A stretch of DNA of 41,239 nt from Vulcanimicrobiota bacterium (GTDB taxonomy: Bacteria > Vulcanimicrobiota > Vulcanimicrobiia > Vulcanimicrobiales > Vulcanimicrobiaceae). The notes beneath the pieces are model-generated. The model was given only the letters and a program-made list of their open reading frames with translations. It was not told where the DNA came from and made no database searches. Below are positions 1-41,239 of this stretch, piece after piece. The stretch lies in the NCBI GenBank assembly GCA_003136355.1, contig PLED01000052.1, positions 31,545 through 72,783 on the forward strand, in the 5' to 3' direction. The translations under genes and the position numbers were made by a program. Position 1 is the first letter of the stretch. Every line of letters begins with the position of its first letter.

Positions 1-9
1 AGGGGCTGG

Positions 10-699
10 ATGAACGCCAGGGTGCTCGATCTCGGACTGAGGCCATACCGCGAGGTTTGGCAACTGCAGCACGACCTTCACGAACGGGTCGGCAGCGGCC
101 AGGACCCCGAGACGTGGATTTTCGTAGAGCACCCGCCGGTTATTACGCTCGGGCGCAACGCCAGGACGGGCAACGTTCTTCTTTCTAAGGAGGCGCTGGC
201 GAAGCGCGGTGTCGATCTCGTCGAGATCGAACGCGGCGGCGACGTAACGTACCACTGCCCAGGGCAGCTCGTCGTCTATCCCATCCGGCGCTTGGCGCGC
301 TTTCGCGAAGTCGTTCCGCTGGTGCGCGCACTTGAGAGCGCCGTCATCGCCGCTTGCGCGCAGTTCGGCGTGCGCGGCCAACGGAACGCGGATCACGCCG
401 GTGTTTGGGTGGGCAGAGACCAGCTCTGTGCGATCGGTCTTGCTGTGCGGCAGATGACGTCGATGCACGGCATTGCGCTCAACGTCTCGAACGATTTGTC
501 ATACGACTCGCTTATTAATCCGTGCGGCTTGACCGATCGCGGCCTGACGAGCCTCTCCAAAGAAACCGGCCGAGCCGTTTCGATCGCTGAAGCGCGCGAC
601 GCGCTGATGGACGCGTTTGACCATGTCATCCTGAGCCCGTCGAAGGACCCCGAGCAGCGCACTATGGGTGCGCCGGTCGAGGGGCGTTCAGTCGCATGA
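10..699 (+). CDS. lipB: Lipoyl(octanoyl) transferase LipB
   Basis: Octanoyl-ACP:protein octanoyltransferase, the first step of de novo lipoate attachment to E2 and GcvH proteins in the cytoplasm. The 229-residue product carries the family signature RGGDVTYHCPGQ (about residues 75-86), the MHGIALNV block and the active-site Cys172 in INPCGL. The second catalytic residue is odd: the block GVWVG-RDQ-LCAIG aligns without gaps to the usual GVWVG-xxK-xAAIG, so the lysine of the Cys/Lys dyad is Gln138. The last 25 or so residues (from HVILSPSKDP) are not LipB-like; they are translated from an interspersed repeat at 625-686. The start is ATG at 10 near the window edge, so a start further upstream cannot be excluded. 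The stop overlaps the lipA start as ATGA, so the two are translationally coupled. The family call is secure; activity is uncertain. Confidence 0.93.
   Translation: MNARVLDLGLRPYREVWQLQHDLHERVGSGQDPETWIFVEHPPVITLGRNARTGNVLLSKEALAKRGVDLVEIERGGDVTYHCPGQLVVYPIRRLARFREVVPLVRALESAVIAACAQFGVRGQRNADHAGVWVGRDQLCAIGLAVRQMTSMHGIALNVSNDLSYDSLINPCGLTDRGLTSLSKETGRAVSIAEARDALMDAFDHVILSPSKDPEQRTMGAPVEGRSVA
625..686 (+). repeat. Interspersed hairpin repeat, copy 1 (inside lipB)
   Basis: About 62 bp beginning GTCATCCTGAGC. Two potential hairpins: TCCT/AGGA around the GAGC..GTCG loop, and GCGCAC/GTGCGC with loop TATGG, followed by the conserved tail GTCGAGGGGCG. This copy lies in frame inside the 3' end of lipB and ends just before the lipA start. 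It matches copies at 7897, 13342 (inverted) and 32834. Confidence 0.85.
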
Positions 700-1577
700 T
701 CAACATCGACTTAACCCGTGAACAGCGCGTGCCGAAACCGGATTGGCTAAAAGTAAAACTTCCGCACGGCGACGACTACGAGCGCGTGAAGCGCGAAGTG
801 ACGGGGCTGCGGTTGAACACCGTCTGCCAAGAGGCGATGTGTCCGAACCTCGCGGAGTGCTGGGGCGCCGGAACCGCAACGATTATGATTCTCGGCGACA
901 CGTGCACGCGCGGGTGCCGCTTCTGCAGCGTAAAAACCGGTAATCCGAAGGGCGTTGTCGACTGGATGGAGCCGCTGCGCGTGGCCGAAGCGGTGCGCGA
1001 CCTCGGCTGGAAATATTTGGTGTTGACCGCGGTCGATCGCGACGACTTGGCCGACGGCGGTGCGCTCATTTTCGCAAACACGGTGCGCGAAATCCACGAA
1101 CGCGTCCCGGGATCGCGTGTGGAAATTTTAAGCGGTGACTATCGCGGCGACTTGAACGCGCTCGACATCGTGCTCGACGCCAAACCCGACGTCTTCGCGC
1201 ATAACCTCGAAACAGTGCGCCGCCTCACGCCTCGCGTGCGCGACAAGCGCGCGAAGTATGATCAATCGTTGAGTATTCTCGAGCACGCCAAGAAACGCGC
1301 ACCGAGCCGCTACACAAAAACCTCCATCATGATTGGACTGGGCGAGACCGACGAAGAGATCGAACAGGTCATGGACGACGCGCGCTCCGTGGGCGTTGAC
1401 ATCTTCACGATGGGCCAGTACTTGCAGCCGACGAAGAAACATCTGGCGGTCGAAACCTTCGTGCATCCGCAGAAATTCGCGCAACTCGGCGAGCTCGCCC
1501 GAACCAAGGGCTTCCATCAAGTCGTTTCGAGCCCGCTCTCGCGCAGTTCGTACCATGCCGAACAGGCTTTTGCGTAG
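696..1577 (+). CDS. lipA: Lipoyl synthase LipA (radical SAM)
   Basis: Inserts two sulfur atoms into the protein-bound octanoyl chain, completing lipoyl cofactor synthesis. The product has 293 residues, the usual length. The auxiliary 4Fe-4S cysteines are C44, C49 and C55 in CQEAMCPNLAEC, and the radical-SAM cluster is C70, C74 and C77 in CTRGCRFC. The C-terminal RSSYHA motif supplies the serine that ligates the auxiliary cluster in this family. The start is fixed by the ATGA overlap with lipB. All key residues are present, so this partner looks active, in contrast to the altered dyad in LipB. The glycine-cleavage P proteins at the far end of the window belong to a system that uses lipoylated GcvH. 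Confidence 0.97.
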   Translation: MINIDLTREQRVPKPDWLKVKLPHGDDYERVKREVTGLRLNTVCQEAMCPNLAECWGAGTATIMILGDTCTRGCRFCSVKTGNPKGVVDWMEPLRVAEAVRDLGWKYLVLTAVDRDDLADGGALIFANTVREIHERVPGSRVEILSGDYRGDLNALDIVLDAKPDVFAHNLETVRRLTPRVRDKRAKYDQSLSILEHAKKRAPSRYTKTSIMIGLGETDEEIEQVMDDARSVGVDIFTMGQYLQPTKKHLAVETFVHPQKFAQLGELARTKGFHQVVSSPLSRSSYHAEQAFA

Positions 1578-1587
1578 CGAATAAAGA

Positions 1588-4500
1588 GTGACTCCGTTCT
1601 TTTTGAGGCGGCCGATACTCGCGGCCGTCTGTTCCCTGGTCATCGTCATCGCGGGACTTATCGTCATCCCGACTTTGCCGATCGCGCAATACCCGCAAAT
1701 CGCGCCGCCGGTGGTAACGATCAACGCGAACTATACCGGCGCGAACGCCCAGGCGGTCGAGTCCGCCGTCACGACGCCGCTCGAACAAGCTGTTAACGGC
1801 GTCGAGGGACTGCGTTACGTCACTTCGACGAGTTCCGACAACGGCACCAGCTCGATCACTGCTACCTTTAACCTCGGCACGAATCTCGATACCGCGGCGA
1901 GCGACGTGCAAAACGCGGTGCAATCCGCTCTGGGCCGTTTGCCAAACGAAGTCAAGCAAACCGGCGTCACCGTCTCGAAAAACTCCGGAACGTTCGCGAT
2001 GGCGCTCGCCTTGCGTTCGACCAACAAACAATACAACCAACTCTATTTGAGCAACTACGCGGAGCTCAACGTCGTCAATTCGCTCAAGCGCGTCGCGGGG
2101 GTCAGTAACGTCATCATCTTCGGACAGCGGCGCTATGCGATGCGCGTGTGGATCAATCCGCAGCAGCTGCAAGCGCGCGGCCTCGCCATTTCCGACGTCA
2201 TCGGCGCGCTGCAAGAGCAGAACGTCGAAGTCGCCGCAGGCAGCATCGGCAGCGCGCCGGAGAGCTCGAACCAGCCGTTCACGATCAGCGTGCACGCCGA
2301 GGGGCGCTTAAGCACTCCCGAACAGTTCCGCAATATCATCATACGTGCCGATCCGAGCGGCGGCTTTACGCGGCTGGGCGACGTGGCGCAAGTCGAAATC
2401 GGCGCCGAGGATTATTCCAGCGTCATCTCCTTTGATGGAAACAAGAACGTCGTCGGCATGGGCGTGCTCCAACTCCCGACCGCGAACGCGCTGCAAGTCT
2501 CCCAAGGCGTGCGCGCGCAAATGGACCAGCTGCAAAAGACCTTCCCGCCGGGCGTCACTTGGGAGATGGCGTTCGACAGTTCGGAATTCGTCAACGAGTC
2601 GATCCGCGAAGTCATCTGGACGCTGCTGCTTTCGATTTTCCTGGTCATCGCGGTCATCTATCTTTTCTTACAGGATCCGCGATCCACAGTCATACCGGCC
2701 GTCACGCTTCCGATCTCGCTCATCGGAACGTTTTTCGTGATGAAGCTCTTCGGCTTCACGATCAACACGATCACTCTCTTCGGTTTGACGCTCGCGACAG
2801 GGTTGGTGGTCGACGACGCGATCGTCGTCATCGAAAATATCGCGCGCTTCATTCAAGAGAAAGGCACGACGGGTAACGAGGGCGCCGCCGCTGCCATGCG
2901 CGAGGTTCAGGGCGCGGTCGTGGCATCGTCGCTTGTCTTGCTGGCGGTTTTCGTGCCGGTCGCGTTCTTTCCGGGAACGACCGGCCAACTCTATCGCCAG
3001 TTCGCGATGACGATCGCCGCTTCGATCACGATCTCACTCTTTGCGTCGCTGACGCTGACGCCGGTTATGTCAGCGCGAATGCTCCGCCGCGACTACCACT
3101 CGCATTTTCCCCTGTTTGTGATCTTCAACCGGGGCCTGGAAAGCTTCCGCGGCTGGTACCGCGACACGCTGCCGAAAATGATGCGCGCCCGCTACCTGGT
3201 GGCGGCGCTTTTCATCGGCGCGCTGCTCGCGACGTTCTTTTTGTTCCGCACCGCGCCGACGGCATTTATTCCCGACGAAGATCAGGGCTTCTTCGTCGTA
3301 ACGATCCAAGCTCCGGAAGGCTCGTCGCTCTCCCACGAACTGAGTGTCGCTAAACGCGTCGAAGCGATCCTCAGCAAACAGCCCGAGATCGTGCATGTCT
3401 TCGACGTCTCCGGTTTCAGTTTCACCGGAAGCGGACCTAACCGCGGCATTTTGTTCGCGCGGCTCGCGCCGTGGTCGCAGCGCCGCGGAGCTCAGCACTC
3501 ACTGCCGGCCCTGCTGCAGCGCATCCAAATGCAATTCTTCGGCATCCCCGACGCGCAGGTGTTCGCGTTCAACCTGCCCGCGATTCAAGGCATCGGCAAC
3601 TTCGGCGGCTTTCAGTTCGAACTCGAAGATCGCGCCAACGTCGGCCTTCCGGCGCTGATGGGAACCGCCTTCGGCTACATGGGGCTCGGGAACAGAAATC
3701 CCGACTTGCTCAACGTCTTCACCACGTTCCGCATCAATTCTCCCCAGCTGCAGATCCACGTCGATCGCGAGAAGGCCAAATCGATCGGCGTTTCGCTAAC
3801 CGACGTCTTCAATACGATGCAAACCGATTTGGGCTCGTTCTACGTCAATGATTTCGACTACCTGAATCGATCCTATCGCGTGATGGTACAGGCGCAGGAG
3901 CCCTACCGCAACAGCATGCAGTCGCTCCAATATCTGTACGTGCGGTCGAACGGCGGCGGCATGGTTCAGCTCGGCGGGATCGCGTCGACAAAACTCGGAC
4001 TCTCATCGCCGATCATCAACCACTATAACCTCTACCGTTCGATCGAAATCAACGGATCGGCGGCCGCGGGTAAAGGTTCGGGACAGGCCATCGCCGCGAT
4101 GGAGAAGCTCGCCGCGCAGATCGACCCTCCCGGCGTCAGTTACGAGTGGTCCGGCATTTCGCGCGAAGAGATCGAAGGAGGCGTGCTCTCGGCGTTGATC
4201 TTCGGGGTCGGCATCGTCTTCGTTTTCCTAGTGCTCGCCGCTCAGTACGAAAGCTTCGTCGACCCATTCATCGTGCTACTGGCAGTCCCGGTGGCTATTC
4301 TCGGTGCGCTGGTCTTCCTGGACGTCCGTCACATCGCAAGCGACGCCTACGCGCAGGTCGGCTTCGTCATGCTTATCGGGCTTGCCAGTAAAAGCGCAAT
4401 TCTTATCGTGGAATTTGCAAATCAACAATTGGCGCACGGCGCAGATCTCATAACAGCTGCATCACGCGCTGCGCAAACCCGGCTGCGGCCGATCTTGATG

Positions 4501-4752
4501 ACTTCGCTCGCGTTCATCATCGCCGTTACACCGTTGGTATTTGCGAGCGGCGCCGGGAGCGCGGCGCGCCACTCGCTCGGAACGGCGGTTTTCGGCGGCA
4601 TGGTAGTCTCGACGATCCTAAACTTAGCAATCACGCCGGTGCTTTACGTCATCGTGAAATCGTGGGCTCTGCGGCGTAAGGGTCTTCGCACGTTCCCGGC
4701 GGATTTGCCCGAGCTCGGACTGCCTGAAGGCGAACCCCCAGTTCCCGCCTAA
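1588..4752 (+). CDS. RND efflux pump, HAE1/AcrB-type inner-membrane transporter
   Basis: Proton-driven hydrophobe/amphiphile efflux transporter of the inner membrane, 1054 residues, normal for AcrB relatives. The N-terminus FFLRRPILAAVC begins TM1. The proton-relay aspartates are in TM4 (GLVVDDAIVVIEN, about D409/D410) and the matching lysine is in TM10 (SKSAILIVEFA). Two large periplasmic loops flank these segments. The start is GTG 10 bp after lipA, with AAAGAG upstream. What is missing is notable: no periplasmic adaptor (MFP/AcrA type) and no TolC-type channel is next to it. Downstream, 36 bp on, comes a secreted beta-rich protein (4792-6006) that might provide the outer-membrane part, but it does not look like TolC. 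Substrate cannot be inferred. Confidence 0.93.
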   Translation: MTPFFLRRPILAAVCSLVIVIAGLIVIPTLPIAQYPQIAPPVVTINANYTGANAQAVESAVTTPLEQAVNGVEGLRYVTSTSSDNGTSSITATFNLGTNLDTAASDVQNAVQSALGRLPNEVKQTGVTVSKNSGTFAMALALRSTNKQYNQLYLSNYAELNVVNSLKRVAGVSNVIIFGQRRYAMRVWINPQQLQARGLAISDVIGALQEQNVEVAAGSIGSAPESSNQPFTISVHAEGRLSTPEQFRNIIIRADPSGGFTRLGDVAQVEIGAEDYSSVISFDGNKNVVGMGVLQLPTANALQVSQGVRAQMDQLQKTFPPGVTWEMAFDSSEFVNESIREVIWTLLLSIFLVIAVIYLFLQDPRSTVIPAVTLPISLIGTFFVMKLFGFTINTITLFGLTLATGLVVDDAIVVIENIARFIQEKGTTGNEGAAAAMREVQGAVVASSLVLLAVFVPVAFFPGTTGQLYRQFAMTIAASITISLFASLTLTPVMSARMLRRDYHSHFPLFVIFNRGLESFRGWYRDTLPKMMRARYLVAALFIGALLATFFLFRTAPTAFIPDEDQGFFVVTIQAPEGSSLSHELSVAKRVEAILSKQPEIVHVFDVSGFSFTGSGPNRGILFARLAPWSQRRGAQHSLPALLQRIQMQFFGIPDAQVFAFNLPAIQGIGNFGGFQFELEDRANVGLPALMGTAFGYMGLGNRNPDLLNVFTTFRINSPQLQIHVDREKAKSIGVSLTDVFNTMQTDLGSFYVNDFDYLNRSYRVMVQAQEPYRNSMQSLQYLYVRSNGGGMVQLGGIASTKLGLSSPIINHYNLYRSIEINGSAAAGKGSGQAIAAMEKLAAQIDPPGVSYEWSGISREEIEGGVLSALIFGVGIVFVFLVLAAQYESFVDPFIVLLAVPVAILGALVFLDVRHIASDAYAQVGFVMLIGLASKSAILIVEFANQQLAHGADLITAASRAAQTRLRPILMTSLAFIIAVTPLVFASGAGSAARHSLGTAVFGGMVVSTILNLAITPVLYVIVKSWALRRKGLRTFPADLPELGLPEGEPPVPA

Positions 4753-4791
4753 ACCCGCCAATCCATACCGCTGGATCTGGAGATCGATTTG

Positions 4792-6006
4792 ATGCTTCGT
4801 TCTTTTTTTCGTGCAGGCGCACTCTGTGTTATTTCGGGCAGTCTTGCCGCCGCGCCGGCCCTGGCCGACGTGACCGGCCCCTACGGCACGGTTGTCCGCA
4901 GCGCGAATATCGCGATAAAAAACGCAATGAACGCTCAAGCGACGAAAAAGAACGCGCAGAACTTGCCGCCGGGCACCGTAGCGCAAGTCCCGCCTGTCGG
5001 TCAAGTTCCCGTCGGCGGCAAGACGGAAATCGGTCTGCCGACCGGCTTCACGTACACCATCGACTTCTCGTTCGCGCATCCCTACGGCAACGTCGGCAGC
5101 TTTGGAAACAAGTGGATGCAAGGCGGCACCGACCTCGTCGCCGGTTACGGCTTTAGTCCAAAGATGAGCGTCGTCGCAAACTATTACGAACTACAGCACT
5201 ATCCGGTCGGCTTCAACAGCGGACAGGTTCCGTTTTTTCTGCCCAGCGGTTTCCCGCCGACGCCGGGCGTAAATCCGAGTTGCGTCGATCTCAGCGGTAC
5301 AACGTCGAGCACATGCACCGGCATCAGCGCGCCGGTTGACGTCACGACCAAAGACAAGTTCTTTCTCGGCCTCTGGGAAAATCTGATCAACGTCGGGAAG
5401 TTTCGCGGCCGGTCGATTCCGATCGTCGTCACGCCGACCTACGTCTCGCGCTGGTCGCAAGTCAATGCATCGGGCAACAATGGCGACGTGGTTCCGTTTG
5501 TCGATTTCAACGGCGTGCCGCACTTCGGCATCAGCACGCGGACGACGCAAGTCTACTCGCTGGCAGTGACGATTCCGTTTCTAAAAACGCCGAGGATGTT
5601 CGGCACGTTCACAGTGGCGCCGTCGTGGCTCGTGCACACGGCCGGGCTGAACCAAGTCAACCACGCGCAGCTCTATCAGGTTCTCTATCTCGAATACAAT
5701 CCGACGCCGAGCACGAAAATTTTCCTGGAACCGCAAAGCTCGCGCGACTATCTGCCCGCCGATCCGTACGCGCAGCATGTGGCCGCTTACTTTGCCGGGA
5801 TTGCCCAGCGTCTGGGGCCAACGGCGTTCGTGCAGCTAGTGCTTAATAGCGGCGGGCCGACAAACTACTCGCCATACGGTATCAAGCAACTCAACTGCCT
5901 GCAGCTGCCGTGTTCGGCGAATACGGTTCCGACGGTCGGTGGCCTGAAGGCAACGCAGTTGCAGATCCAAATCGGGATCGGTTCGCCCAGCGTCATTCAG
6001 TTTTAA
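4792..6006 (+). CDS. Secreted protein, candidate outer-membrane beta-barrel
   Basis: 404 residues from ATG 4792 (GGAG lies 9 nt upstream; a TTG directly before it is possible). A clear signal peptide ends around AAAPALA|DV. After an Ala/Gln/Pro-rich linker, the mature part has many alternating hydrophobic/aromatic strands with Gly/Asn turns (for example YTIDFSFAHPYG, VVANYYELQHY) and a last strand LQLQIQIGIG... that ends in phenylalanine, as outer-membrane barrels often do. I do not recognise a named family. It follows the RND pump by 39 bp and precedes the GDSL lipoprotein by 17 bp, suggesting one envelope-related transcription unit. It could be a channel or an outer-membrane lipid-handling protein; the sequence does not decide. 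Confidence 0.7.
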   Translation: MLRSFFRAGALCVISGSLAAAPALADVTGPYGTVVRSANIAIKNAMNAQATKKNAQNLPPGTVAQVPPVGQVPVGGKTEIGLPTGFTYTIDFSFAHPYGNVGSFGNKWMQGGTDLVAGYGFSPKMSVVANYYELQHYPVGFNSGQVPFFLPSGFPPTPGVNPSCVDLSGTTSSTCTGISAPVDVTTKDKFFLGLWENLINVGKFRGRSIPIVVTPTYVSRWSQVNASGNNGDVVPFVDFNGVPHFGISTRTTQVYSLAVTIPFLKTPRMFGTFTVAPSWLVHTAGLNQVNHAQLYQVLYLEYNPTPSTKIFLEPQSSRDYLPADPYAQHVAAYFAGIAQRLGPTAFVQLVLNSGGPTNYSPYGIKQLNCLQLPCSANTVPTVGGLKATQLQIQIGIGSPSVIQF

Positions 6007-6023
6007 TTACAGGGATGAGCAAC

Positions 6024-7577
6024 ATGCATACGACTATCCAACGCGCTGCGGCGGCGCTCACACTCATCGCTCTGGCGGCATGCAGCGGAGGCTTAGGCAG
6101 CAACGCAAACACGCCGACTCCGCCGGTCGTGCCGGCCGGCGGCGGCTTGACGCAGCAGAATTTGGTCGGCGTCGGCGACAGTTTGACGTTCGGCGAACAA
6201 TCCGGCGGACAGCTGGGCGATCCGACCGCCACCGCGCCCGGAATTTCTGCGCTGCCCGGCGCCGCAGTTCCGCCGACGCAAGAAAACGGCTTCTGGTCGT
6301 TGCTCTATCAGCAGTACACCGGAAAGAATCCGGCGACCACCGGCGTGCTGCCGCTGATCGTCAAGCCGGGCTTGGGCGCACAACTCGTCGTTTCGACGTT
6401 GAACGCCGGCTTTGCCGCGACGCACATCGGCTGCGACGCCTTCAATCAGCAGGCGTACTCGCCGGTCACGTGGCCGCTGACGCGCATGGCGCCGTCCGCG
6501 CCGATCGCGAACCTCGGCATTCCCGGCGCGACGATGCATGAAGCCGTTGCGATGAACGCGCCGATCACGGGCGCGCCGCCGGGACCTGTCGGCACAAGCT
6601 GTCCTTCGTACGTAACACTTCCGGGCGACGCGAGTTCGGGCGGATTGCAATCGCTCATCCAAGACGAAAGCAAACTCTTCTATCCCGTGCTCGGCCAGTT
6701 CGCGGCGACGCTGCCGAACCCGACGATGCTTAACGCCGCCGTTTCGCTCAAGCCCAAAGTCACGACGGTTTGGCTAGGCGCAAACGATTTGCTGAAGTTC
6801 ATCTTCTCGCACGGGAATTCACCCGCCAGCGATTCGCCGACGCAATTGGCAACAGACCTAACGCAGATCATCACTTCCCTTCAGGCGAGCGGCTCGCAAG
6901 TCGTCGTCGGTGATCTGCCTGACATTCTTGGCAACCCCGGCACCGGCGAGGCGCCGGTTCCCCAGTTCTTCCCCGCCGCGAAGATCTCGGCGGACTTGCA
7001 AAAACTCGGCGTGCCCGCTCCCTTTGCCGGAGCAGTGCAGGCGTACATCATCGGCAAATATACCGGCGCGACCGGCTTCTTGACGGAGTCGGGTTTCTTC
7101 GGAGTGCTGGCGGAGCTGGGTTCTTCGTCGCCGACGGTTACGCCGAATCTCGATCCGAACGGAGCCGGCAGCGGCGCCGGTGCGAATTATTTGGACTCGG
7201 CGTTTTCCGCGCAAGTCATCGGCCTGAATGCCGCTTACAACTCGGCGATCGACTCGACCGTAACCGCGACCGGCGTCGCACTCGCGCCGATTACGACGAG
7301 CTTTAGGACGTTCGCTGCGACGGGAGTCACACTGGCACCCGGAGTGACGCTGACGATGCAATTCGGCGGCGGCCTGCTGAGCTACGACGGCCTGCATCCG
7401 TCGAATACCGGCTATGCGGTGATCGCCAACGTCTTCATCGGTGCGCTCGACGCGAAATACAACTTGGGCATAGCACCGCTGTCGAATGCGCAAATCGGAG
7501 CGATCGCGCAAACGGATACCTACAATCCGTACGTCATCCGGGCGATCAATCCGGCTTGGCCGTATCCGTTACCCTAG
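6024..7577 (+). CDS. GDSL/SGNH-family esterase-like lipoprotein
   Basis: Predicted lipid-anchored hydrolase, 517 residues. The start ATG 6024 has AGGG 9 nt upstream; ATG 6015 is the alternative. A short signal peptide with lipobox LAAC puts the lipidated Cys at residue 20. SGNH blocks are complete: GDSL with Ser53, GAND around residues 252-255, and DGLHPSNTGY giving Asp455/His458. This arrangement is that of secreted esterases and lipases; the substrate is unknown. The Ala/Thr/Pro-rich region after the lipobox is probably a linker. It is the fifth gene of the closely spaced lip-RND series, and its stop is 3 bp from the rhodanese start, so the two are probably co-transcribed. Confidence 0.85.
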   Translation: MHTTIQRAAAALTLIALAACSGGLGSNANTPTPPVVPAGGGLTQQNLVGVGDSLTFGEQSGGQLGDPTATAPGISALPGAAVPPTQENGFWSLLYQQYTGKNPATTGVLPLIVKPGLGAQLVVSTLNAGFAATHIGCDAFNQQAYSPVTWPLTRMAPSAPIANLGIPGATMHEAVAMNAPITGAPPGPVGTSCPSYVTLPGDASSGGLQSLIQDESKLFYPVLGQFAATLPNPTMLNAAVSLKPKVTTVWLGANDLLKFIFSHGNSPASDSPTQLATDLTQIITSLQASGSQVVVGDLPDILGNPGTGEAPVPQFFPAAKISADLQKLGVPAPFAGAVQAYIIGKYTGATGFLTESGFFGVLAELGSSSPTVTPNLDPNGAGSGAGANYLDSAFSAQVIGLNAAYNSAIDSTVTATGVALAPITTSFRTFAATGVTLAPGVTLTMQFGGGLLSYDGLHPSNTGYAVIANVFIGALDAKYNLGIAPLSNAQIGAIAQTDTYNPYVIRAINPAWPYPLP

Positions 7578-7580
7578 CCG

Positions 7581-7880
7581 ATGGCTAGCGTTGACGAGGT
7601 AAAAAAGGCCGCGCCTGGTTCGCTGAAGCTCATCGACATTCGCAAGAAGCCCGACGAGCAGCAGATCCCAGGTTCAATGCGCGCGGACGGCGAGGAACTC
7701 GAGGCAATGGGAGATCTGCGGTTTTCTAAAGACGAACATGTCGTGTTGTACTGCGGCAGCGGCAACTCGTGTTCGCGCGTAGCGAAAACGCTGCGTGAAA
7801 AAGGTTACAACACCGAAGCGCTCGAGGGCGGCTACGCAGCTTGGCAAGAAGCGCATCTGCCGACAGAGCCTAGAGTGTGA
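7581..7880 (+). CDS. Single-domain rhodanese-like protein
   Basis: 99 residues, one rhodanese domain. It opens with LIDIRKKPDE (the LIDVR-type motif) and has the active-site loop after VVLYC, with the likely persulfide-carrying Cys in YCGSGNSCSR, then the family-typical GGYAAWQ near the C-terminus. These small proteins transfer sulfane sulfur in the cytoplasm. It starts 3 bp after the GDSL lipoprotein and ends the first (+) gene series. Sulfur supply for lipoate is a tempting link to lipA, but LipA takes sulfur from its own cluster, so this is only an association by position. Confidence 0.88.
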   Translation: MASVDEVKKAAPGSLKLIDIRKKPDEQQIPGSMRADGEELEAMGDLRFSKDEHVVLYCGSGNSCSRVAKTLREKGYNTEALEGGYAAWQEAHLPTEPRV

Positions 7881-7896
7881 TCATGAGCCACAGAGT

Positions 7897-7958
7897 GTCA
7901 TCCTGAGCTTGTCGAAGGACCCTGAGTAGCGCTCTGTAGGAGCGCGTATCGAAGGGCG
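7897..7958 (+). repeat. Interspersed hairpin repeat, copy 2
   Basis: Begins GTCATCCTGAGC and ends TCGAAGGGCG. First hairpin TCCT/AGGA; second hairpin GCGCTC/GAGCGC with loop TGTAG. It lies 16 bp after the rhodanese stop, in the gap before the DUF4279-type gene, so it may act as a 3'-end structure. Confidence 0.88.
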
Positions 7959-7979
7959 CACTACCCGGACGAACCAATA

Positions 7980-8028
7980 GGAATTAATCGGGATGCCCTA
8001 CCAAGTCAAGGCCACCTTGAGAAATTCC
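7980..8028 (+). other. Nested inverted repeats upstream of the 8042 gene
   Basis: Outer arms GGAATT (7980-7985) and AATTCC (8023-8028) enclose a perfect inner hairpin TCAAGG-CCA-CCTTGA (8006-8020). The structure ends 13 nt before the ATG of the DUF4279-type gene. It could be an operator or a structured 5' leader; no regulator is identified and chance is possible. Confidence 0.35.
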
Positions 8029-8041
8029 CAGAGAGACGCTA

Positions 8042-8470
8042 ATGTCATACGAAGTTAGAATTGGGTTTGTCATCGAAAGTGCTGTGCCGAGGAAGCTTGA
8101 TTTTCAAAAGATCGAGCAGGCGCTAGGCCTGGGCGACTCGTCGCTTCGTTGGCGAATTGGCGACCGGTTAGATACTAGGTCCTCACGACTGCGCAAAACT
8201 GACGGTATCGCCTATCAGCTGTTTTCTGGACTAGATTGCGACCCGGTTGCAGAGGCGTCCCGCCTTTTGGCGCGGATCCAAGGTAGGGGCCAACAAGCCA
8301 TCGCGGTCCTAAATGATAATGCAGTCGAGTTGTCAGTGACAATTCGACTGAATGGATCGGATACGCCGCCTCTTAATCTCGACCCAGATTTTACAGGCGT
8401 GCTCAACAAATTGAATATCGCGCTTGATGTCGATCTCTACGTATTTCCGAGCGACGATGAAATTACTTAG
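8042..8470 (+). CDS. DUF4279-type hypothetical protein
   Basis: 142 residues, cytoplasmic, no signal or membrane segment. The pattern fits DUF4279: an N-terminal strand, a helix with LGLGDSSLRWRIGD (compare the LGI-PT-W-GD motif), a central helix LLARIQGRGQQAIAVL, a strand VELSVTIRLNGSDTPPLNLD and the closing ALDVDLYVF. The family has no assigned function that I can state. Base composition is visibly more AT-rich than the neighbours and the gene sits between an interspersed repeat and a convergent gdh gene, so it looks like an accessory insertion. The start ATG has only a weak AGAGAG ribosome site. Confidence 0.65.
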   Translation: MSYEVRIGFVIESAVPRKLDFQKIEQALGLGDSSLRWRIGDRLDTRSSRLRKTDGIAYQLFSGLDCDPVAEASRLLARIQGRGQQAIAVLNDNAVELSVTIRLNGSDTPPLNLDPDFTGVLNKLNIALDVDLYVFPSDDEIT

Positions 8471-8472
8471 CC

Positions 8473-8485
8473 GGGCTTTCAGCCC
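8473..8485. terminator. Small hairpin at a convergent gene junction
   Basis: GGGCT-TTC-AGCCC, a perfect 5-bp stem between the stop at 8470 and the opposing gdh stop at 8485. It could serve both strands, but there is no T-tract, so this is a weak terminator call. Confidence 0.3.
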
Positions 8486-9786
8486 TAGGCGTAAACTCCG
8501 CGCAGCTTCAACGACTGCACTACGCGATCAATCGCCACCATATAAGCCGCGGTGCGATACGGAATTCTATGCCGGTTCGCTATGGCGCGCAGTTCGTGGA
8601 AATTCGTAATGAGCGTGTCCTCGAGCCGTTCGTTCACTTCGTTGAGCTTCCAGAAATAGCCCATTTTGTCTTGAACCCATTCGAAATATGAGACGGTAAC
8701 GCCGCCGGCATTGGCCATGATGTCGGGAATAACCGTGATGCCGCGCTCGTTTAAAATGTGATCGGCGTCCGGCGTCGTCGGGCCGTTCGCGCCCTCAACC
8801 ACCAACTTCGCCTTGATATTCGGCGCATTTTCCGACGTCAGCACGCGCTCCAAAGCCGCCGGCACGAGCACGTCACACTCGCTCACCAGCAGCTCGGCGT
8901 TGCTAATCTTATCGCCTCCGCGAAATGCCGCCAAATTGTGATCCTTCTCCGCTAACTCGATCGCCTTGTCGAGATCGATCCCCTTCGGGTTGTAGTACGC
9001 ACCGGTGACGTCGGAAATGCCGACGATCTTGCACCCACGCTGCGCGAACAAACGCGCGGCCCACATCCCGACGTTGCCAAATCCTTGGATAATGACTTTG
9101 GTTTGCGACGGCTTGATCTTCATGTTTTCCATCTCGTCCATCGCAATGATCGTAACGCCGCGGCCGGTCGCTTCCACGCGTCCCTTCGATCCGCCGATCG
9201 CAAGCGGTTTGCCCGTCACCACACCGGGCACCGTTTGGCGCATGTGCATCGAGTACGTGTCCATGAACCACGCCATCGTCTTGGAATTCGTGCCGACATC
9301 GGGTGCGGGCACATCTTTGTCGGGTCCGACCACTTCCACCAGCTCCGCCGCGTAGCGGCGCGTGATGCGCTCGAGTTCGCTATCGGAAAGTTTTGACGGA
9401 TCGCACGTCACGCCGCCTTTGGCGCCGCCGAACGGCAAATCGACAACCGCGCACTTCCAGGTCATCCAAAATGCGAGCGCGGTTACTTCGTCGAGCGTGA
9501 CGCCGGGGTGGTAGCGGATGCCGCCCTTGACCGGGCCGCGCGCGAAATTGTATTGCACGCGATAGCCGGTGTAGACTTCGAACTCGCCCGAGTCGCGTTG
9601 GAACGGAATCGAAAAAATGATTTGGCGGGAGGGGTGAGTGAGAATCGCGCGCATCGAGCGCTCGAGCTGCAGCAGCTCGGCCGCTTCGTTGAAATACGCG
9701 ATGCCGTCGCCGAAGACAGATACATCGCGTGCGGTGGTAGGCACAGTCGGGGGGTTAGGGTCGGTTCGCAGCATGCCCTCTCTCAC
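8485..9786 (-). CDS. gdhA: Glutamate dehydrogenase (Glu/Leu/Phe/Val dehydrogenase family)
   Basis: Reversible oxidative deamination of glutamate to 2-oxoglutarate with NAD(P). 433 residues, matching the hexameric bacterial GdhA/RocG type. The substrate-binding KGGIRYHP lies near residue 87, the catalytic lysine motif PFGGAKGGV includes K123, and DVPAPDVGTN follows. The Rossmann motif is GFGNVG, with PDIMANAGGV in the C-terminal part. The start GTG 9786 overlaps the ychF stop as GTGA; ATG 9774 is an alternative but has its purine-rich stretch too close. Cofactor preference (NAD or NADP) is not decided here. It forms a two-gene unit with ychF. Confidence 0.93.
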   Translation of the reverse strand: MREGMLRTDPNPPTVPTTARDVSVFGDGIAYFNEAAELLQLERSMRAILTHPSRQIIFSIPFQRDSGEFEVYTGYRVQYNFARGPVKGGIRYHPGVTLDEVTALAFWMTWKCAVVDLPFGGAKGGVTCDPSKLSDSELERITRRYAAELVEVVGPDKDVPAPDVGTNSKTMAWFMDTYSMHMRQTVPGVVTGKPLAIGGSKGRVEATGRGVTIIAMDEMENMKIKPSQTKVIIQGFGNVGMWAARLFAQRGCKIVGISDVTGAYYNPKGIDLDKAIELAEKDHNLAAFRGGDKISNAELLVSECDVLVPAALERVLTSENAPNIKAKLVVEGANGPTTPDADHILNERGITVIPDIMANAGGVTVSYFEWVQDKMGYFWKLNEVNERLEDTLITNFHELRAIANRHRIPYRTAAYMVAIDRVVQSLKLRGVYA

Positions 9787-10877
9787 ACATTGAAGCGGAA
9801 GTTCACCACGTCGCCTTCCTGCATCACGTAATCCTTACCCTCACTGCGCACCTTACCCGCTTGCCGCAGCGCGTCCATCGTTTTGTAACGCACGTAGTCG
9901 GCGTAGTCTACAATTTCCGCACGAATGAAGCCGCGCTCGATGTCGGTGTGAATGGTGCCGGCGGCTTGGGGCGCCTTGGTTCCGCGCTCGATGGGCCAGG
10001 CGCGGCTCTCCTTGGGGCCGGCGGTCAGGAACGTCATCAGGCCGAGCGCGTCGTAGGCGCTGGCCGCTAGGCGGTCCAGGCCGCTGCGCTCGATGCCGAG
10101 CTCGTGCCGGAACTCGACGGCCTCGGCGTCGGTCAGCCCGGCCAGCTCGGCCTCGACCTTGCCGCTCAAGACCACGACCCGGCTGCCCTCCGCCTTCGCG
10201 ATGGCGTCCACGGCTTGCACCAGCGGCCCCGGCTGCGTCAGTTGCTCCTCGTCGACGTTGGCGACGTAGAGCAGCGGCTTGGCGGTCAGCAGAAACGATT
10301 CGGCGGCTGCTTCCCGCTCGTCGGAGCCGGCCGGAAACGACCGCGCCGGGCGGCCTTTCTCGAGCGCCGCAATCAGGTTTTCGGTGGCGGTGACCTTGGG
10401 GCGCAACTTCGGGTTGGCCCGCGCCTCGCGCGCGAGTTTGTCGACGCGCTTCTGCAGCGAAGCCAGGTCCGCCAGCGCCAGCTCAAGGCCGACGATTTCG
10501 ATATCGCGGGCTGGGTCGGGGCCGCCCTCGACGTGGATGACGTTTTCGTCGTGGAAGCATCGGACGACCATCGCGATCGCGTCGGTCTCGCGGATGTGGC
10601 TCAGGAATGCGTTGCCGAGCCCCTGCCCCGAGCTCGCGCCGCGGACCAAGCCGGCGATATCCACAAAGCGCACGGTCGCCGGAACGATGCGTTCGGATTT
10701 TTCGATCTCCGCCAGTGCGTCGAGCCGCCCGTCGGGCACGGGCACTTCGCCGACGTTGGGTTCGATCGTCGCGAACGGGTAGTTGGCAGCCAACGCCTGC
10801 GCGGACCGCGTGAGCGCGTTAAAGATTGTGGACTTGCCGACGTTGGGCAAGCCGACGATACCGCAGGATAGAGCCAT
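9783..10877 (-). CDS. ychF: Redox-regulated ATPase YchF (Obg-like)
   Basis: Translation-associated P-loop ATPase of the Obg/YchF family. 364 residues from ATG 10877, the normal length. G1 is GLPNVGKST, G3 is DIAGLVRGAS, and the position of the usual guanine-specifying motif is YVANVDEEQL, which explains ATP rather than GTP use in this family. A C-terminal TGS domain ends MQEGDVVNFRFN. The frame is open further upstream to 11186, but that would overlap the divergent DUF151 gene, and the conserved MALSCGIVGLPN start with GGAG 10 nt upstream is convincing. It is divergent from the DUF151 gene and coupled to gdhA by overlap. Confidence 0.96.
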   Translation of the reverse strand: MALSCGIVGLPNVGKSTIFNALTRSAQALAANYPFATIEPNVGEVPVPDGRLDALAEIEKSERIVPATVRFVDIAGLVRGASSGQGLGNAFLSHIRETDAIAMVVRCFHDENVIHVEGGPDPARDIEIVGLELALADLASLQKRVDKLAREARANPKLRPKVTATENLIAALEKGRPARSFPAGSDEREAAAESFLLTAKPLLYVANVDEEQLTQPGPLVQAVDAIAKAEGSRVVVLSGKVEAELAGLTDAEAVEFRHELGIERSGLDRLAASAYDALGLMTFLTAGPKESRAWPIERGTKAPQAAGTIHTDIERGFIRAEIVDYADYVRYKTMDALRQAGKVRSEGKDYVMQEGDVVNFRFNV

Positions 10878-10956
10878 GGAACCGCGCTCCGTTCGGCTGG
10901 GCTGGTCCCGCGACCTGGCAGGCAGAGCGCTTCCGAGCGCGTACGTTTGGATAAGC

Positions 10957-11430
10957 ATGCGCCAGATGAAGGTCGATAAGCTCGGGATCGATCTGCTCAC
11001 GCACGATCCGGTCGTCATTCTCAAAGATGTCGACGGACAACGTTTCCTTCCAATTCTCATCGGCCCGTTCGAAGCGACTGCAATTGCGTTGGCGCTCGAA
11101 GGCGCGCAAGTTCCGCGCCCGCTCACGCACGATCTCATTCGCACGATCTTCGAAACGCTCGAAGCGCGCCTCGAACAAGTCGTCATTCACGACATTCGCG
11201 AGTCCACGTTCTTCGCCAAACTCGTCGTGCGCAAGAACGGCGAGCTGCAAGAGGTCGACACGCGCCCCTCCGACGGCATCGCGCTGGCGTTGCGCATGAG
11301 TGCGCCGATTTATGTCTCCGACAAAATCGTGCTCGAAGAGTCGATTTCCAGCGAAAAAACCGGCGAAGCCGATATCGAGAAGTTCAAAAAATTTATCGAA
11401 GATCTGAAACCGAGCGATTTTAATAGATAA
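10957..11430 (+). CDS. DUF151 bifunctional nuclease-family protein
   Basis: 157 residues from ATG 10957, with GGAT 5 nt upstream; ATG 10966 also fits. The sequence shows the DUF151 pattern: ILPI-type core RFLPILIGPFEATAIALAL, a middle helix RPLTHDLIRTI and the signature TRPSDGIALALR. Members have been described as RNase/DNase proteins, and in other bacteria they occur as general housekeeping genes; the activity here is inferred from family only. A charged tail (EKFKKFIEDLKPSD) follows the domain. Its stop overlaps the next start by one base (TAATG). Confidence 0.88.
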   Translation: MRQMKVDKLGIDLLTHDPVVILKDVDGQRFLPILIGPFEATAIALALEGAQVPRPLTHDLIRTIFETLEARLEQVVIHDIRESTFFAKLVVRKNGELQEVDTRPSDGIALALRMSAPIYVSDKIVLEESISSEKTGEADIEKFKKFIEDLKPSDFNR

Positions 11431-11789
11431 TGGCGGGACCTTTCCGCACGATAGATCACGTACAGCTTGCTATGCCGGCGGGTGGCGAGGATCGCGCTCG
11501 AGCGTTTTTTCGCGACCTTTTAGGGATGGATGAAATTCCGAAGCCGGCTGAACTTGCAAAACGGGGCGGTTGCTGGTTTCAAAGTGACGACGTACAAATT
11601 CACGTTGGCGTGGACCCCAATTTCCATCCCGCAGGCAAGGCTCATCCGGGTCTTAAGTGTACGAACTTAAGAGATTTGATCACCCGCTTTCGTGAGTCCG
11701 GAATTGAATGCAGTGAAGATAACGCGAGCGGAGTGGCCCGGGCCTTCGTGCACGATCCTTTTGGAAATAGAATCGAACTGATCGGCTGA
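11430..11789 (+). CDS. VOC-family (glyoxalase-fold) protein
   Basis: 119 residues, one vicinal-oxygen-chelate domain. The metal-ligand positions are visible: His in TIDHVQLAMP, His in VQIHVGVD and Glu in RIELIG, with the typical DPFGNRIEL ending. Relatives are lactoylglutathione lyases, epimerases and bleomycin or fosfomycin-binding proteins; I cannot choose among them. The gene overlaps the DUF151 stop by one base, so it is translationally coupled, although its codon usage is somewhat more AT-rich than its neighbours. Confidence 0.88.
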   Translation: MAGPFRTIDHVQLAMPAGGEDRARAFFRDLLGMDEIPKPAELAKRGGCWFQSDDVQIHVGVDPNFHPAGKAHPGLKCTNLRDLITRFRESGIECSEDNASGVARAFVHDPFGNRIELIG

Positions 11790-11792
11790 AAG

Positions 11793-11809
11793 GGCTCCTT
11801 CGAGGGGCC
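11793..11809 (+). terminator. Possible hairpin after the VOC gene
   Basis: GGCTCC-TTCGA-GGGGCC (one G-T pair) starts 3 nt after the stop codon. There is no clear T-tract. It may weaken read-through into the downstream phosphorylase gene. Confidence 0.3.
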
Positions 11810-11838
11810 GGAACGATTTCTAAAGAACAGCGCCCGCC

Positions 11839-12642
11839 ATGCAAACAAAAGAACGTGCCGACATCGGCGTCTTCGGGGGCTCCGGTTTCTATTCGCTGAT
11901 CGAAAACGCGCGCGAGGTCGAGGTCGAGACGCCGTACGGGTCACCGAGCGATGCTTTCGCTCTGGGCGAAATCGCCGGCAAGAAGGTCGCCTTTCTGCCG
12001 CGTCACGGCAAGGCCCACCGCATTCCGCCGCACATGATCAACTATCGCGCCAATATGTGGGCGATGAAATCGCTGGGCGTGAAGCGCATTATCGGCCCGA
12101 CGGCATGCGGCTCGCTGACCAAGAAGGTCGAACCGGGCTCGATGGTCGTCGCCGACCAGGTGGTCGACCGGACGACCGGCCGCATCGACACGTTCTACGA
12201 CGGACCCGTCACCACACACGTCAGCTTCGCCGACCCGTACTGCCCGCAGCTGCGGCCGATCGCGATCGAAGCATTGAAGTCGCTGAACATCAACACGCAC
12301 GAACACGGCACGATCGTCGTCGTGCAAGGGCCGCGCTTCTCTACCCGCTCGGAATCGAAGTGGTTTGCTTCAGCCGGTTGGGAAGTCATCAACATGACGC
12401 AATATCCGGAGTGTTATCTCGCGCGTGAACTCGAAATGTGCTACGTCAATATTTCGCTGATCACCGATTACGACGTCGGCCTGGAAGGTCTTGAAGGGCC
12501 GCCGGTCTCGCATCATGAGGTCATCGAAGTCTTCAACCGCAACAACGCGCGCGTAAAAGGCGCAATCTCTCGCATCGTCGAGAAAATCGACGTCAACGGT
12601 ACTTGCGGCTGCCAGTCGGCATTGCAAGGTGCGCGCGCGTGA
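11839..12642 (+). CDS. mtnP: S-methyl-5'-thioadenosine phosphorylase
   Basis: Phosphorolysis of methylthioadenosine to adenine and methylthioribose-1-phosphate, the first salvage step for the by-product of polyamine synthesis. 267 residues. Family blocks: IGVFGGSGFYS (phosphate loop), LPRHGKAHRIPPH, GPRFSTRSE and the base-pocket region INMTQYPE, followed by LITDYDVG. The NMT-x-x-PE pattern with Asp in TDYD supports a 6-aminopurine phosphorylase (MTAP) over a guanosine/inosine enzyme. A Cys pair sits near the C-terminus (GTCGCQS), as in thermophile MTAPs with stabilising disulfides. The stop overlaps the next start as GTGA. The arginine/lysine-type decarboxylase elsewhere in the window is consistent with polyamine metabolism. 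Confidence 0.93.
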   Translation: MQTKERADIGVFGGSGFYSLIENAREVEVETPYGSPSDAFALGEIAGKKVAFLPRHGKAHRIPPHMINYRANMWAMKSLGVKRIIGPTACGSLTKKVEPGSMVVADQVVDRTTGRIDTFYDGPVTTHVSFADPYCPQLRPIAIEALKSLNINTHEHGTIVVVQGPRFSTRSESKWFASAGWEVINMTQYPECYLARELEMCYVNISLITDYDVGLEGLEGPPVSHHEVIEVFNRNNARVKGAISRIVEKIDVNGTCGCQSALQGARA

Positions 12643-13334
12643 CGCGCAAGGTCGACCTGGCGATGTACGTTCAAGCGCTGCCGCCTTACGCGCGCAACCT
12701 CGGCGTACTTTTTCCGCCGCTGGTCGCAGCGTTGATCGCGATCGCTCTTAACTATGCCGGCGTGTGGTTCTTTGCGGCCAGCGGCGGCGCAGGCGTCAGC
12801 ATCATCGCGCTGGTCGTCAATGTTATGTACGGCTTCGCGTTCGGCATCTCGTTGATTTTCGCTGATGACGCGTGGCGCCACGGGCGCGCCAATCTGCCCT
12901 CGGCGTGGAATGACGGCCGGCGCAAGGCCGGAAATATTTTGATCGCCGTTATCGGGTTTTTCTTCCTTACGTGGATAGCACGCTACATTGGTGCGATGAG
13001 CGGGAGCAGCTATATCGCGTTGGCTCTCGGCGCGCTCGCTTTGTGGGCTTTCATTTACGCGATTCCCGCAGCCGCAATCGGCGGAACGCCGGGCGGCGCC
13101 GCGCTTTCCGCGTCCTTACAGGCCGCGCGGCGGCAACCGCTAGCGACCGCGATTCTCGTCGTCATTTGTCTCATCGTATGGATCGCGCTGAATAGCTATG
13201 TCGTTCAATGGTTGCCGTTCAGTGAGATCGGCAACGAAATCGCGGGCGCCCTCCTCACCGCAATTTCGCTCGGCTACATCGCCCTAGTTGTCGCGAAGCA
13301 ATACAGCGACTTAGCTTTCAGACCATACTGGTAG
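12639..13334 (+). CDS. Polytopic membrane protein of unknown function
   Basis: 231 residues from GTG 12639, which overlaps the mtnP stop. Roughly six hydrophobic segments are visible, around LGVLFPPLVAALIAIAL, VSIIALVVNVMYGFAF, ILIAVIGFFFLTWIA, YIALALGALALWAFIY, ATAILVVICLIVWIAL and IAGALLTAISLGYIALVV. There is a Gly/Ala-rich loop with GGTPGGAALSASLQAARR between the fourth and fifth. I do not recognise a family; it has the look of a small DUF-type integral membrane protein. Translational coupling to mtnP is the only context clue. Confidence 0.75.
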   Translation: MTRKVDLAMYVQALPPYARNLGVLFPPLVAALIAIALNYAGVWFFAASGGAGVSIIALVVNVMYGFAFGISLIFADDAWRHGRANLPSAWNDGRRKAGNILIAVIGFFFLTWIARYIGAMSGSSYIALALGALALWAFIYAIPAAAIGGTPGGAALSASLQAARRQPLATAILVVICLIVWIALNSYVVQWLPFSEIGNEIAGALLTAISLGYIALVVAKQYSDLAFRPYW

Positions 13335-13341
13335 GTTCGGT

Positions 13342-13402
13342 CGCCCTTCGACTTGCGCGCCTGCGCGCGCTGCTCAGGGTGGTTCGACAGGCTCACCATC
13401 AC
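13342..13402 (-). repeat. Interspersed hairpin repeat, copy 3 (inverted)
   Basis: On the minus strand it reads GTGATGGTGAGCCTG..., with first hairpin TGGT/ACCA and second hairpin GCGCGC/GCGCGC around loop GCAG, ending TCGAAGGGCG. It lies between the convergent genes ending at 13334 and 13427. Confidence 0.88.
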
Positions 13403-13426
13403 AATACGCGTCACACTACTACCCGG

Positions 13427-14428
13427 TTACGCCAAGACGGGAAGCGACATCCTCACAAACTCGCTCACCAGTGCCGGTGAAACATTCGTGCGGGCGAGCT
13501 TCTGCGCTTCGCCGATTTTCGTAAGTGCGCCAATGGCTGCGGCCGCCTCGATTTTCGGGAGCTTTTTGAGTTTCGGCTCATAGTCAACCGCAAGCGCGTC
13601 ACCGGCCGCGACGCCTTCGGAGCGTAACGCGATCCAATCGCGCATCAACGTCTTGACGATCTCCAGCCCTTCGTCGAGCGTTTCGCGCGACGCCCAGCTT
13701 TCTTCGGGCGTCTTGCCTTTGACGACTTCAAAAAACCAAGTCGCAACTTGGTCGCGCAGCTGCTCCTCGTCGTCGGAGAGCGCGGCGAGCGCGCGCGTTG
13801 CCGAACCCTGCGAGAGCGCCGCGCCGAGCTGCGCCTTCTTTTGATCGAAACCTTTCGCGCGCAGAATTTCGACGACTTCCGATTGCCGCAGCGATGGAAA
13901 GCGCACTTCAACCAACCGCGAGCGAATCGTCGCGAGCAACCGCGAAGGAGTCGGCGTCGTCAGCAGCAGCACAACGCGCGGCGGCGGCTCCTCAAAAAAT
14001 TTGAGCAGTGCATTAGCCGCGGCCGGCGACGCAAAGTCGATGTCGCCCAACACGAAGATGCGAAAGCCGCCTGAGTAGGACTGCAGCGAGAGCTGCCGCA
14101 CTAGGTCTCGCGACGTAATCGCGTCGGCTTCGTGAAAAGCCATCGGCTCGTCGGCCTCGCCAATCTTCAGCGCGCCGATGCTTTCCAGCAAGTCGGGATG
14201 GCGCGTCTCTTCTTTGCCGATGAGTTTGCATGCCGTGCACGTGCCGTCGTAACCGAGCACGTGTTCCTTAGGCGCTTCACACAGGAGCGACTGCGCTAGC
14301 CGCCGCGCAAACGTTTTCTTCCCGACGCCCGGCGGACCGGTAAAAAGATAAGCGTGCGCGATCGTCTCTTTGGTCAGTCGCCCGAAGAAACGCTTGGGCC
14401 CTTCCGCCCCGACGACGTCAAAGTGCAC
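13427..14428 (-). CDS. holB: DNA polymerase III delta' subunit (clamp-loader)
   Basis: Clamp-loader AAA+ subunit that helps open and load the beta sliding clamp. 333 residues. Walker A-like GPPGVGKKT lies near residues 31-39. A zinc-type set of cysteines follows (LLCEAP, then CTACK). The DnaX/HolB-family segment NALLKFFEEPPP is present, followed by TIRSRL at the arginine-finger position (an SRL rather than the SRC of many family members). The start is GTG 14428, inside the last codons of tmk (11-bp overlap), so expression is coupled to tmk. The tmk-holB pairing is also found in Firmicutes. DnaX itself would also match the N-terminal part, but the short C-terminal domain and the tmk neighbour favour delta'. 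Confidence 0.88.
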   Translation of the reverse strand: MHFDVVGAEGPKRFFGRLTKETIAHAYLFTGPPGVGKKTFARRLAQSLLCEAPKEHVLGYDGTCTACKLIGKEETRHPDLLESIGALKIGEADEPMAFHEADAITSRDLVRQLSLQSYSGGFRIFVLGDIDFASPAAANALLKFFEEPPPRVVLLLTTPTPSRLLATIRSRLVEVRFPSLRQSEVVEILRAKGFDQKKAQLGAALSQGSATRALAALSDDEEQLRDQVATWFFEVVKGKTPEESWASRETLDEGLEIVKTLMRDWIALRSEGVAAGDALAVDYEPKLKKLPKIEAAAAIGALTKIGEAQKLARTNVSPALVSEFVRMSLPVLA

Positions 14429-15023
14429 GGCGGATCGCTTCCATTGCGGCCTTGAATACGTGCGCTTCGTCGCGCTCGCCGTCGATCACGACGAATCGCG
14501 GATCGCCTTTGGCGAGCTCCAAAAATCCGGCGCGCGCGCGCCGGTGAAAGGCTTCTTCCATTTTTTCTAGCCGGTCGTCGACGTTGCCGCGGCGGTGCAG
14601 CCGTTCGCGCGACGTCTCGTACGACACGTCGATGAGCAGGGTCAGGTCGGGCATGAGCCCGCCTGTGGCGGCATCGCAGATGGCGCGCACCGCATCGAGC
14701 CGCTGCTCCCGTCCATAACCTTGATAAGCCAGCGAAGAATCCATATAGCGATCGCACAGAACGAGCGTTCCCGTTTGGAGAGCAGGCCGGATGACGTCGG
14801 TCACGAGCTGCGCGCGCGATGCGTTGACGAGCAGCGTTTCCGCCATCGCGCTCAACTCAAAGTGCGGTTCGATAAAAACGCGTCGGATGGCATCGCCAGC
14901 GGGCGTGCCGCCGGGCTCGCGCGTGACGAGCAGGTCGCGGCCTTCTTTGCGAAGTTCGGCTTCAACGGCGGAAAGCAGCGTCGTCTTGCCGCTTCCCTCG
15001 ATGCCCTCGAAAGAGATAAACAG
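14418..15023 (-). CDS. tmk: Thymidylate kinase, apparently CTG-initiated
   Basis: Phosphorylates dTMP to dTDP. The full family protein is 201 residues if read from CTG 15023: LFISFEGIEGSGKTT (P-loop GSGKTT), then TREPGGTPAG, then CDRYMDSSLAYQG (DRY and substrate-binding motifs) and a C-terminal RDEAHVF helix. The stop codon TAG of the upstream secreted-protein gene (15027-15029) is in the same frame just two codons earlier, so no ATG, GTG or TTG can start a complete kinase. The first ATG (14855) would remove 56 residues including the P-loop. CTG as a start, or ATC/ATT-type initiation next to it, is inferred; stop read-through into a fusion is the other option. holB overlaps its 3' end. Confidence 0.88.
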   Translation of the reverse strand: MFISFEGIEGSGKTTLLSAVEAELRKEGRDLLVTREPGGTPAGDAIRRVFIEPHFELSAMAETLLVNASRAQLVTDVIRPALQTGTLVLCDRYMDSSLAYQGYGREQRLDAVRAICDAATGGLMPDLTLLIDVSYETSRERLHRRGNVDDRLEKMEEAFHRRARAGFLELAKGDPRFVVIDGERDEAHVFKAAMEAIRRAL

Positions 15024-15026
15024 TTG

Positions 15027-15995
15027 CTACGCCGGTTTCGGCAAGAAGTGAAAGATCGAGATATTGAAACTGACGACGCCCTTGTTTTCGTTCGAGCCGA
15101 CGTTGACCGAAACCAACGAGTCGCTGTTATCCCAGCGGTAATCGTCCAAGAGCAGCGCCGACGCATCGGTGATGGCCGTGAACCCGCTTGGGATGGCATC
15201 ATAAACCGCCGCGCGCACCGGTTCTTCGAGCGCGGCCTTCGTGCCGGCCATCGAAACCGTTTGGCAGTTCAGCACCCATTTGGGTTGGAAATCCTTGAAG
15301 CCGAATCCGTTTGTGACGTTGGAGATGTCGCATTTGCCGAGCATCGACCCAAATGAGGCGTTCAGCTGATAACTATCATCACCTAAGATATCTTTCTTTT
15401 TCCCGGGCGCGCGTAGCGAGGCGAAATTATTCACCGCATCAGGAAGCGCCAAGCGCATCACATTCGAAACGCCGCTGGACAACTGCTGCAGCTGGATCTT
15501 GCTCGGAGGGTTCAGCACGTGGACAGCCTTGGCGAGATCCCGCCCTATTTGGACGTTAAACGAATCTTTGTAGACGTCTATCACGACCCACTGGGCATTG
15601 GCCGGATTGCGCCAAGTAAGGGTCGGATAGGAGTAGCTGACCGTGCGATGGAGCGAGAACGCGGAGAGCACCGGGCCCAACTGCGCCCTGATATAGGCTT
15701 CGGTTTTCGGCATCGTCCACGTCGTGTTCCAGCGGTCGTTGACGTACCAGTTCTCCGCGTATTTTCCGCGGGCGTATTGATCGTAAATCTTGCATGCCGT
15801 GCAGAGGGCCTTCGGCAGCGGCTTGTACTCGGCATAGTACGTGTCGGAGTCGTACTTGGCGCCGCGCATCGGCGCGAAATTTTGACCGGCCATGGGCAGG
15901 ATGGAGCGGACGAACGTACCGAGCGAGACTTTCGCGAGCTTTGGGGCGACCCCGAGCAACACCAAAATACTCGCAAGACAAACGAATCTTTGCAT
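15027..15995 (-). CDS. Secreted protein of unknown function
   Basis: 322 residues from ATG 15995, with an N-terminal hydrophobic stretch CLASILVLLGVAP that suggests export. The mature part has two short Cys motifs, CTACKIYDQYARGKY near residue 70 and single Cys residues near GKCDISN and LNCQTV, and ends with strand-like repeats around SLVSVNVGSNENKGVVSFNISIF. I do not recognise a family. It lies between the Ycf45-type ATPase (10 bp gap) and tmk (stop three bases before the tmk CTG). In Bacillus the corresponding place between decarboxylase and holB holds different small genes (yaaQ, yaaR), so this looks like a lineage-specific insertion in the block. Confidence 0.7.
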   Translation of the reverse strand: MQRFVCLASILVLLGVAPKLAKVSLGTFVRSILPMAGQNFAPMRGAKYDSDTYYAEYKPLPKALCTACKIYDQYARGKYAENWYVNDRWNTTWTMPKTEAYIRAQLGPVLSAFSLHRTVSYSYPTLTWRNPANAQWVVIDVYKDSFNVQIGRDLAKAVHVLNPPSKIQLQQLSSGVSNVMRLALPDAVNNFASLRAPGKKKDILGDDSYQLNASFGSMLGKCDISNVTNGFGFKDFQPKWVLNCQTVSMAGTKAALEEPVRAAVYDAIPSGFTAITDASALLLDDYRWDNSDSLVSVNVGSNENKGVVSFNISIFHFLPKPA

Positions 15996-16005
15996 GCTGG
16001 GTACT

Positions 16006-17541
16006 TTAGGCTTTAAATATCCGCACCCTTCGATTGGGTTCAAGGCCCGTGCTTCGCGACTGCAGGCGGTACTTCTCGGCCACTTGGTGCTGCATCCGGC
16101 GCAAATACGACGTCTGAGGCGAAAGCTCGATGGCCTGGCTGTCCAGAAGCACCTGGTAGACCGCTTCCTCGGCTTCGCGCAAGGCAATCTCTTCGTTGTC
16201 GAGCGAGGGCAGATTGAAAACATCTTTGAGGCAGCTTTGAATCTGCGTCGTCGTGTTGGTCTTAATCGCGTAGATCGGAATATTTTCCGACGCGATCTGC
16301 TTGAGCCGCGGCTGTTCTTTGCGCTCTAAGGCCTTCAGCGTTAGGACGACGTCGGCGCCATCCCACTTGCGCGCGATCGAAGCGTTGACGCGCAGGTTGT
16401 GGACGGCCCGCTCGATCTTGTTGCGCGAGACGCCGTAGGGGAAAATCATGAGCGGCTTTTCGCGGTCTTCTTCCGGCACGTCGTAGCTGGGCGCCATCGC
16501 GATGTGCGGCATGGATTCCGTGTCGGCTTCTTGGACGATGGAAACGCCCGCGGATGTACGCTGGCGAATCTCCGGCTGCGGCTGATAGCCCCGCAGCAGC
16601 GCGTCGACGACCTCGCCGACGTTCTTGTGAATCGCGAGGCGATCGCGGTCGTGAATCTCCACCACCACATCGAAGGTCGGCGGCGCCTTACGCTCGAGCA
16701 CCGTCTTGCGGGTCCCGCGCCGGCGCGCTTCCTCGTCTGAAAGCGTGACCGCGCCGATGCCGCCCATCAGGTCGGCCAGCGTCGGGTTCATAAGGAGATT
16801 TTCCAGGGTCTGACCGTGCGCGGTTCCGATCAGCACCACGCCGCGCTCGGCGATGGTGCGCGCGGCCTCGGCCTCGGCTGCGGTGCCAATTTCGTCAATG
16901 ACGATGACCTGGGGCATGTGGTTTTCCACGGCTTCGATCATGACGCCGTGCTGCAGCGCAGGATCGGTCACTTGCATGCGGCGCGCGGTGCCGATTCCGG
17001 GATGCGGAATATCGCTGTCGCCCGCGATTTCATTGGACGTATCGACGATGACCACGCGTTTGCGATCTTCCGAGAGCATGCGCGCGCATTCGCGCAGCAT
17101 GGTTGTTTTGCCGACTCCGGGGCGCCCCAGTAAACAGATCGACTTGCCGCTGCGCAAAATATCGAGAATGATATCGATCGTCCCGTAGACCGCGCGACCG
17201 ACGCGGCACGTCAGCCCGACGATTTTTCCCGTCCGGTTGCGGATCGCGCTAATGCGGTGCAGCGTTTGCTCGATGCCCGCGCGATTGTCGGCTCCGAATG
17301 CGGAGAGGCGCGAACTGACCTGCGCGATGTCTTCGGCCGAGACCGGCGTTTCCGAAAGATAGACGAAGTCGTTTTCGAAGCGCGCTTCGGGCGGACGCCC
17401 GAGGTCGAGTACAACCTCGATCATATCCTCGAGGTTGGGCAGGCGAACGAGCGATTGCCGTATGGGGAGTGGGAAAATGTCGAGGAGTTGCGTCAGCTCC
17501 CAGTTAGGAGCTATGGACTCGGCTTTAATGGCCAACACCAT
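16006..17541 (-). CDS. SpoIIIAA-like AAA ATPase with R3H domain (Ycf45 family)
   Basis: 511 residues. An N-terminal region is followed by a SpoIIIAA/GspE-like ATPase: GRPGVGKTT with K145, IVDTSNEIAGD, Walker B VIVIDEIG and GTAHGQTLENL. A middle segment IFPYGVSRNKIERAV with a following Rossmann-like part, and a C-terminal R3H motif RRMQHQVAEKYRLQS...EPNRRVRIF, complete the architecture of cyanobacterial and plastid Ycf45 proteins, presumed single-stranded nucleic-acid binders. The start is ATG 17541; GAGG lies so close that GTG or TTG at the second or third codon may be used. It lies between the decarboxylase and tmk. Function in this organism is unknown; sporulation is not implied. Confidence 0.88.
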   Translation of the reverse strand: MVLAIKAESIAPNWELTQLLDIFPLPIRQSLVRLPNLEDMIEVVLDLGRPPEARFENDFVYLSETPVSAEDIAQVSSRLSAFGADNRAGIEQTLHRISAIRNRTGKIVGLTCRVGRAVYGTIDIILDILRSGKSICLLGRPGVGKTTMLRECARMLSEDRKRVVIVDTSNEIAGDSDIPHPGIGTARRMQVTDPALQHGVMIEAVENHMPQVIVIDEIGTAAEAEAARTIAERGVVLIGTAHGQTLENLLMNPTLADLMGGIGAVTLSDEEARRRGTRKTVLERKAPPTFDVVVEIHDRDRLAIHKNVGEVVDALLRGYQPQPEIRQRTSAGVSIVQEADTESMPHIAMAPSYDVPEEDREKPLMIFPYGVSRNKIERAVHNLRVNASIARKWDGADVVLTLKALERKEQPRLKQIASENIPIYAIKTNTTTQIQSCLKDVFNLPSLDNEEIALREAEEAVYQVLLDSQAIELSPQTSYLRRMQHQVAEKYRLQSRSTGLEPNRRVRIFKA

Positions 17542-17601
17542 TCCTCACTAAGAATTCCGTTTTGTGTATTTTTGGCATAAGCGGCGGACTGCCCTGCAAC
17601 A

Positions 17602-17624
17602 GGCGGGCGCGTAGCGCGCCCGCC
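17602..17624 (-). terminator. Strong 10-bp hairpin downstream of the decarboxylase
   Basis: GGCGGGCGCG-CTA-CGCGCCCGCC on the minus strand, a perfect stem with a 3-nt loop starting 2 nt after the decarboxylase stop (17627). No T-run follows, so it may be an mRNA 3'-end stabiliser or a factor-dependent stop rather than a classical terminator. Confidence 0.55.
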
Positions 17625-17626
17625 GA

Positions 17627-19111
17627 CTACTCCTTGACGACGCGGACGCGCTTCAGCTCGCGATCGAACGGCCCTTGCATGCGGACTCCGGCCTTGATCT
17701 CCAGCGACAAGTAATCGATGATCTCGTCGGTCAGCTCTTCGCCCGGCGCGATCACCGGAATCCCCGGCGGATAGGGTGAGATCGTTTCCGCGCAAATCCG
17801 GCCTTTGCTCTGCTTGAAACGCACCGCTTCGGTCGGAGCGAGAAACGCATCGCGCGGCAGCATGCGCATCGGCGGGATCGCCGGCAACTTGTAGCTGCCG
17901 GTTTTCAGCCGCCGCTCTAAGATGCCCGACGGCGAGAAAATGTCGACCGGACGATCCTCGCGCGCCAACTCCGCAACTCCTTGAACCAGGCGATCCGCCG
18001 CCTCTTGCGATGTGCCGATCGTAAAGAGCGCGACGACGTTGAAGAGATCGGCCAGCTCGACTTGCACGTTGTATCGCCGGCGCAGAATCGCCGAGGCCTC
18101 GTATCCGGTGTAGCCGAGCAATTTGACCGTAATCGTGACCTTGGTGGGGTCGAGATCGAAAACGCCGGGGCGCCCCTTCAGCTCGTCACCGAAGCAATAA
18201 ACGCCGGGGATGGCATTGAGCCGCTTGCGCGTCTCTTGGGCCAGCTCGATCGTACGCGAAAGCAATTCGAGGCCGTCCATCGCCATCTGCTTGCGCGCCA
18301 CGTCCAGCGAAGCCACCATCGGCAGATTGGGAGAAGTCGAAAGAAACATCTTCAGCACGCCCTCAAGCCGGTCGATGCGAATGCGCGGCCCGATCTCATG
18401 CAGCATCGCGCACTGCGAGAACGCGGAGAGCATTTTGTGCGTCGAGTTGATAACGAGGTCGGCTTTTGCCGCCGTCGCCGACATCGGCAGCTGCGGATGA
18501 AAGTGAAAGTGCGGGCCCCAGGCCTCGTCCACGAGCACTAACTTGCCGGCGGCTCGCGCGACCTTGACGATGCCTTTGATGTCGGCGGCGACGCCATAAT
18601 ACGTCGGCGTGACGACATAAACGGCCTTGACGTCTGGGTGCTTTTCGAGCGTCTGGGCAACGATTTCCGGCGTGACGCAGTGGTCCATGTGCAGACCTTC
18701 ATCGACGACCGGCTGCATGTAGACCGGCTCGACGCCGCTCATGACCAGGCCGCCCAGCATGGACTTGTGCGCGTTCCGCGGCACCGCGAGCTTGTCGCCG
18801 GGATTCAGCGCCGCCATCATCATGCACTGGTTGCCGCTGGTCGAGCCGTTGATCAGAAAATACGTGTGGTCGGCGCCGTACGCCTCCGCCGCCAACTGTT
18901 GCGCCTCAAGGAGCGACTCCGTCGGCTGAAGCAAGTCGTCGATGCCCGGCATCGGCGTGAGATCGATCGCGCAAAAGTTATCGCCGATGAATTCGCGGAA
19001 GGCCAAATCCATGCCGATGCCCTGTTTGTGGCCGGGCGTATGGAACGGAATAACGCCCGCGTCGACATAGTCGAGCAAAGCTTGAAAGTACGGGGTCTTA
19101 GATTGGTCCAC
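17627..19111 (-). CDS. Orn/Lys/Arg decarboxylase, PLP-dependent (YaaO/SpeA type)
   Basis: Fold-type I PLP decarboxylase of a basic amino acid, giving agmatine, cadaverine or putrescine. 494 residues, the length of the short Bacillus SpeA/YaaO group that lacks the N-terminal wing of inducible enzymes. Motifs: IPFHTPGHKQG at the N-terminus, INGSTSGNQ, LVDEAWGPHFHFH and the Schiff-base lysine K226 in STHKMLSAFSQ. The start is GTG 19111 with GAGGGAG 8 nt upstream, a strong site. Downstream order (Ycf45-type ATPase, secreted protein, tmk, holB) parallels Bacillus yaaO-tmk-yaaQ-yaaR-holB. The substrate cannot be fixed from sequence; arginine or lysine is likely. Confidence 0.9.
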   Translation of the reverse strand: MDQSKTPYFQALLDYVDAGVIPFHTPGHKQGIGMDLAFREFIGDNFCAIDLTPMPGIDDLLQPTESLLEAQQLAAEAYGADHTYFLINGSTSGNQCMMMAALNPGDKLAVPRNAHKSMLGGLVMSGVEPVYMQPVVDEGLHMDHCVTPEIVAQTLEKHPDVKAVYVVTPTYYGVAADIKGIVKVARAAGKLVLVDEAWGPHFHFHPQLPMSATAAKADLVINSTHKMLSAFSQCAMLHEIGPRIRIDRLEGVLKMFLSTSPNLPMVASLDVARKQMAMDGLELLSRTIELAQETRKRLNAIPGVYCFGDELKGRPGVFDLDPTKVTITVKLLGYTGYEASAILRRRYNVQVELADLFNVVALFTIGTSQEAADRLVQGVAELAREDRPVDIFSPSGILERRLKTGSYKLPAIPPMRMLPRDAFLAPTEAVRFKQSKGRICAETISPYPPGIPVIAPGEELTDEIIDYLSLEIKAGVRMQGPFDRELKRVRVVKE

Positions 19112-19255
19112 GGCTATACTCCCTCATCGGAGAGTGAAAAAAGAGACGACAGAACTGAGTTAGATCTGCGAATATCCCTTTGCCGTGGCGCTGTGATGCG
19201 AAATAAGCCAGGCGGCCATGCGGAGCGCAACGCTTGAAAGCATCATTTCACTCAC

Positions 19256-21094
19256 TTACATGCATGACCGGCGGGATTTTTCCTTTGCCGGCTTCCAGCA
19301 AACGATGATAATGCCGGCCAGCGCCAATGCGAGGCCGGCCGGCCAGAAATAGATTCCGCCGACATACGTGAGCCCCGCGCACAGCGATCCCAGAACTAGC
19401 CGGCGCCGGAAAGCCAGCATGGCCGCCAGCGGGAGCAGCGCTAGTCCGGTCGCTACCGAGAATGCGAACAGCGGCAGTTGAAGATCTGGCCGCTCGTCAC
19501 TGCCGCCGGCGATATGGAAAAGCACGCTTTCAATTCGCATAGCGACGATCGCCGCGTGCGCATAATCAGCGTTGCAGAGAACGATGACGGCATCTCGCTG
19601 CGGTAAGACCAGCGAATTCATCGCCTTGAACCCATAGACGGTTCCGTCGTGCCACACGATCCAATGGCCGTCTTGACGGTAGGCAAAAACGCCGTACCCA
19701 TATCCCGAATCGCGGCGCGGACGAATCATCGCGGCGAAGCCTCGCGGCGGCAAGACCCGACCCGACATCAGCGCGACATCCCACTTCGCGAGATCGGCCG
19801 CGGTGGACGTCACGCCGCCCGCGCTATAGGTCCAGTCAGATTTCCACGGAGTTATTGCCGTGACGCCGAGCGGCGTCTTCGAGTAACCGCACGCTGCATC
19901 GCCGCGGCAATACGCGACCGTGCCCAGGAGCGTGCGCCGCATCCCTAACGGAGCGAAGAACTGTTCTTCCATCAGGCTTGCTAGCGGCTTGTGCGTCGTC
20001 CGCTCCGCAATCAAGCCGAGCAAGAGATAGTTGGAATTGCTATATTGGAACATAGCATCGGGCCGGAACGCGAGGCTTCGGCCGGCGATGACGCGGACGA
20101 GCCCCTCATGGCCGATCGCGCCACGCAAGAGCTGCGGTGCGGCAGCCACAAGCATCCAAGCTGAGTTGTAATCGGCGATGCCGGATCGCTGGCCGAGCAA
20201 ATCGCGAATGCTGACCTTCGAAGCGCTGCGGAAAAACGGGAAAAACTTGGTCACGGGATCGTCGAGCGAGAGGCGCCGCTGCGCGGCCAGCTGCAAAACG
20301 AGTGCAGCCGTAAATTGCTTAGTTACCGAGCCAATTTGGTATTGTGTCTCCGCCACAGCCGGACGCAACGCCGTGACGTTGCTGTATCCGTAACCACGTG
20401 CGTAGGCGACGACGCCGTTTCTTACAATCGCGATGCTCATGCCGGGGATCTGATAATCGTGCAACGCGCGGGCCGCGATAGCATCGACACTTGTCGACTC
20501 GGCCGGCGAAAGCAATGCGCCTGACGAGCTTGCAACGGGAGCGATGCTGAGGACCGGGTGAATCTCAACGGCATTAGGCGCTCCGCCCGCTTGACCGCCG
20601 GCTTGTCCGTCGAGCAAATCGAAAAAAACCGGTCCGGTGATTTCTATCTGCTGCCCCACCGGGGTCCAAACACCGAAAGAAGGCGTGCCGAATTCGGCGA
20701 TGAAATCGCGGCGGCTCCTAGCCACGTCATTGCGATATCGTGCCGGCGCGCCGGTCATGCGACCGGGGTCGGGAATCTCCGCGATCATCGTAGCGGCGGG
20801 ATCGTGCGGATCGGCGATGGCAAGATGAACGTCGCCATCGGTTGCCAGCGAGAACCGTAAGAGCGTCGCGCGCACCCGATAGAGCTGCTGCTCTTGCGAC
20901 ACTCGCGTCGCGTTAAAACCATCGACGCCGGACGGGCGCGGCATCGCGCGCAGTTGCGTGATCGTCCCGTCCTTTGGTTTCGAAGCGATCGGCACACCAT
21001 CTGCCAGCGTTTTTGCCGGCCAGCGCGCATGCACGCAGCCGGACGCGCTAACCACCACCGCGGCAAAAAGCGCGGCGGCGAACATCCGGCGCAC
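19256..21094 (-). CDS. Beta-lactamase-family serine hydrolase, lipoprotein with C-terminal membrane segments
   Basis: 612 residues from GTG 21094 (ATG 21085 is equally possible). The N-terminus has a lipoprotein-like signal ending VVSASGC. An extension of about 190 residues precedes the serine hydrolase domain, which has all class-C-type motifs: SVTK with S256/K259, YSN with Y351, and HDG with H482. The C-terminus carries about three hydrophobic segments (LFAFSVATGLALLPLAAML, LVLGSLCAGLTYVGGIYF, LALALAGIIIVCW), so the domain is tethered at both ends. Such proteins are carboxypeptidase or esterase relatives rather than resistance enzymes. The HNH gene stop is 4 bp upstream of the GTG, so the pair is co-transcribed. 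Confidence 0.88.
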   Translation of the reverse strand: MRRMFAAALFAAVVVSASGCVHARWPAKTLADGVPIASKPKDGTITQLRAMPRPSGVDGFNATRVSQEQQLYRVRATLLRFSLATDGDVHLAIADPHDPAATMIAEIPDPGRMTGAPARYRNDVARSRRDFIAEFGTPSFGVWTPVGQQIEITGPVFFDLLDGQAGGQAGGAPNAVEIHPVLSIAPVASSSGALLSPAESTSVDAIAARALHDYQIPGMSIAIVRNGVVAYARGYGYSNVTALRPAVAETQYQIGSVTKQFTAALVLQLAAQRRLSLDDPVTKFFPFFRSASKVSIRDLLGQRSGIADYNSAWMLVAAAPQLLRGAIGHEGLVRVIAGRSLAFRPDAMFQYSNSNYLLLGLIAERTTHKPLASLMEEQFFAPLGMRRTLLGTVAYCRGDAACGYSKTPLGVTAITPWKSDWTYSAGGVTSTAADLAKWDVALMSGRVLPPRGFAAMIRPRRDSGYGYGVFAYRQDGHWIVWHDGTVYGFKAMNSLVLPQRDAVIVLCNADYAHAAIVAMRIESVLFHIAGGSDERPDLQLPLFAFSVATGLALLPLAAMLAFRRRLVLGSLCAGLTYVGGIYFWPAGLALALAGIIIVCWKPAKEKSRRSCM

Positions 21095-21098
21095 GGAG

Positions 21099-21629
21099 CT
21101 AAGCTTCGATTCGCTCGTCGATCGAAACGTTATAGAGAAACAGAAATTTGCCCCACTCGTCGGGCAGCGTGTTCCGTTTGATTTGGATCCACGGAATGTA
21201 CTTGGGCTGGCGCGGCTTTCGCTTGAGCGACATGTTCGCATCGTGCGGCGAGCGGTTGTTCTTGCGGTTGTTGCAGCGCATGCAAGCGCAGACCAGATTT
21301 TCCCAGGTCGAAGGGCCGCCTTTACTTTTTGGAACGACGTGATCAACCGTCATGAGGCGGTCGCCGCGCAATCCGCAGTATTGGCAAGAGTGGTCGTCGC
21401 GAATGAGGATGTTCTTCTTGGTCAACGCGACCCGTTGCATGGGCCGGCGGATGTAGTACAGCATGCGAATGACCGAGGGCATCCGCATTTCGAACGACGT
21501 CGATGCAATGATGCGCTCGCGGCCGTGCAGCAGCTCGGCCTTGCCCGCAAACAACAGCTTCACCGCGCGCTGAAAGCTGGTAATGTTCAGCGCTTCATAG
21601 GTGAAGTTCAGCACCAGTACGTCGGTCAA
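21099..21629 (-). CDS. HNH endonuclease-family protein
   Basis: 176 residues from TTG 21629, chosen because GGGAGG stands about 6 nt upstream. The HNH core is CQYCG...LMTVDHVVPKSKGG...CACMRCNNRK, with two zinc-type CxxC pairs flanking the DH/N motif, and an N-terminal segment VLVLNFTYEALNITSFQRAV typical of a widespread stand-alone HNH family found next to housekeeping genes in Cyanobacteria, Actinobacteria and others. Its biological role is not established; it lacks intron or phage context here. It lies 22 bp after pdxT and directly before the serine hydrolase. Confidence 0.9.
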   Translation of the reverse strand: MTDVLVLNFTYEALNITSFQRAVKLLFAGKAELLHGRERIIASTSFEMRMPSVIRMLYYIRRPMQRVALTKKNILIRDDHSCQYCGLRGDRLMTVDHVVPKSKGGPSTWENLVCACMRCNNRKNNRSPHDANMSLKRKPRQPKYIPWIQIKRNTLPDEWGKFLFLYNVSIDERIEA

Positions 21630-21651
21630 GCCATCCTCCCTAAAGGGAGAC

Positions 21652-22266
21652 TTAAGCGATTTTGCGCCGCTTCCCTACAAGCGCGTCGCTTACCATCCGC
21701 ATGAAGTACTCATGCACGCGGCGATCCCCGCTGAGTTCGGGATGGAACGATGTGGCCAGCATGTTTTCTTGACGAACCATGACCGCGCGGCCGTCGCGTT
21801 CGGCGAGCACTTCAACGGCGCGTCCGGCGCGCTCGACCCACGGCGCGCGAATGAACACGGCCGGAAAATTTTTGCCGCCCAGCACGGGAATCGGAAGCGA
21901 TACTTCGGCGGATTCGTTTTGCCGGCCGAAGGCGTTGCGCCGCACGGAGATGTCCATCAACCCAAGCGTCGGCTGTTGCGTGCCGGTGACGTCGCGCGCG
22001 ACCACGATCATGCCCATGCACGTGCCCCACAGGGGCATGCCTTCGCGCGTTCGCGCGATCACCGGTTCGGCAAGCTCGAAACGGTCGAGCAGCTTCATCA
22101 CCGTGGTTGACTCGCCGCCCGGAATAATCAAGCCGTCAACGCGGCCGAGATCTTCTTTGGATTTTACCGGTACCGCTTGGACGCCGGACTCCTTGAGTGC
22201 GGCGAGATGTTCGACGACGTCGCCTTGCAGCGCCAGGACGCCAACGGTCCCGGCGTTAGTTCCCAC
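21652..22266 (-). CDS. pdxT: Pyridoxal 5'-phosphate synthase glutaminase subunit
   Basis: Class I glutaminase that supplies ammonia to PdxS for PLP synthesis. 204 residues. [13 protein letters not shown] opens the protein, PGGESTTV carries the oxyanion region, the nucleophile Cys is in WGTCMGM, and the His/Glu of the triad are in TSFHPEL. The start is GTG 22266, overlapping the pdxS stop by 11 bp, so synthesis of the two subunits is coupled. PLP is the cofactor of the decarboxylase and of both GcvP subunits in this window. Confidence 0.96.
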
Positions 22267-23143
22267 GGGGAGCGAGCAGCTCCGACTCGGGGACCTTGCG
22301 CAAGTCGAGCCCTTCCATCGCGCGGCTGTCTTTGCCCAGCGACAAGCTCGCCTCGACGATCACTTTCGGATCCGCGAAATGCGTCGTCGCATCGACGATC
22401 GCTTTTGCAAACGCGCGCGGATTGTTGGATTTAAAGATTCCGCTGCCGACGAAGTTTCCTTCGGCGCCGAGCTGCATCATGAGCGACGCGTCGGCCGGCG
22501 TGGAAATGCCGCCCGCGCAGAACAGCACCACGGGAAGTTTTCCGGCCTCGGCTACTTCTTTCACGAGTTTTAGCGGCACGCGCATCTCGCGGGCGTACGC
22601 TTTTAAATCTTTGGCCTCCGCGAGCTCTTTGATCGATTCGGTGATCGCGCGCATGTGACGCACAGCCTCAACGATGTTGCCGCTGCCGGCTTCGCCCTTG
22701 CTGCGGATCATCGCGGCGCCCTCGTTGATCCGGCGCATCGCTTCACCCAAATTGCGCGCGCCGCAAACGAACGGCGTGGTGAACGGAGTCTTGTCGACGT
22801 GGTACTGTTCGTCGGCGGGAGTGAGCACTTCGGACTCGTCGATGAAATCGACCCCGAGTTGTTGCAGCGCTTGCGCTTCGGCGAAGTGGCCGATGCGGCA
22901 TTTGGCCATGACCGGAATCGTAACGGCATCCATGATCGACTGCACCAGTTCCAGATTGCTCATCCGCGCGACGCCGCCGGCAGCGCGAATATCGGCCGGA
23001 ATCCGTTCGAGCGCCATCACTGCCACCGCGCCGGCTTCTTGCGCAATAACGGCGTGTTCGGGAGTGACGACGTCCATGATGACGCCGCCTTTGAGCATCT
23101 GGGCTAGTCCGCGTTTAACAGTGATTGTGCCGGTTTCGGCCAT
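22256..23143 (-). CDS. pdxS: Pyridoxal 5'-phosphate synthase, synthase subunit
   Basis: Condenses ribose-5-phosphate, glyceraldehyde-3-phosphate and ammonia to PLP (DXP-independent route). 295 residues from ATG 23143, with AGGGAG about 8 nt upstream. Motifs: [60 protein letters not shown] and the glycine-rich phosphate sites [11 protein letters not shown] and GSGIFKS. The catalytic lysines are in VMDVVTP-adjacent and RNLGEA-adjacent conserved blocks of the family. The frame is open further upstream but the conserved start and ribosome site fix it. Probably first gene of pdxS-pdxT-HNH-serine hydrolase. Confidence 0.96.
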
Positions 23144-23166
23144 AAAAAAACTCCCTGGTATATCTT

Positions 23167-23637
23167 CTAAGGCTGAGTGGTTTGCTCCGGTTGCGGGGAA
23201 GCCGACGGCGCCGGGGACTCCGCGCCGGCCGAAGGGGCGGTCGTCGGAAGCGGCGCAGTCCGCCGCCAAATCGGTATGCTGAGGTTCGGCGTGGCCTTTG
23301 GCGCCGGGACGTTCGTGGGAGCCACAAACGGCGGCGGCGTAAAGCGCGGCACGGGCGATGGCGCCGGCGGCGCCGCCGGCGGCACACGCGGGGCGGGGAA
23401 GCCGGGGTCGGGCGCTGCCGCCATAACGTCGGTGCGCTTCCAGTCGGGTCCATAGGGCGCAACGGTGGCGTCGGGGGCGGCCGGCGCGACGGTAATAGGC
23501 GCGATGCTTTCCAAGCGCTTCTCAGTGACCTGACCGATCGCGCGGTCACCCGCGCGCTCGCCGATCGCAATCGCCGAAACCAGCACGACGATGCCTAACG
23601 CCATGACGATCGTAGCGAACCGCTTGGACGAATCCAT
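23167..23637 (-). CDS. Proline-rich membrane-anchored hypothetical protein
   Basis: 156 residues from ATG 23637. One N-terminal hydrophobic segment ([19 protein letters not shown]) looks like a signal anchor, leaving a C-terminal tail outside that is about one third Pro/Ala ([12 protein letters not shown] and similar) and ends PQPEQTTQP. No domain is recognised. A TATAAT box ends only 6 nt before the ATG, so its transcript may be leaderless. It lies between the glycosidase gene and pdxS in the same direction, 23 bp before pdxS. Confidence 0.65.
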
Positions 23638-23643
23638 CGGACG

Positions 23644-23649
23644 ATTATA
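23644..23649 (-). promoter_or_regulatory. Candidate -10 box, leaderless start for 23637 gene
   Basis: TATAAT on the minus strand, overlapping the stop codon of the upstream glycosidase gene (CAT GTA TAA). The ATG of the next gene begins 6 nt further on, where transcription would start. No good -35 box is seen, so this is a candidate. Confidence 0.45.
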
Positions 23650-26089
23650 CATGCTGCAGCGGTTGCGGCGCGACGTCGCGTGCGGCAGCGCGCGCTTTCC
23701 GGTCGGCAGGCTTGCCGAGCAGGTGAACCTCGTGGAGTTCGCCGGCTTCGAGCGCCACGCGTTCGGTGAACCCGCGGAATTCCACCGAGACGTGACGCGC
23801 CTGATCGAGCAAGTTGCAGAGAAAAACGCGTACCGCGCCTTCATCGTCTTCAAATGCGACGGCTGCCACTTCAACGGGCGAAGTCGTTACCTCAAGGCTC
23901 ACGTCGCGTCCGGCGTACAGGCAGACAAAGGGCTCTTCCGCGGAGAGTTCGTGCATGTCGGCATAAATGTGATTGCGGTTGAAATCGATCAGATAGGTGC
24001 AGCTTTTCCCGCCCCACTGCACGCGCGATGCCGCCGACCATTGCCAATTCTCAACGCGTTGCGGCACCAAGTGCGGCCGGCCGCTGGTGCGGTATCCGTT
24101 GAGTCCGCCGATCGTTTCCGCGATCGCCCACAAATATTTAGCGCTGGTCCAAGGCGACAGATACATGCCGCGATTCGTTAGCGAACCGCCGTCGAACCAC
24201 TCGCAGAACTCGCCGGGAACGGTGTTGCGCACCGAGCCCGCTTCCATGGTGTCGTAAATCGCCTCCAGCCATCGGACCGCCGCGTCGGGCGAACCGTTGT
24301 GCGCCAGCGCAACCGCGAACCACAGCGTCAGGTCGGGCCACACGCCGCCGAGCAGTCCGAAACCGTGCGACGGGAAGTACCACGCGTCGGCGGTCGAGAT
24401 CGTCCGGATACCAACGGGCGTTTCAAAATCCGCTTCACACAAACGATCCAAGATTTTGCGGCGCTGACCCGCGTCGGCCACGTTAAAGAGAACCGGGAAG
24501 ATTTCGTCGGCGGTAAAGTTGTCTTGATAGTTCTGCTGCTGATCGTAGTTCAATACGAACGCGGCGGTGTCGTCGTTGTAGAGATACTGCATCACCGCTT
24601 GGCGCAGCGCCTGCGACTCTTGCGAATACTTGCTCCAACGATCGTTGTCGCCGACGACGGCCGAAAGCATCGCGGCCGCATCGAGTGCGAACACTGCCTC
24701 GGCATTGATTTCGGTGACGGCGCCGTCGAGCGTGTAGTAGGGGATGATGTTGCGCCACGAACTGATGCCGAACATGTCGACGCCGCCGGCGCGGCAAAAA
24801 ATCAAGCCGTTCTTGTCGCGCTGGGTCAGCATGTAGTCGGCGATCTTGCAGATCAGCGGAAACCACTGGCGGACCCACTGATCGTCGAGCGTCGCATTGT
24901 AATGGTGAAGCATCGCGATCAGGTGCAACGGCGTATCGTCGTTGATGTTGAGGTCGTACGAAGTCTTAAAACCGCTGACGCCGCGCACGTACTCGATCAT
25001 CTCGCCGCTCTCGTCGGCGAATTTATTGAAGACTTCGATCGCGTCGCGGCTGAATTGCGGTAAGAAATAGTCGAACCCGTGCACGAACCACGACGTGTCG
25101 CGCGAGACGAGAATATCCGAAGGCGGCGAGTTCGTCGACCCCCACCCGTTCGGGTAGTGCTTGATGACGCGCAGCATGTTCGCGCGGGCCCAAACCACGG
25201 CGCGGCTAATCGCCGGCGACGGGCAAATGAACCGCGCGTCGCGGAGTTTGATTGCGAAATAGCGCTGCGTTTCGTGCAGCGCCTTTGGATCGTGTAGCAG
25301 CTGCTCGAGCACGGGACGCGACTTCTCGCGGCCGTCCTTGTGAAAGACGACGGCCAGCCGCAGCGCTTCGCGCGACCCGGGCGGTACGGTTATGCGGTAC
25401 TCGAACGCCCCGAAAATGCGGCGGCTGACGCACTCGGCCAGCTGCGGCGTCACTTCTTCTAAATGTTCGTCGGGCTTTAGCGAGCCGACGCGCATGCTGT
25501 GCAGCATGACTTGCTCGCGCACGCCGACGACCGACGCGTGCGGCGAAAGCGAGGCGCCCCACCAGCGTTCGGCGCCGGTCTGCTGATTTTTCGAGCAGAT
25601 ATAATCGCCTTCGACCGATGCGTGCACTTCGTGTTCCGGCTCGCCGTAAAAACGCTGACCGACCAAGAGCGCCCACGGGAAAGCCGTCACTTCAACGGGC
25701 GTGCCACCCGGATTATAGAGCGTGATGTCCACAACGAAACTGACCGCGCATTCGTGCTGCGGCCCGTGCGGAACGTAAAAGGCTTCGGTCACATGCAGGC
25801 GATCGGCCAGCGTGAACTCCGAGATTTGCGCGTAAGGAAGAAACGTAAACTCGCGCGTGATTTGATGCGGGAAAATCGTCTGCTTCAGCTCGCGCAGACG
25901 ATACGCGACCTGATGCGTGCCGAAGATGATCTGATCGGTGTCGGCATCCCACAGCCCCCGGACGCCGCCCTTCGCAGTCGATTGCGCATAGGTCTTGAAA
26001 TTTCCGAGCAAAAGGCCGTAGGGCGTCTGGGCTTCCGGCAAGACGTAGGCGCAAAATTCGTTGTGCTGTGCGTCGTAGCTCGCCCGCAT
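23645..26089 (-). CDS. Six-hairpin glycosidase (amylo-alpha-1,6-glucosidase-like)
   Basis: 814 residues, no signal peptide. An N-terminal beta-rich part (about 1-270) with FTLADRLHVTEAFYVP is followed by an alpha/alpha-barrel domain: WARANMLRVIKHYPNGWG, SRDTSWFVHGFDYF, SYDLNINDDTPLHLIAMLHHY, YTLDGAVTEINAEAVFALDAAAM and PGEFCEWFDGG...MYLSPWTSAKYLWAI. A C-terminal beta segment follows. Several Asp/Glu in these blocks could be the acid/base pair. This is the clan of GH15/GH63/GH94/GH116-like glucosidases and glycosyl phosphorylases; I cannot assign the family or substrate. The start ATG 26089 has no clear ribosome site; it is divergent from ispE. Confidence 0.75.
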   Translation of the reverse strand: MRASYDAQHNEFCAYVLPEAQTPYGLLLGNFKTYAQSTAKGGVRGLWDADTDQIIFGTHQVAYRLRELKQTIFPHQITREFTFLPYAQISEFTLADRLHVTEAFYVPHGPQHECAVSFVVDITLYNPGGTPVEVTAFPWALLVGQRFYGEPEHEVHASVEGDYICSKNQQTGAERWWGASLSPHASVVGVREQVMLHSMRVGSLKPDEHLEEVTPQLAECVSRRIFGAFEYRITVPPGSREALRLAVVFHKDGREKSRPVLEQLLHDPKALHETQRYFAIKLRDARFICPSPAISRAVVWARANMLRVIKHYPNGWGSTNSPPSDILVSRDTSWFVHGFDYFLPQFSRDAIEVFNKFADESGEMIEYVRGVSGFKTSYDLNINDDTPLHLIAMLHHYNATLDDQWVRQWFPLICKIADYMLTQRDKNGLIFCRAGGVDMFGISSWRNIIPYYTLDGAVTEINAEAVFALDAAAMLSAVVGDNDRWSKYSQESQALRQAVMQYLYNDDTAAFVLNYDQQQNYQDNFTADEIFPVLFNVADAGQRRKILDRLCEADFETPVGIRTISTADAWYFPSHGFGLLGGVWPDLTLWFAVALAHNGSPDAAVRWLEAIYDTMEAGSVRNTVPGEFCEWFDGGSLTNRGMYLSPWTSAKYLWAIAETIGGLNGYRTSGRPHLVPQRVENWQWSAASRVQWGGKSCTYLIDFNRNHIYADMHELSAEEPFVCLYAGRDVSLEVTTSPVEVAAVAFEDDEGAVRVFLCNLLDQARHVSVEFRGFTERVALEAGELHEVHLLGKPADRKARAAARDVAPQPLQHV

Positions 26090-26179
26090 TGGCGATGGTC
26101 TACGACCTCGCTATGCGATGTCCCGCCACACCCCGGACCAGGGGATGCGCTAATTCGAGAACAAGAGCTTCGCCAAACA

Positions 26180-27049
26180 ATGAAGGCAGGCGTTACGTTG
26201 CAGGCCCCGGCGAAACTAAATCTTTCGCTCGAAGTGCTCGGCCGGGTCGCGGGCGGTCTCCACGGTATCCGAAGCGTGATGGTGCCGGTCGATCTCTGCG
26301 ACGAGCTCGCGATCTCTCCGGGCGGCGAGGACCTGCGATTTCTTTGCGACGATCCGGCCCTGCAAAACGAAAACCTGGTCGAGCGCGCCTATCGCATCCT
26401 CGATGTGCAAGCGGGCGCGAAAATCGAACTGCGCAAAAATATTCCGGTGCAAGCGGGTCTGGGAGGCGGGTCGAGCGATGCCGCGGCGATTCTTCTTGCT
26501 GCGCAGCGCGGAGCTTTCGGAAGCGTACCGCAGATAGATTACGTGCAAGCGGCGATGGAATTGGGATCGGACGTACCCTTCTTCTTGGTGGAAACCGCCG
26601 CGCTCGTCGAAAGCACGGGCGAACGCGTGACGGCGCTTGGAAAAGCGCCCGACTGGCATGCGGTGATTGTGAAGCCGCCGGTTTCGGTTTCCACGCGCGA
26701 TGCGTATGCGAGGTTGGACGAAAGCGAGCGCGGGTCGCGCCCGCGCAACGCTTCGGTAAGTTTGCGTTTAGGGGAAGCACTGCAGCGCGGAGATTTCGAT
26801 CGGGTGATTGAGTTGCAACAAAACGATTTTCTCGATGCCGTCTCTTCAACGGCCGAGATCGCACAAGCGCTCGATATGCTGCGGGAGGCGGGCGCGCGCA
26901 AACCGATGCTGAGCGGTTCGGGTTCGGCTGTCTACTCTTTGGCTCGCACGACCGCGGAGCGCGACAAACTCGCCGAGCGTATCGCCGCCGTGCCGGAGTT
27001 CGAGATCTTCGCATGCGCCTTCCGGAGCGGCGCGGCATGGACGCGATAG
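26180..27049 (+). CDS. ispE: 4-diphosphocytidyl-2-C-methyl-D-erythritol kinase
   Basis: ATP-dependent kinase of the MEP isoprenoid pathway. 289 residues from ATG 26180. GHMP kinase motifs: APAKLNLSLEVLGR at the N-terminus (substrate lysine and asparagine), the ATP loop PVQAGLGGGSSDAAA, GSDVPFFL with the catalytic Asp, and MLSGSGSAVYSL near the C-terminus. The family's usual R-x-DGYH- segment is altered here to AGGLHGIRSVM, so the Asp-Gly-Tyr-His motif is not exact. The frame is open far upstream, but that part is antisense to the glycosidase. The 90-bp gap to the divergent glycosidase gene has no clear promoter that I can defend. Confidence 0.93.
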   Translation: MKAGVTLQAPAKLNLSLEVLGRVAGGLHGIRSVMVPVDLCDELAISPGGEDLRFLCDDPALQNENLVERAYRILDVQAGAKIELRKNIPVQAGLGGGSSDAAAILLAAQRGAFGSVPQIDYVQAAMELGSDVPFFLVETAALVESTGERVTALGKAPDWHAVIVKPPVSVSTRDAYARLDESERGSRPRNASVSLRLGEALQRGDFDRVIELQQNDFLDAVSSTAEIAQALDMLREAGARKPMLSGSGSAVYSLARTTAERDKLAERIAAVPEFEIFACAFRSGAAWTR

Positions 27050-27783
27050 TCCTGGCGGGCGGTCCGCACGACGAACTTGCCGCTCATACGCCCGGCGCGC
27101 CGAATAAAGCCTTCGTCGAAATCAACGGCGCGACGCTCGTCGAGCGCACGCTGCGCGCGCTGCGAGATTCGGCGGACGTCGGACGCATCGTGGTTGTCGC
27201 GCCGCCGTCAACGCACGGATCGGCCGCGCTCGCCTTAGCGGACGAGGTGCGTCCCGACGGCGTGCGCATTCGCGACAGTTTGCGCAGCGGGCTCGCGGGC
27301 AGCGACCCGAACGCCGATCTGTTGATCAGCGCGTCGGACTTGCCGGTGCTTACGCCGCGGGCAATCGACGACTATATCGGGCGCGCGCAAGCCGCGGCCG
27401 CCGATCTCACCTACGGTTGCCTTGAGAAGTCCGTGCACCTCGCCGCGTTTCCGGAAGCGCCGCATACATGGGCGCACCTGCGCGACGGGGATTACTGCGG
27501 CACCGGTTTCATCTCGATGAAGCCGCGTGTTTGGCCCGCGCTCGATCGCGTGATCGAAAGGTTGGGAGAGGCGCGCAAGAACCCGCTCAAACTCGCGTCG
27601 CTTTTCGGCTGGCGCATTCTGTGGCGGTACGCGCTGAAGCGCTTGACCATCGCGCAAGCCGAGGCGCGGGCTTCGTATGTGATCGGAGCGCCGGTCCGCG
27701 CGATCGTCTCACCATATGCGGAGATCGGGATAAACGTCGACCGGCTGAGCGACATCGCGCTCGCCGGAAAGCTCGCGCGCTAA
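27037..27783 (+). CDS. MobA-like nucleotidyltransferase
   Basis: 248 residues from ATG 27037, 10 nt after GGAG; ATG 27013 is possible. The glycosyltransferase-A-type nucleotidyltransferase signature is clear: AIVLAGG at the N-terminus, PNKAFVEINGATLVERTL, ISASDLPVLTP with the metal-binding Asp, and a C-terminal IGINVD segment. Relatives transfer GMP or CMP to molybdopterin, cobinamide or sugar phosphates. No cobalamin or molybdopterin gene is nearby, so the substrate is open. It overlaps ispE by 13 bp and ubiX convergently by 4 bp. Confidence 0.85.
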   Translation: MDAIVLAGGPHDELAAHTPGAPNKAFVEINGATLVERTLRALRDSADVGRIVVVAPPSTHGSAALALADEVRPDGVRIRDSLRSGLAGSDPNADLLISASDLPVLTPRAIDDYIGRAQAAAADLTYGCLEKSVHLAAFPEAPHTWAHLRDGDYCGTGFISMKPRVWPALDRVIERLGEARKNPLKLASLFGWRILWRYALKRLTIAQAEARASYVIGAPVRAIVSPYAEIGINVDRLSDIALAGKLAR

Positions 27784-28337
27784 GACCAGCGCTCGAAAAG
27801 TTTGTGCTCGACGCCGAACTGGTCGAGCGCTTTGCCGACGGTGTGCGCGACGATATCGTCGACCGATTTCGGATTGGCGTAAAGCGCCGGCATAGGCGGC
27901 ATGATCACAGCGCCGATCTCGGCCAGTTGCGTCAGCGTGCGCAAGTGGCCAAGGTGCAGCGGCGTCTCGCGCACGATCAGCACCAACTTTCGTCTTTCCT
28001 TTAAACAGACGTCGGCGGCGCGCACGAGCAGATTTGCGTTCAACGAATGGGCGATTGCGCCGGCACTTCCGATCGAACACGGAATGACGAGCATGCCTTC
28101 GGTGATGAACGACCCGCTGGAAATAGCCGCCGCCAAATCGTCGTGATCGTATGAGACGTCCGCTAGCGCCTCAAAATCCTTAACGGTCTTCTTGGTCTCC
28201 AGCTCAATCGTACGCGCAGCTTGCCGGCTGACGACCAAGTGCGTCTCGACGTCGGATGCACCGCGCAAAACCTCGAGCGCTCGATAGGCAAACGCGCTTC
28301 CACTCGCTCCGCTGACGCCGATGATGATTCGCCGCAT
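27780..28337 (-). CDS. ubiX: Flavin prenyltransferase UbiX
   Basis: Makes prenylated FMN, the cofactor of UbiD-type decarboxylases. 185 residues. The FMN-binding GVSGASGSAFAY, the VVSRQAART segment, IPCSIGSAGAIAHSL, and the dimethylallyl-phosphate-binding region CLKERRKLVLIVRETPLH are all present. No ubiD gene is in the window. The start is ATG 28337 without a Shine-Dalgarno sequence; a TATAAC box ends 8 nt upstream, so this gene too may be leaderless. Convergent with the nucleotidyltransferase gene (4-bp overlap), divergent from the nuclease gene. Confidence 0.94.
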   Translation of the reverse strand: MRRIIIGVSGASGSAFAYRALEVLRGASDVETHLVVSRQAARTIELETKKTVKDFEALADVSYDHDDLAAAISSGSFITEGMLVIPCSIGSAGAIAHSLNANLLVRAADVCLKERRKLVLIVRETPLHLGHLRTLTQLAEIGAVIMPPMPALYANPKSVDDIVAHTVGKALDQFGVEHKLFERWS

Positions 28338-28345
28338 GACGCGCG

Positions 28346-28351
28346 GTTATA
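28346..28351 (-). promoter_or_regulatory. Candidate -10 box for ubiX
   Basis: TATAAC on the minus strand; 8 nt separate it from the ubiX ATG, leaving room for a leader of only 0-2 nt. No -35 consensus is apparent. Confidence 0.35.
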
Positions 28352-28396
28352 CGCTGCGAGGAGGGTCGCCTTCGTACATTTTCCAAAGAGAGCATC

Positions 28397-29644
28397 GTGC
28401 AGTCGGCGGAGCAGCGTGCTTTTCTCGCGGCGGCTTTGGCGTGGACGCGAAGACCGGAAGAACGCCACGCGGTGCGGATGCTGCAATCTCCGTTCTCCGG
28501 CGTCCCCCAAGATCTCGGCGCCGCGTATGCCGCGCTCTCGGCGAGCAAGGGCGGCCTGCTCGATCGCCTCGCGCAAGAGCGCTCGCTCGCGCCCTTTGCG
28601 GTGGCGCTGCGCGAACTCGAGAAAATTGGGGACGGCGAGACCGCGCGGCAAGAAATCGTGCGCCGCTTTCAACTCGAAGCGGACGTGCGGCCGCCGGTTC
28701 CCGTTGAGCGCAGCGAGCTGACGCTTTGCGAGCCCGCCGTTCCCGAACCTCGTCTTGGAATGCGCGCTACGCGACCGCGATTTTCGGCCTCGCAGCTCAA
28801 CGCATACGTCGAGTGTCCGCGAAAATGGTTTTACCGGTACATGTGCGGCGCCGTCGAGGACAAAGGATCGTCGGCTTCTTTCTACGGCACCGCATTTCAC
28901 GCCGCGCTCGAAGCCTTGCACGGCGAATTTCCGCGTCCAGGCGATGCGGATCCGGCCGAGCTTTCGCTCAAACTCGAAGGCCTAGTCAATTCCGCTTTCG
29001 ACCGTCACCGCAACAATTTCGAAACGCCCGTGGAGTATGAACTGCAGCGCCGCCGCGCGCAGCGTACCGCGAAAAAATATGTCGAATGGCTGCTCGCTGA
29101 AGCCAAGCGCGCCTCTTTTACCGTCGTCGGCTGCGAGCTCTCGGCCGAGCTGGAGATGGAAGGCTACGAATTCATCGGCTACATCGACCGGCTGGATCGC
29201 GACGACAAGACCGGCGCGGTAGCCGTGATCGACTACAAAACCGGGACGATCGCCACCAGCGCCGCGGAGTACCGCGAAAAAATCCGCCAGTTCAAAGATT
29301 TTCAACTGCCGTTTTATTACTGGGCGCGTACGGCCGAAGGCGACAAAGTTTGGAAGCTGGCGCTGCTTCCCCTGAAAGACGCGCTGCTCGACGTACAGCC
29401 GATCGTTCTCGAAGTCGTGCCCGTGCCATCGGAGATCGGCCGTTCGCACAGTGCGACCGGCGTGATTCCGCTGGGCGAACTCGAGCGCGCGCGCGGGCGC
29501 ATGATCGAAATATGCGCGGAGCTGACGGCCGGTACGACGACCGCGTTTGCCGTTACAAGCGATCCGTCGGCGTGCATGTACTGTGCCTATGCCGTCGCCT
29601 GCGCGGATCGACCTTATCCACCGGATCAGCGGTTCGGACGATGA
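28397..29644 (+). CDS. RecB/AddB-type PD-(D/E)XK nuclease with Fe-S cysteines
   Basis: 415 residues from GTG 28397. The first 135 residues look like a fragment of a helicase lobe (VRMLQSPFSGVPQDLG resembles the LRSPF block of AddB/RecB). The nuclease domain follows: C140 in VECPRKWFYRYM, H168 in GTAFHAAL, D264 in IDRLD and D279-Y-K281 in VIDYKTG. Three more cysteines, C393, C396 and C402 (CMYCAYAVAC), complete the four-Cys iron-sulfur staple of AddB and Cas4 nucleases. The stop overlaps the helicase start as ATGA, so the two form one unit, probably a double-strand-break end-processing enzyme. No Cas genes are present, so Cas4 is unlikely. Confidence 0.88.
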   Translation: MQSAEQRAFLAAALAWTRRPEERHAVRMLQSPFSGVPQDLGAAYAALSASKGGLLDRLAQERSLAPFAVALRELEKIGDGETARQEIVRRFQLEADVRPPVPVERSELTLCEPAVPEPRLGMRATRPRFSASQLNAYVECPRKWFYRYMCGAVEDKGSSASFYGTAFHAALEALHGEFPRPGDADPAELSLKLEGLVNSAFDRHRNNFETPVEYELQRRRAQRTAKKYVEWLLAEAKRASFTVVGCELSAELEMEGYEFIGYIDRLDRDDKTGAVAVIDYKTGTIATSAAEYREKIRQFKDFQLPFYYWARTAEGDKVWKLALLPLKDALLDVQPIVLEVVPVPSEIGRSHSATGVIPLGELERARGRMIEICAELTAGTTTAFAVTSDPSACMYCAYAVACADRPYPPDQRFGR

Positions 29645-31842
29645 GCCGCTTCATTACCGGCGCGGCCGGAACCGGAAAAACGGCCGAACTCGTGCGGCGC
29701 GCGAATGAGGCGGGGCAAACAAGTGCCGTACTCATGACGGCGCCGTCGGCAGCTTCGCTCGACGTCGTGCGGAAACTCCGCGGCGGCGAACGCATCGAAG
29801 TGCGCGCACTCGACGAACTCGCGCTGGAAATTCTCGTGCGGAAGGCCGGCGATGGACCGCGGCCGGAGCTTATCGACGACGTTCAAGCGGCGTTGCTGTT
29901 CGAGGAATCGGCGCAGCCGCTGCTTTCGCTCGAATGGACCGAGTTCATGGAAGCCACAGTCGATCCGGAAGTGCCGGGACTGCGCGCACCCCAGCGTTTC
30001 TTGGATGCGGCTTTCCATTTGTTCTGTAAGTTCCGCGACGCACTCGTTTCGCCCGAGCAATTCCTGGAAAGCGCGCTGCGCGGCGCCACCGCATTTTACG
30101 CGCAACCTCCGAATTTCGCGCACCCGGATTTGCTGTACTACACGAAAGACACGCACCAGGACTCGCTTGACGTCGACAGTGCGGAACTTCAGCGTCAGTA
30201 CCGGCGCGAGGTCGATCTGGCGAAAATCCTGGCCAAACTTTATCGCTCCTATTTGGATCATCCGGTCAAGCGCGGCTGCCTGAGCCCTCGCGATGCGATA
30301 GCGGAGGCCGTAAAAGCATTACGCGACGCTCCCGCTCTCGCCGCCGAAGTGCGCGAACGCTACCCCGCCGCGTTTGTCGATGACGCGCAGGGACTGACGC
30401 TCGCGCAGCTGCAGCTGCTTCAAGCCGTTTACGGAGATAATGCCGACGCCGTGTCTTTCGCGCTCGACGAAGCTTCGGCGACGTCGACCTTCCGCGGCGC
30501 GCGCCCGGATCGCGTGCTCGCGCTGCCCGGCGATCGCGCCGATTTAACCGAACAGCACCGCAGCCCGTTCGCCGTCGATGTCGCTTGCCGCCATCTGCTC
30601 GGCGCGCATGGCTCCCCGCCGGTCAGCACGGATCCGCAAGTCGGGCTTACACTTTTTCGCGCGACGACCAAGAAAGCCGAAACGCAGTTCGTGGCCGAGC
30701 ACGTCGCCGGACTGCTGGCAGAGGGCTCGCAGCCGAGTGAAATCGCGTTGCTGTTCCGTTCGGTTGCAAACGCGCGCGCTTATTGCGACGTATTGCTCGA
30801 CCGGAACATCCCCGCGCAAATAGCGGGCGATCTCAACGTCTTCGCCGAGCCCGAAGCCGTCGACGCGCTCGCGATTCTCTGGTTCGTGCACGACCCGTTC
30901 CGCCACGAATATCTGCTGCGCGTGCTTTCCGGGCCGGCTCTTGCGTTCGCGGACTCAACGCTAGCCTCGCTGTGCGCCGAACCGGAAGATTCGCAGACGC
31001 TGCTCTTCACCGAAGAACCGCTGCCCGAAACCGGACCGCACGCGCCGCGCTGGGATCCGATGCGCGACGTGCGCCTGGGATGGAACGTGCTGCGCGGCGA
31101 TCGCGACGGAGCGCTGCCCGATTTGGCGCGCGACCGTCTGATGCGGCTGCGCGAACTGCGCAAAGAATGGCTGAATGCACTGCGCGCGCTTCCGCTTCCG
31201 GAACTGGCGCGATTAGTCTGGAGCCAAGGCCTAGCGCGAAAAGGCTCACCCGGATCGGCGCGCGCCGGCTACCAGCAATTGACGCTGCAGCGGCTGTACG
31301 ATCGTATCGAAACATTCGCTTCAGCCCATCCGGACGCGTCCCTTGCGGAATTTTTGGTCTACGCCGAAGAGCGCCAGTACAGCGAGTTCGAATCGTGCGA
31401 AACGATTGAGGGCGGCGAAACGGTGCGCATCCTAAGCATCGACGCCGCAGCGGGACGCGAGTTCGATCACATTCTGTTGCCAAACGTTCGGGCCGGCGCC
31501 TTTCCACGCTACTACGTTCCCGACGCGTTCTTATACAGCCCCAGCCAAGGCATGATTGCCAAAGAAAACGTCGGCGAAGCGCGGGCCGCCCGCACGGCAA
31601 AGTTTACCTATTATATGTTTCGCAGCAAAACGCGGGAGCGCTACAATCGCGAAGAGCGTCGCGCGTTCGTCTATGCGTTGCGCCGCGCAAAGCGTTCGGC
31701 ACTCGTGACGGCGCATGAAAAAGCGACGCGCGGCATTGCGGCGCCCGAATTTTTGGCTGAACTGCAAGCCGCGCGTATTCCGGGCGCCGTCGACCTATCG
31801 GATAAGTGGCGTTCCACCGGCTCGGCTCGCTCCGCTCGATGA
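29641..31842 (+). CDS. UvrD/AddB-like superfamily I helicase
   Basis: 733 residues from ATG 29641. Walker A GAAGTGKT is at residues 7-14. Motif II reads FVDDAQGL (D247, D248, Q250) where classical members have DExQ. A motif IV-like LTEQHRSPF, motif V-like ILSIDAAAGREFDHILLP and motif VI EERRAFVYALRRAKR (from about residue 671) are in order, so ATP hydrolysis is plausible. No nuclease domain follows; the preceding gene supplies it. Together they resemble AddB with its two halves encoded separately and in reversed order. The first start is set by ATGA overlap; the stop overlaps the GNAT gene by ATGA as well. Confidence 0.85.
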   Translation: MSRFITGAAGTGKTAELVRRANEAGQTSAVLMTAPSAASLDVVRKLRGGERIEVRALDELALEILVRKAGDGPRPELIDDVQAALLFEESAQPLLSLEWTEFMEATVDPEVPGLRAPQRFLDAAFHLFCKFRDALVSPEQFLESALRGATAFYAQPPNFAHPDLLYYTKDTHQDSLDVDSAELQRQYRREVDLAKILAKLYRSYLDHPVKRGCLSPRDAIAEAVKALRDAPALAAEVRERYPAAFVDDAQGLTLAQLQLLQAVYGDNADAVSFALDEASATSTFRGARPDRVLALPGDRADLTEQHRSPFAVDVACRHLLGAHGSPPVSTDPQVGLTLFRATTKKAETQFVAEHVAGLLAEGSQPSEIALLFRSVANARAYCDVLLDRNIPAQIAGDLNVFAEPEAVDALAILWFVHDPFRHEYLLRVLSGPALAFADSTLASLCAEPEDSQTLLFTEEPLPETGPHAPRWDPMRDVRLGWNVLRGDRDGALPDLARDRLMRLRELRKEWLNALRALPLPELARLVWSQGLARKGSPGSARAGYQQLTLQRLYDRIETFASAHPDASLAEFLVYAEERQYSEFESCETIEGGETVRILSIDAAAGREFDHILLPNVRAGAFPRYYVPDAFLYSPSQGMIAKENVGEARAARTAKFTYYMFRSKTRERYNREERRAFVYALRRAKRSALVTAHEKATRGIAAPEFLAELQAARIPGAVDLSDKWRSTGSARSAR

Positions 31843-32804
31843 GCGAGACGCTCAGCTCGATTCCGGCCGAGGAGTACGCTAAACGCGTGCTGCCTTTGAC
31901 CGCACCGCTTTGGGCGAATGGCCGGACGTTCGATGCGTACGTTTCGCAAACGCTGCAACTCGCGCGCACGGATTACGGCAAAAAACACTACCAAACGCTC
32001 GGACTGCGATCCGGGAAAGCCATCGTCGCATCGTTCAAACGCTACGAACGGATCGCATGGCTGCGCTCGAACAGGCTCGCCTCGATCGGCATCGGCGCAG
32101 TCTTCACTCCGCCGGAGCAGCGGGGGCGCGGTTACGCCAGCGCGATGCTTGCGATGGCGCTGGATATCGCGAAATCGCAGCGCTTTGATTTCGCCTACCT
32201 CTTCTCGGATATTCATCCGCAATTTTACAGGGCGCTCGGGTTCGTCGAGCTGCCGTCACGACTGATATCGTTTCGCGCCGACGCGCTTTCGCAGACGCGC
32301 ATTGATGTCGCGCCCATGACACAAAAAGATTGGCCGGCCATCCGGCGCTGTTTCGACGCCACGCAGTCGCTGCGCGACTGGGGATTCGAACGCGGGCCTG
32401 CGTTTTGGAAGTGGCTGCAATCGCGCATCCAGCACGGTTCGGAACATACGAGCGGACATGCCGTGCATTTAGTCGTGCGTCGCGGGCGCGGGATCGCGGC
32501 CTACGTTTTCGGCCAGCGCGAACCTGCCCATGATGCTTATGTGCTCGACGAGTTCGGATTTGCCGGCGAAAAAGACCGCAGACTTGTCGCGCCGCTCCTG
32601 CGCGCCGCCGCGGGTGACCTACGAAAAATTACGGGCTGGCTCCCGCCGGACAACGTGCGCGGACTACTGCCGCGCGGTTCGGTCCGCAAGCGCAAAGACG
32701 CGACCCTCATGGTCGCTCCGCTTAGCGCGCGCGGCAAGAAATTCTTAGAGCGCGCTAAAACGACCGGCGCCGCCGACGGAGTGTGGTCGACGGACCATAT
32801 TTAG
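31839..32804 (+). CDS. GNAT-family N-acetyltransferase (Eis-like)
   Basis: 321 residues from ATG 31839, overlapping the helicase stop. The acetyl-CoA-binding motif is PPEQRGRGYASAMLAMAL, preceded by the strand IGAVFT and followed by AYLFSDIHPQFYRALGF, the usual GNAT beta5 region. The second half (MTQKDWPAIRRCFDATQ...) resembles the second GNAT repeat of Eis-type proteins, although it is shorter than Mycobacterium Eis (about 400 residues). The substrate is unknown; coupling to a repair enzyme does not explain it. A copy of the interspersed repeat follows 29 bp after the stop. Confidence 0.85.
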   Translation: MSETLSSIPAEEYAKRVLPLTAPLWANGRTFDAYVSQTLQLARTDYGKKHYQTLGLRSGKAIVASFKRYERIAWLRSNRLASIGIGAVFTPPEQRGRGYASAMLAMALDIAKSQRFDFAYLFSDIHPQFYRALGFVELPSRLISFRADALSQTRIDVAPMTQKDWPAIRRCFDATQSLRDWGFERGPAFWKWLQSRIQHGSEHTSGHAVHLVVRRGRGIAAYVFGQREPAHDAYVLDEFGFAGEKDRRLVAPLLRAAAGDLRKITGWLPPDNVRGLLPRGSVRKRKDATLMVAPLSARGKKFLERAKTTGAADGVWSTDHI

Positions 32805-32833
32805 GAGCGTGGACGTACGCGGTTTGTATTGGT

Positions 32834-32895
32834 GTCATGGTGAGCCTGTCGAACCACCCCGAGCAACGCGCCCTTGGCGCGCAAGTCGAGGGGCA
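32834..32895 (+). repeat. Interspersed hairpin repeat, copy 4
   Basis: Begins GTCATGGTGAGCCTGTCG; first hairpin TGGT/ACCA, second hairpin CGCGCC/GGCGCG with loop CTT, ending GTCGAGGGGCA. It lies between the convergent genes ending at 32804 and 32902. Confidence 0.88.
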
Positions 32896-32901
32896 ACGGC
32901 G

Positions 32902-33183
32902 CTACTGCGAAATGTCGCGGTACTCGCGCTCTCCCGTTTTGGGATTGTAAACCACATCGACGAGCTTTCCGGTGCCCGGATCGATGAATTTCTCACCTGT
33001 CGGTTCCCATCCGTCAGGGCCAGAACGAACGCGCGGGCGGTAGCGCCCCTCGAACAGTGTTCCCAGCAAGAGTGCCCCGCCGAAGATCAGCCACGGCATT
33101 GCGCCTACCCATGAAAATCTGATGACGAAGAGTCCCAACGCAAGCGCGCAGAGTCCGGCGAGAATGAGAATAGCTCGCAGCAT
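32902..33183 (-). CDS. Small membrane protein of unknown function
   Basis: 93 residues. Two hydrophobic segments, LRAILILAGLCALALGLFVI and AMPWLIFGGALLLGTLF, are followed by a charged tail with WEPTGEKFIDPGTGKLVDVVYNPKTGEREY, whose last part has a small repeated turn pattern. No family is recognised. The ATG overlaps the ybjQ stop by one base (TAATG), so it is translationally coupled to it and is the last gene of the Nudix-scp-nfo-dinB series. Confidence 0.75.
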   Translation of the reverse strand: MLRAILILAGLCALALGLFVIRFSWVGAMPWLIFGGALLLGTLFEGRYRPRVRSGPDGWEPTGEKFIDPGTGKLVDVVYNPKTGEREYRDISQ

Positions 33184-33506
33184 TACTGCACCGGCGTCAG
33201 CGTTACGGCCGTTCCGTAGGCCACCACTTCGGTCATCGTATTGCCCATCTCCGAGGAATCGAAGCGCATCATAGCAACGGCATCGGCGCCCATCGCCTGC
33301 GCGTTTTGTACCATGCGATCGATCGCATGGCGGCGCGTCTCTTCGACGAGCTGCGTATACTCTTTGATTTCGCCGCCCATAACCGAGCGAAGCGCCGCAA
33401 CAATATTCCCGCCCAAGCCGCGGCTTCGGACGACGACGCCAAAGACTTGGCCCTTTGTTTCCTTGATGCGGTAACCCGCGATGTTTTCCGTGGTTGCTAC
33501 GATCAT
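33183..33506 (-). CDS. YbjQ/UPF0145-family protein
   Basis: 107 residues from ATG 33506, preceded by a perfect AGGAGG 7 nt upstream. The family pattern is plain: IAGYRIKETKGQVFGVVVRSRGLGGNIVAALRS..., GGEIKEYTQLVEETRRHAIDRM, AQAMGADAVAMMRFDSSE and a final VAYGTAVTL. Members form pentamers; the role is not settled (an older name is heavy-metal-binding domain). The strong ribosome site, unusual among its neighbours, suggests higher expression. Follows dinB by 10 bp. Confidence 0.92.
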   Translation of the reverse strand: MIVATTENIAGYRIKETKGQVFGVVVRSRGLGGNIVAALRSVMGGEIKEYTQLVEETRRHAIDRMVQNAQAMGADAVAMMRFDSSEMGNTMTEVVAYGTAVTLTPVQ

Positions 33507-33516
33507 GTCGAGCCTC

Positions 33517-34572
33517 CTATTGCAGGCTACCTGCGAATAACGTTTGCTGTTTCGGTTCGCCCGCCACGAGCGAGGCCACCCGCGTTCCGAGCAGGCGGAC
33601 GGGTGAACGGCCGAGTTCCGCACGCTGTAGGCAATGGACGGCCGAGGCGAAGATCTGCTTCGCGTCCATCGTGGGTTCTGCCAAGTTCGTCTGCCGGACG
33701 ATGGTTTGAAAATCGGCGCGTTTGATCTTGATACCAATCGTGCAGGCTGACAGCCCTTCCTTTTCGAGCTTCTGCGCTAATTCCAGTGCCTGCTCGCGCA
33801 AGAGTTCGCGCAGTTGTTTTTCATCGCGCACGTCGTACTCGAAGGTTTCTTCCGTCGAGATCGATTTCGTTTCGCGTTCGGGCTCGACTTTTCGACTATC
33901 GATGCCGCGCGCCAAATCGCGCAATTCCATTCCCCATGATCCAAAGATTGCGCGTACCCGCTCGTCCGAAAGCGCGGCGACGTCGCCGATCGTTGTGATA
34001 CTGCGTTCTTGAAGGCGCGTCTGCGTCTTCGGACCGACTCCCCACAGCCGGCCGACCGGCAAAGGCGCGAGGAATTCCGCCTCCCGCCCCGGCGCGAGCG
34101 ATTCTAAACCATCGGGCTTGCACGAATCGGAAAGAATTTTGGCTACCATCATTCCGCTGGCCACGCCCGCGCTGACGGTCAATCCGCATTCTTCGAAGAT
34201 CTCGGCACGGATCGTCTGTGCCAGCTCGCGCCCGGCCTCCGTTGTGCAGTCGCCGAAATCTACGAACGCTTCGTCCATAGATAGGCCCTGCACCGGATGG
34301 CCGCGCCGTTCGAAGATCGCGAAAATCTGGTGTGACACTTCGCGATATTTTTGCATGTTCGGCCGCACCACGACGAGCTCGGGGCAAGCCTCGAGCGCAC
34401 GCCAGAGCGGAACCGCCGATTTTACGCCATATGGGCGCGCTTCGTATGAGGCGGTGAGCACTACCGCGCGCCGGCTCGATCCGGCAACTGCGACGGGCTT
34501 ACCGCGCAGTTCCGGGTTGTCGCGAATTTCCACGCTTGCGTAAAACGCGTCAATATCAAAATGCGCGATCAT
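33517..34572 (-). CDS. dinB: DNA polymerase IV (Y-family)
   Basis: Error-prone translesion polymerase. 351 residues. Catalytic motifs are FDIDAFYASVE and SMDEAFVDF; the block usually written NKFLAKIASDxxKPxG is SGMMVAKILSDSCKPDG, keeping the AKI-SD-KP core. Helix-hairpin-helix GVGPKTQTRL and the little-finger region follow. The C-terminus ends KQQTLFAG, whose QQTLF matches the sliding-clamp-binding motif. The ATG overlaps the nfo stop as ATGA, so a translesion polymerase and an abasic-site nuclease are made together; no LexA box was identified near the operon start. Confidence 0.94.
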   Translation of the reverse strand: MIAHFDIDAFYASVEIRDNPELRGKPVAVAGSSRRAVVLTASYEARPYGVKSAVPLWRALEACPELVVVRPNMQKYREVSHQIFAIFERRGHPVQGLSMDEAFVDFGDCTTEAGRELAQTIRAEIFEECGLTVSAGVASGMMVAKILSDSCKPDGLESLAPGREAEFLAPLPVGRLWGVGPKTQTRLQERSITTIGDVAALSDERVRAIFGSWGMELRDLARGIDSRKVEPERETKSISTEETFEYDVRDEKQLRELLREQALELAQKLEKEGLSACTIGIKIKRADFQTIVRQTNLAEPTMDAKQIFASAVHCLQRAELGRSPVRLLGTRVASLVAGEPKQQTLFAGSLQ

Positions 34573-35420
34573 ATCTCGTGGCCGGCACCTTTGAAGATGG
34601 CGCGAATCGTTTCGATGTTGCGCGCATCGTCGGCTTCTTCACCCGGCGTTTCGAGAATGGCGGTCTTATCGCGCAACTCGGGGCGCGCCGCAAGCGCGCG
34701 AAAGCCGTCGAAGCCGATGTTGCCTTCACCGATGTGATGGTGCCGGTCGCGATTTCCACCCAACGGTACTTCTGTATCGTTGAAATGAAACATCGGAATG
34801 CGGTCGAGGCCGATCTGCTCGGCGGCTTGGTAAAGAAAATCGTCGACGCCGCGCTGCGAGTTGATTTCGTAGCCCGCGGCCCATGCGTGAGCGGTGTCGA
34901 GGCAGACGCCGAACTGCGGATGGTCGATGGCTTTGATGAACCGGCCCAGCTCTTCGAGCGTCCCTCCACAAAGCGAACCGGCACCGGCGGAGTTTTCCAT
35001 CACCAGCGTCACCCCCGGTGTAATGCCTTCGAGCGCGGCGCTCAGCAGCCTACACGCGGAGGCGAACCCCGCCTCGCGATCGCGTTTTCCATACGAACCG
35101 AGATGCGTGTTGACGTAGTTGACGCCGCCCGCTTCGGCAGCCTCGAGGTCGAAACGCAGCAGCGCGAGCGAACCGGTCGAAACTTTTTCGTTCTCCGCTG
35201 CGAGATTGATGAGATACGGCGTATGAATCGCGCACGGTTCGATGCCGGCTTCTTTTCGCAGTTCGCGAAATTTCTCGAGCGCCGGACGGTTGATGGGACT
35301 CGTACGATAGCTGCGCGGATTACTCGAGAAGATTTGGATCGCGGTCGCTTTGACCCGCTTGGCGTATTCGATTGCCGCCGGATAACCGGCCGAGACGCGC
35401 ACGTGCACGCCGATACGCAT
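34569..35420 (-). CDS. nfo: Endonuclease IV (AP endonuclease family 2)
   Basis: Cuts DNA 5' of abasic sites in base-excision repair, using three zinc ions in a TIM barrel. 283 residues. Family blocks: IGVHVRVSAG, AIQIFSSNPRS, IHTPYLINLA, VMENSAGAG, VCLDTAHAWAAGY, FHFNDTEVPLGGNRDRHHHIGEG and ILETPG. The zinc-binding His, Glu and Asp positions are all visible in these blocks. ATG 35420 lies 4 bp after the scpB stop; the 3' end overlaps dinB. Complete and normal in length. Confidence 0.96.
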   Translation of the reverse strand: MRIGVHVRVSAGYPAAIEYAKRVKATAIQIFSSNPRSYRTSPINRPALEKFRELRKEAGIEPCAIHTPYLINLAAENEKVSTGSLALLRFDLEAAEAGGVNYVNTHLGSYGKRDREAGFASACRLLSAALEGITPGVTLVMENSAGAGSLCGGTLEELGRFIKAIDHPQFGVCLDTAHAWAAGYEINSQRGVDDFLYQAAEQIGLDRIPMFHFNDTEVPLGGNRDRHHHIGEGNIGFDGFRALAARPELRDKTAILETPGEEADDARNIETIRAIFKGAGHEI

Positions 35421-35424
35421 GCCG

Positions 35425-35997
35425 TTATTCCGCGGGAGCGCTTGCGGTCAGGTTGGCGGTCAACAAACCGAGTTCGAGCGGCTGACCTTGCTCCAACTCC
35501 ATCGGCGGTAGATCGTCGAGCGAACGCAATCCGAACGATTCCAAAAACTCCGGCGTCGTCTTGTAGAGCAGCGGGCGGCCGACGACGTCTTTGCGCCCGG
35601 CTTCGGCGATAAACATGCGGTCGAGCAGCGTCGAGACGACGCTGTCGGAAGCAACGCCGCGAATCGCCTCGATCTCGCTTTTCGTCACCGGTTGAAGGTA
35701 AGCGACGATTGCGAGCGTTTCGAGCGCCGGCGTCGAGAGATTGTTACGCGGCGGCAGCAAATACGCTTCCACGACTTCGCGCGCCGAAGGCGCCGTCGCG
35801 AAACGGTAACCGCCGGCCACTTCGCGCAGCACGATGCCGCGCTCCGCGTACTCGGCCTCGATTTGCTGCAAGGCCGTCGCAACGTCAGTCTCCGACGCGC
35901 GCGTCAGCTTCGCGATCTCTTTTATCGGCAGCGCTTCACTTGCAACGAAGAGCAGCGCCTCGATCGGGCGCCGCAATTGATCGATCTCCCCGTTCAC
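35425..35997 (-). CDS. scpB: Segregation and condensation protein B
   Basis: Winged-helix partner of ScpA and SMC. 190 residues. IEALLFVASEALPIKEIAKL is the N-terminal wing block, and YLLPPRNNLSTPALETLAIVAYLQPVTKSEIEAIRGVASDSVVSTLLDR is the family core; the region RKDVVGRPLLYKTTPEFLESFGL closes it. GTG 35997 overlaps the scpA stop as GTGA. A Pro/Ala tail follows the domain. scpA and scpB next to each other is the common bacterial arrangement; smc is not in the window. Confidence 0.95.
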   Translation of the reverse strand: MNGEIDQLRRPIEALLFVASEALPIKEIAKLTRASETDVATALQQIEAEYAERGIVLREVAGGYRFATAPSAREVVEAYLLPPRNNLSTPALETLAIVAYLQPVTKSEIEAIRGVASDSVVSTLLDRMFIAEAGRKDVVGRPLLYKTTPEFLESFGLRSLDDLPPMELEQGQPLELGLLTANLTASAPAE

Positions 35998-36758
35998 GCT
36001 TTTGCCACCAAGAACAGCCGAATATCGTCGAAGGGCGCTTGCTGATCGTACGAAAGACGCTTGCGGCGGATGAGTTCGAGGATCGCCAGGAACGTCACCA
36101 CGATCGATTCGCGCGTCATGCCCAGTTCTTTGCAGATTGTCGAGAACAGCACCTCGCGCTGCTCGCGCACGCGGCGCATGATGTAATCCATCGAAGCGAC
36201 CAGCGTCAAGCGTTCGCGCGCGATCGTCCGTTTTTCCGGCCGCGCGCTTTGGAGCATCGTAAGAAACGCGTGCGTGAGCCGGTTGGGATCGACGCGGTAG
36301 CGCTGGCGCAGCTCGCCGTGCGGATCGCCGAAGTCGCGAAAGAAGTATGACGACGCCTCGAATTGGCGCTGGCGTAAATCTTCGCCGACTTCGCGATACT
36401 TGGAATACGCGATGAGACGCTGACGGAGGCGCTCCTCGACCTCTTCGGGCGACTCGCCCTCTTCCAAAAACTCCGCGGGAATCGGCGGCAGCAGCGCGCG
36501 CGACTTCAAGAACACAAGAGTGGCGGCGACGACCAGATACTCGGCGGCGACCTCGACGTCGATGGCCTGCATCATCGAAACGTATTCGAGAAATTGCTCC
36601 GCGACTAAGGCAAGCGGGACGGTCGCAATGTCGAGCTGCTTCTCTTTGACCAAATGGAGCAACAAGTCCAGCGGACCGTCGAAATTCGCCACGCTTACGC
36701 GGAGCGCGTGTTCGTTTTGGTCAGGCTGTAAGACGGCCGGGGCGCCCGAATCGGTCAC
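35994..36758 (-). CDS. scpA: Segregation and condensation protein A (kleisin)
   Basis: Kleisin that links SMC heads in the bacterial condensin. 254 residues. The N-terminal block VANFDGPLDLLLHLVKEKQLDIATVPLALVAEQ is diagnostic, followed by the acidic linker and the C-terminal winged helix (VVTFLAILELIRRKRL). The start GTG 36758 is 9 bp after the Nudix stop; a weak GTAGCTCC precedes it. Coupled to scpB by the GTGA overlap. Confidence 0.95.
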   Translation of the reverse strand: MTDSGAPAVLQPDQNEHALRVSVANFDGPLDLLLHLVKEKQLDIATVPLALVAEQFLEYVSMMQAIDVEVAAEYLVVAATLVFLKSRALLPPIPAEFLEEGESPEEVEERLRQRLIAYSKYREVGEDLRQRQFEASSYFFRDFGDPHGELRQRYRVDPNRLTHAFLTMLQSARPEKRTIARERLTLVASMDYIMRRVREQREVLFSTICKELGMTRESIVVTFLAILELIRRKRLSYDQQAPFDDIRLFLVAKA

Positions 36759-36767
36759 GGAGCTACT

Positions 36768-37247
36768 TTACGAGGAACGCTGCTCGGCAACCCTCGCGAC
36801 AACCGGAATATCGCCAAACTCGGTGGGATGGGCCATCAGGTAATCCTGGGCCATGTCGATTAGCCGCTTCTCGTTAACGTACTTGAGCGCTCGCTTTGCG
36901 GCCCCAACTTCGAACCAGCGGGCTTCGTCGACTTCATGATCGTGATTCGCGGTATCTCCGGAAAGATAGCGCATAAGGTAAAACGTTACGGACTTCTTGT
37001 GCTTAAGATGGTTGAGGTAAAACCAGTACGAGATGTCGTTGAGTTTGGTGACGATCTCGGCCCAGCAGCCGGTCTCCTCGCGGACTTCGCGCAGGGCGGC
37101 CTGCTCGTGGGATTCCCGCACTTCAACGTGGCCCTTGGGCAGCGTCCAAATCCGCGGCGTGCCTCGCCCGATGAGCAAAGCATCGTAGGCCGACTCGCGC
37201 CGCCGGAGCACGAGCCCGCCGGCGGAAACCTCGAATTTGATTCGCAT
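36768..37247 (-). CDS. Nudix hydrolase (Ap4A hydrolase-like)
   Basis: 159 residues. The Nudix box is complete: GHVEVRESHEQAALREVREETGC fits G-x5-E-x7-REVxEExG. It is preceded by SAGGLVLRRRES and TPRIWTLPKGHVE, the pattern of diadenosine-polyphosphate and similar hydrolases. First gene of the run through scpA, scpB, nfo, dinB, ybjQ and the small membrane protein; start ATG 37247 with GGGG 7 nt upstream. A -10-like box lies about 70 bp upstream. The substrate is not fixed by sequence. Confidence 0.92.
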   Translation of the reverse strand: MRIKFEVSAGGLVLRRRESAYDALLIGRGTPRIWTLPKGHVEVRESHEQAALREVREETGCWAEIVTKLNDISYWFYLNHLKHKKSVTFYLMRYLSGDTANHDHEVDEARWFEVGAAKRALKYVNEKRLIDMAQDYLMAHPTEFGDIPVVARVAEQRSS

Positions 37248-37315
37248 CGTTAGCCCCTAAAGAACCCCTAGAGGACCGGAAAGGCGCCCCCGCCGGGTCG
37301 CCTCCTATTACTTCG

Positions 37316-37321
37316 ATTATA
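37316..37321 (-). promoter_or_regulatory. Candidate -10 box for the Nudix-scp-nfo-dinB operon
   Basis: TATAAT on the minus strand, leaving a leader of about 60 nt before ATG 37247. The leader contains an AGGAGG without a start codon and a GC-rich GGCG/CGCC pairing. No convincing -35 was found at 17 bp. Confidence 0.4.
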
Positions 37322-37345
37322 GCCGACGGACCCAAGAAGAGCCTG

Positions 37346-37819
37346 CTAGGGAGGGACGGTTCCGACCGGTTCCGGGGACCCAACGGCCGAGGCCGGGCAG
37401 GGCAGCAAGCGGCTCTCTGAGGCGGGTCCGGCGGAAAACGTGAGGGCGTAGCCGCCGGCCGACGGGCAAGGCTGGGGCCCGACGGCACGGCCGTAGGCAT
37501 CGACCGTGATCGTGAAGGGCGGCTTCCCCAAGACGGGCTCGGAGACGTCCGCGCGCAGCGTTTCGGGCGGCGCATCGGCAGGCGAGATCGAAACGACCGT
37601 CCCGCTTCCGCTTGGCGCGACCGCGAAGCTCAGGGTCGCGTTTCCGCCAGCCGATGCAACGGTACGCGCGTGCGCGAGTTGCGCGTCGAAAATGGTGGCC
37701 GCGGATTGCGTCTCAAACGCGCGGTTGCCAAAACTCATCGACGCGAACGCCCAAAGCATCGCGAGGATCGCAACGGTGAGCAGTACCTCGATCAAGCTTG
37801 TCCCGCGCTGTGCCTCCAC
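37346..37819 (-). CDS. Orphan type IV pilin-like / GspH-type pseudopilin
   Basis: 157 residues from GTG 37819. The prepilin-peptidase motif is at the N-terminus: RG|TSLIEVLLTVAILAML, with Gly before the cut and Glu at position +5, followed by the hydrophobic helix ending WAFASMSFG. The rest is a Gly/Ala/Pro-rich globular part with a Cys pair (QPCPSAGG and LLPCPAS), suggesting a minor pilin or GspH-like protein. No pilus, secretion or prepilin-peptidase gene is in the window. No ribosome site is obvious. Confidence 0.82.
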   Translation of the reverse strand: MEAQRGTSLIEVLLTVAILAMLWAFASMSFGNRAFETQSAATIFDAQLAHARTVASAGGNATLSFAVAPSGSGTVVSISPADAPPETLRADVSEPVLGKPPFTITVDAYGRAVGPQPCPSAGGYALTFSAGPASESRLLPCPASAVGSPEPVGTVPP

Positions 37820-37838
37820 CGAAAGCGCGGTGCCCGGA

Positions 37839-37871
37839 CAAAAACAAAAACCGGCCCATCGGCCGGAAAAA
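37839..37871 (-). terminator. Rho-independent terminator of the 37891 gene
   Basis: On the minus strand CCGGCC-GATG-GGCCGG (stem at 37851-37866) is followed by TTTTTGTTTTTGT, and a T-rich stretch precedes it. This is a classical terminator 19 bp beyond the stop of the 45-residue protein and shields the pseudopilin gene from it. Confidence 0.85.
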
Positions 37872-37890
37872 GGTTCTGAAAAGACCTTAG

Positions 37891-38028
37891 CTACTTCGAA
37901 GTTTTCTTCGCGACCTTCGCAACCAAACTGCGCCCAATAACAAGCTCTGCCGCACGCCGCGCACGGGCGCTTGCTCGTAGCTTGTCCAGCGGAATCGACG
38001 GTGCCGGCTTGTTCGAAATTTTCGTCAT
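37891..38028 (-). CDS. Small basic protein, 45 residues
   Basis: Starts ATG 38028, with AAGGATT about 10 nt upstream and 13 nt after the stop of the frameshifted gene, and ends 19 bp before a clear terminator. The product has 13 Lys/Arg and few acidic residues (LRASARARRAAELVIGR, VAKVAKKTSK), probably a single helix with charged tail. The arrangement, a larger gene followed by a tiny basic one and then a terminator, resembles a small accessory bicistron. No family is recognised; a nucleic-acid-binding or antitoxin-like role is only a guess. Confidence 0.6.
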   Translation of the reverse strand: MTKISNKPAPSIPLDKLRASARARRAAELVIGRSLVAKVAKKTSK

Positions 38029-38041
38029 TTTCAGATAATCC

Positions 38042-38732
38042 TTAATGCAGTATACCACGACCGCGGAAAAACCGCGTTGGCCGTTCCTGAGTAAGCCAAG
38101 CAACCATGCGTATTTCCTCGTGGCTTTCCTCGTACAGGCGCCGGAGGGCCCGAAGACCCGGATAAGCCTCCGTCCCATCATCAAAACGCACTTCGTATCC
38201 AGCTATGGCCGGAGCGTACCCGTAGACTTCTTCGGATATCTCTTTCGGGTTCACACCATCGCGAGTGAGTTCTTTCTTAAACAGCGCGACAAGACGGTCC
38301 ATAATACCCGGAGTAACAATCTGCCAACCTAGCTGCGGCCAAACTACTGGGCCGTCCTCGTCGGCTATCATAAAAACACACGACACCCGTGCCTTGTAAT
38401 AAAACTGGATGGCCTTTGTATAGTGTGCCAGGGCCAGGTCCATCTCGCGGAAGTCCGGCTCAACTCTAATATTCTTGTGGTCGACTCGGATAAGATCGTT
38501 TTTTTTTCCTGATCGTTCTAAAAAATGTGCCCGCTGGCTCGGCTGTTTCGTCGATGTTAACCTTCCAGAACTGTCCCCTGATTTCAAGTTCGCCCGCAAA
38601 ACCAACGCTTAAGCTACAAGAAGAAACGAAGCGAAGGCCGTTAAAACTGTGCGTGATCCTAAACGCATTTTCTATTTCGGCTCGACTAACGCGCCCAAGG
38701 AAAATGTTGGATATTGACTCATCGACGCCCAC
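38042..38732 (-). pseudogene. Hypothetical gene, frame broken at an A9 run
   Basis: Two reading frames of similar codon style abut on the minus strand at AAAAAAAAA (38499-38507). Upstream frame, from about GTG 38732: VDESISNIFLGRVSRAEI...AGTFFRTIRKKK, then a few unrelated codons and a stop at 38466. Downstream frame: KKNDLIRVDHKNIRVEPDF...RFFRGRGILH, stop at 38042. Eight instead of nine A would join them into one 229-residue protein. The start is uncertain; GTG 38732 lies 22 bp after the gcvPB stop but has no ribosome site. No signal peptide or known family. It is AT-richer than its neighbours. Sequencing error, a real mutation, phase variation or transcript slippage are all possible. Confidence 0.6.
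38499..38507 (-). other. A9 homopolymer at the frame junction
   Basis: Nine A on the minus strand, the longest such run I noticed in the window. It sits exactly where the two frames of the 38042-38732 gene must be joined, and a change of one A restores the frame. Confidence 0.85.
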
Positions 38733-38754
38733 CGGGGTTATTTTCGCGGACAGG

Positions 38755-40218
38755 CTATTGCTGGCGCCACCGTAGATCAGGTTCGCGAGCCGCGCGAGTT
38801 TCGTCGAGCCGGCCGACGACGGTAGTGATCGGCGCTGCCAAAATCTTCTCGGGTTCGCGCTTCGCCGTTTCGACGATGTCGCGCAACGCCTCAACGAATG
38901 CGTCGAGCGTTTCCTTCGATTCGGTTTCGGTCGGCTCGATCATCAGACATTCGGGAACGATCAGCGGGAAGTACATGGTCGGCGCCATGTAGCCGCGATC
39001 GAGCAACGCTTTGGCGATGTCGAGCGCGCGCACGCCGGTCTCTTTTTTCAACTCCTGCGCCGACGCGACGAACTCGTGACGGCAAATCTCGTCGTACGGC
39101 GTCTCCAAGAACTCCCGAATCTTAACGCGCAGGTAATTGGCATTGAGAACCGCCAGCTGCGAGACTTTCGTCAACCCCTCCGCGCCGTTTGCGTACACGT
39201 ACGCGAGCGCGCGCACGATATGCGCGAAATTCGACCAGAACGACCGCATCGGTCCGATGCTTTTCGGCATATCGAAATCTAAAACGAACGCATCGTTCTT
39301 CTTGCGGACGTACGGCGTCGGCAAGAAATCGACCAAATGCTTCGCCACGCCCAACGGACCCGAACCGGCGCCGCCGCCGCCGTGCGGAATCGTGAACGTC
39401 TTGTGCAGGTTGAGATGCATGAGATCGAAGCCCATGTCGCCCGGCCGCGCGTTGCCCATCAGCGCATTGGCGTTCGCGCCGTCGTAATAACACAAACCGC
39501 CGGCCTCGTGAACCGCGCGCGTGATCTCGTGCACGTGATCTTCGAAGAGACCGAGCGTGTTGGGGTTGGTCATCATGACAACCGCCGTGTCGTCGCCGAG
39601 CACTTTCTTCACTTCGTCGACGCTGACGCGGCCGCGCTTGTCGCTCTTGAGCGAGATGACTTTGAAACCGCACATCGCCGCAGAAGCCGGATTCGTGCCG
39701 TGCGCCGTGTCCGGAACGATGACCTTATCGCGCTTGGTCTCGCCGCGACCCTTGAAGTACGCCTTGGCGATCAGCAGCGCCGCCAGTTCGGCATGCGCGC
39801 CCGCCGACGGATTGAGCGAAAACGCCGCCATTCCGAAGAGCGAGCAGAGGCTGCGCTCGAGCTCCCACATGATCCGCAGCGCGCCTTGCGCTTGAGCGTC
39901 GGGCGTGTACGGGTGCAAGTCGCGCAACCCCGGAAGATTTGCCATCGCATCGTTAACGCGCGGATTGTACTTCATCGTGCACGAGCCCAGCGGATAAAAT
40001 CCCACATCGATTCCGAACGTGCGCTGCGAAAGGCGCGTAAAGTGCCGGACAACATCCATCTCGCTGTTGTCGGGGATGGGCAGATCGTCACGCAGGGTCT
40101 CGCGCGGCAAGAATTCGTCTAGGTTTTTTCCGCGTTCGAAATAACGATTGGCCCGGCCGTCCTGTCCGGACTCGAAGATGAGCGGCGAGGCGGTATGGTC
40201 AGACACGGGCGTGGACAT
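38755..40218 (-). CDS. gcvPB: Glycine decarboxylase (P protein) subunit 2
   Basis: C-terminal half of the two-subunit glycine cleavage P protein; PLP-dependent decarboxylation of glycine with transfer of aminomethyl to lipoyl-GcvH. 487 residues. The PLP lysine is K273 in LNLHKTFTIPHGGGG; LGSCTMKYNPR, SAGAHAELA, VPDTAHGTNPASA and NPNTLGLFE are further conserved blocks. ATG 40218 overlaps gcvPA by 20 bp. The C-terminus ends DLRWRQQ, and the accessory frameshifted gene follows 22 bp later. Confidence 0.96.
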   Translation of the reverse strand: MSTPVSDHTASPLIFESGQDGRANRYFERGKNLDEFLPRETLRDDLPIPDNSEMDVVRHFTRLSQRTFGIDVGFYPLGSCTMKYNPRVNDAMANLPGLRDLHPYTPDAQAQGALRIMWELERSLCSLFGMAAFSLNPSAGAHAELAALLIAKAYFKGRGETKRDKVIVPDTAHGTNPASAAMCGFKVISLKSDKRGRVSVDEVKKVLGDDTAVVMMTNPNTLGLFEDHVHEITRAVHEAGGLCYYDGANANALMGNARPGDMGFDLMHLNLHKTFTIPHGGGGAGSGPLGVAKHLVDFLPTPYVRKKNDAFVLDFDMPKSIGPMRSFWSNFAHIVRALAYVYANGAEGLTKVSQLAVLNANYLRVKIREFLETPYDEICRHEFVASAQELKKETGVRALDIAKALLDRGYMAPTMYFPLIVPECLMIEPTETESKETLDAFVEALRDIVETAKREPEKILAAPITTVVGRLDETRAAREPDLRWRQQ

Positions 40219-41239
40219 GTACGACCTCGTGCAGGCCTTTGGCCAGTGTTTGAATGTCGCGCGACGTCGTCATTTCCGTAGCGGCCATCAGAATGCAATT
40301 GTCGTACTCGGGATAGTAGCGTCCCAGATCGACGCCGCCCAAAATGCCGCGATGCTCGAGTTTCGCAAGCGCGTGTCGCGCGGGCTGATGCACGCAGACG
40401 ACGATTTCATTGAAATTGGGCGCCGAAAATTTCACCGAACAGCCGTCTATCGCGTCAACCGCTGCGGCCAATTCGCGCGTGCGCTGAAGGTTCGCAGCGG
40501 CCACGTCGCGCAGGCCGGTCTTTCCGACCAGGGCCAGGTACATCGTCGCGATCAGTGCGCAATGCGCCTGGTTCGTGCAAATATTCGAAGTCGCGCGTTC
40601 TCTGCGGATGTGTTGCTCACGCGCCTGCAATGTCAGAACGTAGCCCTCTTTTCCATTAGAGTCGACGGTCTTGCCGGCGAGCCGGCCCGGAATGCGGCGC
40701 AGATGTTCTTTCGTCGCGGCGATAAATCCGACGTACGGACCGCCATAAGCCACCGGCACGCCGAAGCTCTGCGCTTCACCCGCGACGATGCCCGCGCCCC
40801 ACTGCGACGGCGGCTGCAATGCGCCAAGCGACATCGCTTCGGCAATCACCGCGACCAAAACGGTGCCGCTCTCTTTGAGCGCGGCTTGTTCGGCCGACCC
40901 GGGCGTATCGATCACGCCGAAAAAATTCGGCGACTGCAGCGCGACGCACGCGTATTCTCCTGCGGCGGTCAAACGCGCAAGCTCGCCGAGATCCGTCGTG
41001 CCGTCTTCGGCGACCGGCAGCTCTTCGATTGCCACGTCCAAGCCATCGCAGTATGTTTTTAGAACCGCGCGATAGTTCGGATGGATAGCGCGCGAGACCA
41101 ATATTTTCTGCCGCCCGTTTTCGTTGAGCGCCATGATCGTGGCTTCGGCCAGCGCGGTCGCGCCGTCGTACACCGAAGCGTTGGCGATATCCATTCCGGT
41201 GAGCAGGCAAATATAAGTCTGCCACTCGTAGATCGCTTG
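40199..41239 (-). CDS. gcvPA: Glycine decarboxylase (P protein) subunit 1, 5' end outside window
   Basis: The 346 visible residues run in frame to the window edge; about the first 100 residues of a protein of roughly 450 are missing. The blocks IYEWQTYICLLTGMDIANASVYDGATALAEA, VALQSPNFFGVIDTP, GEAQSFGVPVAYGGPYVG and EGYVLTLQAREQHIRRERATSNICTNQ are the family signature. The PLP-free subunit 1 pairs with gcvPB, whose start it overlaps. gcvT and gcvH, usually upstream, lie beyond the edge if present. Confidence 0.95.
   Translation of the reverse strand, partial: QAIYEWQTYICLLTGMDIANASVYDGATALAEATIMALNENGRQKILVSRAIHPNYRAVLKTYCDGLDVAIEELPVAEDGTTDLGELARLTAAGEYACVALQSPNFFGVIDTPGSAEQAALKESGTVLVAVIAEAMSLGALQPPSQWGAGIVAGEAQSFGVPVAYGGPYVGFIAATKEHLRRIPGRLAGKTVDSNGKEGYVLTLQAREQHIRRERATSNICTNQAHCALIATMYLALVGKTGLRDVAAANLQRTRELAAAVDAIDGCSVKFSAPNFNEIVVCVHQPARHALAKLEHRGILGGVDLGRYYPEYDNCILMAATEMTTSRDIQTLAKGLHEVVHVHARV

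Follow-up and report, generated by a model that had tools for sequence, protein, structure and literature searches.

The tmk gene, which is essential for building DNA, probably starts at a CTG codon in the window, the whole 41,239-nt stretch of DNA analysed here. On our preferred reading, to which we assign a probability of roughly 0.78, tmk would be read by initiator fMet-tRNA from the CTG at 15023-15021, with initiation coupled to termination of the upstream gene, and this start would have arisen from a GTG when an orphan gene entered in front of tmk. Initiation at CTG is the best-supported reading of the tmk start region, which, on comparison with related genomes, is real, conserved and unusual in placing a CTG at the head of an essential gene. 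Both the use of this CTG and the role of coupling in driving it are inferred (Table 1).

Table 1 Features around the tmk start in the window, and tmk loci of related genomes with an apparent GTA start.
Feature	Position	Strand	Remarks
holB, DNA polymerase III delta' subunit	13427..14428	-	PF13177 124.4 bits; ORF listing
tmk, dTMP kinase	14418..15023	-	201 codons + stop, read from CTG; TIGR00041, PF02223
CTG, proposed tmk start codon	15021..15023	-	CTG in 4/4 clade genomes, GTG in 3 other genus genomes
Single spacer codon, stop to CTG	15024..15026	-	not conserved: CAA, CCA, CCG, CCG
TAG stop of upstream gene, in tmk frame	15027..15029	-	TAG in 4/4
Orphan gene, probably exported 322-aa protein	15027..15995	-	inserted between R3H gene and tmk; export signal judged by eye
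R3H / SpoIIIAA-like ATPase gene, ancestrally next upstream of tmk	16006..17541	-	PF01424, PF19568, PF25516
Apparent GTA-start tmk loci	L166, L174, L179, L183, L184, L188, L196, L201, L203, L205, L208		10 genomes, 9 genera, outside window clade

Read 5′ to 3′ on the minus strand, the TAG (15029-15027) is followed by CAA (15026-15024) and CTG (15023-15021); the upstream gene closes with CCG AAA CCG GCG TAG, and the codons after the CTG are TTT ATC TCT TTC GAG GGC ATC GAG GGA AGC GGC AAG ACG ACG. The first-pass annotation had described tmk as apparently starting at CTG two codons after an in-frame TAG, which the sequence bears out (TAG-CAA-CTG-TTT), and its statement that no ATG, GTG or TTG lies between this TAG and the P-loop was confirmed from the ORFs of the window, the first such codon in the tmk frame past the TAG being a TTG at 14855-14853, far beyond the P-loop. 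The gene product scored 163 bits against the TIGR00041 profile (cut-off 83.25) and 150.6 bits against PF02223 (cut-off 27), and it is the sole dTMP kinase match in the genome, a 2.52-Mb Candidatus Eremiobacterota draft. It aligned to the Tmk of PDB 3hjn over residues 1-199, corresponding to a complete fold with the P-loop, and residue 1 counted from the CTG pairs with residue 1 of that structure. At its other end tmk is overlapped by holB for 11 nt, provided that the listed GTG start of holB is correct; holB also matched TIGR00678 with 152.7 bits, under the cut-off of 180.6 for that profile. Inside tmk, at 14527-14544, we noticed a terminator-like GC hairpin followed by a T-rich stretch, probably a chance occurrence, such matches being fewer than in shuffled sequences.

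The genus comprises seven genomes in the collection, four of them (window included) with CTG and three with GTG; PLWS01000005.1, JAAXCW010000001.1 and JAAXCX010000005.1 were taken as three of the four CTG genomes and counted once. TAG-NNN-CTG-TTT was found in all four, each with a gap of 3 nt between stop and start, and the remaining three carry GTG-TTC at the homologous codon. The GTG that these three sisters have at this position identifies the codon as the start. An ATG, GTG or TTG in relatives had been regarded in the first-pass annotation as a sign of sequence error; such a codon does stand there, as GTG, in the three next-closest genomes of the genus, whereas the nearest three relatives of the window have CTG as well, so the sequence is not in error here.

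The four CTG genomes differ pairwise at ~40% of fourfold sites, with 38 of the 101 fourfold sites of tmk invariant across all four, and not one of the window's eight CTG codons inside tmk is kept as CTG throughout; neither the start CTG nor the TAG varies. Measured against this background, the conservation of the CTG exceeds chance. Values of dN between 0.033 and 0.045 and of dS between 0.655 and 1.178 were obtained for tmk among these genomes, in which the gene is under strong purifying selection. The tmk tree (88 rows, 100 columns; deep branches poorly resolved) places the four in one clade with support of 99/97, and their CTG goes back to one change and counts as a single event. That the CTG is a product of sequencing or assembly, or belongs to a dead gene, might be supposed for a draft of 111 contigs; yet the same codon stands in four divergent genomes, dN is far below dS and the genome holds no second tmk copy that could have freed this one, making this explanation practically negligible.

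The gene directly upstream of tmk in the window encodes a protein for which no match was found in NCBIfam, Pfam or PDB. It is present in four of the seven genus genomes, precisely those with CTG, and in the three GTG genomes, which lack it, the R3H/SpoIIIAA-like gene directly precedes tmk, with 14, 14 and 20 nt to the Phe codon of tmk. Because the orphan gene accompanies tmk in the CTG genomes alone, its arrival at this site and the change of start fall on one branch; this distribution indicates a single replacement of GTG by CTG, in the lineage that acquired the orphan gene. By eye, GCCGCT precedes the GTG in G001, with AG between, and the CTG in G003, where the two overlap, and a small deletion may have made the CTG. 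Relatives of the orphan gene were detected in 15 of the 92 other family genomes, at scattered loci (window 15027-15995, L280-L283); 13 of these 15 genomes have a tmk match, with the orphan relative and tmk on different contigs.

We propose that the ancestral tmk start was a GTG right behind the R3H gene, that the start became CTG as the orphan gene entered between the two, and that the CTG was then retained through the split of four species. Since the CTG lies 3 nt past the UAG and is preceded by no Shine-Dalgarno motif, ribosomes terminating at the UAG would reinitiate at the CTG, and this route would probably provide most tmk initiation. A Shine-Dalgarno core at a spacing of 4-10 before the CTG was present in none of the four clade genomes; such cores are common in reinitiation pairs but not required. 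In native E. coli gene pairs, according to the part of PMC10666635 drawn on here, reinitiation survives a distance of 2 nt, though 5 to 70% of it is lost, and is nearly abolished at about 38 nt. The apparent ATA start of infC in the same family (see below) counts in favour of a CTG start; against it count the missing Shine-Dalgarno compensation, the single change behind all four genomes, and the failure of the clade to move to ATG, GTG or TTG, any of which a single step would have reached. According to the accessible text of PMC9845219, CUG performs very poorly as a start both in E. coli and in tobacco chloroplasts, giving no reporter activity, and in that of PMC11497404 neither wild-type nor M1 initiator tRNA initiates efficiently on CUG.

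The anti-Shine-Dalgarno sequence of sister G002 and the initiator anticodon stems of sisters G002-G004 are normal, and a search for an altered initiator tRNA matched the usual anticodon stem in 15 of 17 genomes (in G001 with two masked bases), the two without a match being G035 and G000, whose initiator tRNA is partly masked with N. For IF3, inspection of 24 sequences by eye revealed nothing specific to the clade; one of them comprised the C-terminal part only and another was partly masked. RNA structure at the junction was unremarkable in two windows (z of -1.8 and -0.9), and a promoter scan found no promoter. In a 220-kb stretch of G003 with 93 conserved genes, from which tmk itself was dropped in the automatic set, prfB alone was judged, by eye among the 40 highest-scoring genes, to have coding signal upstream of the first canonical codon. 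This prfB (L117, about 4676-5725; G003:C1) lacks a start codon in the main frame, as a programmed frameshift would lead one to expect.

Other readings of the junction have to be weighed against initiation at the CTG. A further near-cognate codon could serve as the start, for instance the ATC two codons past the CTG, a position held by ATC or ATT in all four genomes; ATT initiates weakly, reaching in E. coli some 0.3% of the ATG level in the portion of PMC10666635 consulted. This Ile is, however, a conserved residue of the protein, so its codon is uninformative, a start there would cost part of the first strand, and both the GTG of the sisters and the ATG, GTG or TTG of distant relatives sit at the position of the CTG, which leaves such a start unlikely. 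Read-through of the UAG, which the first-pass annotation had raised as a fusion of a secreted protein with the kinase, would draw on a stop that lies in the tmk frame one codon away and is kept as TAG, with C as the next base, in all four genomes. The codon behind it varies, though, no tRNA with a stop anticodon was recognised among 41 distinct ARAGORN predictions for G000 (one anticodon unreadable), the export signal of the fusion would send the kinase away from its substrate, and relatives that lack the upstream gene have GTG as the tmk start at this very codon; we found the fusion unsupported and hold it to be distinctly improbable.

Less probable again is a ribosomal frameshift by which ribosomes reading another frame would enter tmk beyond the stop. 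Such shifts are possible in principle, and prfB of a relative, lacking a main-frame start, is a case in point; at tmk the in-frame stop one codon before the CTG would confine the shift to those few bases, no slippery site was visible by eye, and the relatives simply begin with GTG here, so that we consider a frameshift highly improbable. Initiation at the CTG, helped by the terminating ribosome, stays our reading of the window clade, and it can be set beside the starts used elsewhere in the family.

Near the start of the match, 75 of 80 related tmk loci in the public genome collection have ATG (47), GTG (19) or TTG (9), and in two the sole canonical codons lie 17 and 21 codons upstream. The three loci without any ATG, GTG or TTG from the preceding stop to the P-loop are the other members of the window clade and no others. 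Within the family, 88 of 91 tmk rows were read (G075:C109, G079:C20 and G037:C207 were left out), giving as best reading ATG in 39, GTG in 32, TTG in 2, CTG in 4 and GTA in 11. Many of the ATG loci (e.g., L095, L097, L161, L163 and L167) carry a GTCGAA-like hexamer ~12-15 nt before the ATG, which is perhaps a promoter or leader element. infC apparently starts at ATA in 22 of 23 readable family loci (L284-L308), and in the last one codon further up; by eye, a GGAG-like motif usually stands ahead of the ATA. With infC at ATA, the family seems to use near-cognate starts.

The 11 tmk loci with an apparent GTA start are more surprising than the CTG clade; to our knowledge, the bacterial code does not list GUA among its start codons. 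In these loci the upstream gene ends in Gly-x-x-Ala-stop, and its stop is overlapped by the in-frame GTA as GTAA or GTAG. GGAG or GGGG is located exactly 7 nt before the GTA in all 11, compared with any Shine-Dalgarno core at a spacing of 4-10 in 7 of 73 canonical-start loci (Fisher p 1.7e-9, ignoring kinship and with the motif first spotted in the same sequences). An automatic reading of the upstream gene in ten loci gave GGA (7) or GGG (3) as the Gly codon, although GGC and GGT together account for 64% of Gly codons there, and the final Ala codon is GCG in all ten, against 60% of Ala codons; the codons between them vary in the third base. From the GTA to the conserved Phe there are 2 to 11 codons, always in frame, and 9 of the 11 loci have no ATG, GTG or TTG from the GTA onward, the exceptions being L201 with a GTG and L205 with a TTG further down; L174 has a TTG 13 codons upstream of the GTA.

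Locus L102 shows the same geometry with GTGA, its GTG overlapping TGA, from which it follows that GTGA and GTAA are a single step apart. It counts against a GTA start that GTGA, better and close by, occurs in none of the eleven loci. A frameshift out of the upstream gene also has to be reckoned with at the GTA loci, where the tmk frame is open upstream of the GTA for 8 to 129 codons, some of these counts ending at the edge of the stretch read. Outside the family, no GTA-type junction was detected in the 18 other genomes of the class, which is a weak negative: the pattern needs GCGTAR and the exact peptide, and it misses the family members G002, G004, G033, G097 and G098. Genome G074 has two tmk copies, both of the GTA type (L179 on G074:C2 and L183 on G074:C56) and one near a contig end, reflecting either duplication or contamination. 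Weaker starts tend to have stronger Shine-Dalgarno compensation (Belinky 2017, PMC5622118, as far as its text was available), a trend that would fit the GTA loci and not the CTG clade.

Taken together, tmk may be especially prone, in this Eremiobacterota family, to losing its start codon where a stop and a start meet, with CUG in the window clade and a natural GUA in ten genomes of nine other genera, as GUAA or GUAG, held by GGAG or GGGG 7 nt before it. Together with infC at AUA, this could make tmk sensitive to IF3 and link the supply of dTTP to the fidelity of translation or else to the upstream gene, a joint reading for and against which we see the odds as even. If CTG and GTA truly start tmk, a nearby termination site would relax the rules for start codons in nature, and the family would offer a natural series (GTG, CTG, GTGA, GTAA/GTAG) for how reinitiation and Shine-Dalgarno pairing offset a poor start codon. 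Gene finders limited to ATG, GTG and TTG would miss or truncate such a tmk, and an essential gene could be called absent.

In the published literature, searched for CTG/CUG and GUA starts, coupling, infC and Eremiobacterota, the papers listed included none with a title or first abstract lines on a CTG-started tmk or on the start codons of this phylum. A close parallel, in that an essential gene retains a near-cognate start, is infC of E. coli, which reportedly starts at AUU. There, a Shine-Dalgarno-like motif and self-control through IF3 are present, whereas tmk in the CTG clade lacks the motif and is not known to be under feedback. For GUA, recJ of E. coli is said to have carried a mutation to this initiation codon that was suppressed through IF3; in recJ the GUA is a mutation, while at tmk we propose it as the wild-type codon of nine genera that do not belong to the window clade. 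Annotated bacterial CTG starts, in which a CTG likewise opens a protein gene, are rare (20 ORFs, or 0.024%, in 69 genomes, as given in the available part of PMC9845219); the CTG of the window differs in being kept over four species, at an essential single-copy gene and with its GTG ancestor visible. Termination-reinitiation pairs such as ATGA and TGATG have stop and start within a few bases of each other, as at TAG-CTG, and the GTAA/GTAG loci share the 4-nt overlap geometry of ATGA. The pairs described in the parts of PMC6728339 and PMC10666635 considered here use canonical starts, unlike the proposed CTG and GTA starts of tmk.
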